From: Bacteroides fragilis NCTC 9343 | Lineage (GTDB): Bacteria; Bacteroidota; Bacteroidia; Bacteroidales; Bacteroidaceae | Length of the DNA: 64,000 nucleotides | Direction: 5' to 3' | Assembly: GCF_000025985.1 (NCBI RefSeq) | Contig: NC_003228.3 | Coordinates: 1,240,001-1,304,000 of the forward strand | The notes under the pieces: model-generated | What the model was told of the DNA's origin: nothing | Database searches by the model: none | Seen by the model: the letters and a program-made list of their open reading frames with translations, nothing else | Position numbers and translations under genes: made by a program | Part shown: piece after piece, positions 1 to 64,000 of the stretch | Layout: each line of letters starts with the position of its first letter | Numbering within the stretch: the first letter of the stretch is position 1

Positions 1-59
1 CATCTTTGCAGATAGATTTTTAGTGTTGAAAGGATTAAATAGAATATTAAACTATAATA

Positions 60-1334
60 ATGGTAGGATATAAACAGACACTTTGTGCGCTTCTGCTCAC
101 GATATTATTACCCGGAGTGGCAATCGCTCAAAATAATACAAACTCTCCTTATACACGATATGGCTATGGTCAGTTGGCTGATCAGTCATTTGCAAACAGT
201 AAAGCAATGGGAGGGATCGCTTACGGATTGCGCGATGGATCACATATCAATCCGTTGAATCCTGCTTCTTATACGGCTATTGATTCGTTGACCTTTCTTT
301 TTGACGGAGGGTTTTCGATGCAAAATACAAACTTTAGTAGTGAAGGCACCAAGTTGAATGCGAAAAATTCAAGTTTTGACTACATAGCGATGCAGTTTCG
401 TCTACACCAGCGCGTGGCCATGAGTATCGGTCTGCTGCCCTATTCGAGTGTAGGCTATAATATGGCCAAGGCGAACAACGACGTTGCGTCGGAAGAAGCG
501 CGGAGCGTCACTTCATTTGCCGGAGACGGAGGCTTGCATCAGCTTTACGTAGGTTTGGGAGTGAAGGTGCTGAAAAACCTTTCAGTCGGCGCCAACGTAT
601 CGTACTTTTGGGGGGAGATCACGCGTCAGGCGCGTATTACTTTTCCTTATAATGACAACGCTTTTGCTTTTCAGCATGTAGACTATTTGTCCGTGCGCGA
701 TTATAAGCTGGACTTCGGCGCGCAATACACACAGCAGCTGGGTAGGAAGCATGCGGTTACATTAGGTGTAGTGTTCTCGCCTAAAAAAGATTTGCATAAC
801 GAAGCTTATGTACAAAGATCGACGCTTACGAACTCCAACAGCACGCAGGCCGTCACTACGAATACGGTCGATACGGTGGCTACCTTTGGAATGCCCAATA
901 GCTTTGGGGTGGGACTTACGTACGAGTATGACAAACGTCTGATCGTGGGAGCTGATTTTAATTTGCAGAAGTGGGGCGACGTGACCTATATGAATCAGCC
1001 GAATGCTTTTTGTGATGCGATGAAAATTTCAGTGGGTGCCGAGTATATGCCGAGTCGTTTCTCGCGTAGTTATCTGGCGCATATCAAATACCGCGTCGGA
1101 GGATATTATTCGGAACCTTATTATAAAATAGGAGGGGAGAGAGCCTCTCGTGAGTATGGAGTAACGGCCGGTTTGGGATTACCTCTTCCGGGTTCACGCT
1201 CGCTAATCAACGTTTCGGCTCAATATATTAAAGTACATGGTCTGAAAGCCGGTATGGTAGATGAAAATACATTGCGTTTGAGCATCGGAATCACGTTCAA
1301 TGAAGGCTGGTTCTTCAAACGTAAAGTTAAATAA
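60..1334 (+). CDS. Outer-membrane beta-barrel protein, FadL/OmpP1-like
   Basis: Predicted secreted protein of 424 residues. Residues 1-23 form a signal peptide (hydrophobic core, then GVAIAQ). The rest is a run of alternating hydrophobic and polar strands with many aromatic residues, typical of a Bacteroidetes outer-membrane barrel. The stretch around GGIAYGLRDGSHINPLNPAS looks like the conserved N-terminal hatch of FadL-like proteins. It begins a + strand run followed at 45 bases by a TPR protein and then LptC, so a role in envelope biogenesis or transport is plausible. The substrate cannot be read from sequence. The start at 60 is the only one that keeps the signal peptide. Family is inferred by fold pattern only. 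Confidence 0.75.
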   Translation: MVGYKQTLCALLLTILLPGVAIAQNNTNSPYTRYGYGQLADQSFANSKAMGGIAYGLRDGSHINPLNPASYTAIDSLTFLFDGGFSMQNTNFSSEGTKLNAKNSSFDYIAMQFRLHQRVAMSIGLLPYSSVGYNMAKANNDVASEEARSVTSFAGDGGLHQLYVGLGVKVLKNLSVGANVSYFWGEITRQARITFPYNDNAFAFQHVDYLSVRDYKLDFGAQYTQQLGRKHAVTLGVVFSPKKDLHNEAYVQRSTLTNSNSTQAVTTNTVDTVATFGMPNSFGVGLTYEYDKRLIVGADFNLQKWGDVTYMNQPNAFCDAMKISVGAEYMPSRFSRSYLAHIKYRVGGYYSEPYYKIGGERASREYGVTAGLGLPLPGSRSLINVSAQYIKVHGLKAGMVDENTLRLSIGITFNEGWFFKRKVK

Positions 1335-1379
1335 TAGAGAGAATAGACGGTATTATATAACAACTAAAATTTAGATACA

Positions 1380-2705
1380 ATGAAAATTAAAACGCTTGTG
1401 GCTGTGTTGTTTCTTTCGGCGGGAGCAACAACTGTGGTAGCACAGGACGACGCTAATTGTAATTCGAACAGTAGTATTTCTCACGAAGCAGTGAAAGCTG
1501 GTAACTTTAAAGATGCTTATACTCCGTGGAAAGCTGTTTTGGAGAACTGCCCGACTCTTCGTTTCTATACCTTCACAGACGGTTATAAAATTCTGAAAGG
1601 GTTGCTGGGGCAGATCAAAGACAGAAACTCTGCAGAATACAAAAAGTATTTTGATGAGTTGATGAATACGCACGATTTGCGTATGAAGTATACTCAGGAA
1701 TTCTTGGGAAAAGGTGTAAAAGTATCGTCGGAAGATGAAGCACTGGGCATTAAAGCTGTCGATTATATTGCATTTGCTCCGAAGGTGGATGTAAATCAAG
1801 CTTATGATTGGTTGAAAAAATCGGTGGACGCTGCGAAAGCTGAGTCTGCAGCTGCTACATTGTTCTATTTCTTGCAGATGTCTCACGATAAACTGAAAGA
1901 AGATCCGGCTCACAAAGAGCAGTTTATTCAGGACTATCTGGCTGCATCCGAATATGCAGACGATGCTATAGCTGCTGCTGATAAAGAGAGTGTGAAGAAA
2001 GCTTTCGGAGGTATCAAAGATAATCTGGTAGCTCTGTTCATTAACAGCGGTACTGCCGATTGCGAATCACTGCAAGGTATCTATGGACCTAAGGTAGAAA
2101 CGAATCAGACTGATTTGAATTATTTGAAGAAAGTCATCAGCATTATGAAGATGATGAAGTGTACGGATAGCGACGCTTATCAGCAGGCTTCATTCTATGT
2201 ATACAAGATTGAGCCTTCGGCTGAGGCTGCTACCGGATGTGCATACCAGGCCTATAAGAAAGGGGATATCGATGGTTCTGTGAAGTTCTTTGACGAAGCG
2301 ATCAACCTTGAGACAGACAATGCAAAGAAAGCAGAAAAGGCTTATGCTGCTGCCAGTGTTTTGACTACTGCCAAGAAATTGTCTCAGGCAAGATCTTATG
2401 CTCAGAAAGCAATCAGCTTCAATGAAAACTATGGTGCTCCTTATATCCTTATCGCTAACTTGTATGCTATGAGTCCTAACTGGAGTGATGAATCGGCTTT
2501 GAACAAGTGTACTTATTTTGCTGTTATCGACAAATTGCAGAAAGCTAAATCTGTAGATCCGAGTGTAACAGAAGAAGTTAACAAAATGATCAGCAGATAT
2601 TCCGCTTATACTCCGCAGGCTAAAGACTTGTTTATGTTGGGCTACAAAGCCGGCGACCGCATCACTATCGGTGGTTGGATTGGAGAGTCTACAACGATCA
2701 GATAA
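1380..2705 (+). CDS. Secreted TPR-repeat protein
   Basis: 441-residue protein with a signal peptide (residues 1-21, cleavage after VVAQ). It is helical throughout, with TPR-like repeats most evident at about residues 285-365 (AYKKGDIDGSVKFFDEAI, then a second helix pair ending LIANLYA). It carries several Cys in the exported part. TPR proteins scaffold complexes, and this one would act in the periplasm or at the inner face of the outer membrane. It lies 45 bases after the barrel gene and 4 bases before lptC, so the three are probably co-transcribed. Partner unknown. Confidence 0.8.
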   Translation: MKIKTLVAVLFLSAGATTVVAQDDANCNSNSSISHEAVKAGNFKDAYTPWKAVLENCPTLRFYTFTDGYKILKGLLGQIKDRNSAEYKKYFDELMNTHDLRMKYTQEFLGKGVKVSSEDEALGIKAVDYIAFAPKVDVNQAYDWLKKSVDAAKAESAAATLFYFLQMSHDKLKEDPAHKEQFIQDYLAASEYADDAIAAADKESVKKAFGGIKDNLVALFINSGTADCESLQGIYGPKVETNQTDLNYLKKVISIMKMMKCTDSDAYQQASFYVYKIEPSAEAATGCAYQAYKKGDIDGSVKFFDEAINLETDNAKKAEKAYAAASVLTTAKKLSQARSYAQKAISFNENYGAPYILIANLYAMSPNWSDESALNKCTYFAVIDKLQKAKSVDPSVTEEVNKMISRYSAYTPQAKDLFMLGYKAGDRITIGGWIGESTTIR

Positions 2706-2709
2706 ATCT

Positions 2710-3327
2710 ATGTTGCGACAACAAAGTAACAGTTTATTAAATAAAAGTTTGAGCATAACAATTGTCTTCGGGGCAATTGTTGTGCTTCTTTTATTTTCTT
2801 CCTGTGGCGGGAGAAATAAGGCGATGGCCGATGCCATTACCGAGCGGGATTCACTGCCTGTTATGGATACACGGGGGGTAACGACCCTTATATCCGATTC
2901 CGGTGTCACACGTTACCGGGTCAACACTGAAGAATGGTTGATCTTTGATAAGAAGAAACCCTCGTATTGGGCTTTTGAGAAGGGCATTTATCTGGAACAG
3001 TTCGATTCGCTATTTCATATAGATGCGAGTATAAAGGCGGATACGGCTTATTATTATGATCGTGACCGGCTTTGGAAACTTATTGGAAATGTAGATATTA
3101 AGAGTCTGAAGGGCGATCATGTGACCACCGAGTTGTTATATTGGAATGAAGCCACCAAGAAAGTGTATACCGATAAGTTTGTCCGGATGGAAAAACCGGA
3201 TCAGATTATGACCGGATATGGCTTTGAGTCAGACGATCAGTTTATGAAGCCGGTTGTTCATAACATATCCGGTATAGTATATATCGATGAAGATGCCGAA
3301 AAGGCAAAAACAGATTCTGTAAACTAA
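2710..3327 (+). CDS. lptC: LPS export periplasmic protein LptC (lipoprotein form)
   Basis: LptC bridges the LptBFG inner-membrane transporter to the periplasmic LptA bridge in lipopolysaccharide export. The ATG at 2710 (205 residues) is preferred over an in-frame ATG at 2671, because that one would overlap the TPR gene and place a charged stretch before the membrane segment. The protein has a hydrophobic segment at residues 13-30 ending in a lipobox-like LLFSSC, so it may be lipid-anchored, unlike the E. coli single-pass protein. The beta-jellyroll LptC core follows (AFEKGIYLEQFD, then repeated strands with ADTAYYYDRDRLWKLIGNV). It ends 2 bases before the next gene. Confidence 0.85.
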   Translation: MLRQQSNSLLNKSLSITIVFGAIVVLLLFSSCGGRNKAMADAITERDSLPVMDTRGVTTLISDSGVTRYRVNTEEWLIFDKKKPSYWAFEKGIYLEQFDSLFHIDASIKADTAYYYDRDRLWKLIGNVDIKSLKGDHVTTELLYWNEATKKVYTDKFVRMEKPDQIMTGYGFESDDQFMKPVVHNISGIVYIDEDAEKAKTDSVN

Positions 3328-3329
3328 CT

Positions 3330-4586
3330 ATGAGCATCATTATTTACCTGTTGATTACGATGGCATTTTCTGCTTTCTTTTCGGGAATGGAGATTGCTTT
3401 TGTTTCGGTAGACAAACTTCGTTTTGAAATGGACCGGAAAGGAGGGGTATCATCGCGTATCCTTTCGCTATTCTTCCGGAATCCCAATGATTTTATTTCG
3501 ACCATGCTGGTCGGGAATAACATCGCTCTGGTTATCTATGGTATATTGATGGCACAGATTATCGGCGACAATTTGCTGGCCGGATGGATCACCAATCATT
3601 TTGTAATGGTATTGGTACAGACCGTGATCTCCACACTGATCATCTTGGTGACAGGAGAGTTTCTGCCCAAAACGCTTTTTAAGATCAATCCCAATCTGGC
3701 CCTGAATGTCTGTGCAGTTCCTCTTTTCATCTGTTATGTTGTTCTCTATCCTATATCTAAATTTTCGTCGGGAGTCTCTTACCTCTTTCTTCGCCTGTTT
3801 GGGATGAAAGTGAACAAGGAAGCCTCTGCGAAAGCCTTTGGTAAGGTAGATCTGGATTATTTTGTCCAGTCGAGTATAGACAATGCCGAAAGTGAGGAAA
3901 CTCTGGACACGGAAGTGAAAATCTTTCAGAATGCACTCGACTTCTCGGCGGTCAAGATACGCGACTGCATCGTTCCACGGACAGAAGTGGTAGCTGTTGC
4001 GCTGGATACATCCCTTGAAGAACTTAAAGGCCGGTTTGTTGAGTCCGGTATATCAAAAATAATTGTCTACGATGGTAATATAGATAATGTGGTGGGATAC
4101 ATTCATTCGTCCGAAATGTTTCGTAGCCCGAAAGATTGGCGCAATCATGTGAAAGAAGTTCCCATTGTGCCTGAAACGATGGCGGCCCATAAACTGATGA
4201 AGCTGTTTATGCAACAGAAAAAGACCATTGCCGTGGTAGTGGATGAATTTGGAGGAACTTCGGGTATTGTCAGCCTTGAAGACCTTGTTGAAGAAATTTT
4301 CGGTGACATCGAAGACGAACACGACAACACTTCCTATATTTGTAAGCAGATCGGTGAGCATGAATACGTGCTTTCAGCCCGTTTGGAAATAGAAAAAGTA
4401 AACGAAACTTTTAATCTGGAGCTTCCCGAATCCGATGACTATCTAACGGTGGGAGGATTAATCTTGAATCAATACCAGAGCTTTCCGAAATTGCACGAAT
4501 TGGTCTCTGTCGGTAAATATCAGTTTAAGATAATTAAGGTTACAGCAACGAAAATCGAACTTGTCCGACTGAAAGTAATGGAATAA
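3330..4586 (+). CDS. CorC/HlyC-family CNNM-CBS membrane protein (GldE-like)
   Basis: 418 residues. The N-terminal CNNM domain (about 1-190) has four hydrophobic segments and the FSGMEIAF signature. A pair of CBS domains follows (about 205-330, with DCIVPRTEVVAV and VVDEFGGTSGIVSLEDLVEE), then the C-terminal CorC_HlyC domain (about 345-418). The family is linked to Mg2+/Co2+ efflux or tolerance. Bacteroidetes members include GldE, needed for gliding and stabilisation of GldD, but a non-gliding Bacteroides would use it for ion homeostasis. Two bases separate it from lptC, so the genes are likely co-transcribed. The old 'hemolysin' label is not supported. Confidence 0.88.
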   Translation: MSIIIYLLITMAFSAFFSGMEIAFVSVDKLRFEMDRKGGVSSRILSLFFRNPNDFISTMLVGNNIALVIYGILMAQIIGDNLLAGWITNHFVMVLVQTVISTLIILVTGEFLPKTLFKINPNLALNVCAVPLFICYVVLYPISKFSSGVSYLFLRLFGMKVNKEASAKAFGKVDLDYFVQSSIDNAESEETLDTEVKIFQNALDFSAVKIRDCIVPRTEVVAVALDTSLEELKGRFVESGISKIIVYDGNIDNVVGYIHSSEMFRSPKDWRNHVKEVPIVPETMAAHKLMKLFMQQKKTIAVVVDEFGGTSGIVSLEDLVEEIFGDIEDEHDNTSYICKQIGEHEYVLSARLEIEKVNETFNLELPESDDYLTVGGLILNQYQSFPKLHELVSVGKYQFKIIKVTATKIELVRLKVME

Positions 4587-4641
4587 TGATCGATAGCTGT
4601 AATTTTTTAGCTAATAAATAGATGCATATTAGCATTTTTTG

Positions 4642-4649
4642 TATCTTCG
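4642..4649 (+). promoter_or_regulatory. Probable -7 promoter box for the PpiD-like gene
   Basis: TATCTTCG matches the Bacteroides -7 consensus TAnnTTTG at seven of eight positions and lies 58 bases before the start codon. No clear TTTG occurs at the expected -33 distance, so this is a weak to moderate call. Confidence 0.4.
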
Positions 4650-4706
4650 TGCGCTAAAACCAAAGATGAAGAAAATAATAATAACAAATAAATCGTATTA
4701 ATCAAA

Positions 4707-6845
4707 ATGGCAACATTACAAAACATTAGATCCAAAGGACCCCTGTTGGTGATCGTTATTGGTTTGGCTTTGTTTGCTTTCATTGCGGGCGATGCCTGGA
4801 AAGTTCTCCAGCCACACCAATCGCATGATGTAGGCGAAGTCAATGGAGAAACTCTTTCTGCTCAGGACTACCAGAACATGGTAGAAGAATATACCGAGGT
4901 TATCAAGTTCTCAAGCGGAATGAGTTCATTGAATGATGAACAGACCAATCAGGTGAAAGACGAAGTATGGCGTAGCTATGTGAACAATAAACTGATTGAA
5001 AAAGAAGCGAAGAAGCTCGGTATTACTGTTTCGAAGGCTGAAATTCAATCAATCATTAACGAAGGTGTGAATCCGTTGCTGCAGCAGACTCCGTTCCGCA
5101 ATCCTCAAACGGGCGCTTTCGATAAAGATATGTTGAAGAAATTCTTGGCTGACTACTCTAAAATGGACAAGACCAAGATGCCGTCTCAATATGTGGAATA
5201 CTATGAAGGAATGCACAAACTTTGGTCATTTGTAGAAAAGACACTGATCCAGAGCCGTTTGGCGGAAAAATACCAGGCACTGGTGACTAAAGCTCTTTTC
5301 TCTAATCCGGTTGAGGCACAGGATGCATTCGACGCAAGAGTAAACCAGTCGGATGTTCTGTTGGCTGCTGTTCCTTATTCTTCTATTGTAGACTCTACTA
5401 TCACAGTGAAAGAGTCTGAACTGAAAGATCTCTATAACAAGAAGAAAGAACAGTTCAAACAATATGTTGAAACACGCAACATCAAATACATCGATGTACA
5501 GGTGATAGCCAGTGCAGAAGACAGAGCTGCTATCCAGCAGGAAGTGACTGATTATACAAACCAACTGGCTACTGCCAATGGTGATTATACTACTTTCATC
5601 CGTTCTACCGGATCGGAATATCCGTATGTTGATTTGTACTATACCAAGAAAGCTTTCCCGTCAGATGTAGTTGCACGCATGGATTCAGCTTCGATTGGAC
5701 AAGTATATGGCCCTTACTACAATGCAGGCGACAATACTATCAATTCGTTCAAGGTGTTGTCTAAAGTGGCTGCTGCCGATTCTGTGCAGTTCCGTCAGAT
5801 TCAGGTTTACACAGAAGACGCTGCTAAAACAAAAGCTTTGGCTGACAGCATCTATACTGCTATTAAGGGTGGGGCCGACTTTACAGCTTTGGCTAAGAAG
5901 TACGGACAAACAGGTGAATCCAACTGGATTTCGTCTGCTAACTACGAAAATGCACAGGTTGATGGCGATAACTTGAAATTTATCAGCACTATCAACAATC
6001 TGGGAGTAAACGAACTCTCTAACGTAGCCTTGGGACAAGGCAATATCATTTTGCAGGTGACTGATAAGAAAGCTGTGAAAGATAAATATAAAGTTGCCGT
6101 TATCAAGCGTGCGGTTGAGTTCAGCAAAGAAACTTATAATAAAGCTTATAATGAATTCAGCCAGTTTATTGCAGCTAACCCGACAGTAGACAAGGTTGCG
6201 GCCAATGCTGAAGAATCAGGCTATAAATTGCTCGAAAGAAATGATCTGTATAGCTCAGAACACGGAATCGGTGGTATCAGAGGGACTAAAGAAGCACTGA
6301 AATGGGCCTTTGCTGCAAAACCGGGTGAAGTTTCCGGCTTATATGAATGTGGCGAAAGCGACCGCATGTTGGTTGTTGGTCTGGTTAGCGTGATCGAAGA
6401 AGGTTATCGTCCTTTGGCCCAGGTTCAGGATCAGTTGAGAGCTGAAATCATTCGTGATAAGAAAGCTGAGAAGATCATGGCCGACATGAAGGCTGCCAAT
6501 GCAACTACAATTGCCCAGTACACATCGATGGCCAATGCAGTAAGTGATTCTGTAAAACACGTAACATTTGCAGCGCCTGCTTATGTAGCCGCTTTGCGTA
6601 GTAGTGAGCCGCTGGTAGGCGCATACGCTTCGGTTTCGGATATCAATAAGCTGAGCGCTCCTATCAAGGGTAATGGCGGTGTGTTTGTGTTGCAGGTATA
6701 TGCCAAAGATAAGCTGAACGAAACATTCGATGCCCAATCAGAAGAGGCTACATTGGAAAACATGCATGCCCGTCTGGCAAGTCGTTTTATGAACGATCTT
6801 TATCTGAAAGGCGATGTAAAAGATAAACGATACCTGTTCTTCTAA
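4707..6845 (+). CDS. PpiD/SurA-like peptidyl-prolyl isomerase, membrane anchored
   Basis: 712-residue periplasmic folding factor. A single N-terminal membrane segment (residues 11-30, LLVIVIGLALFAFIAG) anchors it. A SurA-N/PpiD-like helical chaperone region follows (about 40-230), then a parvulin-type domain around residues 350-460 (VQFRQIQVYTEDAAKTKALA, GADFTALAKKYGQTGESNW). A second parvulin-like segment follows, and the C-terminus ends in FF. PpiD-type proteins hold newly secreted outer-membrane proteins at the Sec exit, which suits a block containing lptC, lptE and secG. It is preceded by its own -7 box and followed by a strong terminator, so it can be a single-gene unit. Confidence 0.88.
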   Translation: MATLQNIRSKGPLLVIVIGLALFAFIAGDAWKVLQPHQSHDVGEVNGETLSAQDYQNMVEEYTEVIKFSSGMSSLNDEQTNQVKDEVWRSYVNNKLIEKEAKKLGITVSKAEIQSIINEGVNPLLQQTPFRNPQTGAFDKDMLKKFLADYSKMDKTKMPSQYVEYYEGMHKLWSFVEKTLIQSRLAEKYQALVTKALFSNPVEAQDAFDARVNQSDVLLAAVPYSSIVDSTITVKESELKDLYNKKKEQFKQYVETRNIKYIDVQVIASAEDRAAIQQEVTDYTNQLATANGDYTTFIRSTGSEYPYVDLYYTKKAFPSDVVARMDSASIGQVYGPYYNAGDNTINSFKVLSKVAAADSVQFRQIQVYTEDAAKTKALADSIYTAIKGGADFTALAKKYGQTGESNWISSANYENAQVDGDNLKFISTINNLGVNELSNVALGQGNIILQVTDKKAVKDKYKVAVIKRAVEFSKETYNKAYNEFSQFIAANPTVDKVAANAEESGYKLLERNDLYSSEHGIGGIRGTKEALKWAFAAKPGEVSGLYECGESDRMLVVGLVSVIEEGYRPLAQVQDQLRAEIIRDKKAEKIMADMKAANATTIAQYTSMANAVSDSVKHVTFAAPAYVAALRSSEPLVGAYASVSDINKLSAPIKGNGGVFVLQVYAKDKLNETFDAQSEEATLENMHARLASRFMNDLYLKGDVKDKRYLFF

Positions 6846-6884
6846 AAACGGATTTGTTTTTTAGATAACATCGTTTTAATATAC

Positions 6885-6919
6885 GAAAGGCTGTTCCGCA
6901 CGGAACGGCCTTTCTTTTT
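6885..6919 (+). terminator. Rho-independent terminator after the PpiD-like gene
   Basis: A 14-bp stem (6885-6898 with 6901-6914, one G-U pair) closes on a 2-base loop and is followed by TTTTT. It sits 40 bases after the stop codon. Confidence 0.9.
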
Positions 6920-6985
6920 GCTATCTCTTTCCCTCTTCCTATTAACTTTTGTCCCTTCTCTTTTTTAAAATCGACTTTTATTCCT

Positions 6986-6993
6986 TACATTTG
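6986..6993 (+). promoter_or_regulatory. -7 promoter box upstream of rlmN
   Basis: TACATTTG is a full match to TAnnTTTG and lies 29 bases before the rlmN ATG. The nearest TTTG (6948) is too far upstream to be the -33 element, so only the -7 box is supported. Confidence 0.5.
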
Positions 6994-7021
6994 CATGAAT
7001 AAATAAATATTTGTAGTAAAT

Positions 7022-8056
7022 ATGCCCAAATATCCGCTTTTAGGAATGACCCTTACCGAATTGCAATCTGTCACCAAAGATTTGGGGATGCCTGCTTTTG
7101 CAGCCAAACAGATCGCTTCCTGGTTATACGATAAAAAAGTGACTTCTATTGATGAAATGACCAATCTGTCGTTGAAGCATAGAGAGTTGCTCAAGGGAGA
7201 GTATGATTTGGGGATATCCGCGCCTGTTGATGAGATGCGTTCCGTAGATGGTACGGTGAAGTATCTTTATCAGGTGAGTGACAATCATTTTGTTGAAGCG
7301 GTGTATATTCCGGACGAGGATCGGGCGACATTGTGCGTGTCTTCTCAGGTAGGCTGTAAAATGAACTGTAAGTTCTGCATGACGGGTAAACAAGGATTTA
7401 CCGCAAGTCTGACAGCCAATCAGATCTTGAATCAAATCGCAGCATTGCCAGAGCGGGATAAGTTGACTAATGTCGTGATGATGGGGATGGGCGAGCCTCT
7501 CGATAATTTGGATGAAGTATTAAAAGCACTGCATATCCTGACCGCTTCGTATGGATACGGATGGAGCCCCAAGCGTATTACTTTGTCGTCTGTAGGATTG
7601 CGGAAAGGACTTCAACGCTTTATTGAAGAAAGCGAATGTCATCTGGCTATCAGCCTGCATTCTCCTTTTCCTTCACAACGTTCTGAGCTGATGCCGGCCG
7701 AAAGGGCTTTCTCGATTAAAGAAATGGTCGATCTGTTAAAAAACTATGATTTTAGTAAACAGCGCAGACTTTCGTTTGAATACATTGTTTTTAAGGGCGT
7801 CAATGATTCGCTGATTTATGCTAAGGAGCTGTTGAAATTGCTGCGTGGGCTTGACTGCCGGGTGAACTTAATCCGGTTTCATGCCATTCCTGGGGTAGAC
7901 CTCGAGGGTGCCGGTATGGAGACTATGACGTCATTTCGTGACTACCTGACCTCACATGGACTGTTCACTACCATTCGGGCTTCCCGGGGAGAAGATATTT
8001 TTGCCGCTTGCGGGATGTTATCGACGGCTAAACAGGAGGAGAGTAACAAGAATTAA
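7022..8056 (+). CDS. rlmN: Dual-specificity 23S rRNA/tRNA methyltransferase RlmN
   Basis: Radical-SAM enzyme that methylates C2 of A2503 in 23S rRNA and, in E. coli, A37 of some tRNAs, via a methyl-Cys intermediate. The cluster motif CKMNCKFC gives C112, C116 and C119 as 4Fe-4S ligands. GMGEPLDN is the SAM-binding GGE-like motif, and the catalytic second Cys lies near the C-terminus in FAACGML. Length (344) is normal. It is preceded by the terminator of the PpiD-like gene and its own -7 box, and followed at 74 bases by the DUF4837 lipoprotein gene. Confidence 0.97.
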   Translation: MPKYPLLGMTLTELQSVTKDLGMPAFAAKQIASWLYDKKVTSIDEMTNLSLKHRELLKGEYDLGISAPVDEMRSVDGTVKYLYQVSDNHFVEAVYIPDEDRATLCVSSQVGCKMNCKFCMTGKQGFTASLTANQILNQIAALPERDKLTNVVMMGMGEPLDNLDEVLKALHILTASYGYGWSPKRITLSSVGLRKGLQRFIEESECHLAISLHSPFPSQRSELMPAERAFSIKEMVDLLKNYDFSKQRRLSFEYIVFKGVNDSLIYAKELLKLLRGLDCRVNLIRFHAIPGVDLEGAGMETMTSFRDYLTSHGLFTTIRASRGEDIFAACGMLSTAKQEESNKN

Positions 8057-8130
8057 TATAAATTATCAGCACATTGGATGAAAGTATACGACCATTTCGT
8101 AGATTTGTGAAAACATTAAAATTGATGCAT

Positions 8131-9177
8131 ATGAAAAAGTACCTGTTTTACCTCAGTATGGCTCTTGTAGCAGTAGTGTTGTTTTCTTGTAAAAGCGGCA
8201 AGAAAAGTGTGTTTACTCCAACTTCCAGCGGACGTGCTTATGAAGTCCTCGTTGTGGTTGAGAAGCCTGTGTGGGAGCGTCCTGCCGGTAGAGCTTTGTA
8301 CAATGTGCTCGATACAGATGTGCCCGGACTTCCGCAATCGGAACGTTCGTTCAGGATCATGTCTACTTCTCCCAAAGATTTTGATGCGATCCTGAAGTTG
8401 GTGCGCAACATTATTATCGTAGATATACAGGACATTTATACCCAACCTAAATTCAAGTATGCCAAGGATGTATATGCATCTCCCCAGATGATTTTGACTA
8501 TTCAGGCTCCGGACGAGGCATCGTTTGAGAAGTTTGTCGAAGAGAACAAACAGCCGATTATAGACTTCTTTACCCGTGCCGAAATGAACCGTCAGATCTC
8601 TTTCCTGGAGAAAAATCATAATGACTATATTTCGACGAAAGTAGGTAGCATGTTCAACAGTGATATCTGGCTTCCGGCCGAACTGAGCAGTTCGAAGACA
8701 GGAGAAGACTTTTTCTGGGCAGGTACTAATGCCGCTACCGGAGACCAGAACTTTGTAATCTACTCTTACCCGTATACAGATAAGGATACCTTTACGAAAG
8801 AGTTCTTTATCCATAAGCGAGATTCAGTGATGAAGGCTAATATTCCGGGTGCCAAAGAGGGTATGTACATGGCGACTGATTCGTCTACCGTAGAGGTTCG
8901 TCCGATTGATATTCATGGAGATTACACAATGGAAGCACGCGGACTGTGGCGCATAAAGGGCGATTTCATGGGTGGCCCGTTTGTTTCGCACACCCGTCTG
9001 GATAAAGCCAGCCACCGTATTATCACTACAGAAGTATTTATTTACTCACCCGATAAAATGAAACGTGACCTGATGCGCCGATTGGAAGCATCTCTGTATA
9101 CTTTGCAACTTCCTACCGAGAAGGCGCAGGAACAGATTCCGATGGGCATAGAGCAGGAGGAGAAAACTAACAAATAA
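8131..9177 (+). CDS. DUF4837 family lipoprotein
   Basis: 348 residues from the ATG at 8131. An in-frame ATG at 8074 adds 19 charged residues in front of the signal peptide and is unlikely. The signal peptide ends in VVLFSC, a lipobox, so the product is a lipoprotein. The rest matches the Bacteroidetes DUF4837 pattern (GRAYEVLVVVEKPVWERPAG near the start, then ARGLWRIKGDFMGGPF). Function is unknown. It is followed 4 bases later by pdxA, so it probably shares that transcript. Confidence 0.82.
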   Translation: MKKYLFYLSMALVAVVLFSCKSGKKSVFTPTSSGRAYEVLVVVEKPVWERPAGRALYNVLDTDVPGLPQSERSFRIMSTSPKDFDAILKLVRNIIIVDIQDIYTQPKFKYAKDVYASPQMILTIQAPDEASFEKFVEENKQPIIDFFTRAEMNRQISFLEKNHNDYISTKVGSMFNSDIWLPAELSSSKTGEDFFWAGTNAATGDQNFVIYSYPYTDKDTFTKEFFIHKRDSVMKANIPGAKEGMYMATDSSTVEVRPIDIHGDYTMEARGLWRIKGDFMGGPFVSHTRLDKASHRIITTEVFIYSPDKMKRDLMRRLEASLYTLQLPTEKAQEQIPMGIEQEEKTNK

Positions 9178-9181
9178 CAAA

Positions 9182-10279
9182 ATGGAAGATAACAAAATAA
9201 AAATTGGCATCACTCAGGGAGACATAAACGGGGTAGGATACGAAGTCATTTTAAAAACGTTTGCCGACCCCGTCATGTTGGAACTCTGTACACCGGTCAT
9301 TTACGGCTCTCCGAAAGTGGCTGCATATCACCGCAAGTCGCTCGATTTGCCTACTAACTTCAGTATTGTCAATACCGCTGCAGAAGCTGCCCACAATCGC
9401 CTGAGCGTGGTCAACTGTACGGATGACGAGGTGAAAGTAGAGTTCTCAAAACCCGATCCGGAAGCCGGTAAAGCAGCTTTGGGAGCACTTGAGAAGGCGA
9501 TAGAGGAGTTCAGGGAAGGCTTGATCGATGTCATAGTGACGGCTCCTATCAATAAGCATACGATTCAGTCCGAAGGATTTGCTTTTCCCGGACATACGGA
9601 ATATATCGAACAACGTCTGGGGAATGGTTCAAAATCACTGATGATCCTGATGAAAGAGGATTTCCGGGTAGCTTTGGTAACAGGACATATTCCGGTTCGC
9701 GAGATAGCCTCTTCAATAACCAAGGAACTGATTCAGGAGAAACTTGCCATATTCAACCGGTCGTTGAAACAGGATTTCGGGATTGGTGCGCCGCGCATCG
9801 CAGTGTTGGCACTGAATCCGCATGCCGGAGATGACGGATTGCTCGGTACGGAAGAACAGGAAATCATTTCTCCTGCTATTCAGGAAATGGCTGCCAAGGG
9901 AATCTTGTGCTATGGCCCTTATCCGGCTGACGGATTTATGGGATCGGGCAATTTCACCCATTTTGACGGAGTACTGGCCATGTATCACGATCAGGGATTG
10001 GCTCCTTTCAAGGCATTGGCCATGGATGAAGGTGTGAACTACACGGCGGGTTTGCCGGTGATACGCACTTCTCCTGCGCATGGCACAGCCTATGATATTG
10101 CAGGAAAAGGCGTTGCTTGCGAAGATTCATTCCGTCAGGCTATTTATGTAGCGATCGACGTATTCCGTAACCGCCAACGTGAGAAGGAAGCACATGCCAA
10201 TCCGTTACGTAAACAATATTACGAGAAACGAGACGACAGTGATAAACTGAAGCTCGATACAGTAGATGATGATATTTAA
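9182..10279 (+). CDS. pdxA: 4-hydroxythreonine-4-phosphate dehydrogenase PdxA
   Basis: Oxidises 4-phosphohydroxy-L-threonine in the DXP-dependent pyridoxal phosphate pathway, acting as a metal-dependent dimer with NAD(P)+. The metal-binding His residues are visible in PGHTEYIEQRLG, MYHDQGLAPFK and TSPAHGTAYDIAG. The N-terminal ITQGDINGVGYE matches the family start. Length (365) is slightly above E. coli PdxA because of a charged C-terminal tail. It lies 4 bases after the lipoprotein gene and 24 bases before the sigma-54 activator, in a probable operon. Confidence 0.95.
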   Translation: MEDNKIKIGITQGDINGVGYEVILKTFADPVMLELCTPVIYGSPKVAAYHRKSLDLPTNFSIVNTAAEAAHNRLSVVNCTDDEVKVEFSKPDPEAGKAALGALEKAIEEFREGLIDVIVTAPINKHTIQSEGFAFPGHTEYIEQRLGNGSKSLMILMKEDFRVALVTGHIPVREIASSITKELIQEKLAIFNRSLKQDFGIGAPRIAVLALNPHAGDDGLLGTEEQEIISPAIQEMAAKGILCYGPYPADGFMGSGNFTHFDGVLAMYHDQGLAPFKALAMDEGVNYTAGLPVIRTSPAHGTAYDIAGKGVACEDSFRQAIYVAIDVFRNRQREKEAHANPLRKQYYEKRDDSDKLKLDTVDDDI

Positions 10280-10303
10280 TCAGGAAGGGAGTTTAGTGCG
10301 AAT

Positions 10304-11530
10304 ATGACAAAAGCGGAAATACAACAGGTAAAACTAAGGTTCGGTATTATTGGTAACACTGAAGCTTTGACGCGTGCGATAGATGTTGCCATACAGGTGG
10401 CACCTACCGATTTGTCCGTGCTAATAACCGGAGAGAGTGGTGTCGGTAAGGAAAGTTTCCCTCAGATCATTCACCAATACAGTCGCCGAAAGCATGGACA
10501 GTATATTGCTGTCAACTGTGGTGCTATTCCTGAAGGAACCATCGATTCGGAACTGTTCGGTCATGAAAAAGGGGCTTTTACGGGAGCCATCGGTGAGCGA
10601 AAGGGCTATTTTGGTGAAGCCGACGGCGGAACTATTTTTCTGGATGAAGTCGGAGAATTGCCTTTGCCCACGCAGGCACGTTTGCTTCGTGTACTCGAGA
10701 GTGGGGAGTTTATAAAAGTAGGCTCCTCCAAAGTACAGAAAACGGATGTCCGCATTGTGGCTGCTACCAATGTCAATTTGACCCAGGCCATTGCAGAGGG
10801 ACGTTTCCGTGAGGATTTATACTATCGTCTCAATACGGTGCCCATCCAGATCCCTCCTTTGCGGGAGCGTGGAGAAGATGTGCTGTTACTGTTCCGTAAG
10901 TTTGCAAGTGACTTTGCAGAGAAGTATCGTATGCCCGCCATACAGCTGACCGAAGATGCCAAACGGGTTTTGCTGTCTTATTCCTGGCCGGGTAATGTGC
11001 GTCAGTTGAAGAATATCACGGAGCAAATCTCTATAATTGAGACCAATCGTGAGATTAATGCCCCTATCTTGCAATCTTATCTGCCTGCCCAGAGTACGCA
11101 GCGATTGCCTGCCCTGTTTGGTGTAAAGACAGGGAAGAGCTTCGAAAGTGAACGTGAAATCTTATATCAGGTCCTTTTTGACATGCGACAAGATGTGACC
11201 GAACTGAAAAAGCTTGTACACGAAATCATGTCCGAGCGCGGAGCGGTAACCTCCAATGTCGGTACGTTTTATACGCCGGCTCCGGTAGTAGCCCCTACAC
11301 CCTCAGTGCCTGCCATCATTCATCCGGTCAAGCCCAATTGTCCCGATGACGATGACATACAAGATACCGAAGAGTATGTGGAAGAGTCGCTTTCGTTGGA
11401 CGAAGTCGAGAAAGAAATGATACGCAAAGCCCTTGAAAAGCATCATGGCAAGCGAAAAAGCGCGGCAAAGGATCTTAATATATCCGAGCGTACCCTTTAC
11501 CGAAAAATAAAAGAATATGGATTGGAATAA
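10304..11530 (+). CDS. Sigma-54 dependent activator without sensory domain
   Basis: 408 residues. The AAA+ domain begins almost at the N-terminus (IGNTEALTRAIDVAIQVA) with Walker A GESGVGKES, the sigma-54 contact loop GAFTGA, and Walker B GGTIFLDEVGELPLP. The arginine-finger region (DLYYRLNTVPIQIPPLRER) follows. After a linker of about 90 residues rich in Pro and Asp comes a Fis-type helix-turn-helix (about 365-408, KRKSAAKDLNISERTLYRKI). There is no receiver, GAF or PAS domain, so its activity must be set by level, partner or the linker. It overlaps the longest possible lptE reading frame, and its stop lies 7 bases before the preferred lptE ATG. Confidence 0.93.
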   Translation: MTKAEIQQVKLRFGIIGNTEALTRAIDVAIQVAPTDLSVLITGESGVGKESFPQIIHQYSRRKHGQYIAVNCGAIPEGTIDSELFGHEKGAFTGAIGERKGYFGEADGGTIFLDEVGELPLPTQARLLRVLESGEFIKVGSSKVQKTDVRIVAATNVNLTQAIAEGRFREDLYYRLNTVPIQIPPLRERGEDVLLLFRKFASDFAEKYRMPAIQLTEDAKRVLLSYSWPGNVRQLKNITEQISIIETNREINAPILQSYLPAQSTQRLPALFGVKTGKSFESEREILYQVLFDMRQDVTELKKLVHEIMSERGAVTSNVGTFYTPAPVVAPTPSVPAIIHPVKPNCPDDDDIQDTEEYVEESLSLDEVEKEMIRKALEKHHGKRKSAAKDLNISERTLYRKIKEYGLE

Positions 11531-11537
11531 AAAGATA

Positions 11538-12038
11538 ATGCGAATTTCACTGCTGGTTTTCACACTGGTAGTAGGAATTTCGTGTACTGTTTCTTATAAG
11601 TTTAATGGTGGTAATATCAATTACGATAAGGTAAAGACTATCTCTATTGCTGACTTTCCTATTAAGTCGGACTATGTTTATGCACCGTTAGGTACTAAGT
11701 TCAACGAGGACCTGAAAGACATTTTCCTTCGTCAGACCCGTCTGAAACTGGTGAATAATAATGCCGACCTCGAGATTGATGGAGAGATTACCGGATATAA
11801 CCAGTATAACCAGGCTGTTTCGGCCGACGGATACTCTTCTGAAACCAAGCTGACCATCACAGTGAATGTTCGTTTTGTGAACAATACGAATCATGAACAG
11901 GACTTCGAGCAACAGTTCTCGGCCTTCCGTGTCTATGATTCGAGGGAGTTGCTGACAGCCGTTCAGGACGGACTGATTGCGGAGATGACCAAAGAGATTA
12001 CAGATCAAATATTTAACGCAACGGTAGCAAACTGGTAA
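11538..12038 (+). CDS. lptE: LptE-family LPS assembly lipoprotein
   Basis: LptE plugs the LptD barrel that inserts lipopolysaccharide in the outer membrane. The ATG at 11538 gives 166 residues with a signal peptide ending in VVGISC (lipobox). An ATG at 11517 would overlap the upstream gene by 14 bases and is less likely. The body matches the Bacteroidetes LptE form, with YKFNGGNINYDKVKTISIAD after the anchor and LTITVNVRFVNN in the sheet. It sits directly after the sigma-54 activator and 5 bases before a TPR gene. Confidence 0.88.
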   Translation: MRISLLVFTLVVGISCTVSYKFNGGNINYDKVKTISIADFPIKSDYVYAPLGTKFNEDLKDIFLRQTRLKLVNNNADLEIDGEITGYNQYNQAVSADGYSSETKLTITVNVRFVNNTNHEQDFEQQFSAFRVYDSRELLTAVQDGLIAEMTKEITDQIFNATVANW

Positions 12039-12043
12039 TTAGA

Positions 12044-12799
12044 ATGATTTCTGCTAACTTACAACAATGGATTCAGCATCCGGAAACGCTGAATAAAGAT
12101 ACTTTGTACGAGTTGCGAACGCTTGTCACACGCTATCCTTATTTTCAGTCACTGCGATTACTCTATCTTAAAAATCTATATTTGTTGCACGATATCTCTT
12201 TCGGTGCCGAGCTTCGTAAAGCCATATTGCATGTGGCTGATCGCCGGAAGCTGTTTTATCTGATTGAGGGTGAACGATATATTTTGAAACCTCGGAAAAA
12301 GAACGCACTTCCCGAAACAGAAGTTTTAGAGGAAGAGCCCAGCCTCGATCGTACGCTTTCCCTAATCGATGCTTTTCTGGCCACCGTGCCCGAAGAGGTT
12401 TCAGCCCAGACAAGCCTGGACTATGCAACGGACTATACCACCTATTTGCTGCAAGAAGACGATACACCGGAACTGGAAGAAACTCCCAAACTTCGCGGTC
12501 ATGAATTGATTGACGGCTTTATCGAAAGAAGTGAAGAAGAAACATCCATCCGTTTGCAACCGGCAGATGAAAATAAAGCTATCTCCGAAGAGGAAGAGAG
12601 CGAGACGCAGCATGAAGAAGATGAAGATGATAGCTGTTTCACCGAAACATTGGCCAAAATATACGTCAAACAGCATCGATATTCCAAGGCACTTGAAATT
12701 ATTAAAAAATTAAGTTTGAAATATCCAAAAAAAAATGCTTACTTTGCAGACCAAATCAGATTTTTAGAGAAATTGATTATTAACGCTAAATCAAAATAA
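12044..12799 (+). CDS. Conserved TPR-like cytoplasmic protein
   Basis: 251 residues without signal peptide. The N-terminal helical part (about 1-90) carries LVTRYPYFQSLRLLYLKNLY, a signature of a Bacteroidales protein found before secG. A very acidic linker (about 130-200) follows, and a final TPR-like helix pair (about 205-245, TLAKIYVKQHRYSKALEIIK). Function unknown. Four bases separate it from secG, so it is likely co-expressed with secretion genes. Confidence 0.75.
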   Translation: MISANLQQWIQHPETLNKDTLYELRTLVTRYPYFQSLRLLYLKNLYLLHDISFGAELRKAILHVADRRKLFYLIEGERYILKPRKKNALPETEVLEEEPSLDRTLSLIDAFLATVPEEVSAQTSLDYATDYTTYLLQEDDTPELEETPKLRGHELIDGFIERSEEETSIRLQPADENKAISEEEESETQHEEDEDDSCFTETLAKIYVKQHRYSKALEIIKKLSLKYPKKNAYFADQIRFLEKLIINAKSK

Positions 12800-12803
12800 C
12801 AAA

Positions 12804-13184
12804 ATGTACTTATTATTAGTTATCTTAATGGTTATTGCAGCCATACTGATGTGCTTCATTGTGTTGATTCAGAACTCAAAAGGCGGTGGTCTTGCTTCAG
12901 GGTTCTCATCATCTAACCAGATTATGGGTGTACGCAAAACTACAGACTTTCTGGAAAAAGCAACTTGGGGCTTAGCTGCATTTATGGTTGTGATGAGCAT
13001 TGCTACTGCGTATGTCGTTCCGACTTCTTCTTCTAAAACACAAGATGTCATTATGGAACAGGCACAGCAGGAAGAGCAGACCAACCCTTATAACCTGCCC
13101 GTAGGTACTACTGCACCGAAGACAGACGCTGCTGCTCCGGTTGAAGCACCTGCCACAGAAACTCCGGCTACTCCGGCAAACTAA
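12804..13184 (+). CDS. secG: Preprotein translocase subunit SecG
   Basis: Small SecYEG subunit that aids ATP-driven protein export. Two membrane helices (about 1-20 and 50-70) flank the conserved cytoplasmic loop NSKGGGLASGFSSSNQIMG. The C-terminal tail after residue 75 is extended and rich in Ala, Pro and Thr, a common feature of Bacteroidetes SecG. It is the last gene of the block and is followed by a strong terminator. Confidence 0.95.
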   Translation: MYLLLVILMVIAAILMCFIVLIQNSKGGGLASGFSSSNQIMGVRKTTDFLEKATWGLAAFMVVMSIATAYVVPTSSSKTQDVIMEQAQQEEQTNPYNLPVGTTAPKTDAAAPVEAPATETPATPAN

Positions 13185-13207
13185 CAACAGATTCTTTTTA
13201 AGAAACG

Positions 13208-13258
13208 ATAAGCGAAGCTGCAATTTCAAACCGAAACTTGCAGCTTCGCTTATTTTTT
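13208..13258 (+). terminator. Rho-independent terminator after secG
   Basis: A perfect 16-bp stem (13208-13223 with 13238-13253) is followed by TTTTTT. It closes the lipoprotein-pdxA-lptE-secG block. Confidence 0.93.
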
Positions 13259-13275
13259 GCCGTAAAATGCATCTT

Positions 13276-13311
13276 TTTGTTAGGCATACAAGGCAGATTT
13301 AGTTACCTTTG
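13276..13311 (+). promoter_or_regulatory. Promoter for the MFS/PqqD pair
   Basis: TTTG at 13276 and TACCTTTG (perfect TAnnTTTG) at 13304-13311 with a 24-base spacer, slightly longer than usual. The -7 box lies 43 bases before the MFS start codon. Confidence 0.55.
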
Positions 13312-13354
13312 TTCGCAATAACACTTTTACTAATTTCTGAGTTTAAATATTACA

Positions 13355-14743
13355 ATGACAGAACAATTGAAAAACAAATTGAGTGACTCCAAAACACTTC
13401 GTTGGAGTGTGCTCGCTCTGGTCGCGTTTACTATGCTTTGCGGCTATTTCCTCACCGATGTAATGTCCCCTTTAAAGCCTATGCTCGAGAAAGAGCTTCT
13501 CTGGGATAGTTTGGACTACGGATTCTTTACCAGTGCTTACGGATGGTTCAATGTATTCCTGCTCATGTTGATTTTCGGTGGTATTATTCTCGATAAGATG
13601 GGAGTTCGTTTCACCGGTATGGGAGCTTGTATACTGATGGTGTTGGGTTGTGGACTAAAATATTATGCTATCTCTACTACTTTTCCTGAGGGAGCTTTGA
13701 TTATGGGTTTCAAGACTCAGGTCTTTCTGGCGGCTTTAGGATACGCTATCTTTGGTGTCGGCGTAGAGATCGCCGGTATCACTGTCTCTAAGATTATCGT
13801 GAAATGGTTTAAAGGTAAAGAGATGGCTTTGGCTATGGGACTTGAGATGGCAACCGCACGTATCGGTACCACTTTGGCTATGGTGCTTACCGTTCCCATT
13901 GCCGATTATTTCGGCTATACGGATGAAAGCGGCAGTTTCCATACCAATATTCCGATGCCTATTTTGTTGTGCCTGATCATGCTGTGCATCGGTACTATCG
14001 CCTTTTTCATTTATACCTTTTATGATAAGAAACTTGACGCTTCTTTAGATGCTCAGGGAGAAGAACCGGAAGAACCGTTCCGTATGAAGGACGTTATGCT
14101 GATTGTCACCAATAAAGGCTTCTGGCTGATTGCTTTATTGTGTGTACTATTCTATTCTGCTGTTTTCCCCTTTATTAAATATGCAACCGACCTGATGGTG
14201 CAGAAGTATAACGTAGACCCTAAGCTGGCCGGAAATATTCCGGGATTACTACCGATAGGTACCATCTTCCTGACTCCGTTGTTTGGTACTCTTTATGACC
14301 GTATCGGTAAGGGAGCGACGTTGATGATTATCGGTGCCGTCATGCTGATTGGTGTGCATACTTTGTTTGCGCTTCCCATTCTGAACGTATGGTGGTTTGC
14401 CACTGTGATTATGATTGTTCTGGGTATTGCTTTTTCACTGGTGCCTTCGGCCATGTGGCCTTCTGTTCCGAAAATTATTCCGGAGAAACAACTGGGTACT
14501 GCCTATGCTTTGATTTTCTGGGTGCAGAACTGGGGATTGATGGGGGTACCTCTGTTGATCGGATGGGTGTTGAATACCTATTGCAAAGGTCCTGTTGTGG
14601 ATGGAGCGCAGACTTATGACTATACTTTGCCTATGGCTATCTTTGCTTGTTTCGGTGTTTTGGCTCTGATTGTAGCTTTAATGTTGAAAGCGGAAGACAA
14701 GAAGAAGGGATACGGACTGCAGGAAGCAAATATCAAAAAATAA
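13355..14743 (+). CDS. MFS transporter
   Basis: 462-residue major facilitator with about 12 hydrophobic segments split by a cytoplasmic loop near residue 235 (LDASLDAQGEEPEEPFRMKD). The first-half loop GGIILDKMGVRFTG corresponds to the MFS loop 2-3 motif (G-x3-D-R/K-x-G-R), and FGTLYDRIGKGATL is its second-half copy. Substrate is not readable from sequence. It has its own promoter and lies 6 bases before a PqqD-like gene, which may be a functional link or simple co-transcription. Confidence 0.85.
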   Translation: MTEQLKNKLSDSKTLRWSVLALVAFTMLCGYFLTDVMSPLKPMLEKELLWDSLDYGFFTSAYGWFNVFLLMLIFGGIILDKMGVRFTGMGACILMVLGCGLKYYAISTTFPEGALIMGFKTQVFLAALGYAIFGVGVEIAGITVSKIIVKWFKGKEMALAMGLEMATARIGTTLAMVLTVPIADYFGYTDESGSFHTNIPMPILLCLIMLCIGTIAFFIYTFYDKKLDASLDAQGEEPEEPFRMKDVMLIVTNKGFWLIALLCVLFYSAVFPFIKYATDLMVQKYNVDPKLAGNIPGLLPIGTIFLTPLFGTLYDRIGKGATLMIIGAVMLIGVHTLFALPILNVWWFATVIMIVLGIAFSLVPSAMWPSVPKIIPEKQLGTAYALIFWVQNWGLMGVPLLIGWVLNTYCKGPVVDGAQTYDYTLPMAIFACFGVLALIVALMLKAEDKKKGYGLQEANIKK

Positions 14744-14749
14744 CAGTAT

Positions 14750-15103
14750 ATGGCAGACGTGAAAGAGAAAATAAATCTTCTGGATGTAATTCCTTTCCGT
14801 AGTGAAAATATTACGGCCGAAAAGGGAAGCGATGGTACCGTTACCATTGCTTTCCCCCGGTTTAAATACGAGTGGATGCGGCGATTCTTGTTGCCTAAAG
14901 GAATGTCTGCGGATATTCATGTCCGGCTGGAAGATCATGGCACTGCCGTATGGGAGTTGATTGACGGAAAGAGAACCGTACGCCGGATTATTGAAGAGCT
15001 GGCAGAACACTTCAATTATGAAGAAAATTACGAATCACGTATTACGGCTTATATCACTCAGTTGCAGAAAGACGGATTTGTGAAATTAGTGATTGAGAAC
15101 TGA
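14750..15103 (+). CDS. PqqD-like peptide-binding protein
   Basis: 117 residues with the PqqD winged-helix (RiPP recognition) pattern: AVWELIDGKRTVRRIIEEL followed by a C-terminal helix and QLQKDGFVKL. In known pathways PqqD-type domains hand a precursor peptide to a radical-SAM enzyme. No radical-SAM maturase or precursor peptide is apparent nearby; the only neighbour in the operon is the MFS transporter 6 bases upstream. A related stand-alone role in Bacteroides is possible. Family call is good, function is open. Confidence 0.8.
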   Translation: MADVKEKINLLDVIPFRSENITAEKGSDGTVTIAFPRFKYEWMRRFLLPKGMSADIHVRLEDHGTAVWELIDGKRTVRRIIEELAEHFNYEENYESRITAYITQLQKDGFVKLVIEN

Positions 15104-15139
15104 TTGCATTACGATATACTATCGGAATATAATAAAGAG

Positions 15140-15227
15140 ACTCCGGCTGATTTAAAAATGAAGTGCACCCTAAAAGTTAAACATGAACTTTTGGGGTGCA
15201 CTTCATTTAAGATCGGCCGGAGTTTTT
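15140..15227 (+). terminator. Bidirectional terminator with a palindrome nested in its loop
   Basis: An outer 12-bp stem (15140-15151 with 15212-15223, one G-U pair) is followed by TTTTT and lies between convergent genes. Its loop is not the usual few bases: it is filled by a second, independent palindrome (see the repeat at 15156-15208). Confidence 0.75.
15156..15208. repeat. IS-tip-like inverted repeat pair inside a terminator loop
   Basis: TGAAGTGCACCCTAAAAGTT (15159-15178) and its inverted copy (15186-15205, one mismatch) face each other across 7 bases. The palindrome extends three A/T pairs outward on each side. The outer ends are TG and CA, and the TGCACCC...AAAAGTT core resembles the tips of IS150-group IS3-family elements as recalled. 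No transposase lies between them. It may be a collapsed insertion sequence or a very short MITE. Family assignment is inference. Confidence 0.5.
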
Positions 15228-15236
15228 GATTATGTT

Positions 15237-16292
15237 TTATTCTCCTTCTTCTCTATCTACCTTGATCAAGCCTCCTGTATCCGGGTTGAAAGTAACCTGA
15301 ACAGTCGATTTCTTATTGAAAAGCGCCGGAGCCAGATATTCGATGGTACCGAATTGTGTGACAGGAAGTTCTCCGTTAAACCATTGCTTTTTCCCCTCCG
15401 TTAGTGTTACTTGTGCTTTGCCGGGCACATTATAGGCAATGCCGTCCACCTTCTTTTTGCCATCGTCTTCCGGTACGTTGACGGTTTTCAGATTCTTCAG
15501 CGTGATATAAACCGGCTCTCCTGCAAGATCGTTATTAGCAACTATGCCCAGCTTCTTCGAAAAGCGGAAAGCTACTTCGTTGTCCATTTCCTTATCCGGA
15601 GTGAGGCGGATGTTGAATATCTTTTCGTCTTTATTCAAGGTACCCGAGAACATTTCGGTCATGGCAGCCTCTTGCTCTTCCAGGTTGGCGAGCATAATCT
15701 TCAGTTGCTCCCCATCTTTGGGCATGTTGTCTGCCTGTCCGCGTACCAGGGCATTTTTACTTTCACGAATGTTATAAATCTCTTTGGCAACCAACTCCGC
15801 CATTTTAGCCGTAGAACCTGCCATCAGAATCTCTTCGGTCAGAAAATCACGTGGATTTATCTTCTTTTTCTGTGTCGTGGCGGGTTGCATCGGAGCCGAT
15901 TTTTTAGGAGATAGCGGTACGTTGATTGATTTTACGATACCATCTTCGGTCAATTCTATTAGCGGAGCTACTGTTTTATCTTTCAGCTTGACAAAATAGG
16001 TATGTTCGCTATCGGGGATACCGACAGATTTTGCTTTGACGCTGACCAGTTCCCAATATTCCTGAGGCTCACCCGACACATCGGTCAACCGGAGATAACG
16101 GTCGGCATACTTGCTGAATTCTCCCGGAGTATATGTCACTTTATTGACTTTGACTTCAATATTGATTGCTGTTTTAGGAAGTGCATAGGTTACACCGTAA
16201 TCTTTTCCCCGGGTAACTCCCGCTGTAACTTCGGTCTGGGCATAAGCCGAGGTAGAGAGTAACAGCCCTGTCAGTATAATTAGCTTTTTCAT
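15237..16292 (-). CDS. DUF4831 family secreted protein
   Basis: 351 residues with a signal peptide (residues 1-18, ending AYAQ). It matches the Bacteroidales DUF4831 family in overall layout: YGVTYALPKTAINIEVKV near the N-terminus, a central DFLTEEILMAGSTAKMAELV segment, and a C-terminal beta region (ITLKNLKTVNVPEDD). Function unknown, likely periplasmic. A TAACTTTG -7 box lies on the minus strand at 16322-16329. It converges with the PqqD-like gene over a shared terminator. Confidence 0.8.
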   Translation of the reverse strand: MKKLIILTGLLLSTSAYAQTEVTAGVTRGKDYGVTYALPKTAINIEVKVNKVTYTPGEFSKYADRYLRLTDVSGEPQEYWELVSVKAKSVGIPDSEHTYFVKLKDKTVAPLIELTEDGIVKSINVPLSPKKSAPMQPATTQKKKINPRDFLTEEILMAGSTAKMAELVAKEIYNIRESKNALVRGQADNMPKDGEQLKIMLANLEEQEAAMTEMFSGTLNKDEKIFNIRLTPDKEMDNEVAFRFSKKLGIVANNDLAGEPVYITLKNLKTVNVPEDDGKKKVDGIAYNVPGKAQVTLTEGKKQWFNGELPVTQFGTIEYLAPALFNKKSTVQVTFNPDTGGLIKVDREEGE

Positions 16293-16364
16293 TTCCGGTT
16301 TATTTTAACTGGTTTAAAAAACAAAGTTAATGAAGTTATTTGGAAAATCATAAGTTGTTAACTT

Positions 16365-17876
16365 TTATTCGCTTACCAGACGCCAGGCCAATGGCAGATT
16401 GCTGATAATGTCTCCTGCCGTCATGCTGATAACGCCTTGCTTTTTGCGTGCGAAATCACCTGCCAGGCCATGTACATAAGTACCGATTTTGGCAGCTTCT
16501 TCAGCCGGATATCCCTGTGCGAGCAAAGCCAGCACGACACCTGTCAATACATCTCCGCTTCCGGCTGTTGCCATACCCGGATTACCCGTAGAGTTGAAAT
16601 AGCACTTGCCCGAGGGGGTGATAATTGCCGAATAGGCTCCTTTTAATATGATATGTACTTTGGCGGTTCGGGCCAGTTCACAGGCCTTCATCAGTCGTTC
16701 GTATGAGTTCTGGCATTTGCCCACCATGCGTTCCAGTTCTTTGGGATGGGGAGTCAGAATAGAGCCTTTGGGCAATGTGGTCAGTGCGTGGCGGTGGTTG
16801 GCCAATATGTTTAGTGCATCGGCATCCAGTACCAGAGGTGTCTGGCAACCACTGAGTTGTTCAAGCAGTGCAGCTTCGGTCTCTTCCGAGCGTCCGATGC
16901 CCGGACCGATTCCTACAGCCTGATAGTCATCCGTATCTGTAGGGCAGGCAAAGTAGGTATCGCTGGCATCCGATTCGATAATTGCCTCCGGAACCGAAAT
17001 CTGCAGGATATCATTGTTGCGTATAGGTGCATGGACTGTCAGTAAGCCTACACCCGAACGCATACAGGCGCGGGCTGCCAGTATCGACGCGCCTGCCATG
17101 CCGTACGAACCGGCAATCAGCAGAGCATGCCCAAAGTTTCCTTTGTGTGAGAAAGTGTTACGGGGTTTGATCAGAGCGTGTATTTCTTCCGCTTCCAATA
17201 AGGCATAATTGCTTTCCGTTTCTTCAATCGCTTCACGACTGAGGTTGATATCCAACAGTTTCCATTCGCCTACGAATTCGGAATTTTCGGCAAAGAGGAA
17301 AGCCAGTTTCGGCAATTGCAGGCTCAATGTCAATTGGGCACGGATGATATTGGCTTTTACATTAAATGTGTTCTCTTCCCCCATCAGTCCCGAGGGGATA
17401 TCGATGGCGACTACGGTGGCAGGCGATGCATTGATATATTTCACTACTGCCGCAAAACCGCCACTTAGCGGCTTATTAAGTCCCGAACCAAAAAGTCCGT
17501 CCACTACCAGATGATCCATTGTCAGGGTAGGAGGTACAAACTGTGTGCTTACTTCGCTGAACTTCACATTATCCATCATCTCTACCAGCTCCTTGTTGGT
17601 CTGGCAGTCGGCAGACAGTTCCCCTTTCGGGTTAAACAGATAGGCTTCGACCTTGTATTCCTTTTCCGCCAACATTCGGGCCACGGCAAGGGCATCTCCG
17701 CCATTGTTGCCCGGTCCGGCAAATACCGTGACGGGAGTTGTGATGTCCCAGCGTTCGGTGATGGCTTTGGTCAGTGCCTGTGCGGCCCGCTCCATCAGGT
17801 CGATCGATGCAATCGGTTCATGTTCTATGGTGTAAGCATCCAGTTTCTTGATGCTGCTACTTGGAAAAATCTTCAT
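16365..17876 (-). CDS. nnrD: Bifunctional NAD(P)HX epimerase / ADP-dependent dehydratase
   Basis: Repairs hydrated NADH/NADPH. The N-terminal YjeF-N (NnrE) domain, about 1-215, epimerises R- and S-NAD(P)HX and shows the loop GPGNNGGDALAVARMLAE. The C-terminal ribokinase-like NnrD domain, about 230-503, uses ADP to dehydrate S-NAD(P)HX and shows NPGMATAGSGDVLTG plus the LTPHPKELERMVG loop. Length (503) is normal for the fused form. A -7 box (TATCTTTG on the minus strand, 17908-17915) sits just upstream, partly between this gene and the end of the next. Confidence 0.95.
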   Translation of the reverse strand: MKIFPSSSIKKLDAYTIEHEPIASIDLMERAAQALTKAITERWDITTPVTVFAGPGNNGGDALAVARMLAEKEYKVEAYLFNPKGELSADCQTNKELVEMMDNVKFSEVSTQFVPPTLTMDHLVVDGLFGSGLNKPLSGGFAAVVKYINASPATVVAIDIPSGLMGEENTFNVKANIIRAQLTLSLQLPKLAFLFAENSEFVGEWKLLDINLSREAIEETESNYALLEAEEIHALIKPRNTFSHKGNFGHALLIAGSYGMAGASILAARACMRSGVGLLTVHAPIRNNDILQISVPEAIIESDASDTYFACPTDTDDYQAVGIGPGIGRSEETEAALLEQLSGCQTPLVLDADALNILANHRHALTTLPKGSILTPHPKELERMVGKCQNSYERLMKACELARTAKVHIILKGAYSAIITPSGKCYFNSTGNPGMATAGSGDVLTGVVLALLAQGYPAEEAAKIGTYVHGLAGDFARKKQGVISMTAGDIISNLPLAWRLVSE

Positions 17877-17919
17877 GGTGAACTTTCATTTTAAGTTTTT
17901 TGACCCACAAAGATAGCAA

Positions 17920-19260
17920 TTAATATACGAAATCGGGAACTTCTTTTTCTTCTTCTTTTTTTCTGAATACCCCTGTCTTTCCGTAATTCTCCCTGCGGTA
18001 GCGTTGGTGCAGGTAGATGAAAGAGCATACAAAAGCAACGAAACAGATTATTCCCACATATCCTGCCATCAGATTGTAGAAAGCTGTCCAGTTAATGTCC
18101 GGTGAAAAGAATTCTTTGACAGCCAATACTATGACTGTTCCCGTATAGCCCAGAAAATCATTCATAGCAATGAAGAAACCCACGTTACCTCGAATTTTGA
18201 AGCAAGCGATAAAACGGTCGAAGAAGATAGTCTGGAAAGTGAGAAAAGCCAGATAGAGACACAGGCTCTGGATGAATAGCCAGACGATGGCGTTCAGCTG
18301 CAATTGTTCGTAACCAAACGAAACGACTGCCATCACTACCATGCTGGCAATGATCAATCCCAGTAATATCGACAGTGCTTTCAAGTTGCTTCTGACGAAC
18401 ACCATTAATCCGAAAATTATCAGAATAATGAGGGTTACTACGCTGTCTACCTGTGCAAACATCCACGAAGAGTATTGAGAGACATCGATAATTTTTACTA
18501 GGAAGTCCTCCTTTATATCTCTCAAGATAGTCAGTACCACATTGGCTATAAAGAGCAGAGTGAGGAAAGGCATGAAATTCTTAAATAGCTCCCATCGTTG
18601 CTTGCCGTTCAGTGTTTCCCGTTTCGATTTCATGGCAATGTCTTCGGCTGTTGGCTGTGGAAGCCGGTTGAGTGCATATCCCAACAAGGCAAGTAGAGGA
18701 AGGGCAACTCCGCCTATCAGGGCAGGCATCCAGAATTCGCTGACGTTCAAAGTGTCCATGACATACAAACCGGCCGACTTGGCGGTACCCGAGCTGATGA
18801 CCATACTGACTCCGAGTAAGCTGGCAAGAATGTCCGTCATTCGTCTTCCCTCGATAAAGCTAAAAATGATTCCCCACATACATCCCAGTGAAAGTCCGTT
18901 CAGAAACATGGCTCCTGTATTATAAGGTGCGGGCAACAGTCCGAACAATATTAACGAAGCTTCAGCCAGAATTATGGAGATCAGAATAAACTTCATCCGG
19001 TTTTCTCGTTTTAATTCGGAGATTAATTTAATTCCGATGAATTTAGAAAGTACATATCCTAATATTTGCGCGATGGTAACTACCACTTTGTAGTCCATTC
19101 CAAACGCTTCAAGTCCGTCAAATCCGGCTGCTGTGTAAGGCTTTCTCAGTGCATATACCAATGAATAGGAGAGCAGCGCTGCTCCGCCTGCCCAAAGAAT
19201 GAAAAGGAAATCAGAAATTTTTCTCTGCGAATAAGTTTTTACTTGCTGTACATTGTTCAT
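17920..19260 (-). CDS. DUF5690 family MFS-like membrane protein
   Basis: 446 residues with about 12 hydrophobic segments. The N-terminal LVYALRKPYTAAGFDGLE and the half-way KFIGIKLISELKRENRMKF match the Bacteroidetes DUF5690 family, distant MFS relatives. The substrate is unknown. The C-terminus is basic then acidic (RKKEEEKEVPDFVY). It is transcribed divergently from the methyltransferase gene across a 305-base gap. Confidence 0.8.
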   Translation of the reverse strand: MNNVQQVKTYSQRKISDFLFILWAGGAALLSYSLVYALRKPYTAAGFDGLEAFGMDYKVVVTIAQILGYVLSKFIGIKLISELKRENRMKFILISIILAEASLILFGLLPAPYNTGAMFLNGLSLGCMWGIIFSFIEGRRMTDILASLLGVSMVISSGTAKSAGLYVMDTLNVSEFWMPALIGGVALPLLALLGYALNRLPQPTAEDIAMKSKRETLNGKQRWELFKNFMPFLTLLFIANVVLTILRDIKEDFLVKIIDVSQYSSWMFAQVDSVVTLIILIIFGLMVFVRSNLKALSILLGLIIASMVVMAVVSFGYEQLQLNAIVWLFIQSLCLYLAFLTFQTIFFDRFIACFKIRGNVGFFIAMNDFLGYTGTVIVLAVKEFFSPDINWTAFYNLMAGYVGIICFVAFVCSFIYLHQRYRRENYGKTGVFRKKEEEKEVPDFVY

Positions 19261-19565
19261 AACATCTGCTTGTTGTTTTCCGGTGCAAAAATAGGAGGGT
19301 AGTGTTACAGACCTGTTACTGAATATATGAATGTTTATTATTAATAGATATTGATAATGAATCTGTTATGTTGTAATGTTTATGTAATATTTATGAAACG
19401 AAAACGAAAAGAGCATCGCACCTCCGGGCATCTGTTCGTCATAATTTTAACGGGAAGCAGATGCATACCTGCAAATATCTTTTAGGAAATAAATTCCCTA
19501 TTTCTGGGTATTGCCTGTTTGGGCAGAAACTGTACTTTTGCCTGAAATATTAAATCAGCAGACAA
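19261..19565. other. Divergent intergenic region
   Basis: 305 bases between the DUF5690 gene (-) and the methyltransferase gene (+), with no plausible gene. It holds the promoter at 19510-19540 and a 7-bp inverted repeat (GCATCTG at 19428, CAGATGC at 19458) with a 23-base loop and no T run. The part nearest the DUF5690 gene is AT-rich. Confidence 0.6.
19510..19540 (+). promoter_or_regulatory. Promoter for the methyltransferase gene
   Basis: ATTG at 19510-19513 (one mismatch to the -33 TTTG), a 19-base spacer, and a perfect -7 box TACTTTTG at 19533-19540, 25 bases before the start codon. Confidence 0.6.
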
Positions 19566-20201
19566 ATGAATAAGAGAGGCTTTGTAAGCAGGATCTTACA
19601 GAATTTCCGGAAGCCTGAAGGTTTTTTCGGAAGAATGATACTTTGGGGGATGAATACAGGACATGCATCATTGGCGCAATGGGGAATGTCATGCTTGCAA
19701 TGGCAACCGGAATGGAGTGTACTCGACATCGGTTGCGGTGGTGGTGCCAATTTGCTACAGATATTGCAACGTTGCCCGCAAGGGAAAGCGTATGGCATAG
19801 ATATTTCACCGGAGAGTGTCACCTTTGCGCGTAAAAAAAATAAAAAGTATCTCGGTACACGCTGCTTTATCGAGCAGGGAGGAGTCCACCGACTTCCCTA
19901 TCCTGATTATGCGTTCGATGCGGTCACTGCTTTCGAGACTGTCTACTTCTGGGGTAACCTGCAGCATGCTTTTACGGAAGTGGCGCGTGTGTTAAAGCCC
20001 GGTGGATCTTTTCTTATCTGTTGTGAGATAAGCGATCCTGCCAATAAGGCTTGGACGGGACTTGTTGAAGGGATGGAGATTCATTCCTGTGATGAACTGA
20101 AGGCGATTCTTTCCAAAAGTGGTTTTACCGATACGGCCATATTCCGGACGAAGAAAGAAGAACTGTGCCTGGTAAGCCATCGGCAAACTGTGCGGTTGTA
20201 A
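19566..20201 (+). CDS. Class I SAM-dependent methyltransferase
   Basis: 211-residue small-molecule type methyltransferase. Motif I is VLDIGCGGGANLLQ (about residues 57-70) and the acidic end of strand 2 is YGIDISPESVTFAR. The post-motif region FDAVTAFETVYFWGNL and ARVLKPGGSFLICCEI follow the Methyltransf_11 layout. No substrate-specific domain is visible. It is monocistronic with its own promoter, upstream of the capsule locus. Confidence 0.9.
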   Translation: MNKRGFVSRILQNFRKPEGFFGRMILWGMNTGHASLAQWGMSCLQWQPEWSVLDIGCGGGANLLQILQRCPQGKAYGIDISPESVTFARKKNKKYLGTRCFIEQGGVHRLPYPDYAFDAVTAFETVYFWGNLQHAFTEVARVLKPGGSFLICCEISDPANKAWTGLVEGMEIHSCDELKAILSKSGFTDTAIFRTKKEELCLVSHRQTVRL

Positions 20202-20644
20202 CCAATGCCGGGACGCTCTTACCAACGAATACGTTAACAATGTTAATGCCCGTAAAAGTGCTTTCCCTCCTTATCAATAGCTTATTAACTTCGTATCTCT
20301 AAAGAATTAATATCTTGCAATTACGAAGTTAATATTAACGTACTGTTAATGTTAACTTCCTACAGTTCTCTTATTAAGATATTATTGTTTGATAATCAAT
20401 TGCTTATATTCTGGATGCATTCTGTCGTAAAATTCTTTTCTTACGTTCAAGATGTGCGTAGTTGTCTGTTTATCAAGTTACCGTTAAGACTCTCCATAGC
20501 CTGCCTCTCCACTTATTTCCACATTCTTTTATAAGCCACATTAGTATTATGTATATTGCTGCTTTCCTTATTTGCAAAGAGATAAATTATATCTTTGATA
20601 TTCAGTTATATAACTTCCTATGATGAAAATAACCTGTGAAAAAT

Positions 20645-20675
20645 TTTGGAGACTCAAAAGAAGGTTTTACCTTTG
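20645..20675 (+). promoter_or_regulatory. Capsule operon promoter
   Basis: TTTG (20645-20648), a 19-base spacer, then TACCTTTG (20668-20675): a full match to the Bacteroides -33/-7 consensus. Transcription should begin near 20682, leaving a leader of about 230 nt before upxY. Confidence 0.75.
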
Positions 20676-20693
20676 CACCCGTAAATATATAGG

Positions 20694-20721
20694 CGGACAA
20701 ATATACTTTTCTTTATGTCCG
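20694..20721 (+). promoter_or_regulatory. Leader hairpin 1
   Basis: A 6-bp stem CGGACA/TGTCCG (20694-20699 with 20716-20721) around an AT-rich 16-base loop, beginning about 12 nt into the predicted transcript. It may be part of the UpxY recognition leader. Confidence 0.4.
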
Positions 20722-20758
20722 ATATATGTTTAAAATAAAATAATTCAACGTATCGGAT

Positions 20759-20787
20759 AGTATTCAAATCCGGTGCGAATACTTTTT
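20759..20787 (+). terminator. Terminator-like hairpin in the capsule leader
   Basis: A perfect 7-bp stem AGTATTC/GAATACT (20759-20765 with 20777-20783) with an 11-base loop, followed by a run of T to 20787. It lies between promoter and upxY, where premature termination relieved by the NusG-like UpxY protein is known for Bacteroides fragilis capsule loci. Confidence 0.55.
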
Positions 20788-20914
20788 CTGTACCCGATTA
20801 TCATAAAACTTAATTTGTAAATTGCTGAAAATAAGGCATGTTTTTTGAATATTCCTGTTTTTAACAAATTTTCATCCTTAGTCATTACTGAAACTTTTTC
20901 TTACGAACGTAGTC

Positions 20915-21433
20915 TTGGAGACAACAGATAGCGATAAACATTGGTATGTCGTACTGACACGAACTAACTCAGAACGTAAAGTTCGGGATTATTTTCAATT
21001 GCAGGAGGTAGATACCTTTCTTCCTGTACAAAACCGTGTCATAGAGCGTGAAGGAAAACGCATTGAGCGTGAGCGCCTTTTGTTGCCCCGTATGGTTTTC
21101 GTTCATATCTCCCGTCAAGAAATGGCCGCCGTCCGAAGTACACTGAATGTATACGATTTCCTTCGTGATCGTTCCACCGGGGCTCCTACCTGTATTCCTG
21201 ATGCGCAAATGGCTGATTTTCGCTATATGCTCGATTACTCCCAGGATCAGGTGATCCTGACAGGAGAGTCCATTCCCAAAGGTACTCGTGTAGTAGTTGC
21301 CAAGGGCGATTTACAAGGCTTGCGGGGAGAATTAGTCCGCTACAATAATAAATATCATATTTTAGTACGTATCGATATGTTCGGTAGCGCTATGGTTACA
21401 ATTCCGGCTAGCTACGTCCGGAAAGAGAAATAA
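20915..21433 (+). CDS. upxY: UpxY-family transcription antiterminator
   Basis: NusG-like protein that lets RNA polymerase read through its own capsule operon. It has an NGN domain (about 8-110, KHWYVVLTRTNSERKVRDYF then FLPVQNRVIEREGKRIERER) and a C-terminal KOW domain (about 118-170, KGTRVVVAKGDLQGLRGELV). Length (172) is normal for UpxY. The reading frame has no ATG before about residue 64; the TTG at 20915 gives a full NGN domain and is the best start. UpxY proteins act on the 5' leader of their own operon, and the leader here has a terminator-like hairpin. upxZ follows after 182 bases. Confidence 0.92.
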   Translation: METTDSDKHWYVVLTRTNSERKVRDYFQLQEVDTFLPVQNRVIEREGKRIERERLLLPRMVFVHISRQEMAAVRSTLNVYDFLRDRSTGAPTCIPDAQMADFRYMLDYSQDQVILTGESIPKGTRVVVAKGDLQGLRGELVRYNNKYHILVRIDMFGSAMVTIPASYVRKEK

Positions 21434-21437
21434 AAAG

Positions 21438-21523
21438 TATATATGTAAAGAAAATACCATTATATGTAATGGCGATAACAATATATGTAACGGGTGATAA
21501 CAATATATGTAATGCCCCGTTAC
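21438..21523. repeat. Four ATATGTAA direct iterons at 21-22 bp spacing
   Basis: ATATGTAA occurs at 21441, 21462, 21483 and 21505, steps of 21, 21 and 22 bases, close to two helical turns. The last two copies extend to the 17-mer GATAACAATATATGTAA (21474 and 21496). An 8-bp inverted repeat GTAACGGG/CCCGTTAC (21487-21494 with 21516-21523) overlaps the last copies. All of it lies in the upxY-upxZ gap. Confidence 0.75.
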
Positions 21524-21615
21524 GTCGTTAGATATAATTCTATTGGATATTATTACTCTTCTATACAAATAAAAACCGAAAAGAATCGACGAATCATAAT
21601 TCATTCCTTTTTAAA

Positions 21616-22008
21616 ATGAAAAATTCTCTGTGTAATTCTGTGTCCTCCGTAGTGAAGAAACTCTTGGAGTATGGCGAGGACGGTACTCCTGTCTATGTGA
21701 ATGAACTTACTGCGTTAAATCAAGAACTCCGTAACTTGTGTGCCGATCTTCTTCTTCAGAAAGGAGAATCTCCCGAAGAAGAGGCTGAAATACTTGTTAC
21801 TTTGTTCAAAGGTTACGATACCATGCTGTTTAATTTCTCCTCTGAGAATGAACAGGTTATTCAAGAATTATTGGATCGTTCAATGACTGTTTTAGAAAAA
21901 CTACCAGCCTCTGTATTGAAATGTCAGTTGCTGCTGGAGTGCTTTGAGCAGACGGGAGATGAGGAACTGATAAGAGAAGCTAAGAAAAACATAGAGAGAG
22001 TTATCTGA
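21616..22008 (+). CDS. upxZ: UpxZ-family capsule regulator
   Basis: 130-residue, mostly helical, acidic cytoplasmic protein with the UpxZ layout: [40 protein letters not shown], and a C-terminal helix [20 protein letters not shown]. In Bacteroides fragilis, UpxZ proteins block antitermination by UpxY proteins of other capsule loci, so that one capsule dominates per cell. Its place as second gene, directly before rmlA (2-base gap), fits. Confidence 0.9.
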
Positions 22009-22010
22009 CA

Positions 22011-22898
22011 ATGAAAGGTATTGTTTTAGCAGGTGGGTCGGGGACACGGTTATATCCTATAACTAAAGGAGTGAGTAAGCAGTTGCTTCCTATCTTTGAT
22101 AAACCTATGATTTATTATCCTATTTCTGTACTAATGTTGGCAGGTATACGGGAAATTCTCATTATTTCTACTCCAGATGACTTGCCGGGATTTCAACGTT
22201 TATTGGGTGACGGATCTGATTTTGGGGTGAGGTTTGAGTATGCAGAGCAACCTTCACCTGATGGTTTGGCACAAGCTTTTATCATAGGAGAAAAATTTAT
22301 AGGGGATGATTCTGTCTGTTTGGTTTTAGGTGATAATATTTTTTATGGCCAAGGATTTACGCGAATGTTAAATGAGGCTGTTCGTATTGCAGAATCAGAA
22401 AGTAAAGCAACCGTTTTTGGCTATTGGGTAAGTGATCCCGAACGCTACGGTGTAGCGGAGTTTGATGAGAACGGGAATGTTTTCAGCATAGAGGAAAAAC
22501 CTCAGAAGCCAAAATCTAATTATGCCGTTGTAGGATTATATTTTTATCCTAATAAGGTGGTTGAAGTCGCTAAGAGTATTAGACCCTCTTCTCGTGGTGA
22601 GTTAGAAATAACGACTGTCAATCAGAACTTTTTATCAGATAAGGAGTTGAGGGTTCAATTATTAGGTCGGGGATTTGCTTGGCTTGATACAGGTACACAT
22701 GATTCTTTATCCGAAGCAAGTACTTTTATTGAAGTTATTGAGAAGCGTCAAGGCTTAAAAGTTGCGTGTTTAGAGGGGATTGCTTTAAGAAAAGGCTGGA
22801 TTTCTCCGGAAAAGATGAAAGCATTGGCACAGCCAATGCTTAAGAATCAATATGGACAATATCTGTTGAAGGTTATAGATGAATTGTATGTAAAATAA
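22011..22898 (+). CDS. rmlA: Glucose-1-phosphate thymidylyltransferase RmlA
   Basis: Makes dTDP-glucose from dTTP and glucose-1-phosphate, the first step to dTDP-rhamnose and related deoxysugars. The nucleotide-binding signature [20 protein letters not shown] is at the N-terminus; later [13 protein letters not shown] and [10 protein letters not shown] are family blocks. Length (295) is normal. It is followed at 15 bases by rmlC. RmlB and RmlD are not encoded in the window. Confidence 0.97.
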
Positions 22899-22913
22899 AA
22901 CTACTTTCTTCCA

Positions 22914-23462
22914 ATGAATATAATAAAAACAGCTATTGAAGGACTTGTGATCCTTGAGCCACAACTCTTCAAAGATGATCGTGGGTATTTCTTTGAATCT
23001 TTCAATCAGAGAGAATTCGAAGAAAAAGTCTGTAAAACTACTTTTGTACAGGATAATGAATCTAAGTCAAGCTATGGCGTTATTCGTGGTTTACATTTTC
23101 AGAAACCCCCTTTTGCCCAGAGCAAGTTAGTGCGGGTGATTAAGGGAGCTGTTCTTGATGTAGCTGTTGATATTCGTAAGGGTTCACCTACATTTGGAAA
23201 ACATGTATCTGTAGAGCTTACAGAAGATAACCACCGTCAGTTCTTTATTCCACGTGGCTTTGCGCATGGTTTTAGTGTGCTGAGCGAAGAAGTAATTTTT
23301 CAGTATAAGTGTGATAACTTTTATCATCCGGAAGCAGAAGGAGCTATTGCTTGGAATGATCCGGATTTAGGAATCGAATGGAGAGTTCCTTGTAAAAGTA
23401 TAATTCTTTCTAAGAAGGATAGGGTACATCCGTTATTGAAATACATTATATTGTTTAAATAA
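22914..23462 (+). CDS. rmlC: dTDP-4-dehydrorhamnose 3,5-epimerase RmlC
   Basis: Cupin-fold epimerase acting on dTDP-4-keto-6-deoxyglucose. Catalytic His is in VIRGLHFQ, the conserved Lys/Asp region in KGAVLDVAVDIRKGSPTFGK, and the active Tyr in CDNFYHPEAEGA. Length (182) is normal. It needs RmlB upstream and RmlD or another reductase downstream in the pathway, which must be supplied from elsewhere. Confidence 0.95.
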   Translation: MNIIKTAIEGLVILEPQLFKDDRGYFFESFNQREFEEKVCKTTFVQDNESKSSYGVIRGLHFQKPPFAQSKLVRVIKGAVLDVAVDIRKGSPTFGKHVSVELTEDNHRQFFIPRGFAHGFSVLSEEVIFQYKCDNFYHPEAEGAIAWNDPDLGIEWRVPCKSIILSKKDRVHPLLKYIILFK

Positions 23463-23480
23463 TATTTTTGGAGTATATCT

Positions 23481-24002
23481 ATGAAAAAGTTAGTTTATGA
23501 TGTACGAAAAGATATAATTCCATGGAATTCTCGTATTACTAGAATTTTATTTTTTTTGAATAAAATACCGTATTTGAGACTTTTTTCGAAACCTTTGTTG
23601 AGGAAACAGTTTAATTTATCAAATACAGTTCAATTTAATTCGGGATTTTTTTGTCATGCTCCGAAATTGAAGTGTGGAAATTATGTAGGATTATCTGATA
23701 CTTTTATTTTGGCTTATGCAGACGTCGTTATTGGTAACAACGTATCTTTCTCTTTTAGGAATATGTTAATTACGTCAACACATGATGTTAATGATTTTAA
23801 TAAAATAATAGCTTCCTCAATTGTTATAGGCAATAATGTTTGGATAACATCAAATGTAATAATACTGGCTGGTGTTAAAATAGGAGATAATACAATAATA
23901 GGAGCAGGGAGTGTTGTTACACATGATATTCCCGCAAATGTATTTGCGGCAGGTAATCCATGTCGTGTAATAAAAAGTATAAGATTTAATAAGAATGAAT
24001 AA
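23481..24002 (+). CDS. Hexapeptide-repeat acyltransferase (capsule O-acetyltransferase)
   Basis: 173 residues. The C-terminal half is a left-handed beta-helix with repeats such as VIGNNVWITSNVIILAGVKI and IGAGSVVTHDIPANVFAAGN, ending with PCRVIK. The candidate catalytic His is in STHDVNDF. Probably transfers acetyl from acetyl-CoA to a capsule sugar or sugar nucleotide. It is the first gene of the very AT-rich section and overlaps the flippase gene by 8 bases. Confidence 0.82.
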   Translation: MKKLVYDVRKDIIPWNSRITRILFFLNKIPYLRLFSKPLLRKQFNLSNTVQFNSGFFCHAPKLKCGNYVGLSDTFILAYADVVIGNNVSFSFRNMLITSTHDVNDFNKIIASSIVIGNNVWITSNVIILAGVKIGDNTIIGAGSVVTHDIPANVFAAGNPCRVIKSIRFNKNE

Positions 24003-25530
24003 TTCTAGAACTGCTAAAGGATTAAAAAATGCACAAGTAGCTTTATTGTTCTATTTTATAAATCTTATCTTGAGTTTTCTTTCTCGTAAGGCATTTATAG
24101 AACATTTGGGAGCAGAGGTACTTGGTTTAAATACAACATTAACTAATATACTTGTCTATTTAAATTTAGCAGAACTTGGCATTGGCTATGCAATAAGTTA
24201 TGCTTTATATAAGCCTTTGTATGAGGGAGATAAACAAGCTGTTAACGAAATTATTTCTATTCAGGGGTGGCTGTATAAAAGAATTGCGATAATTGTGATT
24301 ATAATGTCTGGAGTCATATTATTGTTTTTTCCTTTATTTTTTGCTAAGATAGAAATTCCTATATGGTATGTATATGCGACATTTTTAGTTTTATTATCTA
24401 GTTCTATTTTTAGTTATTTTTTTAATTACAAGCAGTTTGTACTTACTGCTGATCAAAAAGAATATAAGTTGATCACTAATGTGCAGGGATTTAAGGTGGT
24501 AAAAACTATTTTACAGATTGTTGTAATAGTATATTTTTGTAATGGATATGTTTGGTGGCTGCTACTTGAATTGTTAATGGGTGTTATTACGGTATTCGTA
24601 TTGAATTCTATTGTAAGAAAAGAATATCCTTGGCTTCAAACTTCACCTAAGATAGGAAAAGATGTTAAAGATAAGTATCCCTATATAATAAAAAAAACGA
24701 AACAACTTTTTTTTCATAAAATAGCAAATGTTGTTTTGAATCAAACAAGTCCTATTATTATTTATTCATATACTAATTTGACAATGGTAGCAGTATATGG
24801 AAATTATATGCTCATAATATCTGGAATTTCTTTATTGATAAATTCAGTTTTCAGTAGTATTGGTGCTGGTATTGGTAATTTAGTTGCAGAAGGAAATCAA
24901 GCAAAGATTATACAAGTTTTTAATGAGTTGCTTTCTTCAAGAATTTGGATTGTTTCAATTTTGTGTTTTGGTGTTTATCAAATGTCTAGACCGTTTATTG
25001 TACTTTGGGTAGGTGATCGTTTCGTGTTAGATGATTTTTATTTATTGTTGATGCTTTTAATTGCCTTTATTTCTTTGACTCGTTTAGTTGATCTATTTAT
25101 TGCAGCTTATGGACTCTATCAAGATGTATGGGCTGCTATATTGGAAGCCTTCTTGAATTTAGGACTTTCAATTTTATTTGGTTATTACTGGGGACTTTCT
25201 GGGATTCTAGGGGGAGTAATAGTTAGTTTGGTAATAATTGCTTTATTATGGAAACCATTTTTTTTATTTAAATATGGGTTTAATAAAAATTGCTTGAATT
25301 TTTATTTTGTTTACATGAAATGCGTTGCTTTTGCTTTGATAACATTTTATTTTTCTATCAGAGTTATTGATTATATTGGGATTGGTATGTGTACTGATTA
25401 TAGCAGTTGGATACTAATTTCAATGTTGAATATTTTTGTTTATACTATAATTAGTTTCCCTATTTTCTTCTTTTTTTCTGATGGTACTAATAGATTTATT
25501 AAGCGAGTTATAAATATAGTCTTTAATTGA
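23995..25530 (+). CDS. wzx: Wzx-type polysaccharide flippase
   Basis: 511-residue integral membrane protein with about 12-14 hydrophobic segments and the MATE/MOP-superfamily polysaccharide transporter pattern (AFIEHLGAEVLGLNTTLTNI near the N-terminus, FFHKIANVVLNQTSPIIIYS at the centre). It should flip the undecaprenyl-linked repeat unit to the periplasm. It overlaps the acyltransferase by 8 bases and lies 3 bases before the fucosyltransferase gene. AT content is very high. Confidence 0.87.
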   Translation: MNNSRTAKGLKNAQVALLFYFINLILSFLSRKAFIEHLGAEVLGLNTTLTNILVYLNLAELGIGYAISYALYKPLYEGDKQAVNEIISIQGWLYKRIAIIVIIMSGVILLFFPLFFAKIEIPIWYVYATFLVLLSSSIFSYFFNYKQFVLTADQKEYKLITNVQGFKVVKTILQIVVIVYFCNGYVWWLLLELLMGVITVFVLNSIVRKEYPWLQTSPKIGKDVKDKYPYIIKKTKQLFFHKIANVVLNQTSPIIIYSYTNLTMVAVYGNYMLIISGISLLINSVFSSIGAGIGNLVAEGNQAKIIQVFNELLSSRIWIVSILCFGVYQMSRPFIVLWVGDRFVLDDFYLLLMLLIAFISLTRLVDLFIAAYGLYQDVWAAILEAFLNLGLSILFGYYWGLSGILGGVIVSLVIIALLWKPFFLFKYGFNKNCLNFYFVYMKCVAFALITFYFSIRVIDYIGIGMCTDYSSWILISMLNIFVYTIISFPIFFFFSDGTNRFIKRVINIVFN

Positions 25531-25533
25531 TAT

Positions 25534-26397
25534 ATGTTATATGTAATTTTACGTGGACGATTAGGTAATAATCTTTTTCAGATAGCAACTGCCGCTTCGT
25601 TGACTCAGAATTTTATATTTTGTACAGTAAATAAGGACCAAGAGAGACAGGTCCTTTTGTATAAGGATTCTTTTTTTAAAAATATAAAAGTTATGAAGGG
25701 GGTTCCTGATGGCATACCATATTACAAAGAACCATTCCATGAATTTAGCAGAATTCCTTATGAAGAAGGAAAGGATCTCATTATTGATGGATATTTCCAA
25801 TCAGAAAAGTACTTTAAAAGAAGTGTCGTATTAGATCTTTATAGAATAACTGATGAGCTAAGGAAGAAAATATGGAATATTTGTGGAAATATTTTAGAAA
25901 AGGGAGAAACTGTGAGTATTCATGTTAGAAGAGGTGATTACTTGAAGCTGCCACATGCATTACCATTTTGTGGAAAGTCATACTATAAGAATGCTATTCA
26001 ATATATTGGTGAGGATAAAATATTCATTATTTGTAGTGATGATATCGATTGGTGTAAAAAAAACTTTATAGGAAAAAGATATTACTTCATAGAGAACACT
26101 ACTCCTTTACTAGATTTATATATCCAATCCTTGTGCACTCACAATATTATAAGTAATAGCTCTTTTAGTTGGTGGGGAGCATGGCTTAATGAAAATAGTA
26201 ATAAAATTGTTATTGCACCTCAAATGTGGTTTGGCATTTCTGTGAAGTTGGGTGTTAGTGATTTATTGCCTGTCAGTTGGGTTCGACTTCCTAATAATTA
26301 TACTTTAGGAAGATATTGTTTTGCTCTATATAAAGTAGTTGAGGACTATTTATTAAATATTCTGCGATTAATATGGAAAAGAAAGAAGAATATGTGA
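25534..26397 (+). CDS. GT11 alpha-1,2-fucosyltransferase
   Basis: 287 residues. It begins with the GT11 start VILRGRLGNNLFQIATAAS and carries the hallmark GDP-fucose binding motif HVRRGDY (H130-Y136). A further family block is SNSSFSWWGAWLNENSNKIV. It should move fucose from GDP-fucose to a galactose (or related) acceptor in alpha-1,2 linkage. No GDP-fucose synthesis genes lie nearby, so the donor would come from de novo synthesis or salvage encoded elsewhere. Confidence 0.93.
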   Translation: MLYVILRGRLGNNLFQIATAASLTQNFIFCTVNKDQERQVLLYKDSFFKNIKVMKGVPDGIPYYKEPFHEFSRIPYEEGKDLIIDGYFQSEKYFKRSVVLDLYRITDELRKKIWNICGNILEKGETVSIHVRRGDYLKLPHALPFCGKSYYKNAIQYIGEDKIFIICSDDIDWCKKNFIGKRYYFIENTTPLLDLYIQSLCTHNIISNSSFSWWGAWLNENSNKIVIAPQMWFGISVKLGVSDLLPVSWVRLPNNYTLGRYCFALYKVVEDYLLNILRLIWKRKKNM

Positions 26398-26405
26398 AAA
26401 AGAAA

Positions 26406-27533
26406 ATGACTCTTATTGTGAATCATCCATGGAATGATGTTTTTGAGGGTAAAGATGTTTTTTTAGTTCCATGTTACATTGGTAAAATTTATCATTATGA
26501 TGTTAAGATTGTTTTTCCTTCGAATTATTTGTATGAAGCAAAAACAATAAGAGATGTTGAACTTGTTCCTGTATCATATATTAAAAAACTTCGTCCTTTT
26601 TCTTTTGTGTTTGGTTTTAAACTAATGAGATATTTGTTTTGTAACGCTAGAAAAATAGATTTATTTATGCGCTTTCATGTTACAATTACAACTGCTATTA
26701 TGATTATTATTTATAAAATGCTAAATAGAAATGGAATAGCATATATAAAACTAGATAGTAATGGGGTTATGAATTTTGAATATAAAAATAATTTAAAAAG
26801 TCTATTCAGGAAATTATTGTATAGGAGGATGTTTGAATTGGTGGATTTTGTATCATATGAAACAAAAATGGGACTCGAAAATATTACCCAGCAAACAATA
26901 GGAATTGATATCAGTTCAAAGCTATTCTATATGCCTAATGGCTTTGATGAAGATATGATAAAACACTTGGATATTAATGTGAAAGAATACTCTGATAAAG
27001 AGAATGTAATGATTACGGTTGGGCGTTTAGGAACAAATCAAAAAAACACAGAATTATTTTTAAAGGCTGTGGAAAACATCGACTTGAAAGATTGGGTAAT
27101 TTATTTGATTGGAGATATTGATCCTCAGAATATTACTTTTTTAGAGTTTGTTTCAAACTTCTTTTCTAATCATCCTGAGAAAAAAAAGTCTGTAATTTTT
27201 ACAGGAGCAATAAGTGATAAAAGGCATTTATGGGAATATTACAATAAATCTAAAGTGTTTGTATTGACTTCTCGGTGTGAAAGCTATGGTTTAGTATTGA
27301 ATGAAGCAAAACGATTTCGAAACTTTATAGTTTCTACTAATGTAGGAGCTTTTGAAGACTTAGTTGAGTCTGGCAAATATGGATGTGAGATTCCTCAAGA
27401 TAATACGGACTATTTGGCTTGTATTTTAGAAAAAATAATTCTCGGTCAGTTAGATATAGATGTATATAATGATTTTTCTCCTGAATCTCTCTCCTATTAT
27501 TACCAAGTAAAAAGAATGAAATTAAATAATTAG
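26406..27533 (+). CDS. GT4-family glycosyltransferase
   Basis: 375 residues from the ATG at 26406; an in-frame ATG at 26373 would overlap the fucosyltransferase gene by 25 bases and add a Lys/Glu-rich stretch. The GT-B C-terminal half shows ENVMITVGRLGTNQKNTELF and the E-x7-E type motif SRCESYGLVLNEAKRF, typical of GT4 retaining enzymes. Donor and acceptor unknown. It is AT-rich like its neighbours. Confidence 0.83.
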   Translation: MTLIVNHPWNDVFEGKDVFLVPCYIGKIYHYDVKIVFPSNYLYEAKTIRDVELVPVSYIKKLRPFSFVFGFKLMRYLFCNARKIDLFMRFHVTITTAIMIIIYKMLNRNGIAYIKLDSNGVMNFEYKNNLKSLFRKLLYRRMFELVDFVSYETKMGLENITQQTIGIDISSKLFYMPNGFDEDMIKHLDINVKEYSDKENVMITVGRLGTNQKNTELFLKAVENIDLKDWVIYLIGDIDPQNITFLEFVSNFFSNHPEKKKSVIFTGAISDKRHLWEYYNKSKVFVLTSRCESYGLVLNEAKRFRNFIVSTNVGAFEDLVESGKYGCEIPQDNTDYLACILEKIILGQLDIDVYNDFSPESLSYYYQVKRMKLNN

Positions 27534-27550
27534 TTGTTATTATCATTGGA

Positions 27551-28207
27551 ATGATTTATTATCTATTTAGGCCTTGTTTATATGTTTGTAAAATGTTTTT
27601 AAATTATTTCGTTTGTTTTACTTCTAAAATTTGTACAGAGAATCGTTATAACTATTTTAAAAGAATAAAGCCTTTTCTTTTTTCTCGAATAGTTCGTACA
27701 TGGTTTGGACATGTAGGTGATAAAATATCTATTGTCCCTCCTTTTTATATACGAGGGGGAAAGTATATTCAATTAGGTACTAATTTTAGGGCATTAAGCG
27801 GGCTTCGTTTGGAAGCAATTGATTTTTATAATAATAGTTCTTATCATCCAAGTATAGTAATTGGGGATAATGTTGTTTTTAATAATAGTTGTCATATTGG
27901 AGCTACTAATAGAATTATTATTGGTAACGATGTAGTGGTGGCAAGTCGAGTTTTCATAACAGATCATTTTCATGGTAATACAACGTACAATGATTTACAA
28001 ATTCCAGTAAGAAACAGACTACTATATTCTAAAGGTCCTGTTGTTATAGGTAATAATGTATGGATTGGAGAAGGAGCTTCAATTTTGCCAAATGTTACAA
28101 TTGGAGATAATTCGATAGTGGCTGCACATGCTGTTGTTACAAAAAATATTCCTGCCAATTCAATTGCAGTTGGGTGTCCTGCAAGAATTATTCGAACCAT
28201 AAACTAA
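27551..28207 (+). CDS. Hexapeptide-repeat acetyltransferase
   Basis: 218 residues, a WcaF/maltose-acetyltransferase-like left-handed beta-helix. The repeats are SIVIGDNVVFNNSCHIGATN, IIIGNDVVVASRVFITDHFH and VVIGNNVWIGEGASILPNV, with a candidate catalytic His in TDHFHGNT. It likely O-acetylates the capsule repeat. The stop codon abuts the GTG start of the next gene. Confidence 0.85.
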   Translation: MIYYLFRPCLYVCKMFLNYFVCFTSKICTENRYNYFKRIKPFLFSRIVRTWFGHVGDKISIVPPFYIRGGKYIQLGTNFRALSGLRLEAIDFYNNSSYHPSIVIGDNVVFNNSCHIGATNRIIIGNDVVVASRVFITDHFHGNTTYNDLQIPVRNRLLYSKGPVVIGNNVWIGEGASILPNVTIGDNSIVAAHAVVTKNIPANSIAVGCPARIIRTIN

Positions 28208-29314
28208 GTGAATTTATTTGTCCTACTTTTTGTTTTTGTATTTGGTATTATTGGATCTTATTCCTCTAAATTTTCTGAGAAGAATCTGTTTTGGCTTTTT
28301 GTAATAGTTTTGGCTATTATAATAGGAGGTCGTAGTATATCTGTACCTGATACGGACCAATATTTAGAATTTTATCAGCTAACACTTTCCTCTTCTATCT
28401 TAGATATTCCTTTATACTCTTATGAAATAGGATTTCAATTATTGACTAAGATATTAAAGCTGATAACGAATGGTTCTTCTTTCTTTTATTTTGGAATAAT
28501 TGTTCTTATAAATTCATATTTTCTTTTTAAATCTTTCAGCTGTTTTACAGATCAGTCTTACCCCTCAAAAAAATCTTCTGGTACTCTAATTAATCAAATT
28601 AAATTACAAGAGTTCCTTCTGTTATACTTTTCATATTGGGGATTGTATTATACAGGTATCGTTTTAAGGGCAGGAATTGCTATGTCTATTCTAATTTATC
28701 TATCAACTTTATTGTGTTCCCCTTATATCTCTTTAAAAAAATGGTCAGCGATATTTTTATTAGCAATTATATCTTGTTCTTTCCATATTACTGCCCTTTT
28801 AGGAATTATTGCTCTTATTATTTTTTATATATCAAAGAAAATGACAATGAGATCGTATTTGTTACTTTTCTTGTTGATCTGTATAATTTTATTTGGAAAG
28901 GTAAGCTTTTGGATTGTAGATATGTTAGATAGGAATATGCCCATGATATTTTCATTGATAGAGGATACTGATTTTGCTAAATTGCAAGCATACAGTAATA
29001 TTGATGCTTCTATTAAAATTTCATTTCGTTTTTTATTTTGTTTGCTTATAGGCTTGTTTTTTATAATATGTAAAAGGATGCCGCTATATTATTATAAATA
29101 TTTGAACGTTTATATTGTTGGTTTATTTTTGGGGGCACTTTTTAGTGCTATTGAAGCGTTCTCTAGAATAATGGACTTTTTTGTTATATATTCTTTTATC
29201 CTTATTTCAATGCGTTTGTCTACTATAAATAGTTTTAAAATACGCTTTAGTATAATGTTTTCTATTGTATTAATACAATTATTGTTTGTCTATAGAATTA
29301 TTATTGGTTTATGA
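28208..29314 (+). CDS. wzy: EpsG/Wzy-type polysaccharide polymerase
   Basis: 368 residues with about 10 hydrophobic segments. IIGGRSISVPDTDQYLEFYQ near residues 40-60 is the EpsG-family signature (R...DTxxY). The protein would join repeat units in the periplasm. It starts with GTG immediately after the stop of the acetyltransferase gene, and ends in an ATGA overlap with the next gene, both signs of translational coupling. Confidence 0.8.
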   Translation: MNLFVLLFVFVFGIIGSYSSKFSEKNLFWLFVIVLAIIIGGRSISVPDTDQYLEFYQLTLSSSILDIPLYSYEIGFQLLTKILKLITNGSSFFYFGIIVLINSYFLFKSFSCFTDQSYPSKKSSGTLINQIKLQEFLLLYFSYWGLYYTGIVLRAGIAMSILIYLSTLLCSPYISLKKWSAIFLLAIISCSFHITALLGIIALIIFYISKKMTMRSYLLLFLLICIILFGKVSFWIVDMLDRNMPMIFSLIEDTDFAKLQAYSNIDASIKISFRFLFCLLIGLFFIICKRMPLYYYKYLNVYIVGLFLGALFSAIEAFSRIMDFFVIYSFILISMRLSTINSFKIRFSIMFSIVLIQLLFVYRIIIGL

Positions 29315-30186
29315 ATAATCATATTAAGAGGAAAGCTGTATCAGTTGTTATAGTTACTTTTAATTCGGAAAATTTAATAATGGATTGTCTGGATTCAATT
29401 TTTAAGTATAATGATATTTCTGATGATTTGGAAGTAGTGCTAGTTGATAATTGTAGTAAAAATTATTTGTCTATGTTTGGCTCTATTGAAGAAAAGTATG
29501 GCAATAAAGTTGTTCTTATAAATAATAAAGTTAATGGTGGTTATGGGCAAGGCAATAATTTAGGGGTAGAGGTTGCAAAAGCACCAATAATTCTAATAAT
29601 GAATCCTGATGTTAGATTGGTTAAGCCTATTTTTAAAAGAATTTTGTCTTTATTTGAAAGGAGGAATATTGCAATAGCTGGTATGCAACAATATGAATCA
29701 TTGTTGAAAAGAAGCCAATCATTTTTAATGTTGAGAGAGGATTTGTGTAGCTTATTTTTATATGCGGTATACACTAAGATAAATAAGTTTAATGAAAAAT
29801 ATTTTTGTATATCTGGTGCTTGTTTTGCTGTTAGAAAATCTGTTTTTACTAAAGTAGGAATGTTTGATGAACAAATGTTTCTTTATGGTGAGGAGCGAAT
29901 GTTACATTATAAAATTTTACGTTTAGGAAATTATCATATTGTATATGATAGTACAATTGGATATTTACATCCTAAGGAGAATCGGGAATTTTCTTCTAAA
30001 AATTTCTTGCTTGGTTATCATTCATTTATATATACATGTGATAAATTAGGATTAGACCTGCATAGATCTCGTAATAAGATGTTAAACATGTATAGATTCC
30101 TTGAATTTTATTCATGGGCTAGAGGGGATAAGTTAAAGGTTAAGTATTATAAAGAAATAATTAAGTTGATAAAAAATAATATATAG
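29311..30186 (+). CDS. GT2-family glycosyltransferase
   Basis: 291 residues with a GT-A fold start SVVIVTFNSENLIMDCLDSI, a nucleotide-sugar region VVLVDNCSKN, and the metal-binding region ILIMNPDVRL (NPD where many have DxD). GACFAVRKSVFTKVGMFDE is the conserved middle block of rhamnosyltransferase-like GT2 enzymes. With RmlA and RmlC upstream, rhamnose or another dTDP-deoxysugar is a reasonable donor guess. It is the last gene of the very AT-rich stretch and overlaps wzy by 4 bases. Confidence 0.85.
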   Translation: MNNHIKRKAVSVVIVTFNSENLIMDCLDSIFKYNDISDDLEVVLVDNCSKNYLSMFGSIEEKYGNKVVLINNKVNGGYGQGNNLGVEVAKAPIILIMNPDVRLVKPIFKRILSLFERRNIAIAGMQQYESLLKRSQSFLMLREDLCSLFLYAVYTKINKFNEKYFCISGACFAVRKSVFTKVGMFDEQMFLYGEERMLHYKILRLGNYHIVYDSTIGYLHPKENREFSSKNFLLGYHSFIYTCDKLGLDLHRSRNKMLNMYRFLEFYSWARGDKLKVKYYKEIIKLIKNNI

Positions 30187-30194
30187 AAATTGAA

Positions 30195-31472
30195 ATGGAA
30201 GAATTAAAGATTGCCGTAATAGGTCTTGGTTATGTTGGGCTACCTTTGGCTCGATTGTTTTCGACAAAATATGAATGTATTGGTTTTGATCTGAACCAGT
30301 CTCGTGTTGATGCTTTAAATTCCGGTCATGATATGACTTTAGAGGTTTCTGATGACTTACTTCGGAAAGCGTTAGAAAATGGTTTCAAATGTACCAGTAA
30401 TATTGACGAAATAAGTAATTGTAACTTTTATGTTGTAGCTGTACCAACCCCTGTGGATTTGAATAATCGCCCCGATCTTACACCTTTGATTGGTGCGAGT
30501 ACAACAGTCGGAAAAGTTATTTCAAAAGGGGATATTGTTGTGTATGAATCTACTGTATATCCGGGAGTAACAGAGGAAGAATGTCTTCCGGTAGTCGAAG
30601 AGGTGTCTGGGTTAACATACAATGTAGATTTTTATGCAGGTTATTCACCAGAACGTATAAACCCGGGTGATAAAGAGCATACTGTTGAAAAGATTAAGAA
30701 AGTAACTTCCGGTTCGACTCCTGAGATTGCTGACATTGTTGATTCTGTTTATAATTCAGTGTTGGTTAACGGTACTCATAAAGCCCCTTCTATCAAAGTG
30801 GCTGAAGCTTCCAAAATAATAGAGAACTCCCAGCGCGATGTGAATATTGCCTTCATGAATGAACTCTCAAAGATCTTCAATGCAATGGGCATTGATACCA
30901 ATGATGTTATTGAGGCTGCATCTTCCAAATGGAATTTTATCAAGTTGAAACCTGGCTTGGTCGGTGGTCACTGTATTAGTGTTGATCCTTATTATCTTAT
31001 TCAGAAGGCCCAGGTTTATGGGGTACTCCCACGAATCATGTCTGCAGCAAGGCGCTTGAATGATGGTATGGGAGACTATGTCGCTAATCAGGTGATTAGA
31101 TTAATGAATAAAAAAGGTATTCTTGTCAAAGATTCAAAGATTCTGCTTCTGGGTTTTACTTTTAAAGAAGATTGCCCTGATATTCGAAATACCAAGGTGA
31201 TAGACATTTATTCTACCTTACATGAGTATACTTCTGACATTACCGTTTATGATGCTTGGGCTAATTCGGCTAAAGTGGCACATGAATATGGTATATCGAT
31301 CCTGACTGCTGGTCTTGATAATTTGGTTGGACAATTTGATGCGGTGGTGTTGTGTGTTGGACATAAAGAGTTCCGGCATATGAATATTCGCGGCTTTCTC
31401 CGTTCTGATATGGGTGTTGTTTATGATGTTAAAGCTGTATTGAGTAAAGATATAATAGATGGCAGATTATAA
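30195..31472 (+). CDS. UDP-sugar 6-dehydrogenase (TviB/WbpA-like)
   Basis: Oxidises C6 of a UDP-HexNAc or UDP-hexose to the uronic acid with two NAD+. The Rossmann start is IAVIGLGYVGLPLARLF; the catalytic Cys is in GLVGGHCISVDPYYLIQKA, and IENSQRDVNIAFMNELSKIF is the central helix. It is closer in layout to TviB/WbpA (UDP-GlcNAc or GalNAc dehydrogenase) than to Ugd, judged by VVAVPTPVDLNNRPDL. Length (425) fits. GC content rises again here. It overlaps the next gene by 14 bases. Confidence 0.9.
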   Translation: MEELKIAVIGLGYVGLPLARLFSTKYECIGFDLNQSRVDALNSGHDMTLEVSDDLLRKALENGFKCTSNIDEISNCNFYVVAVPTPVDLNNRPDLTPLIGASTTVGKVISKGDIVVYESTVYPGVTEEECLPVVEEVSGLTYNVDFYAGYSPERINPGDKEHTVEKIKKVTSGSTPEIADIVDSVYNSVLVNGTHKAPSIKVAEASKIIENSQRDVNIAFMNELSKIFNAMGIDTNDVIEAASSKWNFIKLKPGLVGGHCISVDPYYLIQKAQVYGVLPRIMSAARRLNDGMGDYVANQVIRLMNKKGILVKDSKILLLGFTFKEDCPDIRNTKVIDIYSTLHEYTSDITVYDAWANSAKVAHEYGISILTAGLDNLVGQFDAVVLCVGHKEFRHMNIRGFLRSDMGVVYDVKAVLSKDIIDGRL

Positions 31473-32592
31473 TTCTTCTATTTGTTGTATTTTTAATATA
31501 GGGACTCACTATCGCAATCCTATATATTCAAAAATGTCTTCGGAGCTTCCCTGCGATTTTTATTTTGGCGATCGTTTATTGACACCAATAAAGAAAATGG
31601 ATTATACCCAATTGAACCATTTTCGCTCAGAATTGCATAACAAATATTTATTTTCTCAGTTTTATTGGCAATCTAAATCTGTCCGGTTAGTCTTTAAACC
31701 CTATACTTATTATGTATTGGATGGAGAACCTTATTGTTTGTCTTCATGGGTTATCCTTTTCTGGGCAAAACTTTTAAATAAGAGAACAGTAGCTTGGACT
31801 CATGGTTGGTATGGCAGAGAAAGTATTGTAAAGAAGGTTATAAAAAAGTTGTTTTATTCTTTGTTTTCTGAGTTGATGGTTTATGGCGAATATGCTATTT
31901 CCCTGATGTCAAAAGAAGGCTTTGATAAATCAAAGATGGTTTGTATTGCAAACTCTTTGGATTATGATAATCAGTTGAAAATTAGACTCAATTTATCGCC
32001 TTCTTCTATTTATTCTACTCATTTTTCCAACTCCTATCCTGTATTATTCTATATCGGGCGTGTGCAAAAATCGAAGAAGTTGGAATATATAATCCAAGCT
32101 ATGGATATCTTGAAACAGAAAGGGTTTCCGGTAAATCTTGTTGTTGTCGGTAAAGATGTGGATGGGGTTCATCTTGATTGTGAAATAGCTAAATATAATC
32201 TTGGCTCTCATGTCTGGTTATATGGACCTTGTTATGACGAGATGCGCATAGGAGAGATGTTCTATAATGCGGATGTCTGTGTGTCTCCAGGGAATGTTGG
32301 CTTGACTGCTATCCATTCTCTGACTTATGGTTGTCCTGTTATAACCCATAATAATTTTCCTTTTCAGGGTCCTGAATTTGAGTCTATAATTCAGGGGAAA
32401 ACCGGTGATTTTTTTCAGGAAAATGATGTAAATAGCCTGGCTGATACTATTCAGAAATGGTTAAGTCAGAATTTGCATAGTCGAGAGGCTATTCGGCAGT
32501 TTGCCTATCAGACAATTGATACCAAATGGAACTTGTATTACCAGATGAATATTCTCAAACAAGTTTTTCTTAAACAAGCTAAGGATGAATGA
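31459..32592 (+). CDS. GT4-like glycosyltransferase
   Basis: 377 residues, GT-B fold. The C-terminal domain has PVLFYIGRVQKSKKLEYIIQ (start of the donor-binding half) and VCVSPGNVGLTAIHSLTYGC, where the usual E-x7-E is replaced by a degenerate form. TVAWTHGWYGRE is a conserved N-terminal block. Substrate unknown. It overlaps the dehydrogenase gene by 14 bases and the following gene by 8 bases. Confidence 0.82.
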   Translation: MADYNSSICCIFNIGTHYRNPIYSKMSSELPCDFYFGDRLLTPIKKMDYTQLNHFRSELHNKYLFSQFYWQSKSVRLVFKPYTYYVLDGEPYCLSSWVILFWAKLLNKRTVAWTHGWYGRESIVKKVIKKLFYSLFSELMVYGEYAISLMSKEGFDKSKMVCIANSLDYDNQLKIRLNLSPSSIYSTHFSNSYPVLFYIGRVQKSKKLEYIIQAMDILKQKGFPVNLVVVGKDVDGVHLDCEIAKYNLGSHVWLYGPCYDEMRIGEMFYNADVCVSPGNVGLTAIHSLTYGCPVITHNNFPFQGPEFESIIQGKTGDFFQENDVNSLADTIQKWLSQNLHSREAIRQFAYQTIDTKWNLYYQMNILKQVFLKQAKDE

Positions 32593-33364
32593 CTTTCGGA
32601 GTTTAATAAGGAATAGTGTTTTGGATATTTTAGGGATATTTTCCCGTCCTCAAAATGGTATTCATATATTGAATGGACATATGATATGTCGTGGAGTGGC
32701 TAATGATCAAGCAAAATATTATTTTTCTTATCAATTAAAAGAACTTTCCCGACATGTACGTTTCATAAGGGTGGAGGAGGCCACTTCTCTAATTCTCAAT
32801 CATGAAAGTGTCGATGAACCTTTGGTTGCCTTTACATTTGACGATGGTTTTATGGAATGTCATTCAATGATAGCACCTGTTTTGGAACAGTTTGGGGTGA
32901 ATGCGGCTTTTTTTATCAATCCCAATTTTGCGAATGGGGATGATGTGTATATTCAAAATTTTACAAATAACATAGTTCTCACTCCCGGTAAAACTCCAAT
33001 GCGGTGGAAAGAGATAAGGGATTTGCATGAGAGGGGACATATTATTGGTGCACATACAATGGATCATTATATGATTAATGATAGTAATTGGGTGGAATTA
33101 GACAAGCAAATAGGTTGTTGTAAATCGGTAATAGAACAGGAACTCTCTACTTCTTGTGAATACTTTGCCTTTCCATATGGACGCTTGGAACACGCTAATC
33201 AATCTTCGATTGATATTGCATGTAAGTATTACAAATATGTGTTTTCTCAATCGGACTATAAACATTACTTTTCTTTTGGCGGTCGCGTAATTAACAGACG
33301 GCATTTTGAGCCTTTTTGGCCCGTGAAACATGTTTCTTATTTTTTGAGTTGCCATAAAAAATAG
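32585..33364 (+). CDS. Polysaccharide deacetylase (NodB homology) protein
   Basis: 259 residues with the NodB catalytic motifs: VAFTFDDGF (catalytic and metal-binding Asp pair) and IGAHTMDHYM (metal-binding His pair, H-T-x2-H), then EYFAFPYGR. No signal peptide is visible, so it may act in the cytoplasm on a lipid-linked or nucleotide sugar, removing an N-acetyl group. It overlaps the preceding transferase gene by 8 bases. Confidence 0.87.
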   Translation: MNDFRSLIRNSVLDILGIFSRPQNGIHILNGHMICRGVANDQAKYYFSYQLKELSRHVRFIRVEEATSLILNHESVDEPLVAFTFDDGFMECHSMIAPVLEQFGVNAAFFINPNFANGDDVYIQNFTNNIVLTPGKTPMRWKEIRDLHERGHIIGAHTMDHYMINDSNWVELDKQIGCCKSVIEQELSTSCEYFAFPYGRLEHANQSSIDIACKYYKYVFSQSDYKHYFSFGGRVINRRHFEPFWPVKHVSYFLSCHKK

Positions 33365-33418
33365 GGGACTTTAATTAGTCTTTTCGATCTTGTTCTCTTC
33401 TATTTGATCACTACGATA

Positions 33419-34642
33419 GTGAAAACTCTCTTTCAAATAAATGTTGTTGCTAACTCTGGTTCCACCGGCCATATTGCAGAGGAGTTAGGGCGTTTGGTTA
33501 TTGCTTCTGGCTGGAAAAGTTATATTGCTTACGGTCGTTGGGCCTGTCCCAGCCAATCTATGTTGATTCGGGTTGGAACTAGATTTGATCTCTTTGTCCA
33601 TGGCTTGAAATCCATGTTTTTTGACAGGCATGGTTTTGGTTCACGGAGAGCTACCTTGCACTTAATCTCAAAAATAGAGAAAATAAAACCGGACATAATC
33701 CATTTGCATAATCTTCATGGCTATTATTTAAACTGTGAGGTTTTATTTGACTATCTATCTACAGCTAAAATACCTGTTGTTTGGACTTTGCATGATTGTT
33801 GGAGTTTCACGGGACATTGTGTCCATTTTCAGAATATCGGGTGTGAGAAGTGGAAGACAGGTTGTTTTGCATGTCCCAATATACGAGATTATCCCAAAGC
33901 TTTAGGTTGTGATAACTCTCGTATGAACTTTATAGAAAAGAAGAGATTGTTTACTTCGGTTGAACGTATGATGATTGTACCTGTTTGCAATTGGCTAAGT
34001 GATATGTTGAGTAAGTCATATCTTTCTCAAATAAAACGGCAGACTATTGTTAACGGGATTGATTTGGAAATGTTTACTCCCAAAGGTAATCGTGATGTGA
34101 TAAAAAGTAATTTAGGGGTAGGGACACGATATATGATTTTAGCAGTCGCTACGGTTTGGGGGATTACGAAGGGGTTTGATGATCTTATATACCTCAACTC
34201 TTTATTACCAGATAAGAGTGTAATTGTAGTGGTGGGGGTAACCACGAAACAGATAAAAAAATTACCTGGTAATATGATTGGTATAGAGAGAACGGAAAAT
34301 ACTAGTCAATTGGTTGAAATATATTCTGCTGCAGATATTTTTATAAACCCGACATATCAAGATACATTACCTACAGTCAATATTGAAGCGCTTGCTTGTG
34401 GTACTCCTGTTATAACTTATGATACCGGAGGCAGTGCTGATATTGTAGATTCTGATACGGGAATGGTTTTAAAACGTGGGGATATTCATACGTTATTAGA
34501 AAAGATTTTAGAAATAAGAGAAAGAGGTAAAGAGTCTTATATAATAAAATGTCGTCAGAGAGCATTGCAATTTTTTGATAAGTCAAAGCAGTTGAGTTAC
34601 TACTTGTCTCTTTATGATCAATTACTAAATAAAGAAAGATAG
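33419..34642 (+). CDS. GT4-family glycosyltransferase
   Basis: 407 residues from the GTG at 33419 (MKTLFQINVVANSGSTGHIA in the usual family form). A TTG at 33404 is the alternative and there is no nearby ATG. The family blocks TLHDCWSFTGHCVHF with a Cys-rich insert (residues about 135-165: GCEKWKTGCFACPN) and NPTYQDTLPTVNIEALACGT are typical of GT4 enzymes in capsule clusters. Substrate unknown. A 54-base gap separates it from the deacetylase gene. Confidence 0.85.
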   Translation: MKTLFQINVVANSGSTGHIAEELGRLVIASGWKSYIAYGRWACPSQSMLIRVGTRFDLFVHGLKSMFFDRHGFGSRRATLHLISKIEKIKPDIIHLHNLHGYYLNCEVLFDYLSTAKIPVVWTLHDCWSFTGHCVHFQNIGCEKWKTGCFACPNIRDYPKALGCDNSRMNFIEKKRLFTSVERMMIVPVCNWLSDMLSKSYLSQIKRQTIVNGIDLEMFTPKGNRDVIKSNLGVGTRYMILAVATVWGITKGFDDLIYLNSLLPDKSVIVVVGVTTKQIKKLPGNMIGIERTENTSQLVEIYSAADIFINPTYQDTLPTVNIEALACGTPVITYDTGGSADIVDSDTGMVLKRGDIHTLLEKILEIRERGKESYIIKCRQRALQFFDKSKQLSYYLSLYDQLLNKER

Positions 34643-34658
34643 TTTTTCTTTCATAGTT

Positions 34659-35423
34659 ATGAAAATATCCCTTGTTACTGTCACTTTTAATAGTGCTAAG
34701 ACGCTTTGTGATACGATTCATTCTGTCCTTTCACAGTCTTATACTAATATAGAATATATAATAGTGGATGGTTTGTCTAATGATGAAACCGTTACACTTA
34801 TTAAAGAATATGAGCCTCTGTTTCAAGGTCGTTTGAAATGGATAAGTGAGAAAGACAAGGGACTCTATGATGCTATGAATAAAGGAATTCGAATGTCTAC
34901 CGGGGATATTGTCGGGATTATTAATTCGGATGATTTTTATCATAGAGGAGACGTTTTAGAAAAAGTTGCTGAGTCGTTTGAAGCTGGTGAGACAGAGGCT
35001 ATTTATGGAGATGTACGTTTTGTAAATCCTGATAATTTGGATAGGACAGTTCGCTATTATTCCTCTAAAAGGTTTGTCCCATCCTTGTTTCGATTTGGAT
35101 TTATGCCTGCTCATCCAACTTTTTTTACTTATCGAAAATATTTTGATCAGTTTGGCTATTATAAAACAAATTATAAAATAGCTGCTGATTATGAGTTGCT
35201 TGTTCGTTTTTTATATGTACACCGGTTAAAGAGTAAATATTTACCTTTGGATTTTATGAAAATGAGGACAGGAGGTGCGAGTACGGCTTCTATTAAAAGT
35301 AATATCCTATTGAATAAAGAGATAGTCAGAGCCTGTAAGGAGAATGGAATATGGACTTGTTATCCTTTGCTTCTATTAAAATATTTAGTAAAAGTATTTG
35401 AACTGATTTTTATAAAAAAATGA
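34659..35423 (+). CDS. GT2-family glycosyltransferase (WcaA-like)
   Basis: 254 residues, GT-A fold. SLVTVTFNSAKTLCDTIHSV and YIIVDGLSNDETV form the nucleotide-binding part; EKDKGLYDAMNKGI and IINSDDFY (SDD in place of DxD) complete the signature. RFGFMPAHPTFFTYRKYFDQ is a conserved block of this subfamily. It overlaps the epimerase gene by 4 bases (ATGA), suggesting coupled translation. Confidence 0.9.
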   Translation: MKISLVTVTFNSAKTLCDTIHSVLSQSYTNIEYIIVDGLSNDETVTLIKEYEPLFQGRLKWISEKDKGLYDAMNKGIRMSTGDIVGIINSDDFYHRGDVLEKVAESFEAGETEAIYGDVRFVNPDNLDRTVRYYSSKRFVPSLFRFGFMPAHPTFFTYRKYFDQFGYYKTNYKIAADYELLVRFLYVHRLKSKYLPLDFMKMRTGGASTASIKSNILLNKEIVRACKENGIWTCYPLLLLKYLVKVFELIFIKK

Positions 35424-36439
35424 ATATACTTATTTCTGGAATTCATGGTTTTGTAGGCTCTAATTTTATTAGGGCTTTGAAAGATAAACATACTTTGTAT
35501 GGGCTTGATATTGTTTCTCCTGCTAAAGAGGGAGTCGTAACTACTTTTTCTTGGCAAGACTTCGAACCCACATCTTTTCCTTTTCAAACTCTTCCCCAAT
35601 TCGATGCCATTATTCATCTTGCCGGAAAGGCCCATGATACGAAAAAACAATCAGCCGCTCAGTCCTATTTTGACATCAATACCGGTCTGACTCAAAAGAT
35701 ATTCGACTTCTTTTTGGAGTCTTCTGCCAAGAAATTCATTTTCTTTAGTTCGGTGAAAGCTGCTGCCGATAGTGTAGTAGGAGACGTGCTTACTGAAGAC
35801 GTGATTCCTACTCCGGTTGGTCCTTATGGGGAGAGTAAGATTAAGGCGGAAGAATATATAAAAAATCATTTTATGTTTCCAACTTCTTCTATTAGTGAGG
35901 ATCGGTCTTTGCGGTTGGAAAAAGAGAAGGGGAGGATACCCAAGAATAAACAGGTGTATATTCTTCGTCCCTGCATGATTCACGGACCGGGAAATAAAGG
36001 GAATCTGAATTTATTATATAATGTAGTGAAAAAAGGAATCCCTTGGCCTCTTGGCGATTTTGATAATCGCCGTTCGTTTACTTCAATCGATAACCTTTGT
36101 TATGTGATTGAGGGGCTTTTGAATCAGGATGTGCCTACGGGCATCTACCATATGGGAGATGATGAAGCTCTTTCAACGAATGAACTGATTGGCATCATGT
36201 GTGAAGCAATGGGAAAAAAGCCGCATATCTGGAAAATGAACAAAAGGGTTATGGAAGGATGTGCCGGCCTGGGTACTTTGATGCATTTACCTTTGAATAC
36301 GGAAAGACTTCGTAAACTGACGGAAAATTATGTGGTAAGCAACGCTAAGATCAAGGCCGCTTTGGGCATTGATAAATTACCTGTAACGGCTAAAGAAGGA
36401 TTGATGAAGACCATTCGTTCATTTGAAGAAACTAAATAA
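35420..36439 (+). CDS. NAD-dependent sugar epimerase/dehydratase (SDR)
   Basis: 339 residues. Rossmann glycine motif ISGIHGFVGSNFIRAL; active residues Ser in FFSSVKAAAD and Y-x3-K in YGESKIKAEEYI. It matches the WbpV/WbpK-like reductase/epimerase that pairs with the initiating transferase at the end of many Bacteroides capsule operons, acting on a UDP-4-keto-6-deoxy-HexNAc or as a UDP-GlcNAc C4 epimerase. Which of these cannot be settled here. Three bases separate it from the next gene. Confidence 0.88.
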   Translation: MNILISGIHGFVGSNFIRALKDKHTLYGLDIVSPAKEGVVTTFSWQDFEPTSFPFQTLPQFDAIIHLAGKAHDTKKQSAAQSYFDINTGLTQKIFDFFLESSAKKFIFFSSVKAAADSVVGDVLTEDVIPTPVGPYGESKIKAEEYIKNHFMFPTSSISEDRSLRLEKEKGRIPKNKQVYILRPCMIHGPGNKGNLNLLYNVVKKGIPWPLGDFDNRRSFTSIDNLCYVIEGLLNQDVPTGIYHMGDDEALSTNELIGIMCEAMGKKPHIWKMNKRVMEGCAGLGTLMHLPLNTERLRKLTENYVVSNAKIKAALGIDKLPVTAKEGLMKTIRSFEETK

Positions 36440-36442
36440 CTT

Positions 36443-37399
36443 ATGTACTATCTAATAATCTTAGTTCTGCTATTCCTGGCAGAACTTTTTTATTTCCGTA
36501 TTGCGGATAAGTGTAACATTATCGATAAGCCTAACGAACGTAGTTCACATACCCGGATTACACTGCGTGGTGGAGGGATCATCTTTTATTTTGGGGCGTT
36601 GGCTTATTTTCTGACAAACCACTTTGAATATCCATGGTTTATGCTGGCTTTGAGTCTGATAACCTTTATCAGTTTTATAGATGACATCCGTTCTACTTCG
36701 CAAGGACTTCGTCTGGTCTTTCATTTTACGGCAATGGCTTTGATGTTTTATCAATGGGGGCTGTTTAGCTTGCCTTGGTGGACGATCCTTGTTGCCCTGA
36801 TCATTTGTACTGGGATTATCAATGCTTACAACTTTATGGATGGCATTAATGGCATAACAGGCGGATATTCATTGATCATTCTGATAGCATTGGCCTACAT
36901 AAATAGGATATATGTCCCATTTGTTGAACCGGACCTTATTTATACTATGCTTTGCGCAGTATTGGTCTTTAATTTTTTTAATTTCCGCAAACAAGCGAGA
37001 TGTTTTGCCGGTGATGTCGGTTCGGTCAGTATAGCTTTTGTAATCCTGTTCCTGATCGGAAGTTTAATTATCAAAACAGAGAATTTTGGCTGGCTTATAT
37101 TGCTTGCTGTATATGGAGTAGATAGTGTGTTGACGATCGTTCATCGATTGATGCTTCACGAAAATATTGGTTTGCCTCACCGGAAACATTTATATCAGAT
37201 AATGGCTAATGAACTGAGAATACCGCACGTAGTAGTATCGTTGGTGTATATGATTGCGCAAATTATAATTATCATCGGATATTTATATTGCCGGAATTAT
37301 GGTTATTGGTATTTATTGGGCTGTATCCTCTTGCTGAGTGGAATATATATTGTTTTTATGCACAAATATTTTCACTTGCATCTTTTATCTAAAAGATAA
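36443..37399 (+). CDS. Undecaprenyl-phosphate sugar-1-phosphate transferase (MraY/WecA family)
   Basis: 318-residue membrane protein with about 10 helices. It begins capsule repeat synthesis by moving HexNAc-1-phosphate to undecaprenyl phosphate. Family blocks: PNERSSHTRITLRGGGIIFY, NAYNFMDGINGITGGYS (catalytic Asp region), CFAGDVGSVSIAFVI and the cytoplasmic His-loop NIGLPHRKHLYQIM. As last gene of the operon it is followed by a perfect palindromic terminator. Confidence 0.93.
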   Translation: MYYLIILVLLFLAELFYFRIADKCNIIDKPNERSSHTRITLRGGGIIFYFGALAYFLTNHFEYPWFMLALSLITFISFIDDIRSTSQGLRLVFHFTAMALMFYQWGLFSLPWWTILVALIICTGIINAYNFMDGINGITGGYSLIILIALAYINRIYVPFVEPDLIYTMLCAVLVFNFFNFRKQARCFAGDVGSVSIAFVILFLIGSLIIKTENFGWLILLAVYGVDSVLTIVHRLMLHENIGLPHRKHLYQIMANELRIPHVVVSLVYMIAQIIIIIGYLYCRNYGYWYLLGCILLLSGIYIVFMHKYFHLHLLSKR

Positions 37400-37480
37400 T
37401 TATTGTATCTATAATAATTTTAGTTATGACCGTTATTAATTCCTTCTAAAAACTATAACTAGCTTTTGGGGGTTCTATAA

Positions 37481-37522
37481 GCAAAAAAATAAGGATGCAT
37501 TAATGCATCCTTATTTTTTTGC
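37481..37522 (+). terminator. Bidirectional terminator, perfect 42-base palindrome
   Basis: Two 21-base arms (37481-37501 and 37502-37522) are exact inverse complements with A and T runs at the ends, ending both the capsule operon (+) and the haem operon (-). The last 23 bases also encode the C-terminus of the PepSY protein. Confidence 0.9.
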
Positions 37523-39014
37523 TTCGTTTATGGTGTCTTTTATATACGATATATCCCGAAATGAGGATTAACGTTAGCAGAAGGCCGGAAATAAAAACGA
37601 ATAGATCTGAAAAAACACCTAAGAACGGAGAATAACAACGACCGACATGAAGTTCCAAACAGAAATTCCATAACGACATGGGTTGCTGTTTTATAAGGTC
37701 CGGCATTGCCGGTAATACTAAATTGTTCTCTTTATTGCGTGCTCCGTTGTCGTATTCGAAGATTACTTCACGGGTAACTAAATCGTCAGTGAATCCGTTG
37801 ACGAGACTGCCGCCGAGTGGTCGTCCGTGAACGGCTGCAGGAGGTTGTCCCGTATAATAATCGAGGACGGTGCCGGTGGAAGGATTCCAGACGAAGAGGC
37901 CACTGAAAGATCCGATCAGCCATTCGTCCGGACTTTGGGGATGAAATACATTTACTCCCATAGGGCTTACCGGTGGAGTTTGTTTTAACTTAACCGGTGG
38001 AAGTTGTAAATCGTTTATCCGGTAGAATCCCATTGACGAAGATAACAGCCAGACATTCCGGGATGCGTCCCAACGAATACTGCGAAGCTTGTCGTGCCAG
38101 GGATTATCCGAATCGAGTGTACTCCCGGGGACAGGCCGGGTATTGACCAGAACAAAAGGTATCATTAATGGAGGGCGCAGACACATGCCTGTGACAGATA
38201 GCAATAGGGTTAGTCCGATCAACCATGTACCCAATTTATTGTGCCAGTTCAGTGAAGTTTTCAGAGCCTTTGCCTGTGTCTTGACAGGAAGCCTTTTTCT
38301 GTGTCTCCGGCGAATGAATGGGGGAAGAAGGGTGTATATGATTCCTGTAGCACTGAGAACGATTAATACTACTCCCAGAAAATCGACTGCCAGTTTGCCG
38401 GGGGTACCGAATAACTCTCCGCTATGCAGCAGCCAGATGGTCCGGAACAAAGAGGTCTTTGGGGAATAGTTTTCCGGTGTTTTCAATTCTGTTTTCCGGA
38501 ATTCGTCATAAGGAGAAACACTCGTATAAAGATAAGAGCGTGTCAATATGACTAAGGTATCCCCACGTTGAGTGATATCTGAGATTCGTTCGTCATTGCC
38601 GGCTATCGGATATTCTTTCCAACTGTCATGGTTCAGGAGATAGATAGAATATAATCCGGCACACCAGATATCGTTATTGGCTACACGGACGATATTACTT
38701 ATTTTACGATTGTCGATTCCTTCGGCCAGACCTCGGTTGAAATCGGCAAATGTAGCAAAGCAGGAGTCTGTTTTCCAGACTCCTGCATTACCATATGCCA
38801 GAATTTTCCCATCGGGTAGGCGTAGTGTTCCCTTTATGATTCCATTATTCCAATTTTTGTAGTGATAGCTTTCCGGCATCCAGTTTCTGCTGACTTCAGC
38901 TTTTGAAAAGAGTGTACGATGATTGAGTACAATACCGGAAAAGCAGAACATCAGGATAAAAAAGCTAAAGAATAAACCTACCCATTTATGGTATTTCTTC
39001 CAGAAATTTTTCAT
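37500..39014 (-). CDS. PepSY-associated membrane protein (haem/iron uptake)
   Basis: 504 residues. An N-terminal helix (KYHKWVGLFFSFFILMFCFS) carries the PepSY_TM HKW motif. A large extracytoplasmic part follows, then a central helix pair (LNWHNKLGTWLIGLTLLLSV, again with a conserved His) and a final helix near 470-490 (SDLFVFISGLLLTLILISGY). Such proteins often accompany TonB-dependent iron or haem receptors and may act as inner-membrane reductases. It is the third gene of the receptor-HmuY-PepSY operon, 13 bases after hmuY. Its last codons lie in the terminator palindrome. Confidence 0.85.
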   Translation of the reverse strand: MKNFWKKYHKWVGLFFSFFILMFCFSGIVLNHRTLFSKAEVSRNWMPESYHYKNWNNGIIKGTLRLPDGKILAYGNAGVWKTDSCFATFADFNRGLAEGIDNRKISNIVRVANNDIWCAGLYSIYLLNHDSWKEYPIAGNDERISDITQRGDTLVILTRSYLYTSVSPYDEFRKTELKTPENYSPKTSLFRTIWLLHSGELFGTPGKLAVDFLGVVLIVLSATGIIYTLLPPFIRRRHRKRLPVKTQAKALKTSLNWHNKLGTWLIGLTLLLSVTGMCLRPPLMIPFVLVNTRPVPGSTLDSDNPWHDKLRSIRWDASRNVWLLSSSMGFYRINDLQLPPVKLKQTPPVSPMGVNVFHPQSPDEWLIGSFSGLFVWNPSTGTVLDYYTGQPPAAVHGRPLGGSLVNGFTDDLVTREVIFEYDNGARNKENNLVLPAMPDLIKQQPMSLWNFCLELHVGRCYSPFLGVFSDLFVFISGLLLTLILISGYIVYKRHHKRSKKIRMH

Positions 39015-39027
39015 TAGAGATTTTTGC

Positions 39028-39672
39028 TTAGTTTAAATTTGTACTGCCATCCGGCTGAATGGCATATTCAAATGAATAAATACCGCTTTTGCCTTCGTCA
39101 TCATAAAAACTCTTGGCTTTCAACTTGGCATATTTCCCACTGGCTGTGCGAACGATAAATACGTAATCGCTTGGGGTGTAAGTGGGAGGAGGGCCGGCAA
39201 AAGTGATTGCTTTACAGAGAACCTCATTAGCGGTGGACTCCATGGTAGGAGGAGGGAAACCTGTGCCGGGAGCAGTGATGGTATAGGCTGCGTCGACAGT
39301 AAATGTTCCCTGCGGAACTGTCGTACAGGCTGCCAAATCTTTAATGTTAGTGAGTAATGCTCCACCTTTTCCTTTGCCGGATGCACCACTGTTGGTACGC
39401 ACATTGTAACGATTGAATGCGATGTCCCAGTCTGTATTTTCGGCATGGGATTCTTCACTGACGCTTACTTCTTTTCCTTTTTCAAGTGAATAATAGATCC
39501 AGTCGTTTCCGTATGCTGTTTTCCGACTCAGGCTTACTTGTTTTACCGGCAACGTGTTTTCTCCTTGTGAAGGGTCGTCGGGACTGTTGTTGTCTGAGCA
39601 AGCGGTGATGATAAACGCTGAAAGTACGCCAAATAATAGAATGGCGAATCTGAATTTGTTTTTGTTGTTCAT
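39028..39672 (-). CDS. hmuY: HmuY-family haem-binding lipoprotein
   Basis: 214 residues with a lipoprotein signal (FIITACSDNN). The fold pattern matches HmuY: TAYGNDWIYYSLEKGKEVSV, then NTDWDIAFNRYNVRTNSGAS and DYVFIVRTASGKYAKLK near the end. HmuY proteins capture haem at the cell surface and pass it to the HmuR receptor; in Porphyromonas two His ligands bind haem, while Bacteroides homologues often use other residues. It lies 16 bases after the receptor gene on the same strand. Confidence 0.88.
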   Translation of the reverse strand: MNNKNKFRFAILLFGVLSAFIITACSDNNSPDDPSQGENTLPVKQVSLSRKTAYGNDWIYYSLEKGKEVSVSEESHAENTDWDIAFNRYNVRTNSGASGKGKGGALLTNIKDLAACTTVPQGTFTVDAAYTITAPGTGFPPPTMESTANEVLCKAITFAGPPPTYTPSDYVFIVRTASGKYAKLKAKSFYDDEGKSGIYSFEYAIQPDGSTNLN

Positions 39673-39688
39673 TATTGTTTTAGTTTAA

Positions 39689-41752
39689 TTAAAGTGTATA
39701 ATTACATGCGATAAAATAGTTTCTTCCCGGTGAAGTGGAAGTATTGAAAGTCACTCGATCTGAAGTATAATCGAACAAATTGGTTATTCCTGCTGTGATT
39801 CTCAGATTCTGCATGATATATTGAGATACTGTCAGATCCCAAAGACAATAAGGGTTTACTTTAGCCTGATAGTAGGCTTCTACCTTCTTTCCGTCTATTT
39901 CCAGTTCATCCAACACATCGAATTTCTTTTTCCCCATAATATTGCCGGACAGGTTGACAACGGTGGCATAGCGTGGGATGCGTGTGTTATATTCAGCACG
40001 AATATTACCGGAATGTGGACTGGAAGAGCTCAATCGGACTCCATCCGCATCTTTGCTTGTGTACAGATAATTGTATGCTCCATGCACATTGATATGTCTG
40101 TTTATTTGTATTTTGCACATGGTCTCTACTCCTGCCAGGCGGCTTTTTCCTATATTGATATAATGGAGTTCCGTTTGGTCATTGCTCCACATTCCTTCTA
40201 TTTTGTTTCGGAACCAGTTGCTATAAACGTTGGCATTGATATTGATCCAACTGTTCACATATTCTCCCGAAAGAGAGATATAATTGTTAGTTTCGGGTTT
40301 CAGTTTACTGTTGCCATATATCCAGAACATGCCCAGATGGTCCCAGTTCATGTACAACTCTTTAATGCTGGGTGAACGGTAGCCGCGTGCATAGTTAAAG
40401 CGGACAGTGAATGGAAAGATCTTATACATCACGGAAGCTTTGGGAGTGAGGTTGGTACCGTATTTCTCGTGATAGTCGCAGCGGAGTCCCGCTATTACGG
40501 AGAATTGCTTGTTGATGCTCCAGTCATCCTGGAGGAAAGCGGTGGCATACCATTGGCTTTTGTTTTCTTTCACACCGGTTTCAAATTTATCACTGAATAA
40601 TGATTCTCTGTAATATTCCAATCCTCCCGTAATGGTCTGTTTATCGAGCGCCGTAGTGCTATATACGATACGGGGCTGGATAATATTGTTTTTATATTCG
40701 AGACGACGACCGCTCTTCAGTTCGTATTTATCATATCGGTTGTAGTGATCGGTATGAACAGAGGCTACCAAAGAGGATTTGTCGGAAATCGTGTAATCTA
40801 TGCTTCCGCCATAGGTATAGTCCTCTGATTTCTCGAATATATTATCTGCTTGAAAATCATATTTGTTCAGCATATAATAGCTTCCTTTTAACTGGACTTT
40901 GAGCCGTTTGCTGAAACGATAGTCCATTTTATGGGCTACTTGTACGTCTTCGTATCCCGATATACTGGTCGGGGTTTTACTGAGTTCTTCGGTAATTGTG
41001 GTGTTATAGGCCGGAAAATATTTCACGAGAGGTTTTTTATCGAATAATTGGTATCCATCGAAACTTTTGTAAAGTACGTCGGTGTTCATGGTGAACTTGC
41101 CCAGGTTCAATCCAAGAGACAGATTGGTGTTCAGATTGGGTTTATCCAGATGAATCCGATATTTGTATTGCGAATGATCTTTGGGAGTATCTTTATAGTT
41201 TTGCTGGTTTCTTCCTGCATAGCGTATGCCTGCGGAAGCCTCGAATTTCTTTTTGGCTTTACGCGTAATGATGTTGATAACTCCGCCCATCGCTTGAGAA
41301 CCATAGAGGGCCGAAGAAGCTCCTTTGACTATTTCGATATGGTCGATATTATAAAGATTGATTCGCGAATAGTCGATGTTGCCACCGTTTTCGCCCGCTA
41401 TACGTTCGCCGTCTATCAGGAAAAGGATGTGTTTGGAACCTAATCCCTGTATATCGATGCTGGTTCCATAGCCAACCTCCTGAAAGTTAAGTCCGGGAAC
41501 CTCTTGAGTCAGAAGGTCCTGAATGTTACCGGTTCCTCTTTCTTCTATTTGCTTAGAGGTGATTATCTGAGTGATGACCGGTGTGTTCTTAATCTTCTTT
41601 TCTGTTCGGGTTGCCGTAACCACAATTTGTTCAAGATTGAAAGGATCATCGTTCATATAAGAGACTGTGTCCTGTTCTTGCCGTACATTCTGTGCTGCTA
41701 AAGGAAGTGTTCCTATAAGAGTAAGTAGTAATGCTAATTTTACTTTCATCAT
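39689..41752 (-). CDS. TonB-dependent haem receptor, HmuR-like
   Basis: 687 residues with signal peptide (1-20). The plug domain has a TonB-box-like start (LEQIVVTATRTEKKIKNTPV) and the blocks DLLTQEVPGLNFQEVGYG and SALYGSQAMGGVINIITRKA; a 22-strand barrel follows. YARGYRSPSIKELYMNW with NSKLKPET resembles the FRAP/NPDL region of haem receptors. Position at the head of an operon with hmuY and a PepSY protein supports haem as ligand. The carboxypeptidase-like extension of SusC proteins is absent. A -7 box and a TACCTA/TAGGTA dyad lie upstream. Confidence 0.9.
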   Translation of the reverse strand: MMKVKLALLLTLIGTLPLAAQNVRQEQDTVSYMNDDPFNLEQIVVTATRTEKKIKNTPVITQIITSKQIEERGTGNIQDLLTQEVPGLNFQEVGYGTSIDIQGLGSKHILFLIDGERIAGENGGNIDYSRINLYNIDHIEIVKGASSALYGSQAMGGVINIITRKAKKKFEASAGIRYAGRNQQNYKDTPKDHSQYKYRIHLDKPNLNTNLSLGLNLGKFTMNTDVLYKSFDGYQLFDKKPLVKYFPAYNTTITEELSKTPTSISGYEDVQVAHKMDYRFSKRLKVQLKGSYYMLNKYDFQADNIFEKSEDYTYGGSIDYTISDKSSLVASVHTDHYNRYDKYELKSGRRLEYKNNIIQPRIVYSTTALDKQTITGGLEYYRESLFSDKFETGVKENKSQWYATAFLQDDWSINKQFSVIAGLRCDYHEKYGTNLTPKASVMYKIFPFTVRFNYARGYRSPSIKELYMNWDHLGMFWIYGNSKLKPETNNYISLSGEYVNSWININANVYSNWFRNKIEGMWSNDQTELHYINIGKSRLAGVETMCKIQINRHINVHGAYNYLYTSKDADGVRLSSSSPHSGNIRAEYNTRIPRYATVVNLSGNIMGKKKFDVLDELEIDGKKVEAYYQAKVNPYCLWDLTVSQYIMQNLRITAGITNLFDYTSDRVTFNTSTSPGRNYFIACNYTL

Positions 41753-41772
41753 AATCTTTGTTTTTGAGACAG

Positions 41773-41819
41773 CAAAGATAGAGGGTCCTTAAAGAGTGTG
41801 AAATACCTAAAAATAGGTA
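41773..41819 (-). promoter_or_regulatory. Haem operon promoter and candidate operator
   Basis: On the minus strand TATCTTTG (41773-41780) is a perfect -7 box 21 bases from the receptor start codon. Just upstream, TACCTA-4-TAGGTA (41804-41819) is a perfect 6-bp dyad placed where a repressor would contact the -33 region. Regulation by iron or haem is a guess from context. Confidence 0.5.
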
Positions 41820-41964
41820 AAAGACGGATGCCGGTTGGTACTAATTCCATTAAAATTATTAGTTCAACTTCCGAATGGCTTTTCACACCTTGCATATCGG
41901 AGGGATTCTGTGACTTCTCTTAAAGAATTTGCAGGAGATGGTGTAAGGAGTGGAATAAAAATCG

Positions 41965-41972
41965 TATTTTTG
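41965..41972 (+). promoter_or_regulatory. -7 promoter box for hpt
   Basis: TATTTTTG, a full TAnnTTTG match, 28 bases before the hpt ATG. No clear TTTG at -33. Confidence 0.5.
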
Positions 41973-41999
41973 CAACCAACTTTTTTAAAATAACCGGTT

Positions 42000-42536
42000 A
42001 TGGATACCATTCAGATAAAAGATAAACTATTCACTGTTTCTATCAGGGAACAAGAGATTCAGAAAGAAGTGATTCGCGTGGCGAACGAAATTAATCGTGA
42101 TTTGGCAGGTAAGAACCCGTTGTTCCTCAGTGTGTTGAATGGCTCGTTTATGTTTACTGCCGACTTGCTGAAACACATTACGATCCCTTGCGAGATCTCT
42201 TTTGTGAAGCTGGCTTCTTATCAGGGAGTATCATCTACCGGTTCCATTAAGGAAGTGATCGGTATTAATGAAGACATAGCGGGACGTACGATCGTTATTG
42301 TAGAAGATATTGTGGATACGGGACTGACTATGCAGCGTCTGCTGGAAACATTGGGAACACGCGGACCAAAAGAAATTCATATTGCTTCGTTGCTGGTGAA
42401 ACCGGATAAACTGAAGGTGGACTTGAATATTGAATATGTGGCAATGAATATTCCCAATGATTTCATTGTAGGATATGGTCTCGATTATGATGGTTTCGGC
42501 CGTAACTATCCGGATATTTATACAGTTGTAGACTAA
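42000..42536 (+). CDS. hpt: Hypoxanthine phosphoribosyltransferase
   Basis: Salvages hypoxanthine (and often guanine) to IMP/GMP with PRPP. The PRPP-binding loop is IVIVEDIVDTGLTMQRLL. The N-terminal half has LSVLNGSFMFTADLLKHI (flexible-loop region) and the C-terminal GYGLDYDGFGRNYPDIY matches the family end. Length (178) is normal. It lies 55 bases before adk, a purine-related pairing, with its own -7 box. Confidence 0.96.
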   Translation: MDTIQIKDKLFTVSIREQEIQKEVIRVANEINRDLAGKNPLFLSVLNGSFMFTADLLKHITIPCEISFVKLASYQGVSSTGSIKEVIGINEDIAGRTIVIVEDIVDTGLTMQRLLETLGTRGPKEIHIASLLVKPDKLKVDLNIEYVAMNIPNDFIVGYGLDYDGFGRNYPDIYTVVD

Positions 42537-42591
42537 CATAAAATAATAGGTATACCAGTAATGGTAAAATGTAGAATTATAAATTAACAAG

Positions 42592-43161
42592 ATGCTGAAC
42601 ATTGTAATTTTCGGTGCTCCCGGTTCAGGAAAGGGAACACAAAGCGAACGTATTGTTGAGAAATACGGAATTAATCACATTTCAACAGGAGATGTATTGC
42701 GTGCAGAAATTAAAAACGGCACAGAACTGGGTAAAACAGCTAAAGGCTACATTGATCAGGGACAGTTGATTCCGGATGAATTGATGGTAGACATTCTGGC
42801 AAGTGTGTTTGATAGTTTCAAAGATAGCAAAGGGGTTATTTTTGACGGTTTCCCAAGAACTATTCCACAGGCTGAGGCGTTGAAAGTGATGTTGAAAGAA
42901 CGTGGTCAGGACATCTCTGTGATGTTGGATCTGGATGTTCCGGAAGAAGAACTGATGACTCGTCTGATTAAACGTGGTAAGGAATCGGGCCGTGCAGATG
43001 ATAATGAAGAGACCATCAAAAAACGTTTGGTTGTATATAATACACAGACTTCACCGTTGAAAGAATATTATAAAGGCGAAGGCAAATACCAGCATATCAA
43101 TGGTCTTGGAACCATGGAAGGTATCTTCGAAGATATTTGTAAAGCGGTAGATACATTATAA
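42592..43161 (+). CDS. adk: Adenylate kinase
   Basis: Interconverts ATP + AMP and two ADP. Walker A is FGAPGSGKGTQSE at residues 6-18; FDGFPRTIPQAEAL is the AMP-binding block. The LID is the short form without zinc-binding Cys (RLIKRGKESGRADDNEETIK), explaining the length of 189. Cytoplasmic, essential. Confidence 0.97.
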   Translation: MLNIVIFGAPGSGKGTQSERIVEKYGINHISTGDVLRAEIKNGTELGKTAKGYIDQGQLIPDELMVDILASVFDSFKDSKGVIFDGFPRTIPQAEALKVMLKERGQDISVMLDLDVPEEELMTRLIKRGKESGRADDNEETIKKRLVVYNTQTSPLKEYYKGEGKYQHINGLGTMEGIFEDICKAVDTL

Positions 43162-43250
43162 TTATAAAATATGTGTGCTGATATGCTCCATGCGCTATTT
43201 ATAGCCAATGGACATATTGGCACATGATTACATCGAAAAAATAATTGGTT

Positions 43251-44417
43251 ATGGCTGAATCGAATTTTGTTGATTACGTAAAGATATACTGCCGCTCGGG
43301 TAAAGGCGGAAGAGGCTCTACGCACATGAGGCGAGAAAAATATACTCCTAACGGTGGACCTGATGGAGGAGATGGCGGAAGAGGAGGCCATGTTATCCTG
43401 CGTGGTAACCGGAATTACTGGACATTGCTTCACTTGAGATATGATCGTCATGCAATGGCTGGTCATGGGGAGTCGGGCAGTAAGAACCGTAGTTTCGGTA
43501 AAGACGGAGCGGATAAGATTATTGAAGTTCCCTGTGGTACGGTGGTTTACAATGCCGAAACAGGTGAATATGTATGTGATGTAACAGAACACGGACAAGA
43601 GGTCATTCTCTTAAAAGGCGGACGTGGCGGATTGGGAAACTGGCACTTCAAGACGGCTACCCGTCAGGCTCCCCGTTTTGCCCAGCCGGGCGAACCGATG
43701 CAGGAGATGACTGTAATCCTTGAATTGAAATTGCTGGCTGATGTAGGTCTGGTAGGTTTCCCAAATGCAGGTAAGTCTACCTTGTTATCTGCTATTTCTG
43801 CTGCAAAACCAAAGATTGCCGATTATCCGTTTACAACATTGGAGCCTAACCTGGGTATTGTATCTTATCGTGACGGACAGTCGTTTGTAATGGCTGATAT
43901 TCCGGGAATTATCGAAGGTGCCAGTGAAGGTAAGGGATTGGGATTGCGTTTCTTGCGTCACATTGAGCGCAACTCTTTGTTACTTTTCATGATACCGGCG
44001 GATAGCGATGATATCCGTAAAGATTATGAAGTGCTGCTAAACGAACTGAAAACATTTAATCCTGAAATGCTGGATAAACAACGGGTACTTGCCATCACTA
44101 AGAGTGATATGCTGGATCAGGAGCTGATGGATGAAATAGAACCGACATTGCCGGAGGGAATTCCTCATGTATTCATTTCATCTGTATCCGGTTTGGGCAT
44201 TTCGGTGCTGAAGGACATTTTATGGACGGAGTTGAATAAGGAAAGCAATAAAATAGAAGCTATTGTGCATCGTCCGAAGGATGTCAGCCGATTGCAGCAG
44301 GAACTCAAAGATATGGGTGAGGATGAAGAACTCGACTATGAATATGAGGATGATGGTGATGGTGATGAGGACGATTTGGATTACGAATACGAAGAAGAGG
44401 ATTGGGAAGATAAATGA
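43251..44417 (+). CDS. obgE: GTPase ObgE/CgtA
   Basis: Ribosome-associated GTPase for 50S assembly and stress control. The ATG at 43251 (388 residues, [20 protein letters not shown]) is the family start; a TTG at 43245 is dismissed. The glycine-rich Obg fold (about 1-155, with [12 protein letters not shown]) is followed by the G domain: G1 [12 protein letters not shown]3 [17 protein letters not shown]4 ITKSDML. The C-terminal tail is very acidic ([12 protein letters not shown]), a variable feature. It overlaps pgeF by 4 bases. Confidence 0.96.
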
Positions 44418-45226
44418 TTTCACTCACTGACGATAGAAAAATGTTGGGGTATGGGCTGTTGGGCGCATACCCCAACATTTCTCATTTTGTAACGACCCGT
44501 CACGGCGGTTATAGTGAGGGGGCGTATGCTTCTTTTAATTGTTCACCTTTTTCGGGAGATGAACTTGAAAGGGTAGAGAAGAATCAGACGTTGTTGTTTC
44601 AATCACTATCGCAAGCTCCTAGGCATTTGATTATTCCTTTTCAGACACACGGAACGAAAATACTTCCGGTCGATGAAAAATTTCTTGGAGCTTCTGGGCA
44701 GCAGCAACAGGAAATGCTAAACGAGATTGATGCGTTGATTACCACTGAGCCGGGATGCTGCATTTGTATTTCCACGGCAGACTGTATTCCGGTATTGTTG
44801 TATGATAGAGTACATCATGCTGTAGCGGCTGTGCATGCCGGGTGGAGGGGGACAGTGGAGTATATTGTTGGACATACGCTTGAGAAGATGCGGGCTGTTT
44901 TTGGAACGGAAGGACAAGATGTAATCGCATGTATCGGTCCGGGTATCTCTCTACAATCATTCGAGGTGGGGGATGAAGTTTATGAAGCTTTTCGTTTGAA
45001 TGGTTTTGATATGTCGCGTATCTCTTTCAGGCATTCGGTTACACATAAGTACCATATTGACTTATGGGAAGCCAACCGGCAACAGCTTTTGGATTTTGGA
45101 GTACCGGGGGTACAAATTGAAATAGCGGATATTTGTACTTACATCCGGCATGAGGATTTCTTTTCAGCGCGAAGATTGGGCATAAAGTCCGGACGTATTT
45201 TGTCGGGCATTATGATAAATAGCTGA
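44414..45226 (+). CDS. pgeF: Peptidoglycan editing factor PgeF (YfiH/laccase-domain)
   Basis: 270 residues of the multicopper-like YfiH family, recently linked to removal of miscrosslinked L-Ser peptidoglycan stems and earlier called polyphenol oxidase. Metal and active residues occur in [32 protein letters not shown] and AVHAGWRGT, with a final [14 protein letters not shown]. The start codon overlaps the obgE stop (ATGA). Cytoplasmic. Confidence 0.92.
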
Positions 45227-45247
45227 TAGATAAAATTTTGATTTATT

Positions 45248-45913
45248 ATGTATACCATTATTGTATCGAAAGAGTTAAAAGAAGCATGTCCTGTTTTTGC
45301 AGGGGTTGCTATATATGCTGAAGTGAAAAACACTTCTTATTGTGAAGGGCTTTGGGAGGAGATTCAATCTTTCACAGAAATGCTCACTGCAACAACCCGG
45401 TTGGAAGATATTAAGAAACAACCTGTGATAGCTGCCACACGTGAAGCCTACAAACGCTGCGGGAAAGATCCTGGGAGATATCGGCCGTCGGCCGAAGCGT
45501 TACGTCGCAGATTGATGCGGGGGATTGCTTTGTATCAGATTGATACTTTGGTCGATTTGATTAACCTGGTTTCTCTCCGGACCGGACATTCGATAGGTGG
45601 TTTTGATGCTGATAAGATAGCGGGCACTGGTCTGGAACTGGGGATCGGTAAGATCAATGAGCCTTTCGAAGGGATCGGGCGTGGTGTGCTGAATATCGAG
45701 GGGCTGCCGGTGTACCGGGATGCTGTGGGGGGAATAGGGACTCCGACCAGTGATAACGAACGGACAAAGATGGGGCTGGAAACAACACATATATTGGCTA
45801 TCGTTAATGGCTATAATGGTAAAGAAGGACTGCAGGAAGCTGCCGAAATGATACAAACTTTATTGAAAAAATACGCTGACTCGGACGGAGGAACAATTAC
45901 TTACTTTGAATAA
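45248..45913 (+). CDS. B3/B4 domain protein (PheT-like tRNA-binding fold)
   Basis: 221 residues matching the stand-alone B3_4 domain of phenylalanyl-tRNA synthetase beta chain (RRLMRGIALYQIDTLVDLIN, LVSLRTGHSIGGFDADKIAG). Proteins of this type are proposed to edit or bind aminoacyl-tRNA, but no activity is established. TREAYKRCGKDPGRYRPSAE is a conserved block. It starts 21 bases after pgeF. Confidence 0.88.
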   Translation: MYTIIVSKELKEACPVFAGVAIYAEVKNTSYCEGLWEEIQSFTEMLTATTRLEDIKKQPVIAATREAYKRCGKDPGRYRPSAEALRRRLMRGIALYQIDTLVDLINLVSLRTGHSIGGFDADKIAGTGLELGIGKINEPFEGIGRGVLNIEGLPVYRDAVGGIGTPTSDNERTKMGLETTHILAIVNGYNGKEGLQEAAEMIQTLLKKYADSDGGTITYFE

Positions 45914-45924
45914 CGAATATCCCC

Positions 45925-46656
45925 ATGAAAAACATATTCACTTTACTGATTTTATCTGTATGCTTTTTGTGTGCCAACATATCGGGTAGGGCACAGAACA
46001 AATTTTCGGATATGGAGGTCAATCATGTCCGGGTGGCTACACCGGGACTTTTTTCCAAGGAGAATTGTGTCATGCTGGATCTGAAGTCCCTGTCACGGAA
46101 TTACTCTTTCCCTTTGCCGGGAGGCAAAGTCATTTCGGGCTATGGAACACGTGGAGGCCATAGCGGTGACGACATAAAAACTTGTGCCCGCGATACGATT
46201 CGTGCAGCTTTTGACGGGGTGGTACGTATGGCTAAACCTTATGGTGCGTATGGCAATGTGATTGTGATACGACATCCCAATGGGTTGGAGACGGTATACA
46301 GTCATAATGTGAAGAATCTGGTAAAGAGTGGGGATGTGGTGAAAGCCGGAATGGCTATTGGCCTGACCGGACGTACCGGACGGGCTACTACCGAGCATCT
46401 GCATTTTGAGACGCGGATTAACGGACAACACTTTAATCCCGGTCTTATTTTTGATATGAAGAAGGGAACCTTGCGTACTGATTATTTGCAATGTACGAAG
46501 AAAGGTAAGGGAATTGTTGTTAAAGCTTTGAAAAGCGAAAAAGTCCTTCCTAAATATAAAACTCTTTCGCCTTTCCTATATGAACTGCCCGGGATTAAAA
46601 AACCGGTATGGAATATACCAGCCCTAGCGAGATCCGCTGCGTATTCGGGTCTATAG
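45925..46656 (+). CDS. M23 (LytM-type) peptidase, secreted
   Basis: 243 residues with a signal peptide (about 1-23). The LytM metal motifs are GYGTRGGHSGDDIKT (H-x3-D) and TEHLHFETRI (HLH), with VIRHPNGLETVYSHNVKN between. Such enzymes cut peptidoglycan cross-links or act as activators of amidases. The C-terminus is cryptically overlapped: the last 62 bases are antisense to the end of the porin gene, and no terminator fits between them. Confidence 0.88.
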   Translation: MKNIFTLLILSVCFLCANISGRAQNKFSDMEVNHVRVATPGLFSKENCVMLDLKSLSRNYSFPLPGGKVISGYGTRGGHSGDDIKTCARDTIRAAFDGVVRMAKPYGAYGNVIVIRHPNGLETVYSHNVKNLVKSGDVVKAGMAIGLTGRTGRATTEHLHFETRINGQHFNPGLIFDMKKGTLRTDYLQCTKKGKGIVVKALKSEKVLPKYKTLSPFLYELPGIKKPVWNIPALARSAAYSGL

Positions 46657-47779
46657 CATCTAAATTGCGGGCGGGTTTCAATAGTTTATTCCGTTTGTAT
46701 TGATAGTGCAAGAAGATCAATAGTTCGCTGTTCCTCATTGGATAGTATTCCACACAAACTTGTCCGCACCATGTCCGGCGATAGGTACCTTTTTCAAAGA
46801 TACCGTTAGCTTTATAAATTTTTCCGGATTCGTAAATACCTTTCAGGTAAGCATTCCAATTAGGGTGGAAGCGGTAGTCTACATTGGCAATCGTGGTAAA
46901 ATACTCGGTATGTTGGGCTGTCTGCGGGTTTTCCAAGTCTATGCGAGGTAAGGCGCTGATAATGCCTTTATTATCTATTCCTTGTCGGGAGTACATGAAA
47001 TCCATATAAGCGATCCATGGACCTTTTTCGTAAACATTGCCTGCGGTAAGATACATTATATTTCTTCCTTTGGCCTGCTGTCCCCATGAAGCGGCGTATC
47101 TCAACTGAATGGCTTTGTCCAGATAATAACTGTTCCAGTTAATGGTCGATATCAGAGGTACTTTGGTAGCTTCGACATCTGTCGGCAGGCCGTGAAGGTA
47201 AGTATCTGCGTCTCCACCGTTACGGTTGTTGACTATCTGAAAATTGAGTTCTTGAGTCGGAGTCACATTCCAAGTGGCAGATACTCCCGCCAGAAAGCAG
47301 TTTACATAATTATTAAACTCGCTGAATTCACGTACTTTAATCGGATTGACATAGTACTCATAGCCTCCCAGCATAAGAAATTGCTTTCCGGCCGTGATGG
47401 AAAAGCGATCGGAAAGGTGATAGGTCAGATAAGCATACTCTACGGAAGAGGACAGATTATCCAGAGCAAAGGGGTTGCTGTATTTATTAAAAGATTGCCG
47501 GAAATGGTAAGAGAACTTCCGGTTGATATTTCCTATGATTTCCAGCTTAAACCGGTTTAACTTGAAAGCAACTTCATCTAACTCATTTTCAGTAAAAGAG
47601 GCAGCACATGAAGTATATAATTGGAGATTCATGTGAGCGGAAAATCCTTTGTTCTCTTTTCCGGTGACGCGTTCGATCACAGAGGGGATAGAGTCTTTGG
47701 GGGAAATAATTGGTTGTTGTTGAGCTGCAACAGTGCTCATGGTAAACAAGGTTACCAAAAGGAAGACGTGTCTTTTCAT
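46595..47779 (-). CDS. Phosphate-selective-type porin (OprP/O)
   Basis: 394 residues with a signal peptide (1-19, ending VAAQ). The barrel body has SITAGKQFLMLGGYEYYVNP and RFHPNWNAYLKGIYESGKIY, as in the OprO/OprP-like family in Bacteroidetes. The final residues GLVYSIPVF end in Phe, the usual signal for outer-membrane insertion, which supports the stop at 46595 although the gene overlaps the convergent M23 gene by 62 bases. Minus-strand -7 box TATTTTTG at 47814-47821. Confidence 0.82.
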   Translation of the reverse strand: MKRHVFLLVTLFTMSTVAAQQQPIISPKDSIPSVIERVTGKENKGFSAHMNLQLYTSCAASFTENELDEVAFKLNRFKLEIIGNINRKFSYHFRQSFNKYSNPFALDNLSSSVEYAYLTYHLSDRFSITAGKQFLMLGGYEYYVNPIKVREFSEFNNYVNCFLAGVSATWNVTPTQELNFQIVNNRNGGDADTYLHGLPTDVEATKVPLISTINWNSYYLDKAIQLRYAASWGQQAKGRNIMYLTAGNVYEKGPWIAYMDFMYSRQGIDNKGIISALPRIDLENPQTAQHTEYFTTIANVDYRFHPNWNAYLKGIYESGKIYKANGIFEKGTYRRTWCGQVCVEYYPMRNSELLIFLHYQYKRNKLLKPARNLDAIDPNTQRISLGLVYSIPVF

Positions 47780-47897
47780 ATTTGTGAAATCTCTTAGGGT
47801 TAATAAAGTGATGCAAAAATAATAAAAAAACGTCTTCCTTTCGGTTATTCTAGGGTAAAACTAAAACTGTTTGTTTCTCCTTTACCTTCTTTTTCTA

Positions 47898-49052
47898 TCA
47901 GTCTACAAATTTCAGGCAAACAGGTTTATCTACTTTTATATCTTTCTTGATATCAGTTAATAATCCGGTAGCCTGATCTCTTTCAAATATTTGAATGACA
48001 TTGGTGTCGCGGCAAGCTACCAATAAGTATTTGCCGTTGGGAGTGATGATAAAGTTGCGTGGATGGATTCCCGTTAACTGATAACCTACCTTGGTTAGGG
48101 TACCGTTGGTCTCATCAACTTTAAAGATAGCTACTCCGTCTGCTTTCAAGCGGTTGCTGGCATAGAGATATTTTCCGTCCGGGCTAAGGTGGATGTCACC
48201 GCTTCCCTGTGCGTTTACAGTGTCAGCCGCAACAGTTTGAATTTCGTCCAACATTCCGTCAGCATATCGAAAAGCGATTACCGTCCCTCCGATTTCATTA
48301 ATAAGGTAGGCAAACTTACCGTCTGAATTGAATATCAGATGCCGGGGGCCGGAACCGGGAGCAACTTTAAAAGCTTCCGGGGTACCTTTTGTGAGGAATT
48401 TCTCTTTGTTATCGGCATTGGCATTAGGGTTGATATTGAATTTATGTATCTGATCGGTACCTAAGTCGTCTGCCAGTAAATATTTACCGTCGGGGGTAAT
48501 ACGTACACAGTGTAGGTGAGGCATCGTCTGCCGTTCTTTGTCCGGACCGGAACCTTTAAATTCGATTACGTCTGAGGCGGGTAGCAATGCTCCGTCTTGT
48601 CCGATAGGAAAGACGGTAATACTTCCACCGCTATAATTGGCTGTGACGATGTTCTTTCCGTTGGTGGTCAGATAGCACGGATCGGCTCCCATTGTTTTTT
48701 GTGTATTCAATAAGTGTAGAGTTCCTTTTTCTTTGTCGAAGGCAAAGGCGCTGACTGCGGCCTGGTCTTTGCTAAATTCATTGACGGAGTAGACAAACTT
48801 TCCGTCCGCTGATGGAATGAGGTATGAAGGGTTTGCTACTTCCGCATCACTCAGTGGGAGCGATTCTCCGGTTTCTTCGTTGAATCGGAAAGTATAGATG
48901 CCTTTGCTGTTGCCGGAAGTGTAAGTTCCGACCAGCATTGTTAATTCACTGTCAGTGGTTGACGGATCTGTCGGCTGAGCTGTTGTCTTTTTGGGGGAGC
49001 AACTGGCTACAATCATACCGGCAGCACAGATACTAATGATTTTCTTGACCAT
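47898..49052 (-). CDS. Lactonase-family beta-propeller lipoprotein (Pgl/YbhE-type)
   Basis: 384 residues from the ATG at 49052; an upstream ATG at 49112 adds a poor N-terminus, while this one gives a signal peptide with lipobox MIVASCSPKK. The body is a seven-bladed 6-phosphogluconolactonase fold, with repeats such as SPDGKYLYASNRLKADGVAI and TPNGKYLLVACRDTNVIQIF. Being exported, it probably does not serve the pentose phosphate pathway, so 'lactonase' is a fold label. A TAACTTTG -7 box lies at 49110-49117 on the minus strand. Confidence 0.87.
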   Translation of the reverse strand: MVKKIISICAAGMIVASCSPKKTTAQPTDPSTTDSELTMLVGTYTSGNSKGIYTFRFNEETGESLPLSDAEVANPSYLIPSADGKFVYSVNEFSKDQAAVSAFAFDKEKGTLHLLNTQKTMGADPCYLTTNGKNIVTANYSGGSITVFPIGQDGALLPASDVIEFKGSGPDKERQTMPHLHCVRITPDGKYLLADDLGTDQIHKFNINPNANADNKEKFLTKGTPEAFKVAPGSGPRHLIFNSDGKFAYLINEIGGTVIAFRYADGMLDEIQTVAADTVNAQGSGDIHLSPDGKYLYASNRLKADGVAIFKVDETNGTLTKVGYQLTGIHPRNFIITPNGKYLLVACRDTNVIQIFERDQATGLLTDIKKDIKVDKPVCLKFVD

Positions 49053-49200
49053 AATGAATAGATGTTGTTTTGAGATTTTGTTGGTTGTCTTTGTTACATT
49101 CTGAAAATACAAAGTTAGTATAATCTCCTGTGTTTCTTTCCGGAATGAATAAAATATCTAAAATCCACCCTCTTTTTCTTTCTATATGACGAATATTATC

Positions 49201-49208
49201 TATCTTTG
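49201..49208 (+). promoter_or_regulatory. -7 promoter box for ssrA
   Basis: TATCTTTG, a full match to TAnnTTTG, 38 bases before the tmRNA 5' end. The -33 region (TTTC near 49175-49182) is weak. Confidence 0.5.
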
Positions 49209-49245
49209 CACCTACATAAGTGGTTACCACTTCCTCATTTCAAAA

Positions 49246-49640
49246 GGGGTTGACTGGTTTTGACAGCGGGCAGAAATGGTGGGTAAGCATGCAGTGCGTC
49301 GGTGATTTGCACTTTAATCTCAGTTATCAAAATTTTATCTGGCGAAACTAATTACGCTCTTGCTGCTTAATCGAATCATAGTAGATTAGCTTAATCCAGG
49401 CACCAGGTGCCAGGACGAGACATCACTCGGAAGCTGTTGCTCCGAAGCATTCCGGTTCAGTGGTGCAGTTACATCGGGGATAGTCAGAAGTGGCCTTGCG
49501 CTTCTGATGAAACTTTAAAGGATAAGGCAGGAATTGATGGCTTTGGTTCTGCTCCTGCACGAAAAACTTAGGCAAAGATAAGCATGTAGAAAGCTTATGA
49601 TTTCCTCGTTTGGACGAGGGTTCGAATCCCTCCAGCTCCA
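49246..49640 (+). ncRNA. ssrA: Transfer-messenger RNA (tmRNA)
   Basis: Rescues stalled ribosomes with a tRNA-like acceptor and a short message. The 5' end GGGGTTG pairs with CAGCTCC at the 3' end in a 7-bp acceptor stem. The T-arm loop region GGGTTCGAATCCC precedes it. The tag frame near 49341-49369 reads GETNYALAA and then a TAA stop, preceded by the non-encoded Ala. The discriminator A (49640) is followed by CTT, so CCA is added after transcription. A terminator hairpin follows. Confidence 0.97.
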
Positions 49641-49649
49641 CTTTATGAC

Positions 49650-49690
49650 AAAAAGGTCCTCCTGAACTTATAAATTCAGGGGGACTTTTT
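49650..49690 (+). terminator. Terminator after ssrA
   Basis: AAAAAGGTCCTCCTGAA and TTCAGGGGGACTTTTT form an imperfect stem of about 16 bp around ATAA-rich bases, followed by T5 in the arm and GGG. Confidence 0.75.
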
Positions 49691-50137
49691 GGGTTAATAA
49701 GATCCCAATTGTCCGGGTTATAAAGTTCTTCTCTAACGTAAGTTGTTGAAATATATTGGATTAACTTCATTTTATCCCCAATTATTTGTCCGGGTAATTT
49801 ATTTTGTTTTTTAAAATAAACACTCTACATTTGGCTTCGGAGTAATTTGTCATAGAGAATCGACAAATGAAAAACAATCTGATTCCAAGTCTGGTTAAGG
49901 AAATTATTGTCTACCCATATTTGTTCCTAATTCATATTCTGGAAAATGCCCCGTTAATCTGTCTTTTTTTTATTAGAAACCATATTTGGAAAACAAATTG
50001 AATATTATCCCGTTCTAATGTAGATCAGATTGATTTTTCATGTAAGTCACCTCTCTCAATGTCTTGTTACTAATAAATAAACTATGTGAACATCTCATTG
50101 CTGTTATTTTGTTAATATCCACTACGATAACTGAGAG

Positions 50138-50169
50138 GGATTTAAAGCGTGTAGGAGCGCTACAAATCC
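50138..50169 (+). promoter_or_regulatory. Dyad upstream of the split regulator
   Basis: GGATTT at 50138-50143 pairs with AAATCC at 50164-50169; within it GTAG/CTAC (50151-50154 with 50160-50163) encloses GAGCG. It is an interrupted dyad, possibly a binding site or an RNA hairpin in a leader. Nothing else identifies it. Confidence 0.35.
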
Positions 50170-50287
50170 GATCACCTCCTTACGTGACGTGAAGAAGGTA
50201 GTATTTCTTTTCCCCCTCCCTCGCTACCTCTTGTTTGATTCTTGCTTTTTATAAACTACTCCATTTAAATTATAACAAACAAATAGA

Positions 50288-52972
50288 ATGAAATATATTA
50301 TATACTTCATGATGATGTTGTATGGTTCATTATGTCATGCCATCGTTTGCAAACACATTGTAGAAAGAAGTGAAACGAATACTCGTAAAGTGTATCAGAT
50401 CCAAAGGGATGCTCTGGGTTATATGTGGTTTATGAACCATGCCGGAATCAGTCGGTTTGATGGGACCAAGCTAAAACACTATAAACTGCCGGCCGAAGGG
50501 CGAACCATGGATTATTATATGGGCAATTGCCGGTTGCTTACAGATAATCGGAATGGGTTGTGGGTAGTCACCCGTAATGGATATTTATGGATGTACAATC
50601 CATCATTGGATAAATTCGAATGCAGGAATCATCTGGTTATTCCGAATGATGTTTCCCTTCATTTTCTCTGCGTAGATAACAGTAGTCATATCTGGTTTTC
50701 TGTCGGAAACCGGTTGATAGCCTATCAAATACTATCTAATACTTTTCATCGGGTGGATCATAGCCTGGCAACGATTTCCTGTATGGTAGAGGTGGCTCCG
50801 GGAGAGTATTTTGTAGGTTCGGATGAAGGGCTGTTCGGAATTACAATAAAGAATTATGCCGTCGACAGGCAAACCGGAGAATTGTCCGGTAAAAGATATA
50901 GCCGGATACATGAAATACTTTTTCATCCTTATACCCAAAGATTGGTTATGTTTGATTATTCGGAAGGATTAGGGGTATGGGATATGAAGTCGGAGCAATT
51001 GGTTGGTACTTGGAACCGATTGTTGAATAGTCGGGTCAGTGGTCTGAGGATATGGGATGACCGGACTGTTTTGGTAGCTACAGATGGTGAGGGAATATTT
51101 CGTATGGATATCGTTAATCCGGATATTACATCTTTTATACAAACTGATTTTGAGAATGATAATTCAATTCGTACCAACCGGATTGCTGACGTGTTTGTAG
51201 ATGATCAGAAACTTATCTGGGTGGCGGATTATCCGGAAGGCGTATCAATGATCGATGTGGAATCTCCTGATGATTATAAATGGTACAGGGCACGGTCCGG
51301 GGACAGTCATCCACTGACCAACAATCGGATAAATGCGGTTCTGCATGATTCGGATGGGGATGTCTGGTTTGCAACGGATCACGGTATCAGTTGTTTTCAT
51401 CCGTCGACAGGCTTATGGAACCGGATTGTTACGCCTCTTCCTTGTCAGATGTATACTGCATTGTGTGAAGTAAAGCCGGGAGAGATATGTGCCGGGAACT
51501 ATGTACACGGTTTGTTCTTCATCCGAAAGAAAAGTAATTATTCGGTTACACCGTATGTACGTATTTCAGGAGTAAACGCATTGTGTCGTAAGGATAAAGA
51601 CGGTTTTTGGATTGGAACGGATGAAGGGGTGTTTTTTTATTGTCCGGAAAACGATAGTATCGTGGAGGTAAAACGCTTGTCCGGTTTACACATTCATGCT
51701 TTGCATCAGTCCGATGATTGTCTTTATATTGGGACTGAAGGAAACGGATTAATGGTCTATCATCCGGAGCATGAGCAGATGGATACGGTTGCTGCTTTAG
51801 GAACCGGTAATGTATATGCTGTTTGGTCGGATGATAGCAGGCGGTTAATGGGAAGCAGTGATGGGTTTGCTTTCTCGCTCGATCTTGTACAACATTCATA
51901 TTACAGGTTTCTGAGTAAAGGAATTCGGATTACATCGGGTACTTTCTTAGGTAATGGAAGATACATTTTGGGCACCTATCAAGGCGCAATTGAGTATGAT
52001 AAACAAAAGGCTCGACCGCTGCGTAAAGCTTGTTTGGGATTTTACTTGGACGAACTTCGGGTTTTGGACAAAGAGGTGACCGTCGAAACGGAGAATTCTC
52101 CATTGAAGAAAGCTCTGAACTGTACAGCTACGTTACAGTTGGAGCACAATGAAAATACTTTTTCGTTTACGGCTACTGCCATTCGCTATACTGAAAAGCA
52201 GGATATAGCTTACAGTTGGAAACTCGATCATACGGATTGGAGTGCTCCGTCTGTAGATAATAGAATTCGTTTTTCGAACCTTCCTCCGGGTGAATATATC
52301 TTTTCTGTGCGGGCGTTATCCATTGATAACGGTCGGCCGTTTGCGCAAAGAAATATGCACATCATCATTCGTCAACCCCTTTGGAAGACAGGTGGAGCTT
52401 TCCTTTGTTACGGTCTTTTGGCACTTATGTTGGGCTCTCTGGCCGTACGTTCATGGTTCGTATGGCAAGACAGAAACCTTTCAAGAGAACAAGTACGGTT
52501 GTTTGCGAATACGACACGTAACCTTTGTCTACCACTTACACTGATAAAAGTTCCTTTGGAATATCTTTATGAAAAGTCATCTTCCGAACTTGTTAGTAAC
52601 GTATTGCAACAGATAAAGGGAGTGAACAATTTATTGGCTGAGCTGGAAAATATCAGTCGTGTTTCTGCTGCTCCGGGGCGTCTGTCGCTTGCCGACTATG
52701 AGTTATCCATATTCTTGAAAGAGACAGTAGCCCGAATTAGAGATTATATCAGCGAGAAGGACATTATGCTCCGTTGGACGGAGGAGCCTGCCTTTGCTAC
52801 CGTATGCCTCGATAAGGATAAGATGTCTGCCATTCTTAGAAACCTGTTAATGGCTTTTACAGACAGTATGGATCGAGGTGGCGAAATTCTTCTGAGTACT
52901 TCGTGTAACAATCAAAAGTGGGAGTTGAGGCTGGAATCTGAGGATAACGGGTTTCTTAAAAAAAAATTCTAA
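50288..52972 (+). CDS. Hybrid two-component regulator, N-terminal part (propeller, Y_Y_Y, degenerate kinase)
   Basis: 894 residues. A signal peptide (1-18) precedes two-component propeller repeats (about 30-590, e.g. DALGYMWFMNHAGISRFDGT and DSDGDVWFATDHGISCFHPS), a Y_Y_Y domain (about 625-690), one membrane helix (about 700-722) and a kinase-like part. The usual H-box His is replaced: F739 onwards reads FANTTRNLCLPLTLI, with R744 where His should be. The frame stops (TAA 52970) immediately after an A9 run at 52958-52966. One extra A, or a -1 shift, joins it to the gene at 53011 to give a 1,246-residue hybrid. Likely senses a polysaccharide breakdown product in related proteins, but no such locus lies beside it. 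Confidence 0.85.
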   Translation: MKYIIYFMMMLYGSLCHAIVCKHIVERSETNTRKVYQIQRDALGYMWFMNHAGISRFDGTKLKHYKLPAEGRTMDYYMGNCRLLTDNRNGLWVVTRNGYLWMYNPSLDKFECRNHLVIPNDVSLHFLCVDNSSHIWFSVGNRLIAYQILSNTFHRVDHSLATISCMVEVAPGEYFVGSDEGLFGITIKNYAVDRQTGELSGKRYSRIHEILFHPYTQRLVMFDYSEGLGVWDMKSEQLVGTWNRLLNSRVSGLRIWDDRTVLVATDGEGIFRMDIVNPDITSFIQTDFENDNSIRTNRIADVFVDDQKLIWVADYPEGVSMIDVESPDDYKWYRARSGDSHPLTNNRINAVLHDSDGDVWFATDHGISCFHPSTGLWNRIVTPLPCQMYTALCEVKPGEICAGNYVHGLFFIRKKSNYSVTPYVRISGVNALCRKDKDGFWIGTDEGVFFYCPENDSIVEVKRLSGLHIHALHQSDDCLYIGTEGNGLMVYHPEHEQMDTVAALGTGNVYAVWSDDSRRLMGSSDGFAFSLDLVQHSYYRFLSKGIRITSGTFLGNGRYILGTYQGAIEYDKQKARPLRKACLGFYLDELRVLDKEVTVETENSPLKKALNCTATLQLEHNENTFSFTATAIRYTEKQDIAYSWKLDHTDWSAPSVDNRIRFSNLPPGEYIFSVRALSIDNGRPFAQRNMHIIIRQPLWKTGGAFLCYGLLALMLGSLAVRSWFVWQDRNLSREQVRLFANTTRNLCLPLTLIKVPLEYLYEKSSSELVSNVLQQIKGVNNLLAELENISRVSAAPGRLSLADYELSIFLKETVARIRDYISEKDIMLRWTEEPAFATVCLDKDKMSAILRNLLMAFTDSMDRGGEILLSTSCNNQKWELRLESEDNGFLKKKF
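52958..52966 (+). other. A9 homopolymer at the frameshift point
   Basis: Nine A residues containing the slippery heptamer AAAAAAA, exactly where the regulator frame breaks. A -1 ribosomal shift, or one additional A in DNA or RNA, restores the downstream frame without any intervening stop. Confidence 0.7.
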
Positions 52973-53010
52973 ATTATAAAGGGTTCGTTTCGGGAGGTTC
53001 TTCCGAGACA

Positions 53011-54027
53011 ATGAGTTGGCTATTTATACGTAAATTAATCTGTTTGCATAAAGGTAAAATCAAATTTGCTTATAAAGAAGAACAAAAACTGGTGCTTATT
53101 TTAATTTTTCCTATTGTCATCCGGCAATCGGAAAGAGTTTCTGAATTCTCCGGGATATTATCCGTACCGGAGCTCTCCACAGGGAATAGTGAGTTGTTGT
53201 CGGTTACCGGAATGCTGCCGACAGTGAAAACTTCTGAGCAGAAACGTCCGGATAAGAAAAAAGAGAAACATTCTCTGGTATTGGTTGAAAGGAATAAGGA
53301 TTTGTGTAATTATCTTGTGCAAATCCTGATGAAGGAGTATAAGATTGTGTCTGTTTGTGATGCGGAGGCGGCCTTTGAGACTGTGTGTGAACAATGTCCG
53401 GATGCAGTACTGGCTTCTTCTGTTCTTACCCGTATTTCGGGTGAGGAACTTGCCGTTCGGATTAAATCGGATGACAGAGTAGCACATATTCCGGTAATAT
53501 TGTTAGTGAAACCGGGAGAGGATGACCGGTACATTCAACGGAATGCCGATCTTTATGTGTGGATGCCTTTTGCCATATCATCTTTAAAGACTGAGATTGC
53601 AGCTTTGATTGCTAACCGGGAAATGATCCGTAAGAGGTATATTCGTTTGGCCTTGGGGGGTGAGGCCTCGGACCCTATCGATAAAGAGGTAGAGTCATCA
53701 GAAGGTGATCAGGAGTTTATTCGTCAGGTGAGAAGTCTGATTGAAGAGAGGATGACCGATTCCGGATTTAAGATTGGTGAACTGAGCGGCTGCATGAATA
53801 TGAGTCGTTCGAGTTTTTATAATAAGATTAAGGAGATAACCGGACATGCTCCTGCGGACTATGTTCGTAATGTGCGGCTCAACAGAGCATTGGTTTTGTT
53901 AATGAGCAGAAAGTATACGGTGGCTGAGGTTGCGGATATGACGGGTTTCAGTGATCCTAAATACTTCGGGATCGTGTTTAAGAAATATTATGGGGGCTCA
54001 CCGACGAAGTATATAAACAATTTATAG
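53011..54027 (+). CDS. Hybrid two-component regulator, C-terminal part (kinase tail, receiver-like, AraC)
   Basis: 338 residues from the first ATG in frame, which is probably not a native start. Residues 3-35 are the tail of a HATPase domain (FIRKLICLHKGKIKFAYKEE, then LILIFPI). A receiver-like domain (about 85-200) follows; its phospho-acceptor position is S136 in PDAVLASSVL, and ER replaces the acidic pair in VLVERNKDL. The AraC-type helix-turn-helix (about 235-338, FKIGELSGCMNMSRSSFYNK and VAEVADMTGFSDPKYFG) looks intact. A strong terminator follows. Alone, it might act as a free AraC regulator if translated. Confidence 0.82.
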   Translation: MSWLFIRKLICLHKGKIKFAYKEEQKLVLILIFPIVIRQSERVSEFSGILSVPELSTGNSELLSVTGMLPTVKTSEQKRPDKKKEKHSLVLVERNKDLCNYLVQILMKEYKIVSVCDAEAAFETVCEQCPDAVLASSVLTRISGEELAVRIKSDDRVAHIPVILLVKPGEDDRYIQRNADLYVWMPFAISSLKTEIAALIANREMIRKRYIRLALGGEASDPIDKEVESSEGDQEFIRQVRSLIEERMTDSGFKIGELSGCMNMSRSSFYNKIKEITGHAPADYVRNVRLNRALVLLMSRKYTVAEVADMTGFSDPKYFGIVFKKYYGGSPTKYINNL

Positions 54028-54034
54028 ACCGACA

Positions 54035-54075
54035 GAAGACCGGTAAGGGAGCCACCTTGCCGGTCTTCATTTTAT
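54035..54075 (+). terminator. Terminator after the split regulator
   Basis: A 14-bp stem (54035-54048 with 54055-54068, one G-U pair) with a 6-base loop, followed by ATTTTATT. Confidence 0.85.
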
Positions 54076-54112
54076 TAACTAATCCGGTCGACTGGATTGA
54101 GAGAATTACTCT

Positions 54113-54120
54113 TATCTTTG
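54113..54120 (+). promoter_or_regulatory. -7 promoter box for dinB
   Basis: TATCTTTG, full TAnnTTTG match, 40 bases before the dinB ATG. No convincing -33. No LexA-like site was recognised. Confidence 0.45.
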
Positions 54121-54160
54121 CTATCCGAAAGGAGAACTGCGATGCAGAAGGATTGCAGAG

Positions 54161-55255
54161 ATGAATGAACGTAAAATTATACATATCGATATGGATGCCT
54201 TTTATGCTTCTGTGGAGCAAAGGGATCATCCTGAATTGCGTGGTAAACCGCTTGCCGTGGGGCATGCCGAGGAGCGGGGAGTAGTAGCGGCAGCAAGTTA
54301 TGAAGCTCGTCGTTATGGAGTTCGTTCGGCTATGTCGTCACAAAAGGCGAAACGTCTGTGTCCGCAATTGATTTTTGTTCCCGGACGGATGGAAGTGTAT
54401 AAATCCGTTTCCCGTCAGGTACACGAAATATTTCATGAGTATACCGATCTGATTGAACCTCTGTCATTGGATGAAGCGTTTCTTGATGTGACGGAGAATA
54501 AGCAGGGGATCTTGCTGGCTGTGGATATAGCTAAAGCTATCAAGCAACGTATCCGTGAAGAACTGAGCCTGGTGGCATCGGCAGGCGTGTCGTATAATAA
54601 ATTTCTGGCTAAAATAGCTTCGGACTTTCGTAAACCCGACGGACTTTGTACTATTCATCCTGATCAGGCAATCGATTTCATTGCCCGTTTGCCTATTGAG
54701 TCATTTTGGGGAGTAGGGCCGGTGACTGCCCGGAAGATGCATTTACTGGGGATACACAATGGACTTCAGTTACGGGAGTGTTCGTCTGAAATGCTGGTAC
54801 GTCAGTTTGGTAAAGTGGGACTGCTTTATTATGATTTTGCACGTGGAGTCGATCTTCGACCGGTAGAAGCAGTGAGAATACGTAAATCAATCGGATGTGA
54901 GCATACATTGGAGAAAGACATCCATGTAAGATCGTCTGTGATTATAGAGCTTTATCACGTAGCTACGGAGCTTGTAGAGCGATTGCAGCAGAAAGAGTTC
55001 CGGGGAAATACACTAACTCTGAAGATCAAGTTTCATGATTTTAGCCAGATAACACGAAGCATGACACAGGCACAGGAACTTACGAATCTTGAGAGAATCT
55101 TGCCCCTTGCCAAACAATTGCTGAAAGAGGTGGAGTATGAGCAGCATCCCATTCGCTTGATCGGGCTTTCGGTATCGAATCCGAGAGAAGAAGCGGATGA
55201 ACATCGGGGAGTATGGGAACAACTGAGTTTTGAATTTAGTGATTGGGGAAAATAG
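54161..55255 (+). CDS. dinB: DNA polymerase IV (DinB)
   Basis: Y-family translesion polymerase, 364 residues. Catalytic carboxylates lie in HIDMDAFYASVEQRDHP (first motif) and PLSLDEAFLDVT (second motif); ASDFRKPDGLCTI and VGPVTARKMHLLGI (helix-hairpin-helix) are also present. The C-terminal little-finger region ends with GLSVSNPREEADEHRG and a possible clamp-binding QLSFEF near 355. It has its own -7 box. Error-prone replication of damaged DNA in the cytoplasm. Confidence 0.96.
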   Translation: MNERKIIHIDMDAFYASVEQRDHPELRGKPLAVGHAEERGVVAAASYEARRYGVRSAMSSQKAKRLCPQLIFVPGRMEVYKSVSRQVHEIFHEYTDLIEPLSLDEAFLDVTENKQGILLAVDIAKAIKQRIREELSLVASAGVSYNKFLAKIASDFRKPDGLCTIHPDQAIDFIARLPIESFWGVGPVTARKMHLLGIHNGLQLRECSSEMLVRQFGKVGLLYYDFARGVDLRPVEAVRIRKSIGCEHTLEKDIHVRSSVIIELYHVATELVERLQQKEFRGNTLTLKIKFHDFSQITRSMTQAQELTNLERILPLAKQLLKEVEYEQHPIRLIGLSVSNPREEADEHRGVWEQLSFEFSDWGK

Positions 55256-55297
55256 TTAAAGGTGGAATCCTAAGAAAAAAATAGTTGCATGATCGTA

Positions 55298-55325
55298 TTT
55301 GTCCGGCATTATTTTTATATATTTG
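55298..55325 (+). promoter_or_regulatory. Promoter for the small lipoprotein gene
   Basis: TTTG at 55298-55301, a 16-base spacer (short), and TATATTTG, a perfect -7 box, at 55318-55325, 41 bases before the start codon. Confidence 0.5.
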
Positions 55326-55366
55326 GAAGTAATATCATATTGAGAACTAATAAATTATAAGGAACT

Positions 55367-55795
55367 ATGAGCTTGCATAAATATTCGATTGTTTTATTGG
55401 CATTATTGGCGTTACTCTGCAGTTGCCATGATGAAGATAAAGGAGATATCCCACAGTCCGATGAGCGAACCGCAGATTTTATTGTGAAATATAAGGATGA
55501 TTTCGGAATACATACGGATTATAAAGCTAAGGTATATATCTATTATGGAATATATTCAATGGATATTGTAGGCTTTCATTATCTTCCGGACGGGGTGCTG
55601 GATCATGAAGGGAAAGAAATAACTCCTGACATCCGTCTATCTGCTGATGGAAAAGAAGATATAACCTTGTTATTGGATAATGCTGAAAAGGTAACGGTTA
55701 TTGTTGAAAGCTCCTATTATGAGGGAAGAGTGGGAATAACAAGTTACTCTCCGGGCGACACACCTATAAAAGGGATATTTACGTTTGGGGAATAG
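55367..55795 (+). CDS. Small unrecognised lipoprotein
   Basis: 142 residues. A lipoprotein signal (ALLALLCSCHDEDKG, lipobox LCSC) is followed by a beta-rich acidic domain (FIVKYKDDFGIHTDYKAKVY) with the final part TVIVESSYYEGRVGITSYSP. It resembles small Ig-like surface domains of Bacteroides, but no family is recognised. Its own promoter and a bidirectional terminator make it a single-gene unit. Confidence 0.75.
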   Translation: MSLHKYSIVLLALLALLCSCHDEDKGDIPQSDERTADFIVKYKDDFGIHTDYKAKVYIYYGIYSMDIVGFHYLPDGVLDHEGKEITPDIRLSADGKEDITLLLDNAEKVTVIVESSYYEGRVGITSYSPGDTPIKGIFTFGE

Positions 55796-55843
55796 TGAAC
55801 GGTATGGAGGGAATCTTTGATGTCTGTTTCTATTTCATGATAT

Positions 55844-55883
55844 ATTAAAAAAGGAAGAAGTCTGAACTTCTTCCTTTTTTAAT
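55844..55883 (+). terminator. Bidirectional terminator
   Basis: Perfect 18-base arms (55844-55861 with 55866-55883) with a 4-base loop, A run on one side and T run on the other, between convergent genes. Confidence 0.9.
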
Positions 55884-55917
55884 GGAGGATATGTTTCAGG
55901 CAAGTGCCCGTTTTATT

Positions 55918-58596
55918 CTATAATCCATGGATTACTTTCATTAACTGTTCGCCCAATCCGATGGTATAACCTTGTGACACGAAGACTACCCGGTTGAATG
56001 TATCACCGATAATAAACATGGGCAGGATGGTGCTGTTTGGCAACTTCATCGATTCGGCAATTTGTTTCTGGATCGCTCCATCTACGTCGATACCATAGGT
56101 AATGGTTGAAGGCAATCCGGGGAATTCTGACGGGCGGAACTTTTTGTACTGTTCTTCACTAGGGAAGAGCAACACCATTTTGCGTCCCCATTTTTCAAAT
56201 TCACCGCTTAAAGCTGCAATATCCCGAAGGGCATGGTTAGTGGGTTCTTGTCCGGCTCCCAGCACTGCTACAACGTAGTATCCCCGGCCACAAGTCTGAA
56301 GAATACTTTGCGGTTCGGAGGTTCCTATAGGCAGATAAGTCGATTCGGAATTAAAATTACCAATTACTTGTACCTGGTCTTTGCTTTCGCGCATGACCAG
56401 ATCGACAGTTGTTGTCTTTCCCTCTTCAATGGTGAAGAAAGTCACATTAGCCAATACAGCTCCGCTTGCCATGCGAGTACCGGTTACCATCATATAGTAT
56501 CCTGTGTCCAGGCGTGCACCATTCTTCAGCAAGTTCGACCAGGTGGCTCCTCCACCCATATCTACGTCACCTTCGTCGTAGTTGAGGAGTTGGAAGGTTC
56601 CATTGCGGAACTTTGAGAGGGTGAAGTGTGAATAGTATTTTGGATCACTCAACGAAGGGATCGGCCGGTAGCGGGCTACGAGCGTTCCGGTTGGTGCCTG
56701 CGTTTGCTGTGCGGCTTCAAAATCGACATCATAGACCTTGCCGTTCTTGAGGTTGTTGTCATTGAAAGTCCGATATTGAATCTTGCCGGTCACTTCATCT
56801 ATCCAGGCAGGAATCCCCAGGCTACGGGCCATGGATACAAAGAAAATGTTACGGGATTTCTCGTCTGCTACCCGGGCTTTCCATACACCCATTGGTGACA
56901 TTGGTATACGTTGTGAGTTTAATTCGTTATTGATTGTGATCTCTTTTTTACACCATTCTACCAAAGCTTGTGGATTTTTGCGGAAGGCTTCTGCTTCACT
57001 TGCCGGAATCTCTTTCCGGAAGAATGCTTTGTAAGGAGTGATCATTTCATTGGCTACACGCGGGTTCAGTACGTTGCTACAGAAATCTTCAGAAGCGGGC
57101 AGGCCGGAGTTATTCAGATGGTCGTTCAATACTTCCGGGCTTACGTCTCTCAGGTCTTTGGCCGAGACTACTTTCAGCAGGCTGATAGCCTGACCGGCCT
57201 TATCGGCTTTTACAGCATCAGAAAGGAAATCGGTTAAAGTCTGGTGGTTACCTCTGGAAGCTATCAGTAAGCGTACTGTTTCGGTTTCATCCAGCTTATT
57301 CTCTTTGGCAAAAGTCCGAGCTTGCTCTTCGGTAATGAAAGTGGCTACGTATGCGTTGCGGATAGAATCTTCCTGTGCCATGCGCCGATCATTTTCAGTA
57401 CGTTGTTCCGGAGTCACTTCGGGCAGGTTGGCGCCTTCGGCAGGAGGAACGATATCCAGTGGAAGCGAATAGGTTTCACTGGCGTTTTTGTCCAGTGTGA
57501 TCTTCAGTTCATTGTCTTTGCCGAATGATAGTTTAGAATAACCGAACCGTCCGTCTTTGGAGGCCCATACCAACATATCACCCTTGCCGGCAGTCAATGA
57601 TGCATGCCCGCTCCGGTCTGTATGTTTGGTGGCCACCGTATAAAATTCAGCGTAGTTATAGACCTTGAACTCTACGGTAGCATCGGCTACCGGCTGACCT
57701 TCGGCATCTGTCACGAGTACGGAACCTTTGGCAGTCGGAGCATAATTGTCAATCACGTTGATCTCTGTATAATTCGGAGTTTCGTACATGATTTCTTCTT
57801 GTCCGGTATAGCGTCCGAATACCTTTGTATGCATCAGCATACCACGACTGGCGGGAGCATTAAACCAACCCAGGTTCAAAACCGGTTCCGGTTCACAGGC
57901 ACCAAAGAAATACCATTTGCCATCTACCCAGGCTTCTACCCATGCATGGTTGTCATCGGTATGTGCCCAACGCGGAGTATATACCTGTCGTGCCGGAATA
58001 CCTACCGAGCGAAGAGCTGCTACGGTGAAGGTGGATTCTTCACCACAGCGACCATAAGCGGTTTTTACGGAAGCGAGTGGAGCACTCGTACGGGCATCAC
58101 TTGGGGTGTAGATTACCTTTTCGTGGCACCAGTGGTTTACCTCGAGTACAGCGTCGTGTAATGACAGATTCTTCACACGGTCTTTCAGTTCATTGTAAAA
58201 CACCCGGCGTGAGTCATCCAGGTTTTCATTGTTTACCCGAATGGGGAGCACAAAATGACGGAATACGTCATCGGGGATTTCTTTTCCCCAAGGCATTTCC
58301 CGACGTGCCTGATCGGAGAGTCTGACATTTTCCAGATAGTAGTCGCCTGTATAATCCGTTACGTCACCTGTAGGCATGTAGGCATAGAGGAACATTAAAG
58401 CCTCTTGTTCGGGAATGGTGAGCTTTTCATTAAACACTGCAAACAACTCTCCATTGGGAAGTTGCTGCTTCTTCATTTCAAAATCTTGCGTCACTTGGTT
58501 TCGGTAAGCCACATCTTTCAGGAAATGGGACTCACTGCATGAAAAGAACGCAACCGACAACATCGGAATGATTAGAAAGCGGGTTAGGGTTTTCAT
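55918..58596 (-). CDS. Large transglutaminase-domain lipoprotein
   Basis: 892 residues from the ATG at 58596 (the ATG at 58707 adds 37 poor residues). Lipobox LSVAFFSC. The transglutaminase core (about 190-265) has YGRCGEESTFTVAALRSVGI (catalytic Cys) and DDNHAWVEAWVDGKWYFFGA (catalytic His). The third acidic residue is not clear. A beta-sandwich domain (about 300-380) and a thioredoxin-like end (VVAVLGAGQEPTNHALRDIA, PSTITYGIDVDGAIQKQIAE) follow. The mix suggests an extracytoplasmic protein-processing or peptide-binding role; the substrate is not predictable. It converges with the small lipoprotein gene. Confidence 0.85.
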   Translation of the reverse strand: MKTLTRFLIIPMLSVAFFSCSESHFLKDVAYRNQVTQDFEMKKQQLPNGELFAVFNEKLTIPEQEALMFLYAYMPTGDVTDYTGDYYLENVRLSDQARREMPWGKEIPDDVFRHFVLPIRVNNENLDDSRRVFYNELKDRVKNLSLHDAVLEVNHWCHEKVIYTPSDARTSAPLASVKTAYGRCGEESTFTVAALRSVGIPARQVYTPRWAHTDDNHAWVEAWVDGKWYFFGACEPEPVLNLGWFNAPASRGMLMHTKVFGRYTGQEEIMYETPNYTEINVIDNYAPTAKGSVLVTDAEGQPVADATVEFKVYNYAEFYTVATKHTDRSGHASLTAGKGDMLVWASKDGRFGYSKLSFGKDNELKITLDKNASETYSLPLDIVPPAEGANLPEVTPEQRTENDRRMAQEDSIRNAYVATFITEEQARTFAKENKLDETETVRLLIASRGNHQTLTDFLSDAVKADKAGQAISLLKVVSAKDLRDVSPEVLNDHLNNSGLPASEDFCSNVLNPRVANEMITPYKAFFRKEIPASEAEAFRKNPQALVEWCKKEITINNELNSQRIPMSPMGVWKARVADEKSRNIFFVSMARSLGIPAWIDEVTGKIQYRTFNDNNLKNGKVYDVDFEAAQQTQAPTGTLVARYRPIPSLSDPKYYSHFTLSKFRNGTFQLLNYDEGDVDMGGGATWSNLLKNGARLDTGYYMMVTGTRMASGAVLANVTFFTIEEGKTTTVDLVMRESKDQVQVIGNFNSESTYLPIGTSEPQSILQTCGRGYYVVAVLGAGQEPTNHALRDIAALSGEFEKWGRKMVLLFPSEEQYKKFRPSEFPGLPSTITYGIDVDGAIQKQIAESMKLPNSTILPMFIIGDTFNRVVFVSQGYTIGLGEQLMKVIHGL

Positions 58597-58618
58597 ACAA
58601 TTTGTTGTTAAGTAAGGC

Positions 58619-58662
58619 CTCACCCCCGTTCCTCTCTTAAGGAGAGGGGGGAGTGAATGCTT
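58619..58662. repeat. Short REP-like palindromic motif
   Basis: CCTCTCTTAAGGAGAGG flanked by C and G runs between the transglutaminase gene and its upstream neighbour. Short GC-rich hairpins like this recur in Bacteroides genomes; it was seen only once in this window, so the call is tentative. Confidence 0.35.
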
Positions 58663-58835
58663 TTGGTTCATATATTTAGTTTTGATTTCTTTCTCTTTTT
58701 GTTTCATCTTTCCGGAATTACTGTTTTCTACTTTAATCTTTCGGTATCTTTATGGTCATTTATGAAAATTCTGGTTTACATTCTTCGGAGTCCGGCTCTT
58801 TTCCATTTTCCGGGTGAAGGAAAGAGAACGGAACT

Positions 58836-60431
58836 CTAAAATCCATTCAATGGGAAAAGTACCGTGGGAATCAGTAGTACCATTCCTAGGATAATGAATA
58901 AAAGAAGTATCTTCCAGAACCATTTTACCCAAATCTCATAAGGTATGCGGGCAATGCCTAAGGCACCCATCAATACAGCAGAAGTAGGGGTGATCATATT
59001 GGTAAATCCGTCACCAAACTGATAAGCCATTACCGTAGCTTGCCGCGAAAGTCCGATGACATCGGAAAAGGGTGCCATGATAGGCATGGTTAACGCTGCT
59101 TTGGCGGACCCGGAAGGGATAATCAGGTTAATGAGTGTCTGTATCAGATACATCACCCCCAAAGATACTATTTTTCCAGCTTCTCCCATCAGTGAAGCCA
59201 AAGAATGTAAAATGGGGTCGATGATATGTCCGTCTTGCAGTATTTGAATAATCCCTCCGGCCAGTCCCACAACTATGGCGGCCGACAACATGTCTTTGGC
59301 TCCATCCATGAATTGCTTGATGATAGCATCTGCATGTTCACTATTGGCAAACCCCGAAAGAATGCCCATTGCCAGAAAGATGGCGGATATCTCCGGTAAA
59401 TACCAGCCATGACCCATGACACCGATAATCAGGAAAAGAATAGTGAATGCGAGTAAGGTCAATATAAAGAACTGGTTGGATTTGCGTAAACCCAGCCAAC
59501 CGAAAACTGCAAACAAGATAGATAAGGTGGGAACTGCATAGCAGGTGACTGATGCTTCACCTACTGAAAAAGTACTGATCGGGTAGATGATGGAGAACAA
59601 CCCCAAGGACACGAGTAACAATAGGTATACGATCCATGCTTGGCGAGTCGTTACATGGGATATCTCTCCACAGCTTTCTTTTTCCCGTTTCCGCCAATAA
59701 GCGTCAGCATGATACATAGGTGATTTTTCCGGATGCTTTTTGACGACAGCGGCATATCTGAGTACACAAACAATCAGGGCGGTGGTCAGTATCAGCCAAC
59801 AAAACATACGGTATTCAAATCCGGAGAACAACGGGAGATCAGACAAACCTTGCGCAATGCCGATCGTAAAAGGATTCAGTACTGCACCGGAAAAGCCGAT
59901 ATGGGCAGCTACGTATACCATGCACAGCCCGGTGATGGAGTCATATCCCATTGATATGGCAAGTGGGACAATGATGATGACGAAGGCCAGTGTCTCTTCA
60001 CTCATACCGAATACGGAACCGAAAAGGCTGAAAAGGATGATGACTAAGGATATCACTACATTGTTTACTCCCAGTATTTTGATCAGTCGGTGTTTTTCAA
60101 GTCCTTTCGTGAAATTCAGAAATGAAAAAATGCCGGTATCAATAGCACGGCTGCTATTCATTATTTGAAAGGCACCTCCCATAATCAGTAAGAAAGCTAT
60201 AATTCCTGCCTGACGTTCGAAGCCTTCAAGAAGGGAGCTGAACACTTGCCAGGTCTGGGGTGTCTGTTCTACCCGGTGGAAAGAATGGTCTACAATGACA
60301 GTGCGGGAAATACCGTTTACGTCGATTGTCTCTCGCATATATTCTCCGGCAGGAATGATCCAGGAAAGCACTGCACAGAGTAGAATGACCGAAGAAATGA
60401 TGGTGTATGTGTGGGGTATCCGTTTGAGCAT
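58836..60431 (-). CDS. YfcC-family transporter (C4-dicarboxylate/arginine antiporter-like)
   Basis: 531 residues with about 12-14 hydrophobic segments. VILLCAVLSWIIPAGEYMRE at the N-terminus and GFANSEHADAIIKQFMDGAK later, then LIIPSGSAKAALTMPIMAPF, match the YfcC/ArcD-like family annotated as basic-aminoacid or dicarboxylate carriers. The substrate is unresolved. Minus-strand -7 box TAACTTTG (60454-60461). Confidence 0.85.
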   Translation of the reverse strand: MLKRIPHTYTIISSVILLCAVLSWIIPAGEYMRETIDVNGISRTVIVDHSFHRVEQTPQTWQVFSSLLEGFERQAGIIAFLLIMGGAFQIMNSSRAIDTGIFSFLNFTKGLEKHRLIKILGVNNVVISLVIILFSLFGSVFGMSEETLAFVIIIVPLAISMGYDSITGLCMVYVAAHIGFSGAVLNPFTIGIAQGLSDLPLFSGFEYRMFCWLILTTALIVCVLRYAAVVKKHPEKSPMYHADAYWRKREKESCGEISHVTTRQAWIVYLLLLVSLGLFSIIYPISTFSVGEASVTCYAVPTLSILFAVFGWLGLRKSNQFFILTLLAFTILFLIIGVMGHGWYLPEISAIFLAMGILSGFANSEHADAIIKQFMDGAKDMLSAAIVVGLAGGIIQILQDGHIIDPILHSLASLMGEAGKIVSLGVMYLIQTLINLIIPSGSAKAALTMPIMAPFSDVIGLSRQATVMAYQFGDGFTNMITPTSAVLMGALGIARIPYEIWVKWFWKILLLFIILGMVLLIPTVLFPLNGF

Positions 60432-60569
60432 AGTCGTTTTTCTTGATAAAGCGCAAAGTTATGCAATATATTTGTAATATACACTTGCCAAATCAGGCCT
60501 TATAAAAAGAAAAATCAACTAACGATACACTTTTCTTATGTTTTAGAACATATTTTCGAAAACATTTCG

Positions 60570-60577
60570 TATCTTTG
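60570..60577 (+). promoter_or_regulatory. -7 promoter box for the 44-codon gene
   Basis: TATCTTTG, full -7 match, with transcription expected near 60584. The leader then contains a bare start-stop codon pair (ATGTAA at 60600-60605) and a GCTCT/AGAGC hairpin (60610-60630). Confidence 0.55.
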
Positions 60578-60650
60578 CAGTGTTAATAAAGAAAACAAGA
60601 TGTAAAACCGCTCTTCAAAACGTGGAGAGCAAAAAAAGAGGACCAAAATT

Positions 60651-60785
60651 ATGAAAAAGAATGCAAATGAAATTATGATGTTGCAGTATCGTATCAAACG
60701 TTACCAAGCAATGGGAAATGGAACAATGTGCCAGCTGTTAAATGGCAAACTTCAAAAACTGCTTGCAAAGCAGGTTACCATGTAA
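60651..60785 (+). CDS. Small basic protein, 44 residues
   Basis: ATG at 60651 to TAA at 60785. The product begins MKKNANEIMMLQYRIKRYQA and ends KLLAKQVTM: Lys/Arg/Gln-rich, one Cys, probably two helices, no signal peptide or membrane segment. It has its own -7 box, an A-rich ribosome-binding region (GAGGACCAAAATT before ATG) and a strong terminator 30 bases after the stop, so it is a complete transcription unit. Function unknown; a short DNA- or RNA-binding protein is possible. Confidence 0.72.
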   Translation: MKKNANEIMMLQYRIKRYQAMGNGTMCQLLNGKLQKLLAKQVTM

Positions 60786-60814
60786 TTAAACACAATCTAT
60801 ATTATATGAATAAG

Positions 60815-60847
60815 AAGCGGGGAATCGGATGATTCTCCGCTTTTTTT
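60815..60847 (+). terminator. Terminator after the 44-codon gene
   Basis: A 12-bp stem (60815-60826 with 60831-60842, one G-U pair), GGAT loop, and a run of seven T. Confidence 0.9.
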
Positions 60848-60949
60848 GTCATTTATCTGTTTATATCCGGAACAATCATTATAAAATATTCGTTAATTAG
60901 ACAACGAATTCTATTTTTTCTCAAATTTATTGCTACGTTTGCAACTACT

Positions 60950-61333
60950 ATGATAAAGTACATATTCTGCATATTGATAGGTATCTTTTTTGTGTATGGA
61001 GCCGGTTATACCGCTTCTATAGAAGAAACTGCAGAACTTCCCGCCGAAGTTACTGCCACCTTTGTATCACAATATGCCGGAGACCATTCTTTATTCAATG
61101 ATGAGACGGCTGAATCCAAAGTGTGTGATGCTATTCTTCCCCATAGTTCTTTTTCACGGGAACTAAGTTCTTCCAAAATTTTGAAACTCAAATTGCAGAC
61201 TGCTATCCGGCTGCTCAATGCCTCACTTTTCCATCAATCGGAGAGGGGAGATACTTATCTGGACTTCAATCATAACTTCATTAAATATTCCAGCGGGTAT
61301 TATGTATACTCGTTAGGGCATATCCTGATTTAG
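60950..61333 (+). CDS. Small secreted protein of unknown function
   Basis: 127 residues with a signal peptide (about 1-22, CILIGIFFVYGAGYTAS). The mature part is largely helical, with one Cys, and ends DFNHNFIKYSSGYYVYSLGH. No family recognised. It precedes the OadG-like and OadB genes by about 140 bases, so it may be separate. Confidence 0.6.
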   Translation: MIKYIFCILIGIFFVYGAGYTASIEETAELPAEVTATFVSQYAGDHSLFNDETAESKVCDAILPHSSFSRELSSSKILKLKLQTAIRLLNASLFHQSERGDTYLDFNHNFIKYSSGYYVYSLGHILI

Positions 61334-61476
61334 CTTTCCGATTCTACACTTCTGTATTGAAGTGATTGGGTAACCCCATTTATCCATTCCGATAAATGCC
61401 GGGAGGGTGCGTCTTGTATTTTCCGGCGGTCGGTATACATTGCATTTTATTTTTCAATCTAAAATCATACTGTGTT

Positions 61477-61914
61477 ATGTTTAGCTTATTGTTATCCACT
61501 TTTGCCATGATGGGGCTTACCTTCGTCATTGGTTTTTTCGTTGCCGGGGTGATAAAGTTGATTGCCTCTGCAGCTGATTCGTTGGCTTTTTATAGTTCGC
61601 ACCAGGAAGAATTGGCCCGGCTGAAGCGTATTCGGAAACTGCATCAGAAAGTAGCTACGTTAATAACTGAAAGTGCTCTGAGTGATGAGGAGTATGGCAG
61701 TGATGGGCGTGAAGACTTCAGCAGGGGGGTCACAAAACATCCCGGAGATAATCGTGGGTTTTATCATGGTGTCAGTCCCGGTGAATCGGAGAGAGGTTTA
61801 ATGGATTATTTTTACCCGGAAGACACAAGAACGATGTTTCTTCGGAAAGAAGAACAGATGTTACAGCATGATAAAAAAAATAATAAGACATCCTCAACCA
61901 ATAAAAAACAATAA
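61477..61914 (+). CDS. Small single-pass membrane protein (possible decarboxylase gamma-like subunit)
   Basis: 146 residues from the ATG at 61477; an in-frame ATG at 61396 puts a second hydrophobic stretch in front and is less likely. One membrane helix (about 8-32, TFAMMGLTFVIGFFVAGVIK) is followed by a charged tail with SSHQEELARLKRIRKLHQKV. Its position 11 bases before the beta subunit of a Na+-pumping decarboxylase and its topology resemble OadG, but the usual Pro/Ala-rich linker is missing. An assembly partner is the best guess. Confidence 0.6.
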   Translation: MFSLLLSTFAMMGLTFVIGFFVAGVIKLIASAADSLAFYSSHQEELARLKRIRKLHQKVATLITESALSDEEYGSDGREDFSRGVTKHPGDNRGFYHGVSPGESERGLMDYFYPEDTRTMFLRKEEQMLQHDKKNNKTSSTNKKQ

Positions 61915-61925
61915 ATCTTGATAGT

Positions 61926-63140
61926 ATGGAAAGTATAGACTTTGGAACCCTGTTTCAGGGATTTGGAACAATGATAGCCAGCGGATGGTTTCTGGCCAGT
62001 GCCCGTATGTTTTTAATAGCTTTGGGGTTTCTGCTCATTTATTTAGGCTGGAAAGGGGTACTCGAGCCAATGGTGATGATTCCGATGGGCCTGGGAATGG
62101 TAGCTATTAATTGTGGAACACTGATTATGCCCGACGGAACATTGGGGAATCTTTTTTTAGATCCGATGCTGTCGGATACCGACGCATTGATGAACACGAT
62201 GCAGATTGACTTTCTGCAACCGGTATACACATTGACCTTTAGTAACGGATTGATAGCCTGCTTTGTATTTATGGGAATCGGTACATTGCTTGATGTGGGA
62301 TTCCTATTGCAGAAACCGTTTGCCAGCATTTTTCTTGCTTTATGTGCTGAATTGGGTACATTCTTGACAGTGCCTATTGCTTCCGGTCTGGGACTGTCTT
62401 TAAAAGAAAGTGCTTCAGTGGCAATGGTAGGCGGAGCTGATGGTCCGATGGTTTTGTTCACATCGCTTGCTTTGGCCAAACACTTGTTTGTACCTATTAC
62501 GGTGGTGGCTTATCTTTATCTGGGATTGACTTACGGGGGATATCCTTATTTGGTGAAATTGCTGATTCCTAAACGTCTGCGTGCTATCAAGATGGTAGAA
62601 AAGAAAGCTCCTAAAAATTATGATGCGAAAGTGAAGCTGGCTTTTTCTGCAATCCTGTGTGCAGTATTGTGTTTCTTGTTTCCGGTTGCTTCACCATTGT
62701 TCTTTTCGCTATTCCTGGGAGTGGCAGTACGTGAATCCGGTATGAAGCATATATATGATTTTGTGAGCGGTCCGTTGCTCTATGGTTCTACTTTTATGTT
62801 AGGATTATTATTGGGTGTACTTTGCGACGCACATTTGTTACTCGATCCGAAGATTCTTAAACTGTTAGTATTAGGTATGCTTGCTTTGTTACTGTCGGGT
62901 ATCGGAGGCATCATGGGAGGGTACATTATGTATTTCATTAAGAAAGGGAACTATAATCCGGTGATCGGCATTGCAGCCGTAAGCTGTGTACCCACTACGG
63001 CAAAAGTGGCTCAAAAGTTGGTAAGTAAAGATAATCCGAATTCTTTTATTTTGGGTGATGCATTAGGAGCCAACATTTCAGGAGTAATCACTTCGGCCAT
63101 CATTACAGGCATTTATATAACGATTATACCTTATTTATAA
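61926..63140 (+). CDS. oadB: Sodium-pumping decarboxylase beta subunit (OadB/MmdB family)
   Basis: 404-residue integral membrane protein with about 9 helices. It couples biotin decarboxylation to Na+ export. Conserved blocks: FMGIGTLLDVGFLLQKPFAS, VAMVGGADGPMVLFTSLALA (Asp in the Na+ path), and VIGIAAVSCVPTTAKVAQKL with LGDALGANISGVITSAIITG. The partner alpha (carboxytransferase) and biotin carrier are not in the window and must lie elsewhere. Bacteroides uses such a pump in succinate-propionate fermentation (methylmalonyl-CoA). Confidence 0.92.
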   Translation: MESIDFGTLFQGFGTMIASGWFLASARMFLIALGFLLIYLGWKGVLEPMVMIPMGLGMVAINCGTLIMPDGTLGNLFLDPMLSDTDALMNTMQIDFLQPVYTLTFSNGLIACFVFMGIGTLLDVGFLLQKPFASIFLALCAELGTFLTVPIASGLGLSLKESASVAMVGGADGPMVLFTSLALAKHLFVPITVVAYLYLGLTYGGYPYLVKLLIPKRLRAIKMVEKKAPKNYDAKVKLAFSAILCAVLCFLFPVASPLFFSLFLGVAVRESGMKHIYDFVSGPLLYGSTFMLGLLLGVLCDAHLLLDPKILKLLVLGMLALLLSGIGGIMGGYIMYFIKKGNYNPVIGIAAVSCVPTTAKVAQKLVSKDNPNSFILGDALGANISGVITSAIITGIYITIIPYL

Positions 63141-63443
63141 ATCATAGAGTTGGTGACAAGATAATTTTGGGGATGACTATAGAGAATCATTCGGTGGTTA
63201 TTGGTAACCCGGAAAGATTGAAATCTATAGTCATCCATGTGTTTCTAGTGACTTTGTTTTCGGATTCTTAAGTCTCTGTTTAAATTTTACTTGAGATTGT
63301 CTTGAGATTTGTTTTCAAAGATCTTTTCTCGTTTTTTTGAGGAGCATGGTAGGCTATGTAATGAATAAAAACGGAAAGATAGACCGAAAAGAAACTCAAG
63401 AACAGACCGATAAAACTCTTATAAAAATTTATTTAAGGAAAAT
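63141..63443. other. Intergenic stretch with a long-range inverted repeat
   Basis: 303 bases between oadB (+) and aroE (-). A perfect 13-bp inverted repeat (GGATGACTATAGA at 63171-63183, TCTATAGTCATCC at 63224-63236) encloses a GGTTA-TTGG-TAACC hairpin (63196-63209). No T run follows. The rest is AT-rich with no feature recognised. Confidence 0.6.
63171..63236 (+). repeat. 13-bp inverted repeat enclosing a hairpin
   Basis: Perfect 13-bp arms with a 40-base insert that itself folds; located 30 bases after oadB. Could be a processed 3' RNA structure or a protein-binding dyad. Confidence 0.6.
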
Positions 63444-64000
63444 CTAAGCAGGCTTTACTACTTCTTTTAATTTTTCCAGCATTATATCCGGATCGACATC
63501 AACTCCTGACCAGTATTTTATGGCAATGACCGCTTGATAGACCAGCATTTTCATTCCGGGCAATACATGACAACAACCGCGGCGGACCGCATCTCTCAAC
63601 AGTTGGGTGTATACCGGGTTGGGGATGCAGTCGGCTACTACCATATGTGGCAATAAGGTATCTGTGTCTATGTTCAAGCGTTGGTCTACGTTGGAATAAA
63701 GCCCTACTGAGGTGGCATTGATGACAATGTCGATATCTGTGGAAAACCGATAAGGATGGTCCCAAAGTACAAATCTGGCAGTTGCAACCGTTTGGCTGTT
63801 CAGTAAATCTGCCAATGCCTGGCCTTTGTCTCTGTTTCTGTTCAAGATAGTGATCTCTTTCACTCCCGCCAGAGCCATTTCGACAGCGATGGCACGGGCA
63901 GCACCGCCAGCACCTAACAAGGCAATCTTCTTGTCTTGGATGGTGATAATTTCCGAAATGGCTTTTACAAAACCTTTTCCATCTGTGTTTTCTCCGGTAG
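63444..64000 (-). CDS. aroE: Shikimate dehydrogenase, 3' part (runs off the window)
   Basis: Reduces 3-dehydroshikimate with NADPH in the aromatic amino-acid pathway. The visible part (185 codons) has the TGENTDGKGF segment (NTDG motif of substrate binding) near the window edge, the Rossmann loop LLGAGGAARAIAVEM, and the C-terminal MKMLVYQAVIAIKYWSGVDV. The N-terminal substrate domain lies beyond 64,000. Stop at 63444. A TTG near 63920 is internal, not the start. Confidence 0.93.
   Translation of the reverse strand, partial: TGENTDGKGFVKAISEIITIQDKKIALLGAGGAARAIAVEMALAGVKEITILNRNRDKGQALADLLNSQTVATARFVLWDHPYRFSTDIDIVINATSVGLYSNVDQRLNIDTDTLLPHMVVADCIPNPVYTQLLRDAVRRGCCHVLPGMKMLVYQAVIAIKYWSGVDVDPDIMLEKLKEVVKPA

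What the first reader, a model, noticed from the sequence alone, without database searches (positions are those of the whole stretch)
50288..54027. Hybrid two-component regulator split by one base at an A9 run
The sensor half stops just after nine A residues. Adding one A, or a -1 frameshift on the AAAAAAA slippery stretch, continues with no stop into the frame of the next gene. The joined protein has propeller, Y_Y_Y, kinase tail, receiver-like and AraC parts, and about 1,246 residues. Both halves are otherwise open. This could be phase variation by slipped-strand mispairing, transcriptional slippage or programmed ribosomal frameshift that makes both a sensor-only and a full product, or a simple sequencing or assembly error.
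Basis: partly seen in the sequence, partly recalled or inferred. Interest (0 to 1): 0.72.

Follow-up and report, generated by a model that had tools for sequence, protein, structure and literature searches.

The report
Conserved poly-A frameshift splits sensor-regulator
A gut Bacteroides gene for a one-piece sensor-and-switch protein is broken by one base at a run of nine A's, and the same break is kept in related species whose sequences otherwise differ widely, so it looks like a built-in way to make a short and a long protein from one gene rather than an error.

Summary
The first ORF (50288-52972) stops at the second codon after A9 (52958-52966). The other half (to 54027) lies in the -1 frame, which opens only at 52960, so the join must lie in the A run. 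It is not an error or simple decay. Orthologues in three other species (93, 77, 40% identical) also stop soon after an A9 run. The downstream half is under purifying selection in the -1 frame (dN/dS 0.19 at dS 0.86). A 44% relative is naturally fused, with the same junction spacing. Best reading: a conserved recoding site, most likely transcriptional slippage at A9, giving mainly a truncated membrane sensor and some full-length sensor-AraC regulator. Ribosomal -1 frameshifting at A_AAA_AAA is not excluded. DNA phase variation is poorly supported. The clade has lost the kinase His and receiver Asp, so it is no longer an ordinary phosphorelay. Against: 335 of 1267 members of fragilis-like downstream-half clusters lie in clusters whose representative carries a further lesion. 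Neither product was observed.

The parts
50288..52972 (+). Upstream ORF, 894 aa: signal peptide, propeller repeats (Reg_prop), Y_Y_Y, transmembrane helix, degenerate HisKA and the first part of a degenerate HATPase domain. Ends KKKF-stop.
   Evidence: signal peptide and helix read by eye
52958..52966 (+). A9 run, the only place where the two frames can be joined; contains the in-phase heptamer A_AAA_AAA (52960-52966).
   Evidence: A9 also in three other species
52970..52972 (+). Zero-frame stop TAA that ends the short product.
52960..54027 (+). Downstream frame (-1), 355 codons: rest of the HATPase domain, degenerate receiver domain, AraC-type HTH.
52967..53010 (+). Stretch between the run and the first ATG of the downstream frame; no ATG/GTG/TTG in the -1 frame, yet 5 of 7 differences to the 77% relative are at third positions of that frame.
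   Evidence: counted over 17 codons, the ATG and one more codon included
53011..53013 (+). ATG that starts the 338-aa ORF; not present at that place in the distant relatives G048 and G038.
52987..53009 (+). Predicted 10-bp hairpin, 20 nt past the run; a like hairpin in G017 and G022, none in G048 or G038; a possible stimulator or chance.
49246..49643 (+). tmRNA gene upstream (neighbour, not part of the system).
54161..55255 (+). dinB (DNA polymerase IV), neighbour; a dinB-like ORF follows the orthologue in all four other species, so these are taken as orthologous loci.

Best explanation
This is a conserved recoding site in a regulator derived from the hybrid two-component family. RNA polymerase most likely slips on the A9 tract. 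Messages with nine A's, or with one A fewer, give a membrane sensor that stops inside the HATPase domain. Messages with one extra A, or two fewer, give the full 1,246-residue protein with its receiver-like and AraC DNA-binding parts. Shown here: the frame break, its conservation, purifying selection on both halves, and the loss of phosphorelay residues in the clade. Inferred: slippage as the mechanism, the presence of both products in the cell, and that the short form pairs with the long form and tempers it. Because the His and Asp are gone, signalling is inferred to be conformational rather than by phosphotransfer.
For: (1) 5 of 158 genomes of the genus have an orthologue at E <= 1e-150; 4 of the 5 have A9 and an open frame that ends soon after it (898, 899, 899, 915 codons), the fifth has A10. 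(2) dN/dS of the downstream half in the -1 frame is 0.208 (vs G017) and 0.189 (vs G022), of the upstream half 0.26 and 0.134; the wrong frames of the downstream half give 1.03-1.80 for these two pairs. (3) The stretch before the first ATG is constrained in the -1 frame although no ATG, GTG or TTG precedes it. (4) That ATG is not conserved: G048's first start-like codon is a TTG 18 codons past the run. (5) A naturally fused homologue, P0003 (1244 aa), has the same spacing at the junction, and its sub-threshold HATPase_c match spans the junction. (6) A8- or A11-type messages also end 3 codons past KKK (27 in G048). (7) Precedents: T. thermophilus dnaX (A9) and Shigella mxiE (passages of PMC1088944), the latter an AraC-family activator (abstract start of PMC3299695 in the listing), and C. 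rodentium tssM1 with A11, where both forms are needed (abstract and passages of PMC4256274).
Against: No RNA or protein data. The in-phase heptamer also fits ribosomal -1 frameshifting, and the fragilis group has a possible downstream structure. 335 of 1267 members of fragilis-like downstream-half clusters lie in clusters whose representative is truncated or shifted elsewhere (P0017, P0018, P0019), and three single sequences are altered too (P0011, P0014, P0016), so the long form is probably dispensable in some strains. AAA at all nine lysine codons of the run in three deep lineages has a chance of about 0.018 by own codon usage, only moderate. G038 has A10, and a further one-base loss upstream puts its start out of frame. 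In the fragilis group identical blocks longer than the one at the run exist elsewhere in the gene (39 and 31 nt against 28).
Confidence: 0.65

Rival explanations
1. Programmed -1 ribosomal frameshifting on A_AAA_AAA, perhaps helped by downstream RNA structure, makes the long product from an unaltered message.
For: The heptamer is in the right phase at 52960-52966. The fragilis group has a hairpin at 52987-53009 (whole-stretch z from -1.4 to -2.4), and in the minimum-energy folds of the window and of G022 an outer stem begins 8 nt after the run. Synonymous change is lower just downstream (pS 0.33 in codons 17-60 against 0.54 further on, G000-G022).
Against: The run is nine A's rather than seven in the four A9 species. 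The hairpin itself starts 20 nt away; the outer stem is not in the G017 fold, and neither is seen in G048 or G038. The window at the hairpin ranks seventh of 105 in the gene by z. No upstream stimulator was seen by eye.
Confidence: 0.2
2. Gene fission: the two halves are now separate proteins, the second started at its own ATG or TTG, and the A9 is a fixed old frameshift.
For: The two ORFs are 38 nt apart and each has a plausible start in the window. Downstream halves are predicted as separate proteins in the collection.
Against: A second protein would begin inside the HATPase domain. The start codon is not conserved. The stretch before the ATG is constrained in the -1 frame. The naturally fused P0003 has the same spacing as the joined reading.
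Confidence: 0.07
3. DNA-level phase variation by slipped-strand mispairing between A9 (off) and A10 (on).
For: A9 tracts can mutate. G038 has A10, while P0006, 88% identical to it over its main match, ends as an A9 gene would.
Against: Among the 9 proteins listed at E <= 1e-60 none closer than 44% is full length, beside clusters of 2624 and 1038 members with short representatives. Four separate genomes read A9. How members of a cluster vary in length is not shown by the tool.
Confidence: 0.05
4. Ordinary pseudogene on its way out, or sequencing error.
For: Secondary lesions of the second half in some fragilis-like clusters, catalytic residues lost, and a second lesion in G038.
Against: dN/dS well under 1 in both halves at dS near 1, the same break in four species, and catalytic loss shared with the fused P0003.
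Confidence: 0.03

Closest known systems
Shigella mxiE (AraC-family activator made by transcriptional slippage at a run of U/T)
   Same: Two overlapping ORFs; one added base in the message joins them and gives the longer product (passages of PMC1088944 and PMC5009743; AraC family from the abstract start of PMC3299695, listing).
   Different: Here the break lies inside a membrane-bound sensor, 353 codons before the end, and the short form keeps the whole sensor. That mxiE has no such sensor part is recalled.
Citrobacter rodentium tssM1 (A11 run before an early stop)
   Same: Poly-A run just upstream of an early stop in a membrane protein; short and full-length forms (abstract and passages of PMC4256274).
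   Different: Different protein family. Slippage there was shown by mass measurement on cDNA products; here it is inferred.
Thermus thermophilus dnaX (A9)
   Same: Nine A's in the sense strand give messages of varied length and two products (passages of PMC1088944).
   Different: There the unslipped message gives the long product; here it gives the short one.
Bacteroides hybrid two-component systems (HTCS)
   Same: Propeller, Y_Y_Y, transmembrane, kinase-like, receiver-like, AraC order.
   Different: Kinase His, ATP-binding motifs and receiver Asp are lost in the clade, and the reading frame is split.

Membership tests
Genes with programmed frame transition (recoding) | Two overlapping frames with a slippery motif at the only joining point | tested here: met
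Genes with programmed frame transition (recoding) | Motif and frame break conserved across species | tested here: met
   A9 with a frame break in 4 of 5 orthologue-bearing genomes; the fifth has A10 and no break at the run
Genes with programmed frame transition (recoding) | Downstream frame under purifying selection as protein | tested here: met
   dN/dS 0.19-0.21 against G022 and G017. Lesions in some fragilis-like clusters:
Genes with programmed frame transition (recoding) | Both products made in the cell | not testable with these tools
   no RNA or protein data
Transcriptional slippage genes | Homopolymer of nine or more A/T | tested here: met
   A9
Transcriptional slippage genes | Messages with non-templated run length | not testable with these tools
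   needs cDNA sequencing
Programmed -1 ribosomal frameshifting | In-phase X_XXY_YYZ heptamer | tested here: met
   A_AAA_AAA at 52960-52966
Programmed -1 ribosomal frameshifting | Conserved stimulatory RNA structure a few nt downstream | tested here: inconclusive
   hairpin 20 nt away in the fragilis group only; an outer stem 8 nt away in two of its three folds
Canonical HTCS phosphorelay | Domain order of HTCS | tested here: met
Canonical HTCS phosphorelay | Phospho-accepting His in HisKA | tested here: not met
   Arg or Lys in all 6 clade rows aligned, His in all 4 outgroup rows
Canonical HTCS phosphorelay | Phospho-accepting Asp in the receiver | tested here: not met
   replaced in all 5 clade rows aligned, kept in all 4 outgroup rows
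Phase-variable genes (slipped-strand mispairing) | Run length varies among strains of one species | tested here: inconclusive
   one genome per species held; cluster lengths argue against

The most novel reading that the evidence does not exclude
A conserved A9 tract sets a fixed or condition-dependent ratio of a sensor-only protein to a membrane-tethered sensor-AraC protein in a clade that has dropped phosphotransfer. The short form would act as a partner or sink for the long form, replacing phosphorylation as the way to tune output. To my knowledge, and within the searches named, this would be the first hybrid two-component regulator controlled by recoding.
Probability: 0.3. Interest if true: 0.78.

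Novelty: new variant of a known kind. Interest (0 to 1): 0.62.

Why it matters
The best-known recoded bacterial genes are those of insertion sequences, prfB and dnaX (introduction passage of PMC3711429). A conserved case in a regulator of a common gut Bacteroides would show that sensor and output halves can be uncoupled before or during translation, and that standard gene prediction misses the long protein. It also marks a clade of HTCS-like proteins without phosphorelay residues whose way of signalling is open and testable. I found no report of a recoded HTCS in these searches: 'transcriptional slippage' + Bacteroides (2 papers), 'transcriptional slippage' + histidine kinase (6 papers), 'hybrid two-component' + Bacteroides fragilis + frameshift (0 papers), and a wider HTCS/pseudokinase search (7 papers, 6 listed). 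Listings only, apart from passages of PMC6692573. The GeneTack survey (PMC3711429) proposes 146 candidate clusters whose supplements I could not see, so this family may be among them.

Tried and rejected
Sequencing error: rejected because four separate genomes share A9. Genome-wide habit: of 83 A9+/T9+ runs examined only this one splits one domain under my criteria; two look-alikes were the start of a glf-like gene and two tandem paralogues. Conserved RNA structure: a hairpin in the fragilis group only, seventh of 105 windows of the gene by z. Order of branching of the three deep lineages, to ask whether the fused P0003 is ancestral or a reversion: unresolved (support 52/27; AU p 0.45 and 0.29 for the two other groupings). 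Wider searches for orthologues: 2 of 399 family genomes at E 1e-90 with the window's half; with P0003 at E 1e-140, 5 of 397 relatives and 1 of 393 order genomes; all matches were genomes already found. Named species: only G017 could be named, as Bacteroides fragilis S82, from a contig of the same length. Whether P0028, a 335-aa relative of the fused P0003, is split or only predicted short was not settled. The Bacteroides promoter motif (recalled) at 49803 is no more frequent in the window than chance (3 found, 2.6 expected). Plasmid search: no match. No structure was predicted.

Papers: passages only of PMC3711429, PMC1088944, PMC5009743, PMC4256274 and PMC6692573; all others search listings only.
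Full report
What is there. The window holds an 894-aa ORF at 50288-52972 and a 338-aa ORF at 53011-54027. The first has its stop at the second codon after A9 at 52958-52966. The frame of the second, -1 relative to the first, is closed by a stop at 52957-52959 and opens at 52960, so both frames are open together for only about ten bases and any join must lie in the run. The first half has Reg_prop and Y_Y_Y matches, the second a sub-threshold receiver match and a clear AraC HTH. The HATPase domain is split: its C-terminal part lies in the second frame, and the sub-threshold HATPase_c match of the naturally fused relative P0003 (residues 845-946) spans the same point.

Is it an error? The comparison says no. 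Of 158 genomes of the genus, 5 have an orthologue at E <= 1e-150: the window's own genome G000, G017 (93%), G022 (77%), G048 (40%) and G038 (39%). The first four have A9 at the junction and an open frame that ends soon after it (898, 899, 899 and 915 codons); G038 has A10 and no break there. A dinB-like ORF follows the gene in all four other species, so I take the loci as orthologous. In the protein collection (9 proteins listed at E <= 1e-60) the upstream half is an 894-aa representative with 2624 members and an 895-aa one (77%) with 1038; three further ones at 39-40% are 905-909 aa and end KKK plus a tail of 9 to 14 residues that differs between lineages. The one fused member of the clade in that list is P0003 (44%, 1244 aa, 11 members), whose junction reads KKH where the others read KKK; a fragment, P0027, carries the same fused junction. 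The tool does not show how much length varies inside a cluster.

Is it decay? Not as a whole. By Nei-Gojobori counts, dN/dS is 0.26 (upstream) and 0.208 (downstream, -1 frame) for G000-G017, and 0.134 and 0.189 for G000-G022, where dS is 1.02 and 0.86; the two wrong frames of the downstream half give 1.03 to 1.80 for these pairs. G000-G048 is saturated, or nearly so, at synonymous sites. The stretch between the run and the first ATG has no ATG, GTG or TTG in frame, yet 5 of its 7 differences between G000 and G022 are at third positions of the -1 frame (the count covers 17 codons, the ATG and the next codon included; Fisher p about 0.008 on rounded site numbers). The ATG itself is not conserved: in G048 the first start-like codon is a TTG 18 codons past the run, and G038 has an ATG only at the run's edge. 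From the run's three codons to the conserved SW/GW there are 16 codons in G000, G017, G022, G048, G038 and P0003. These facts fit translation through the junction better than a separate second protein.

Against this, the downstream half is damaged in some fragilis-like sequences: clusters P0017 (102 members, altered start and linker), P0018 (207, truncated) and P0019 (26, truncated) make up 335 of the 1267 members in the 13 clusters I count as fragilis-like (91% identity or more over the match; P0020, P0021 and P0041 were not read), while P0010 (911) is intact; the single sequences P0011, P0014 and P0016 are altered too. Only representatives were read. The long form is therefore probably dispensable in some strains. 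G038, besides A10, has lost one base upstream, which puts its start out of frame; this may be decay or an assembly fault.

Mechanism. Three levels could join the frames. Transcriptional slippage is favoured: the run is nine A's in all four A9 species, nine being the length at which selection against such runs is evident in a large share of bacterial genomes (abstract passage of PMC1088944), and the run stays while its surroundings differ between the deep lineages. Lysine codons in these genes are AAA in 37 of 65 (G000), 50 of 86 (G048) and 26 of 33 (G038, downstream half only), so AAA at all nine run codons of the three deep lineages has a chance of about 0.018. Ribosomal -1 frameshifting is possible on A_AAA_AAA. 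The fragilis group has a hairpin at 52987-53009, the lowest-energy folds of the window and of G022 add an outer stem 8 nt after the run (not in G017), and synonymous change is lower just downstream; but the structure is not seen in G048 and G038, and the window ranks seventh of 105 in the gene by z. A 28-nt block identical between G000 and G022 covers the run, but longer identical blocks exist elsewhere in the gene. DNA phase variation is little favoured for lack of any close full-length cluster. Messages with A8 or A11 end 3 codons past KKK in the fragilis group and 27 in G048, so a message that does not reach the -1 frame gives a short product.

What it does. In the rows aligned, the clade including P0003 has Arg or Lys in place of the kinase His (6 of 6 rows), has lost the N-box Asn and the canonical glycine boxes, and has lost the receiver Asp and Lys (5 of 5 rows), while the four outgroup HTCS rows, one a paralogue of the same genome, keep them (the motif names are recalled). 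I infer a membrane-tethered AraC regulator that signals by shape change, with the sensor-only form as a more abundant partner. Which genes it controls is not known; its neighbours are tmRNA and dinB, which are not obvious targets.

Rarity. 83 A9+/T9+ runs of the genome were examined with about 1.5 kb on each side. Three showed an ORF of at least 150 codons ending near the run with another frame open across it; two of these are adjacent genes. Within these criteria this is the only such case.

Known or new. The mechanism class is known: dnaX of Thermus (A9), mxiE of Shigella and tssM1 of Citrobacter (A11) (passages). A GeneTack survey of frame transitions has no mention of two-component, histidine kinase or AraC in its main text (term search only); its supplements were not seen. 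I found no description of a recoded HTCS in the searches named under Why it matters. I rate it a new variant of a known kind.

Noticed in passing
L037 (G000:C1:1637459): A glf-like gene starts with ATG followed at once by A9, overlapping the stop of a flippase-like gene (names from the look of the translations, not from a search); slippage there would affect the first codons.
   Followed up: partly
L051 (G000:C1:2521876): Two tandem paralogous membrane protein genes meet at a run of nine A's close to the stop of the first.
   Followed up: partly
L011, about 3907-4037: The G038 orthologue has a one-base loss far upstream of the junction in addition to A10 at the junction.
   Followed up: partly
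P0017, P0018, P0019: Secondary lesions of the receiver-AraC half in fragilis-like sequences, in clusters of 102, 207 and 26 members.
   Followed up: partly
P0016: A single sequence in which a deletion removes the junction and joins the two halves without the HATPase end.
   Followed up: no
window 49803-49833: Match to the Bacteroides promoter consensus (recalled) between tmRNA and the regulator; no more frequent in the window than chance.
   Followed up: partly
window 55918-58707 (-): Large protein with a transglutaminase-like domain beyond dinB; similar ORFs lie near the orthologues in G017, G022 and G038.
   Followed up: no
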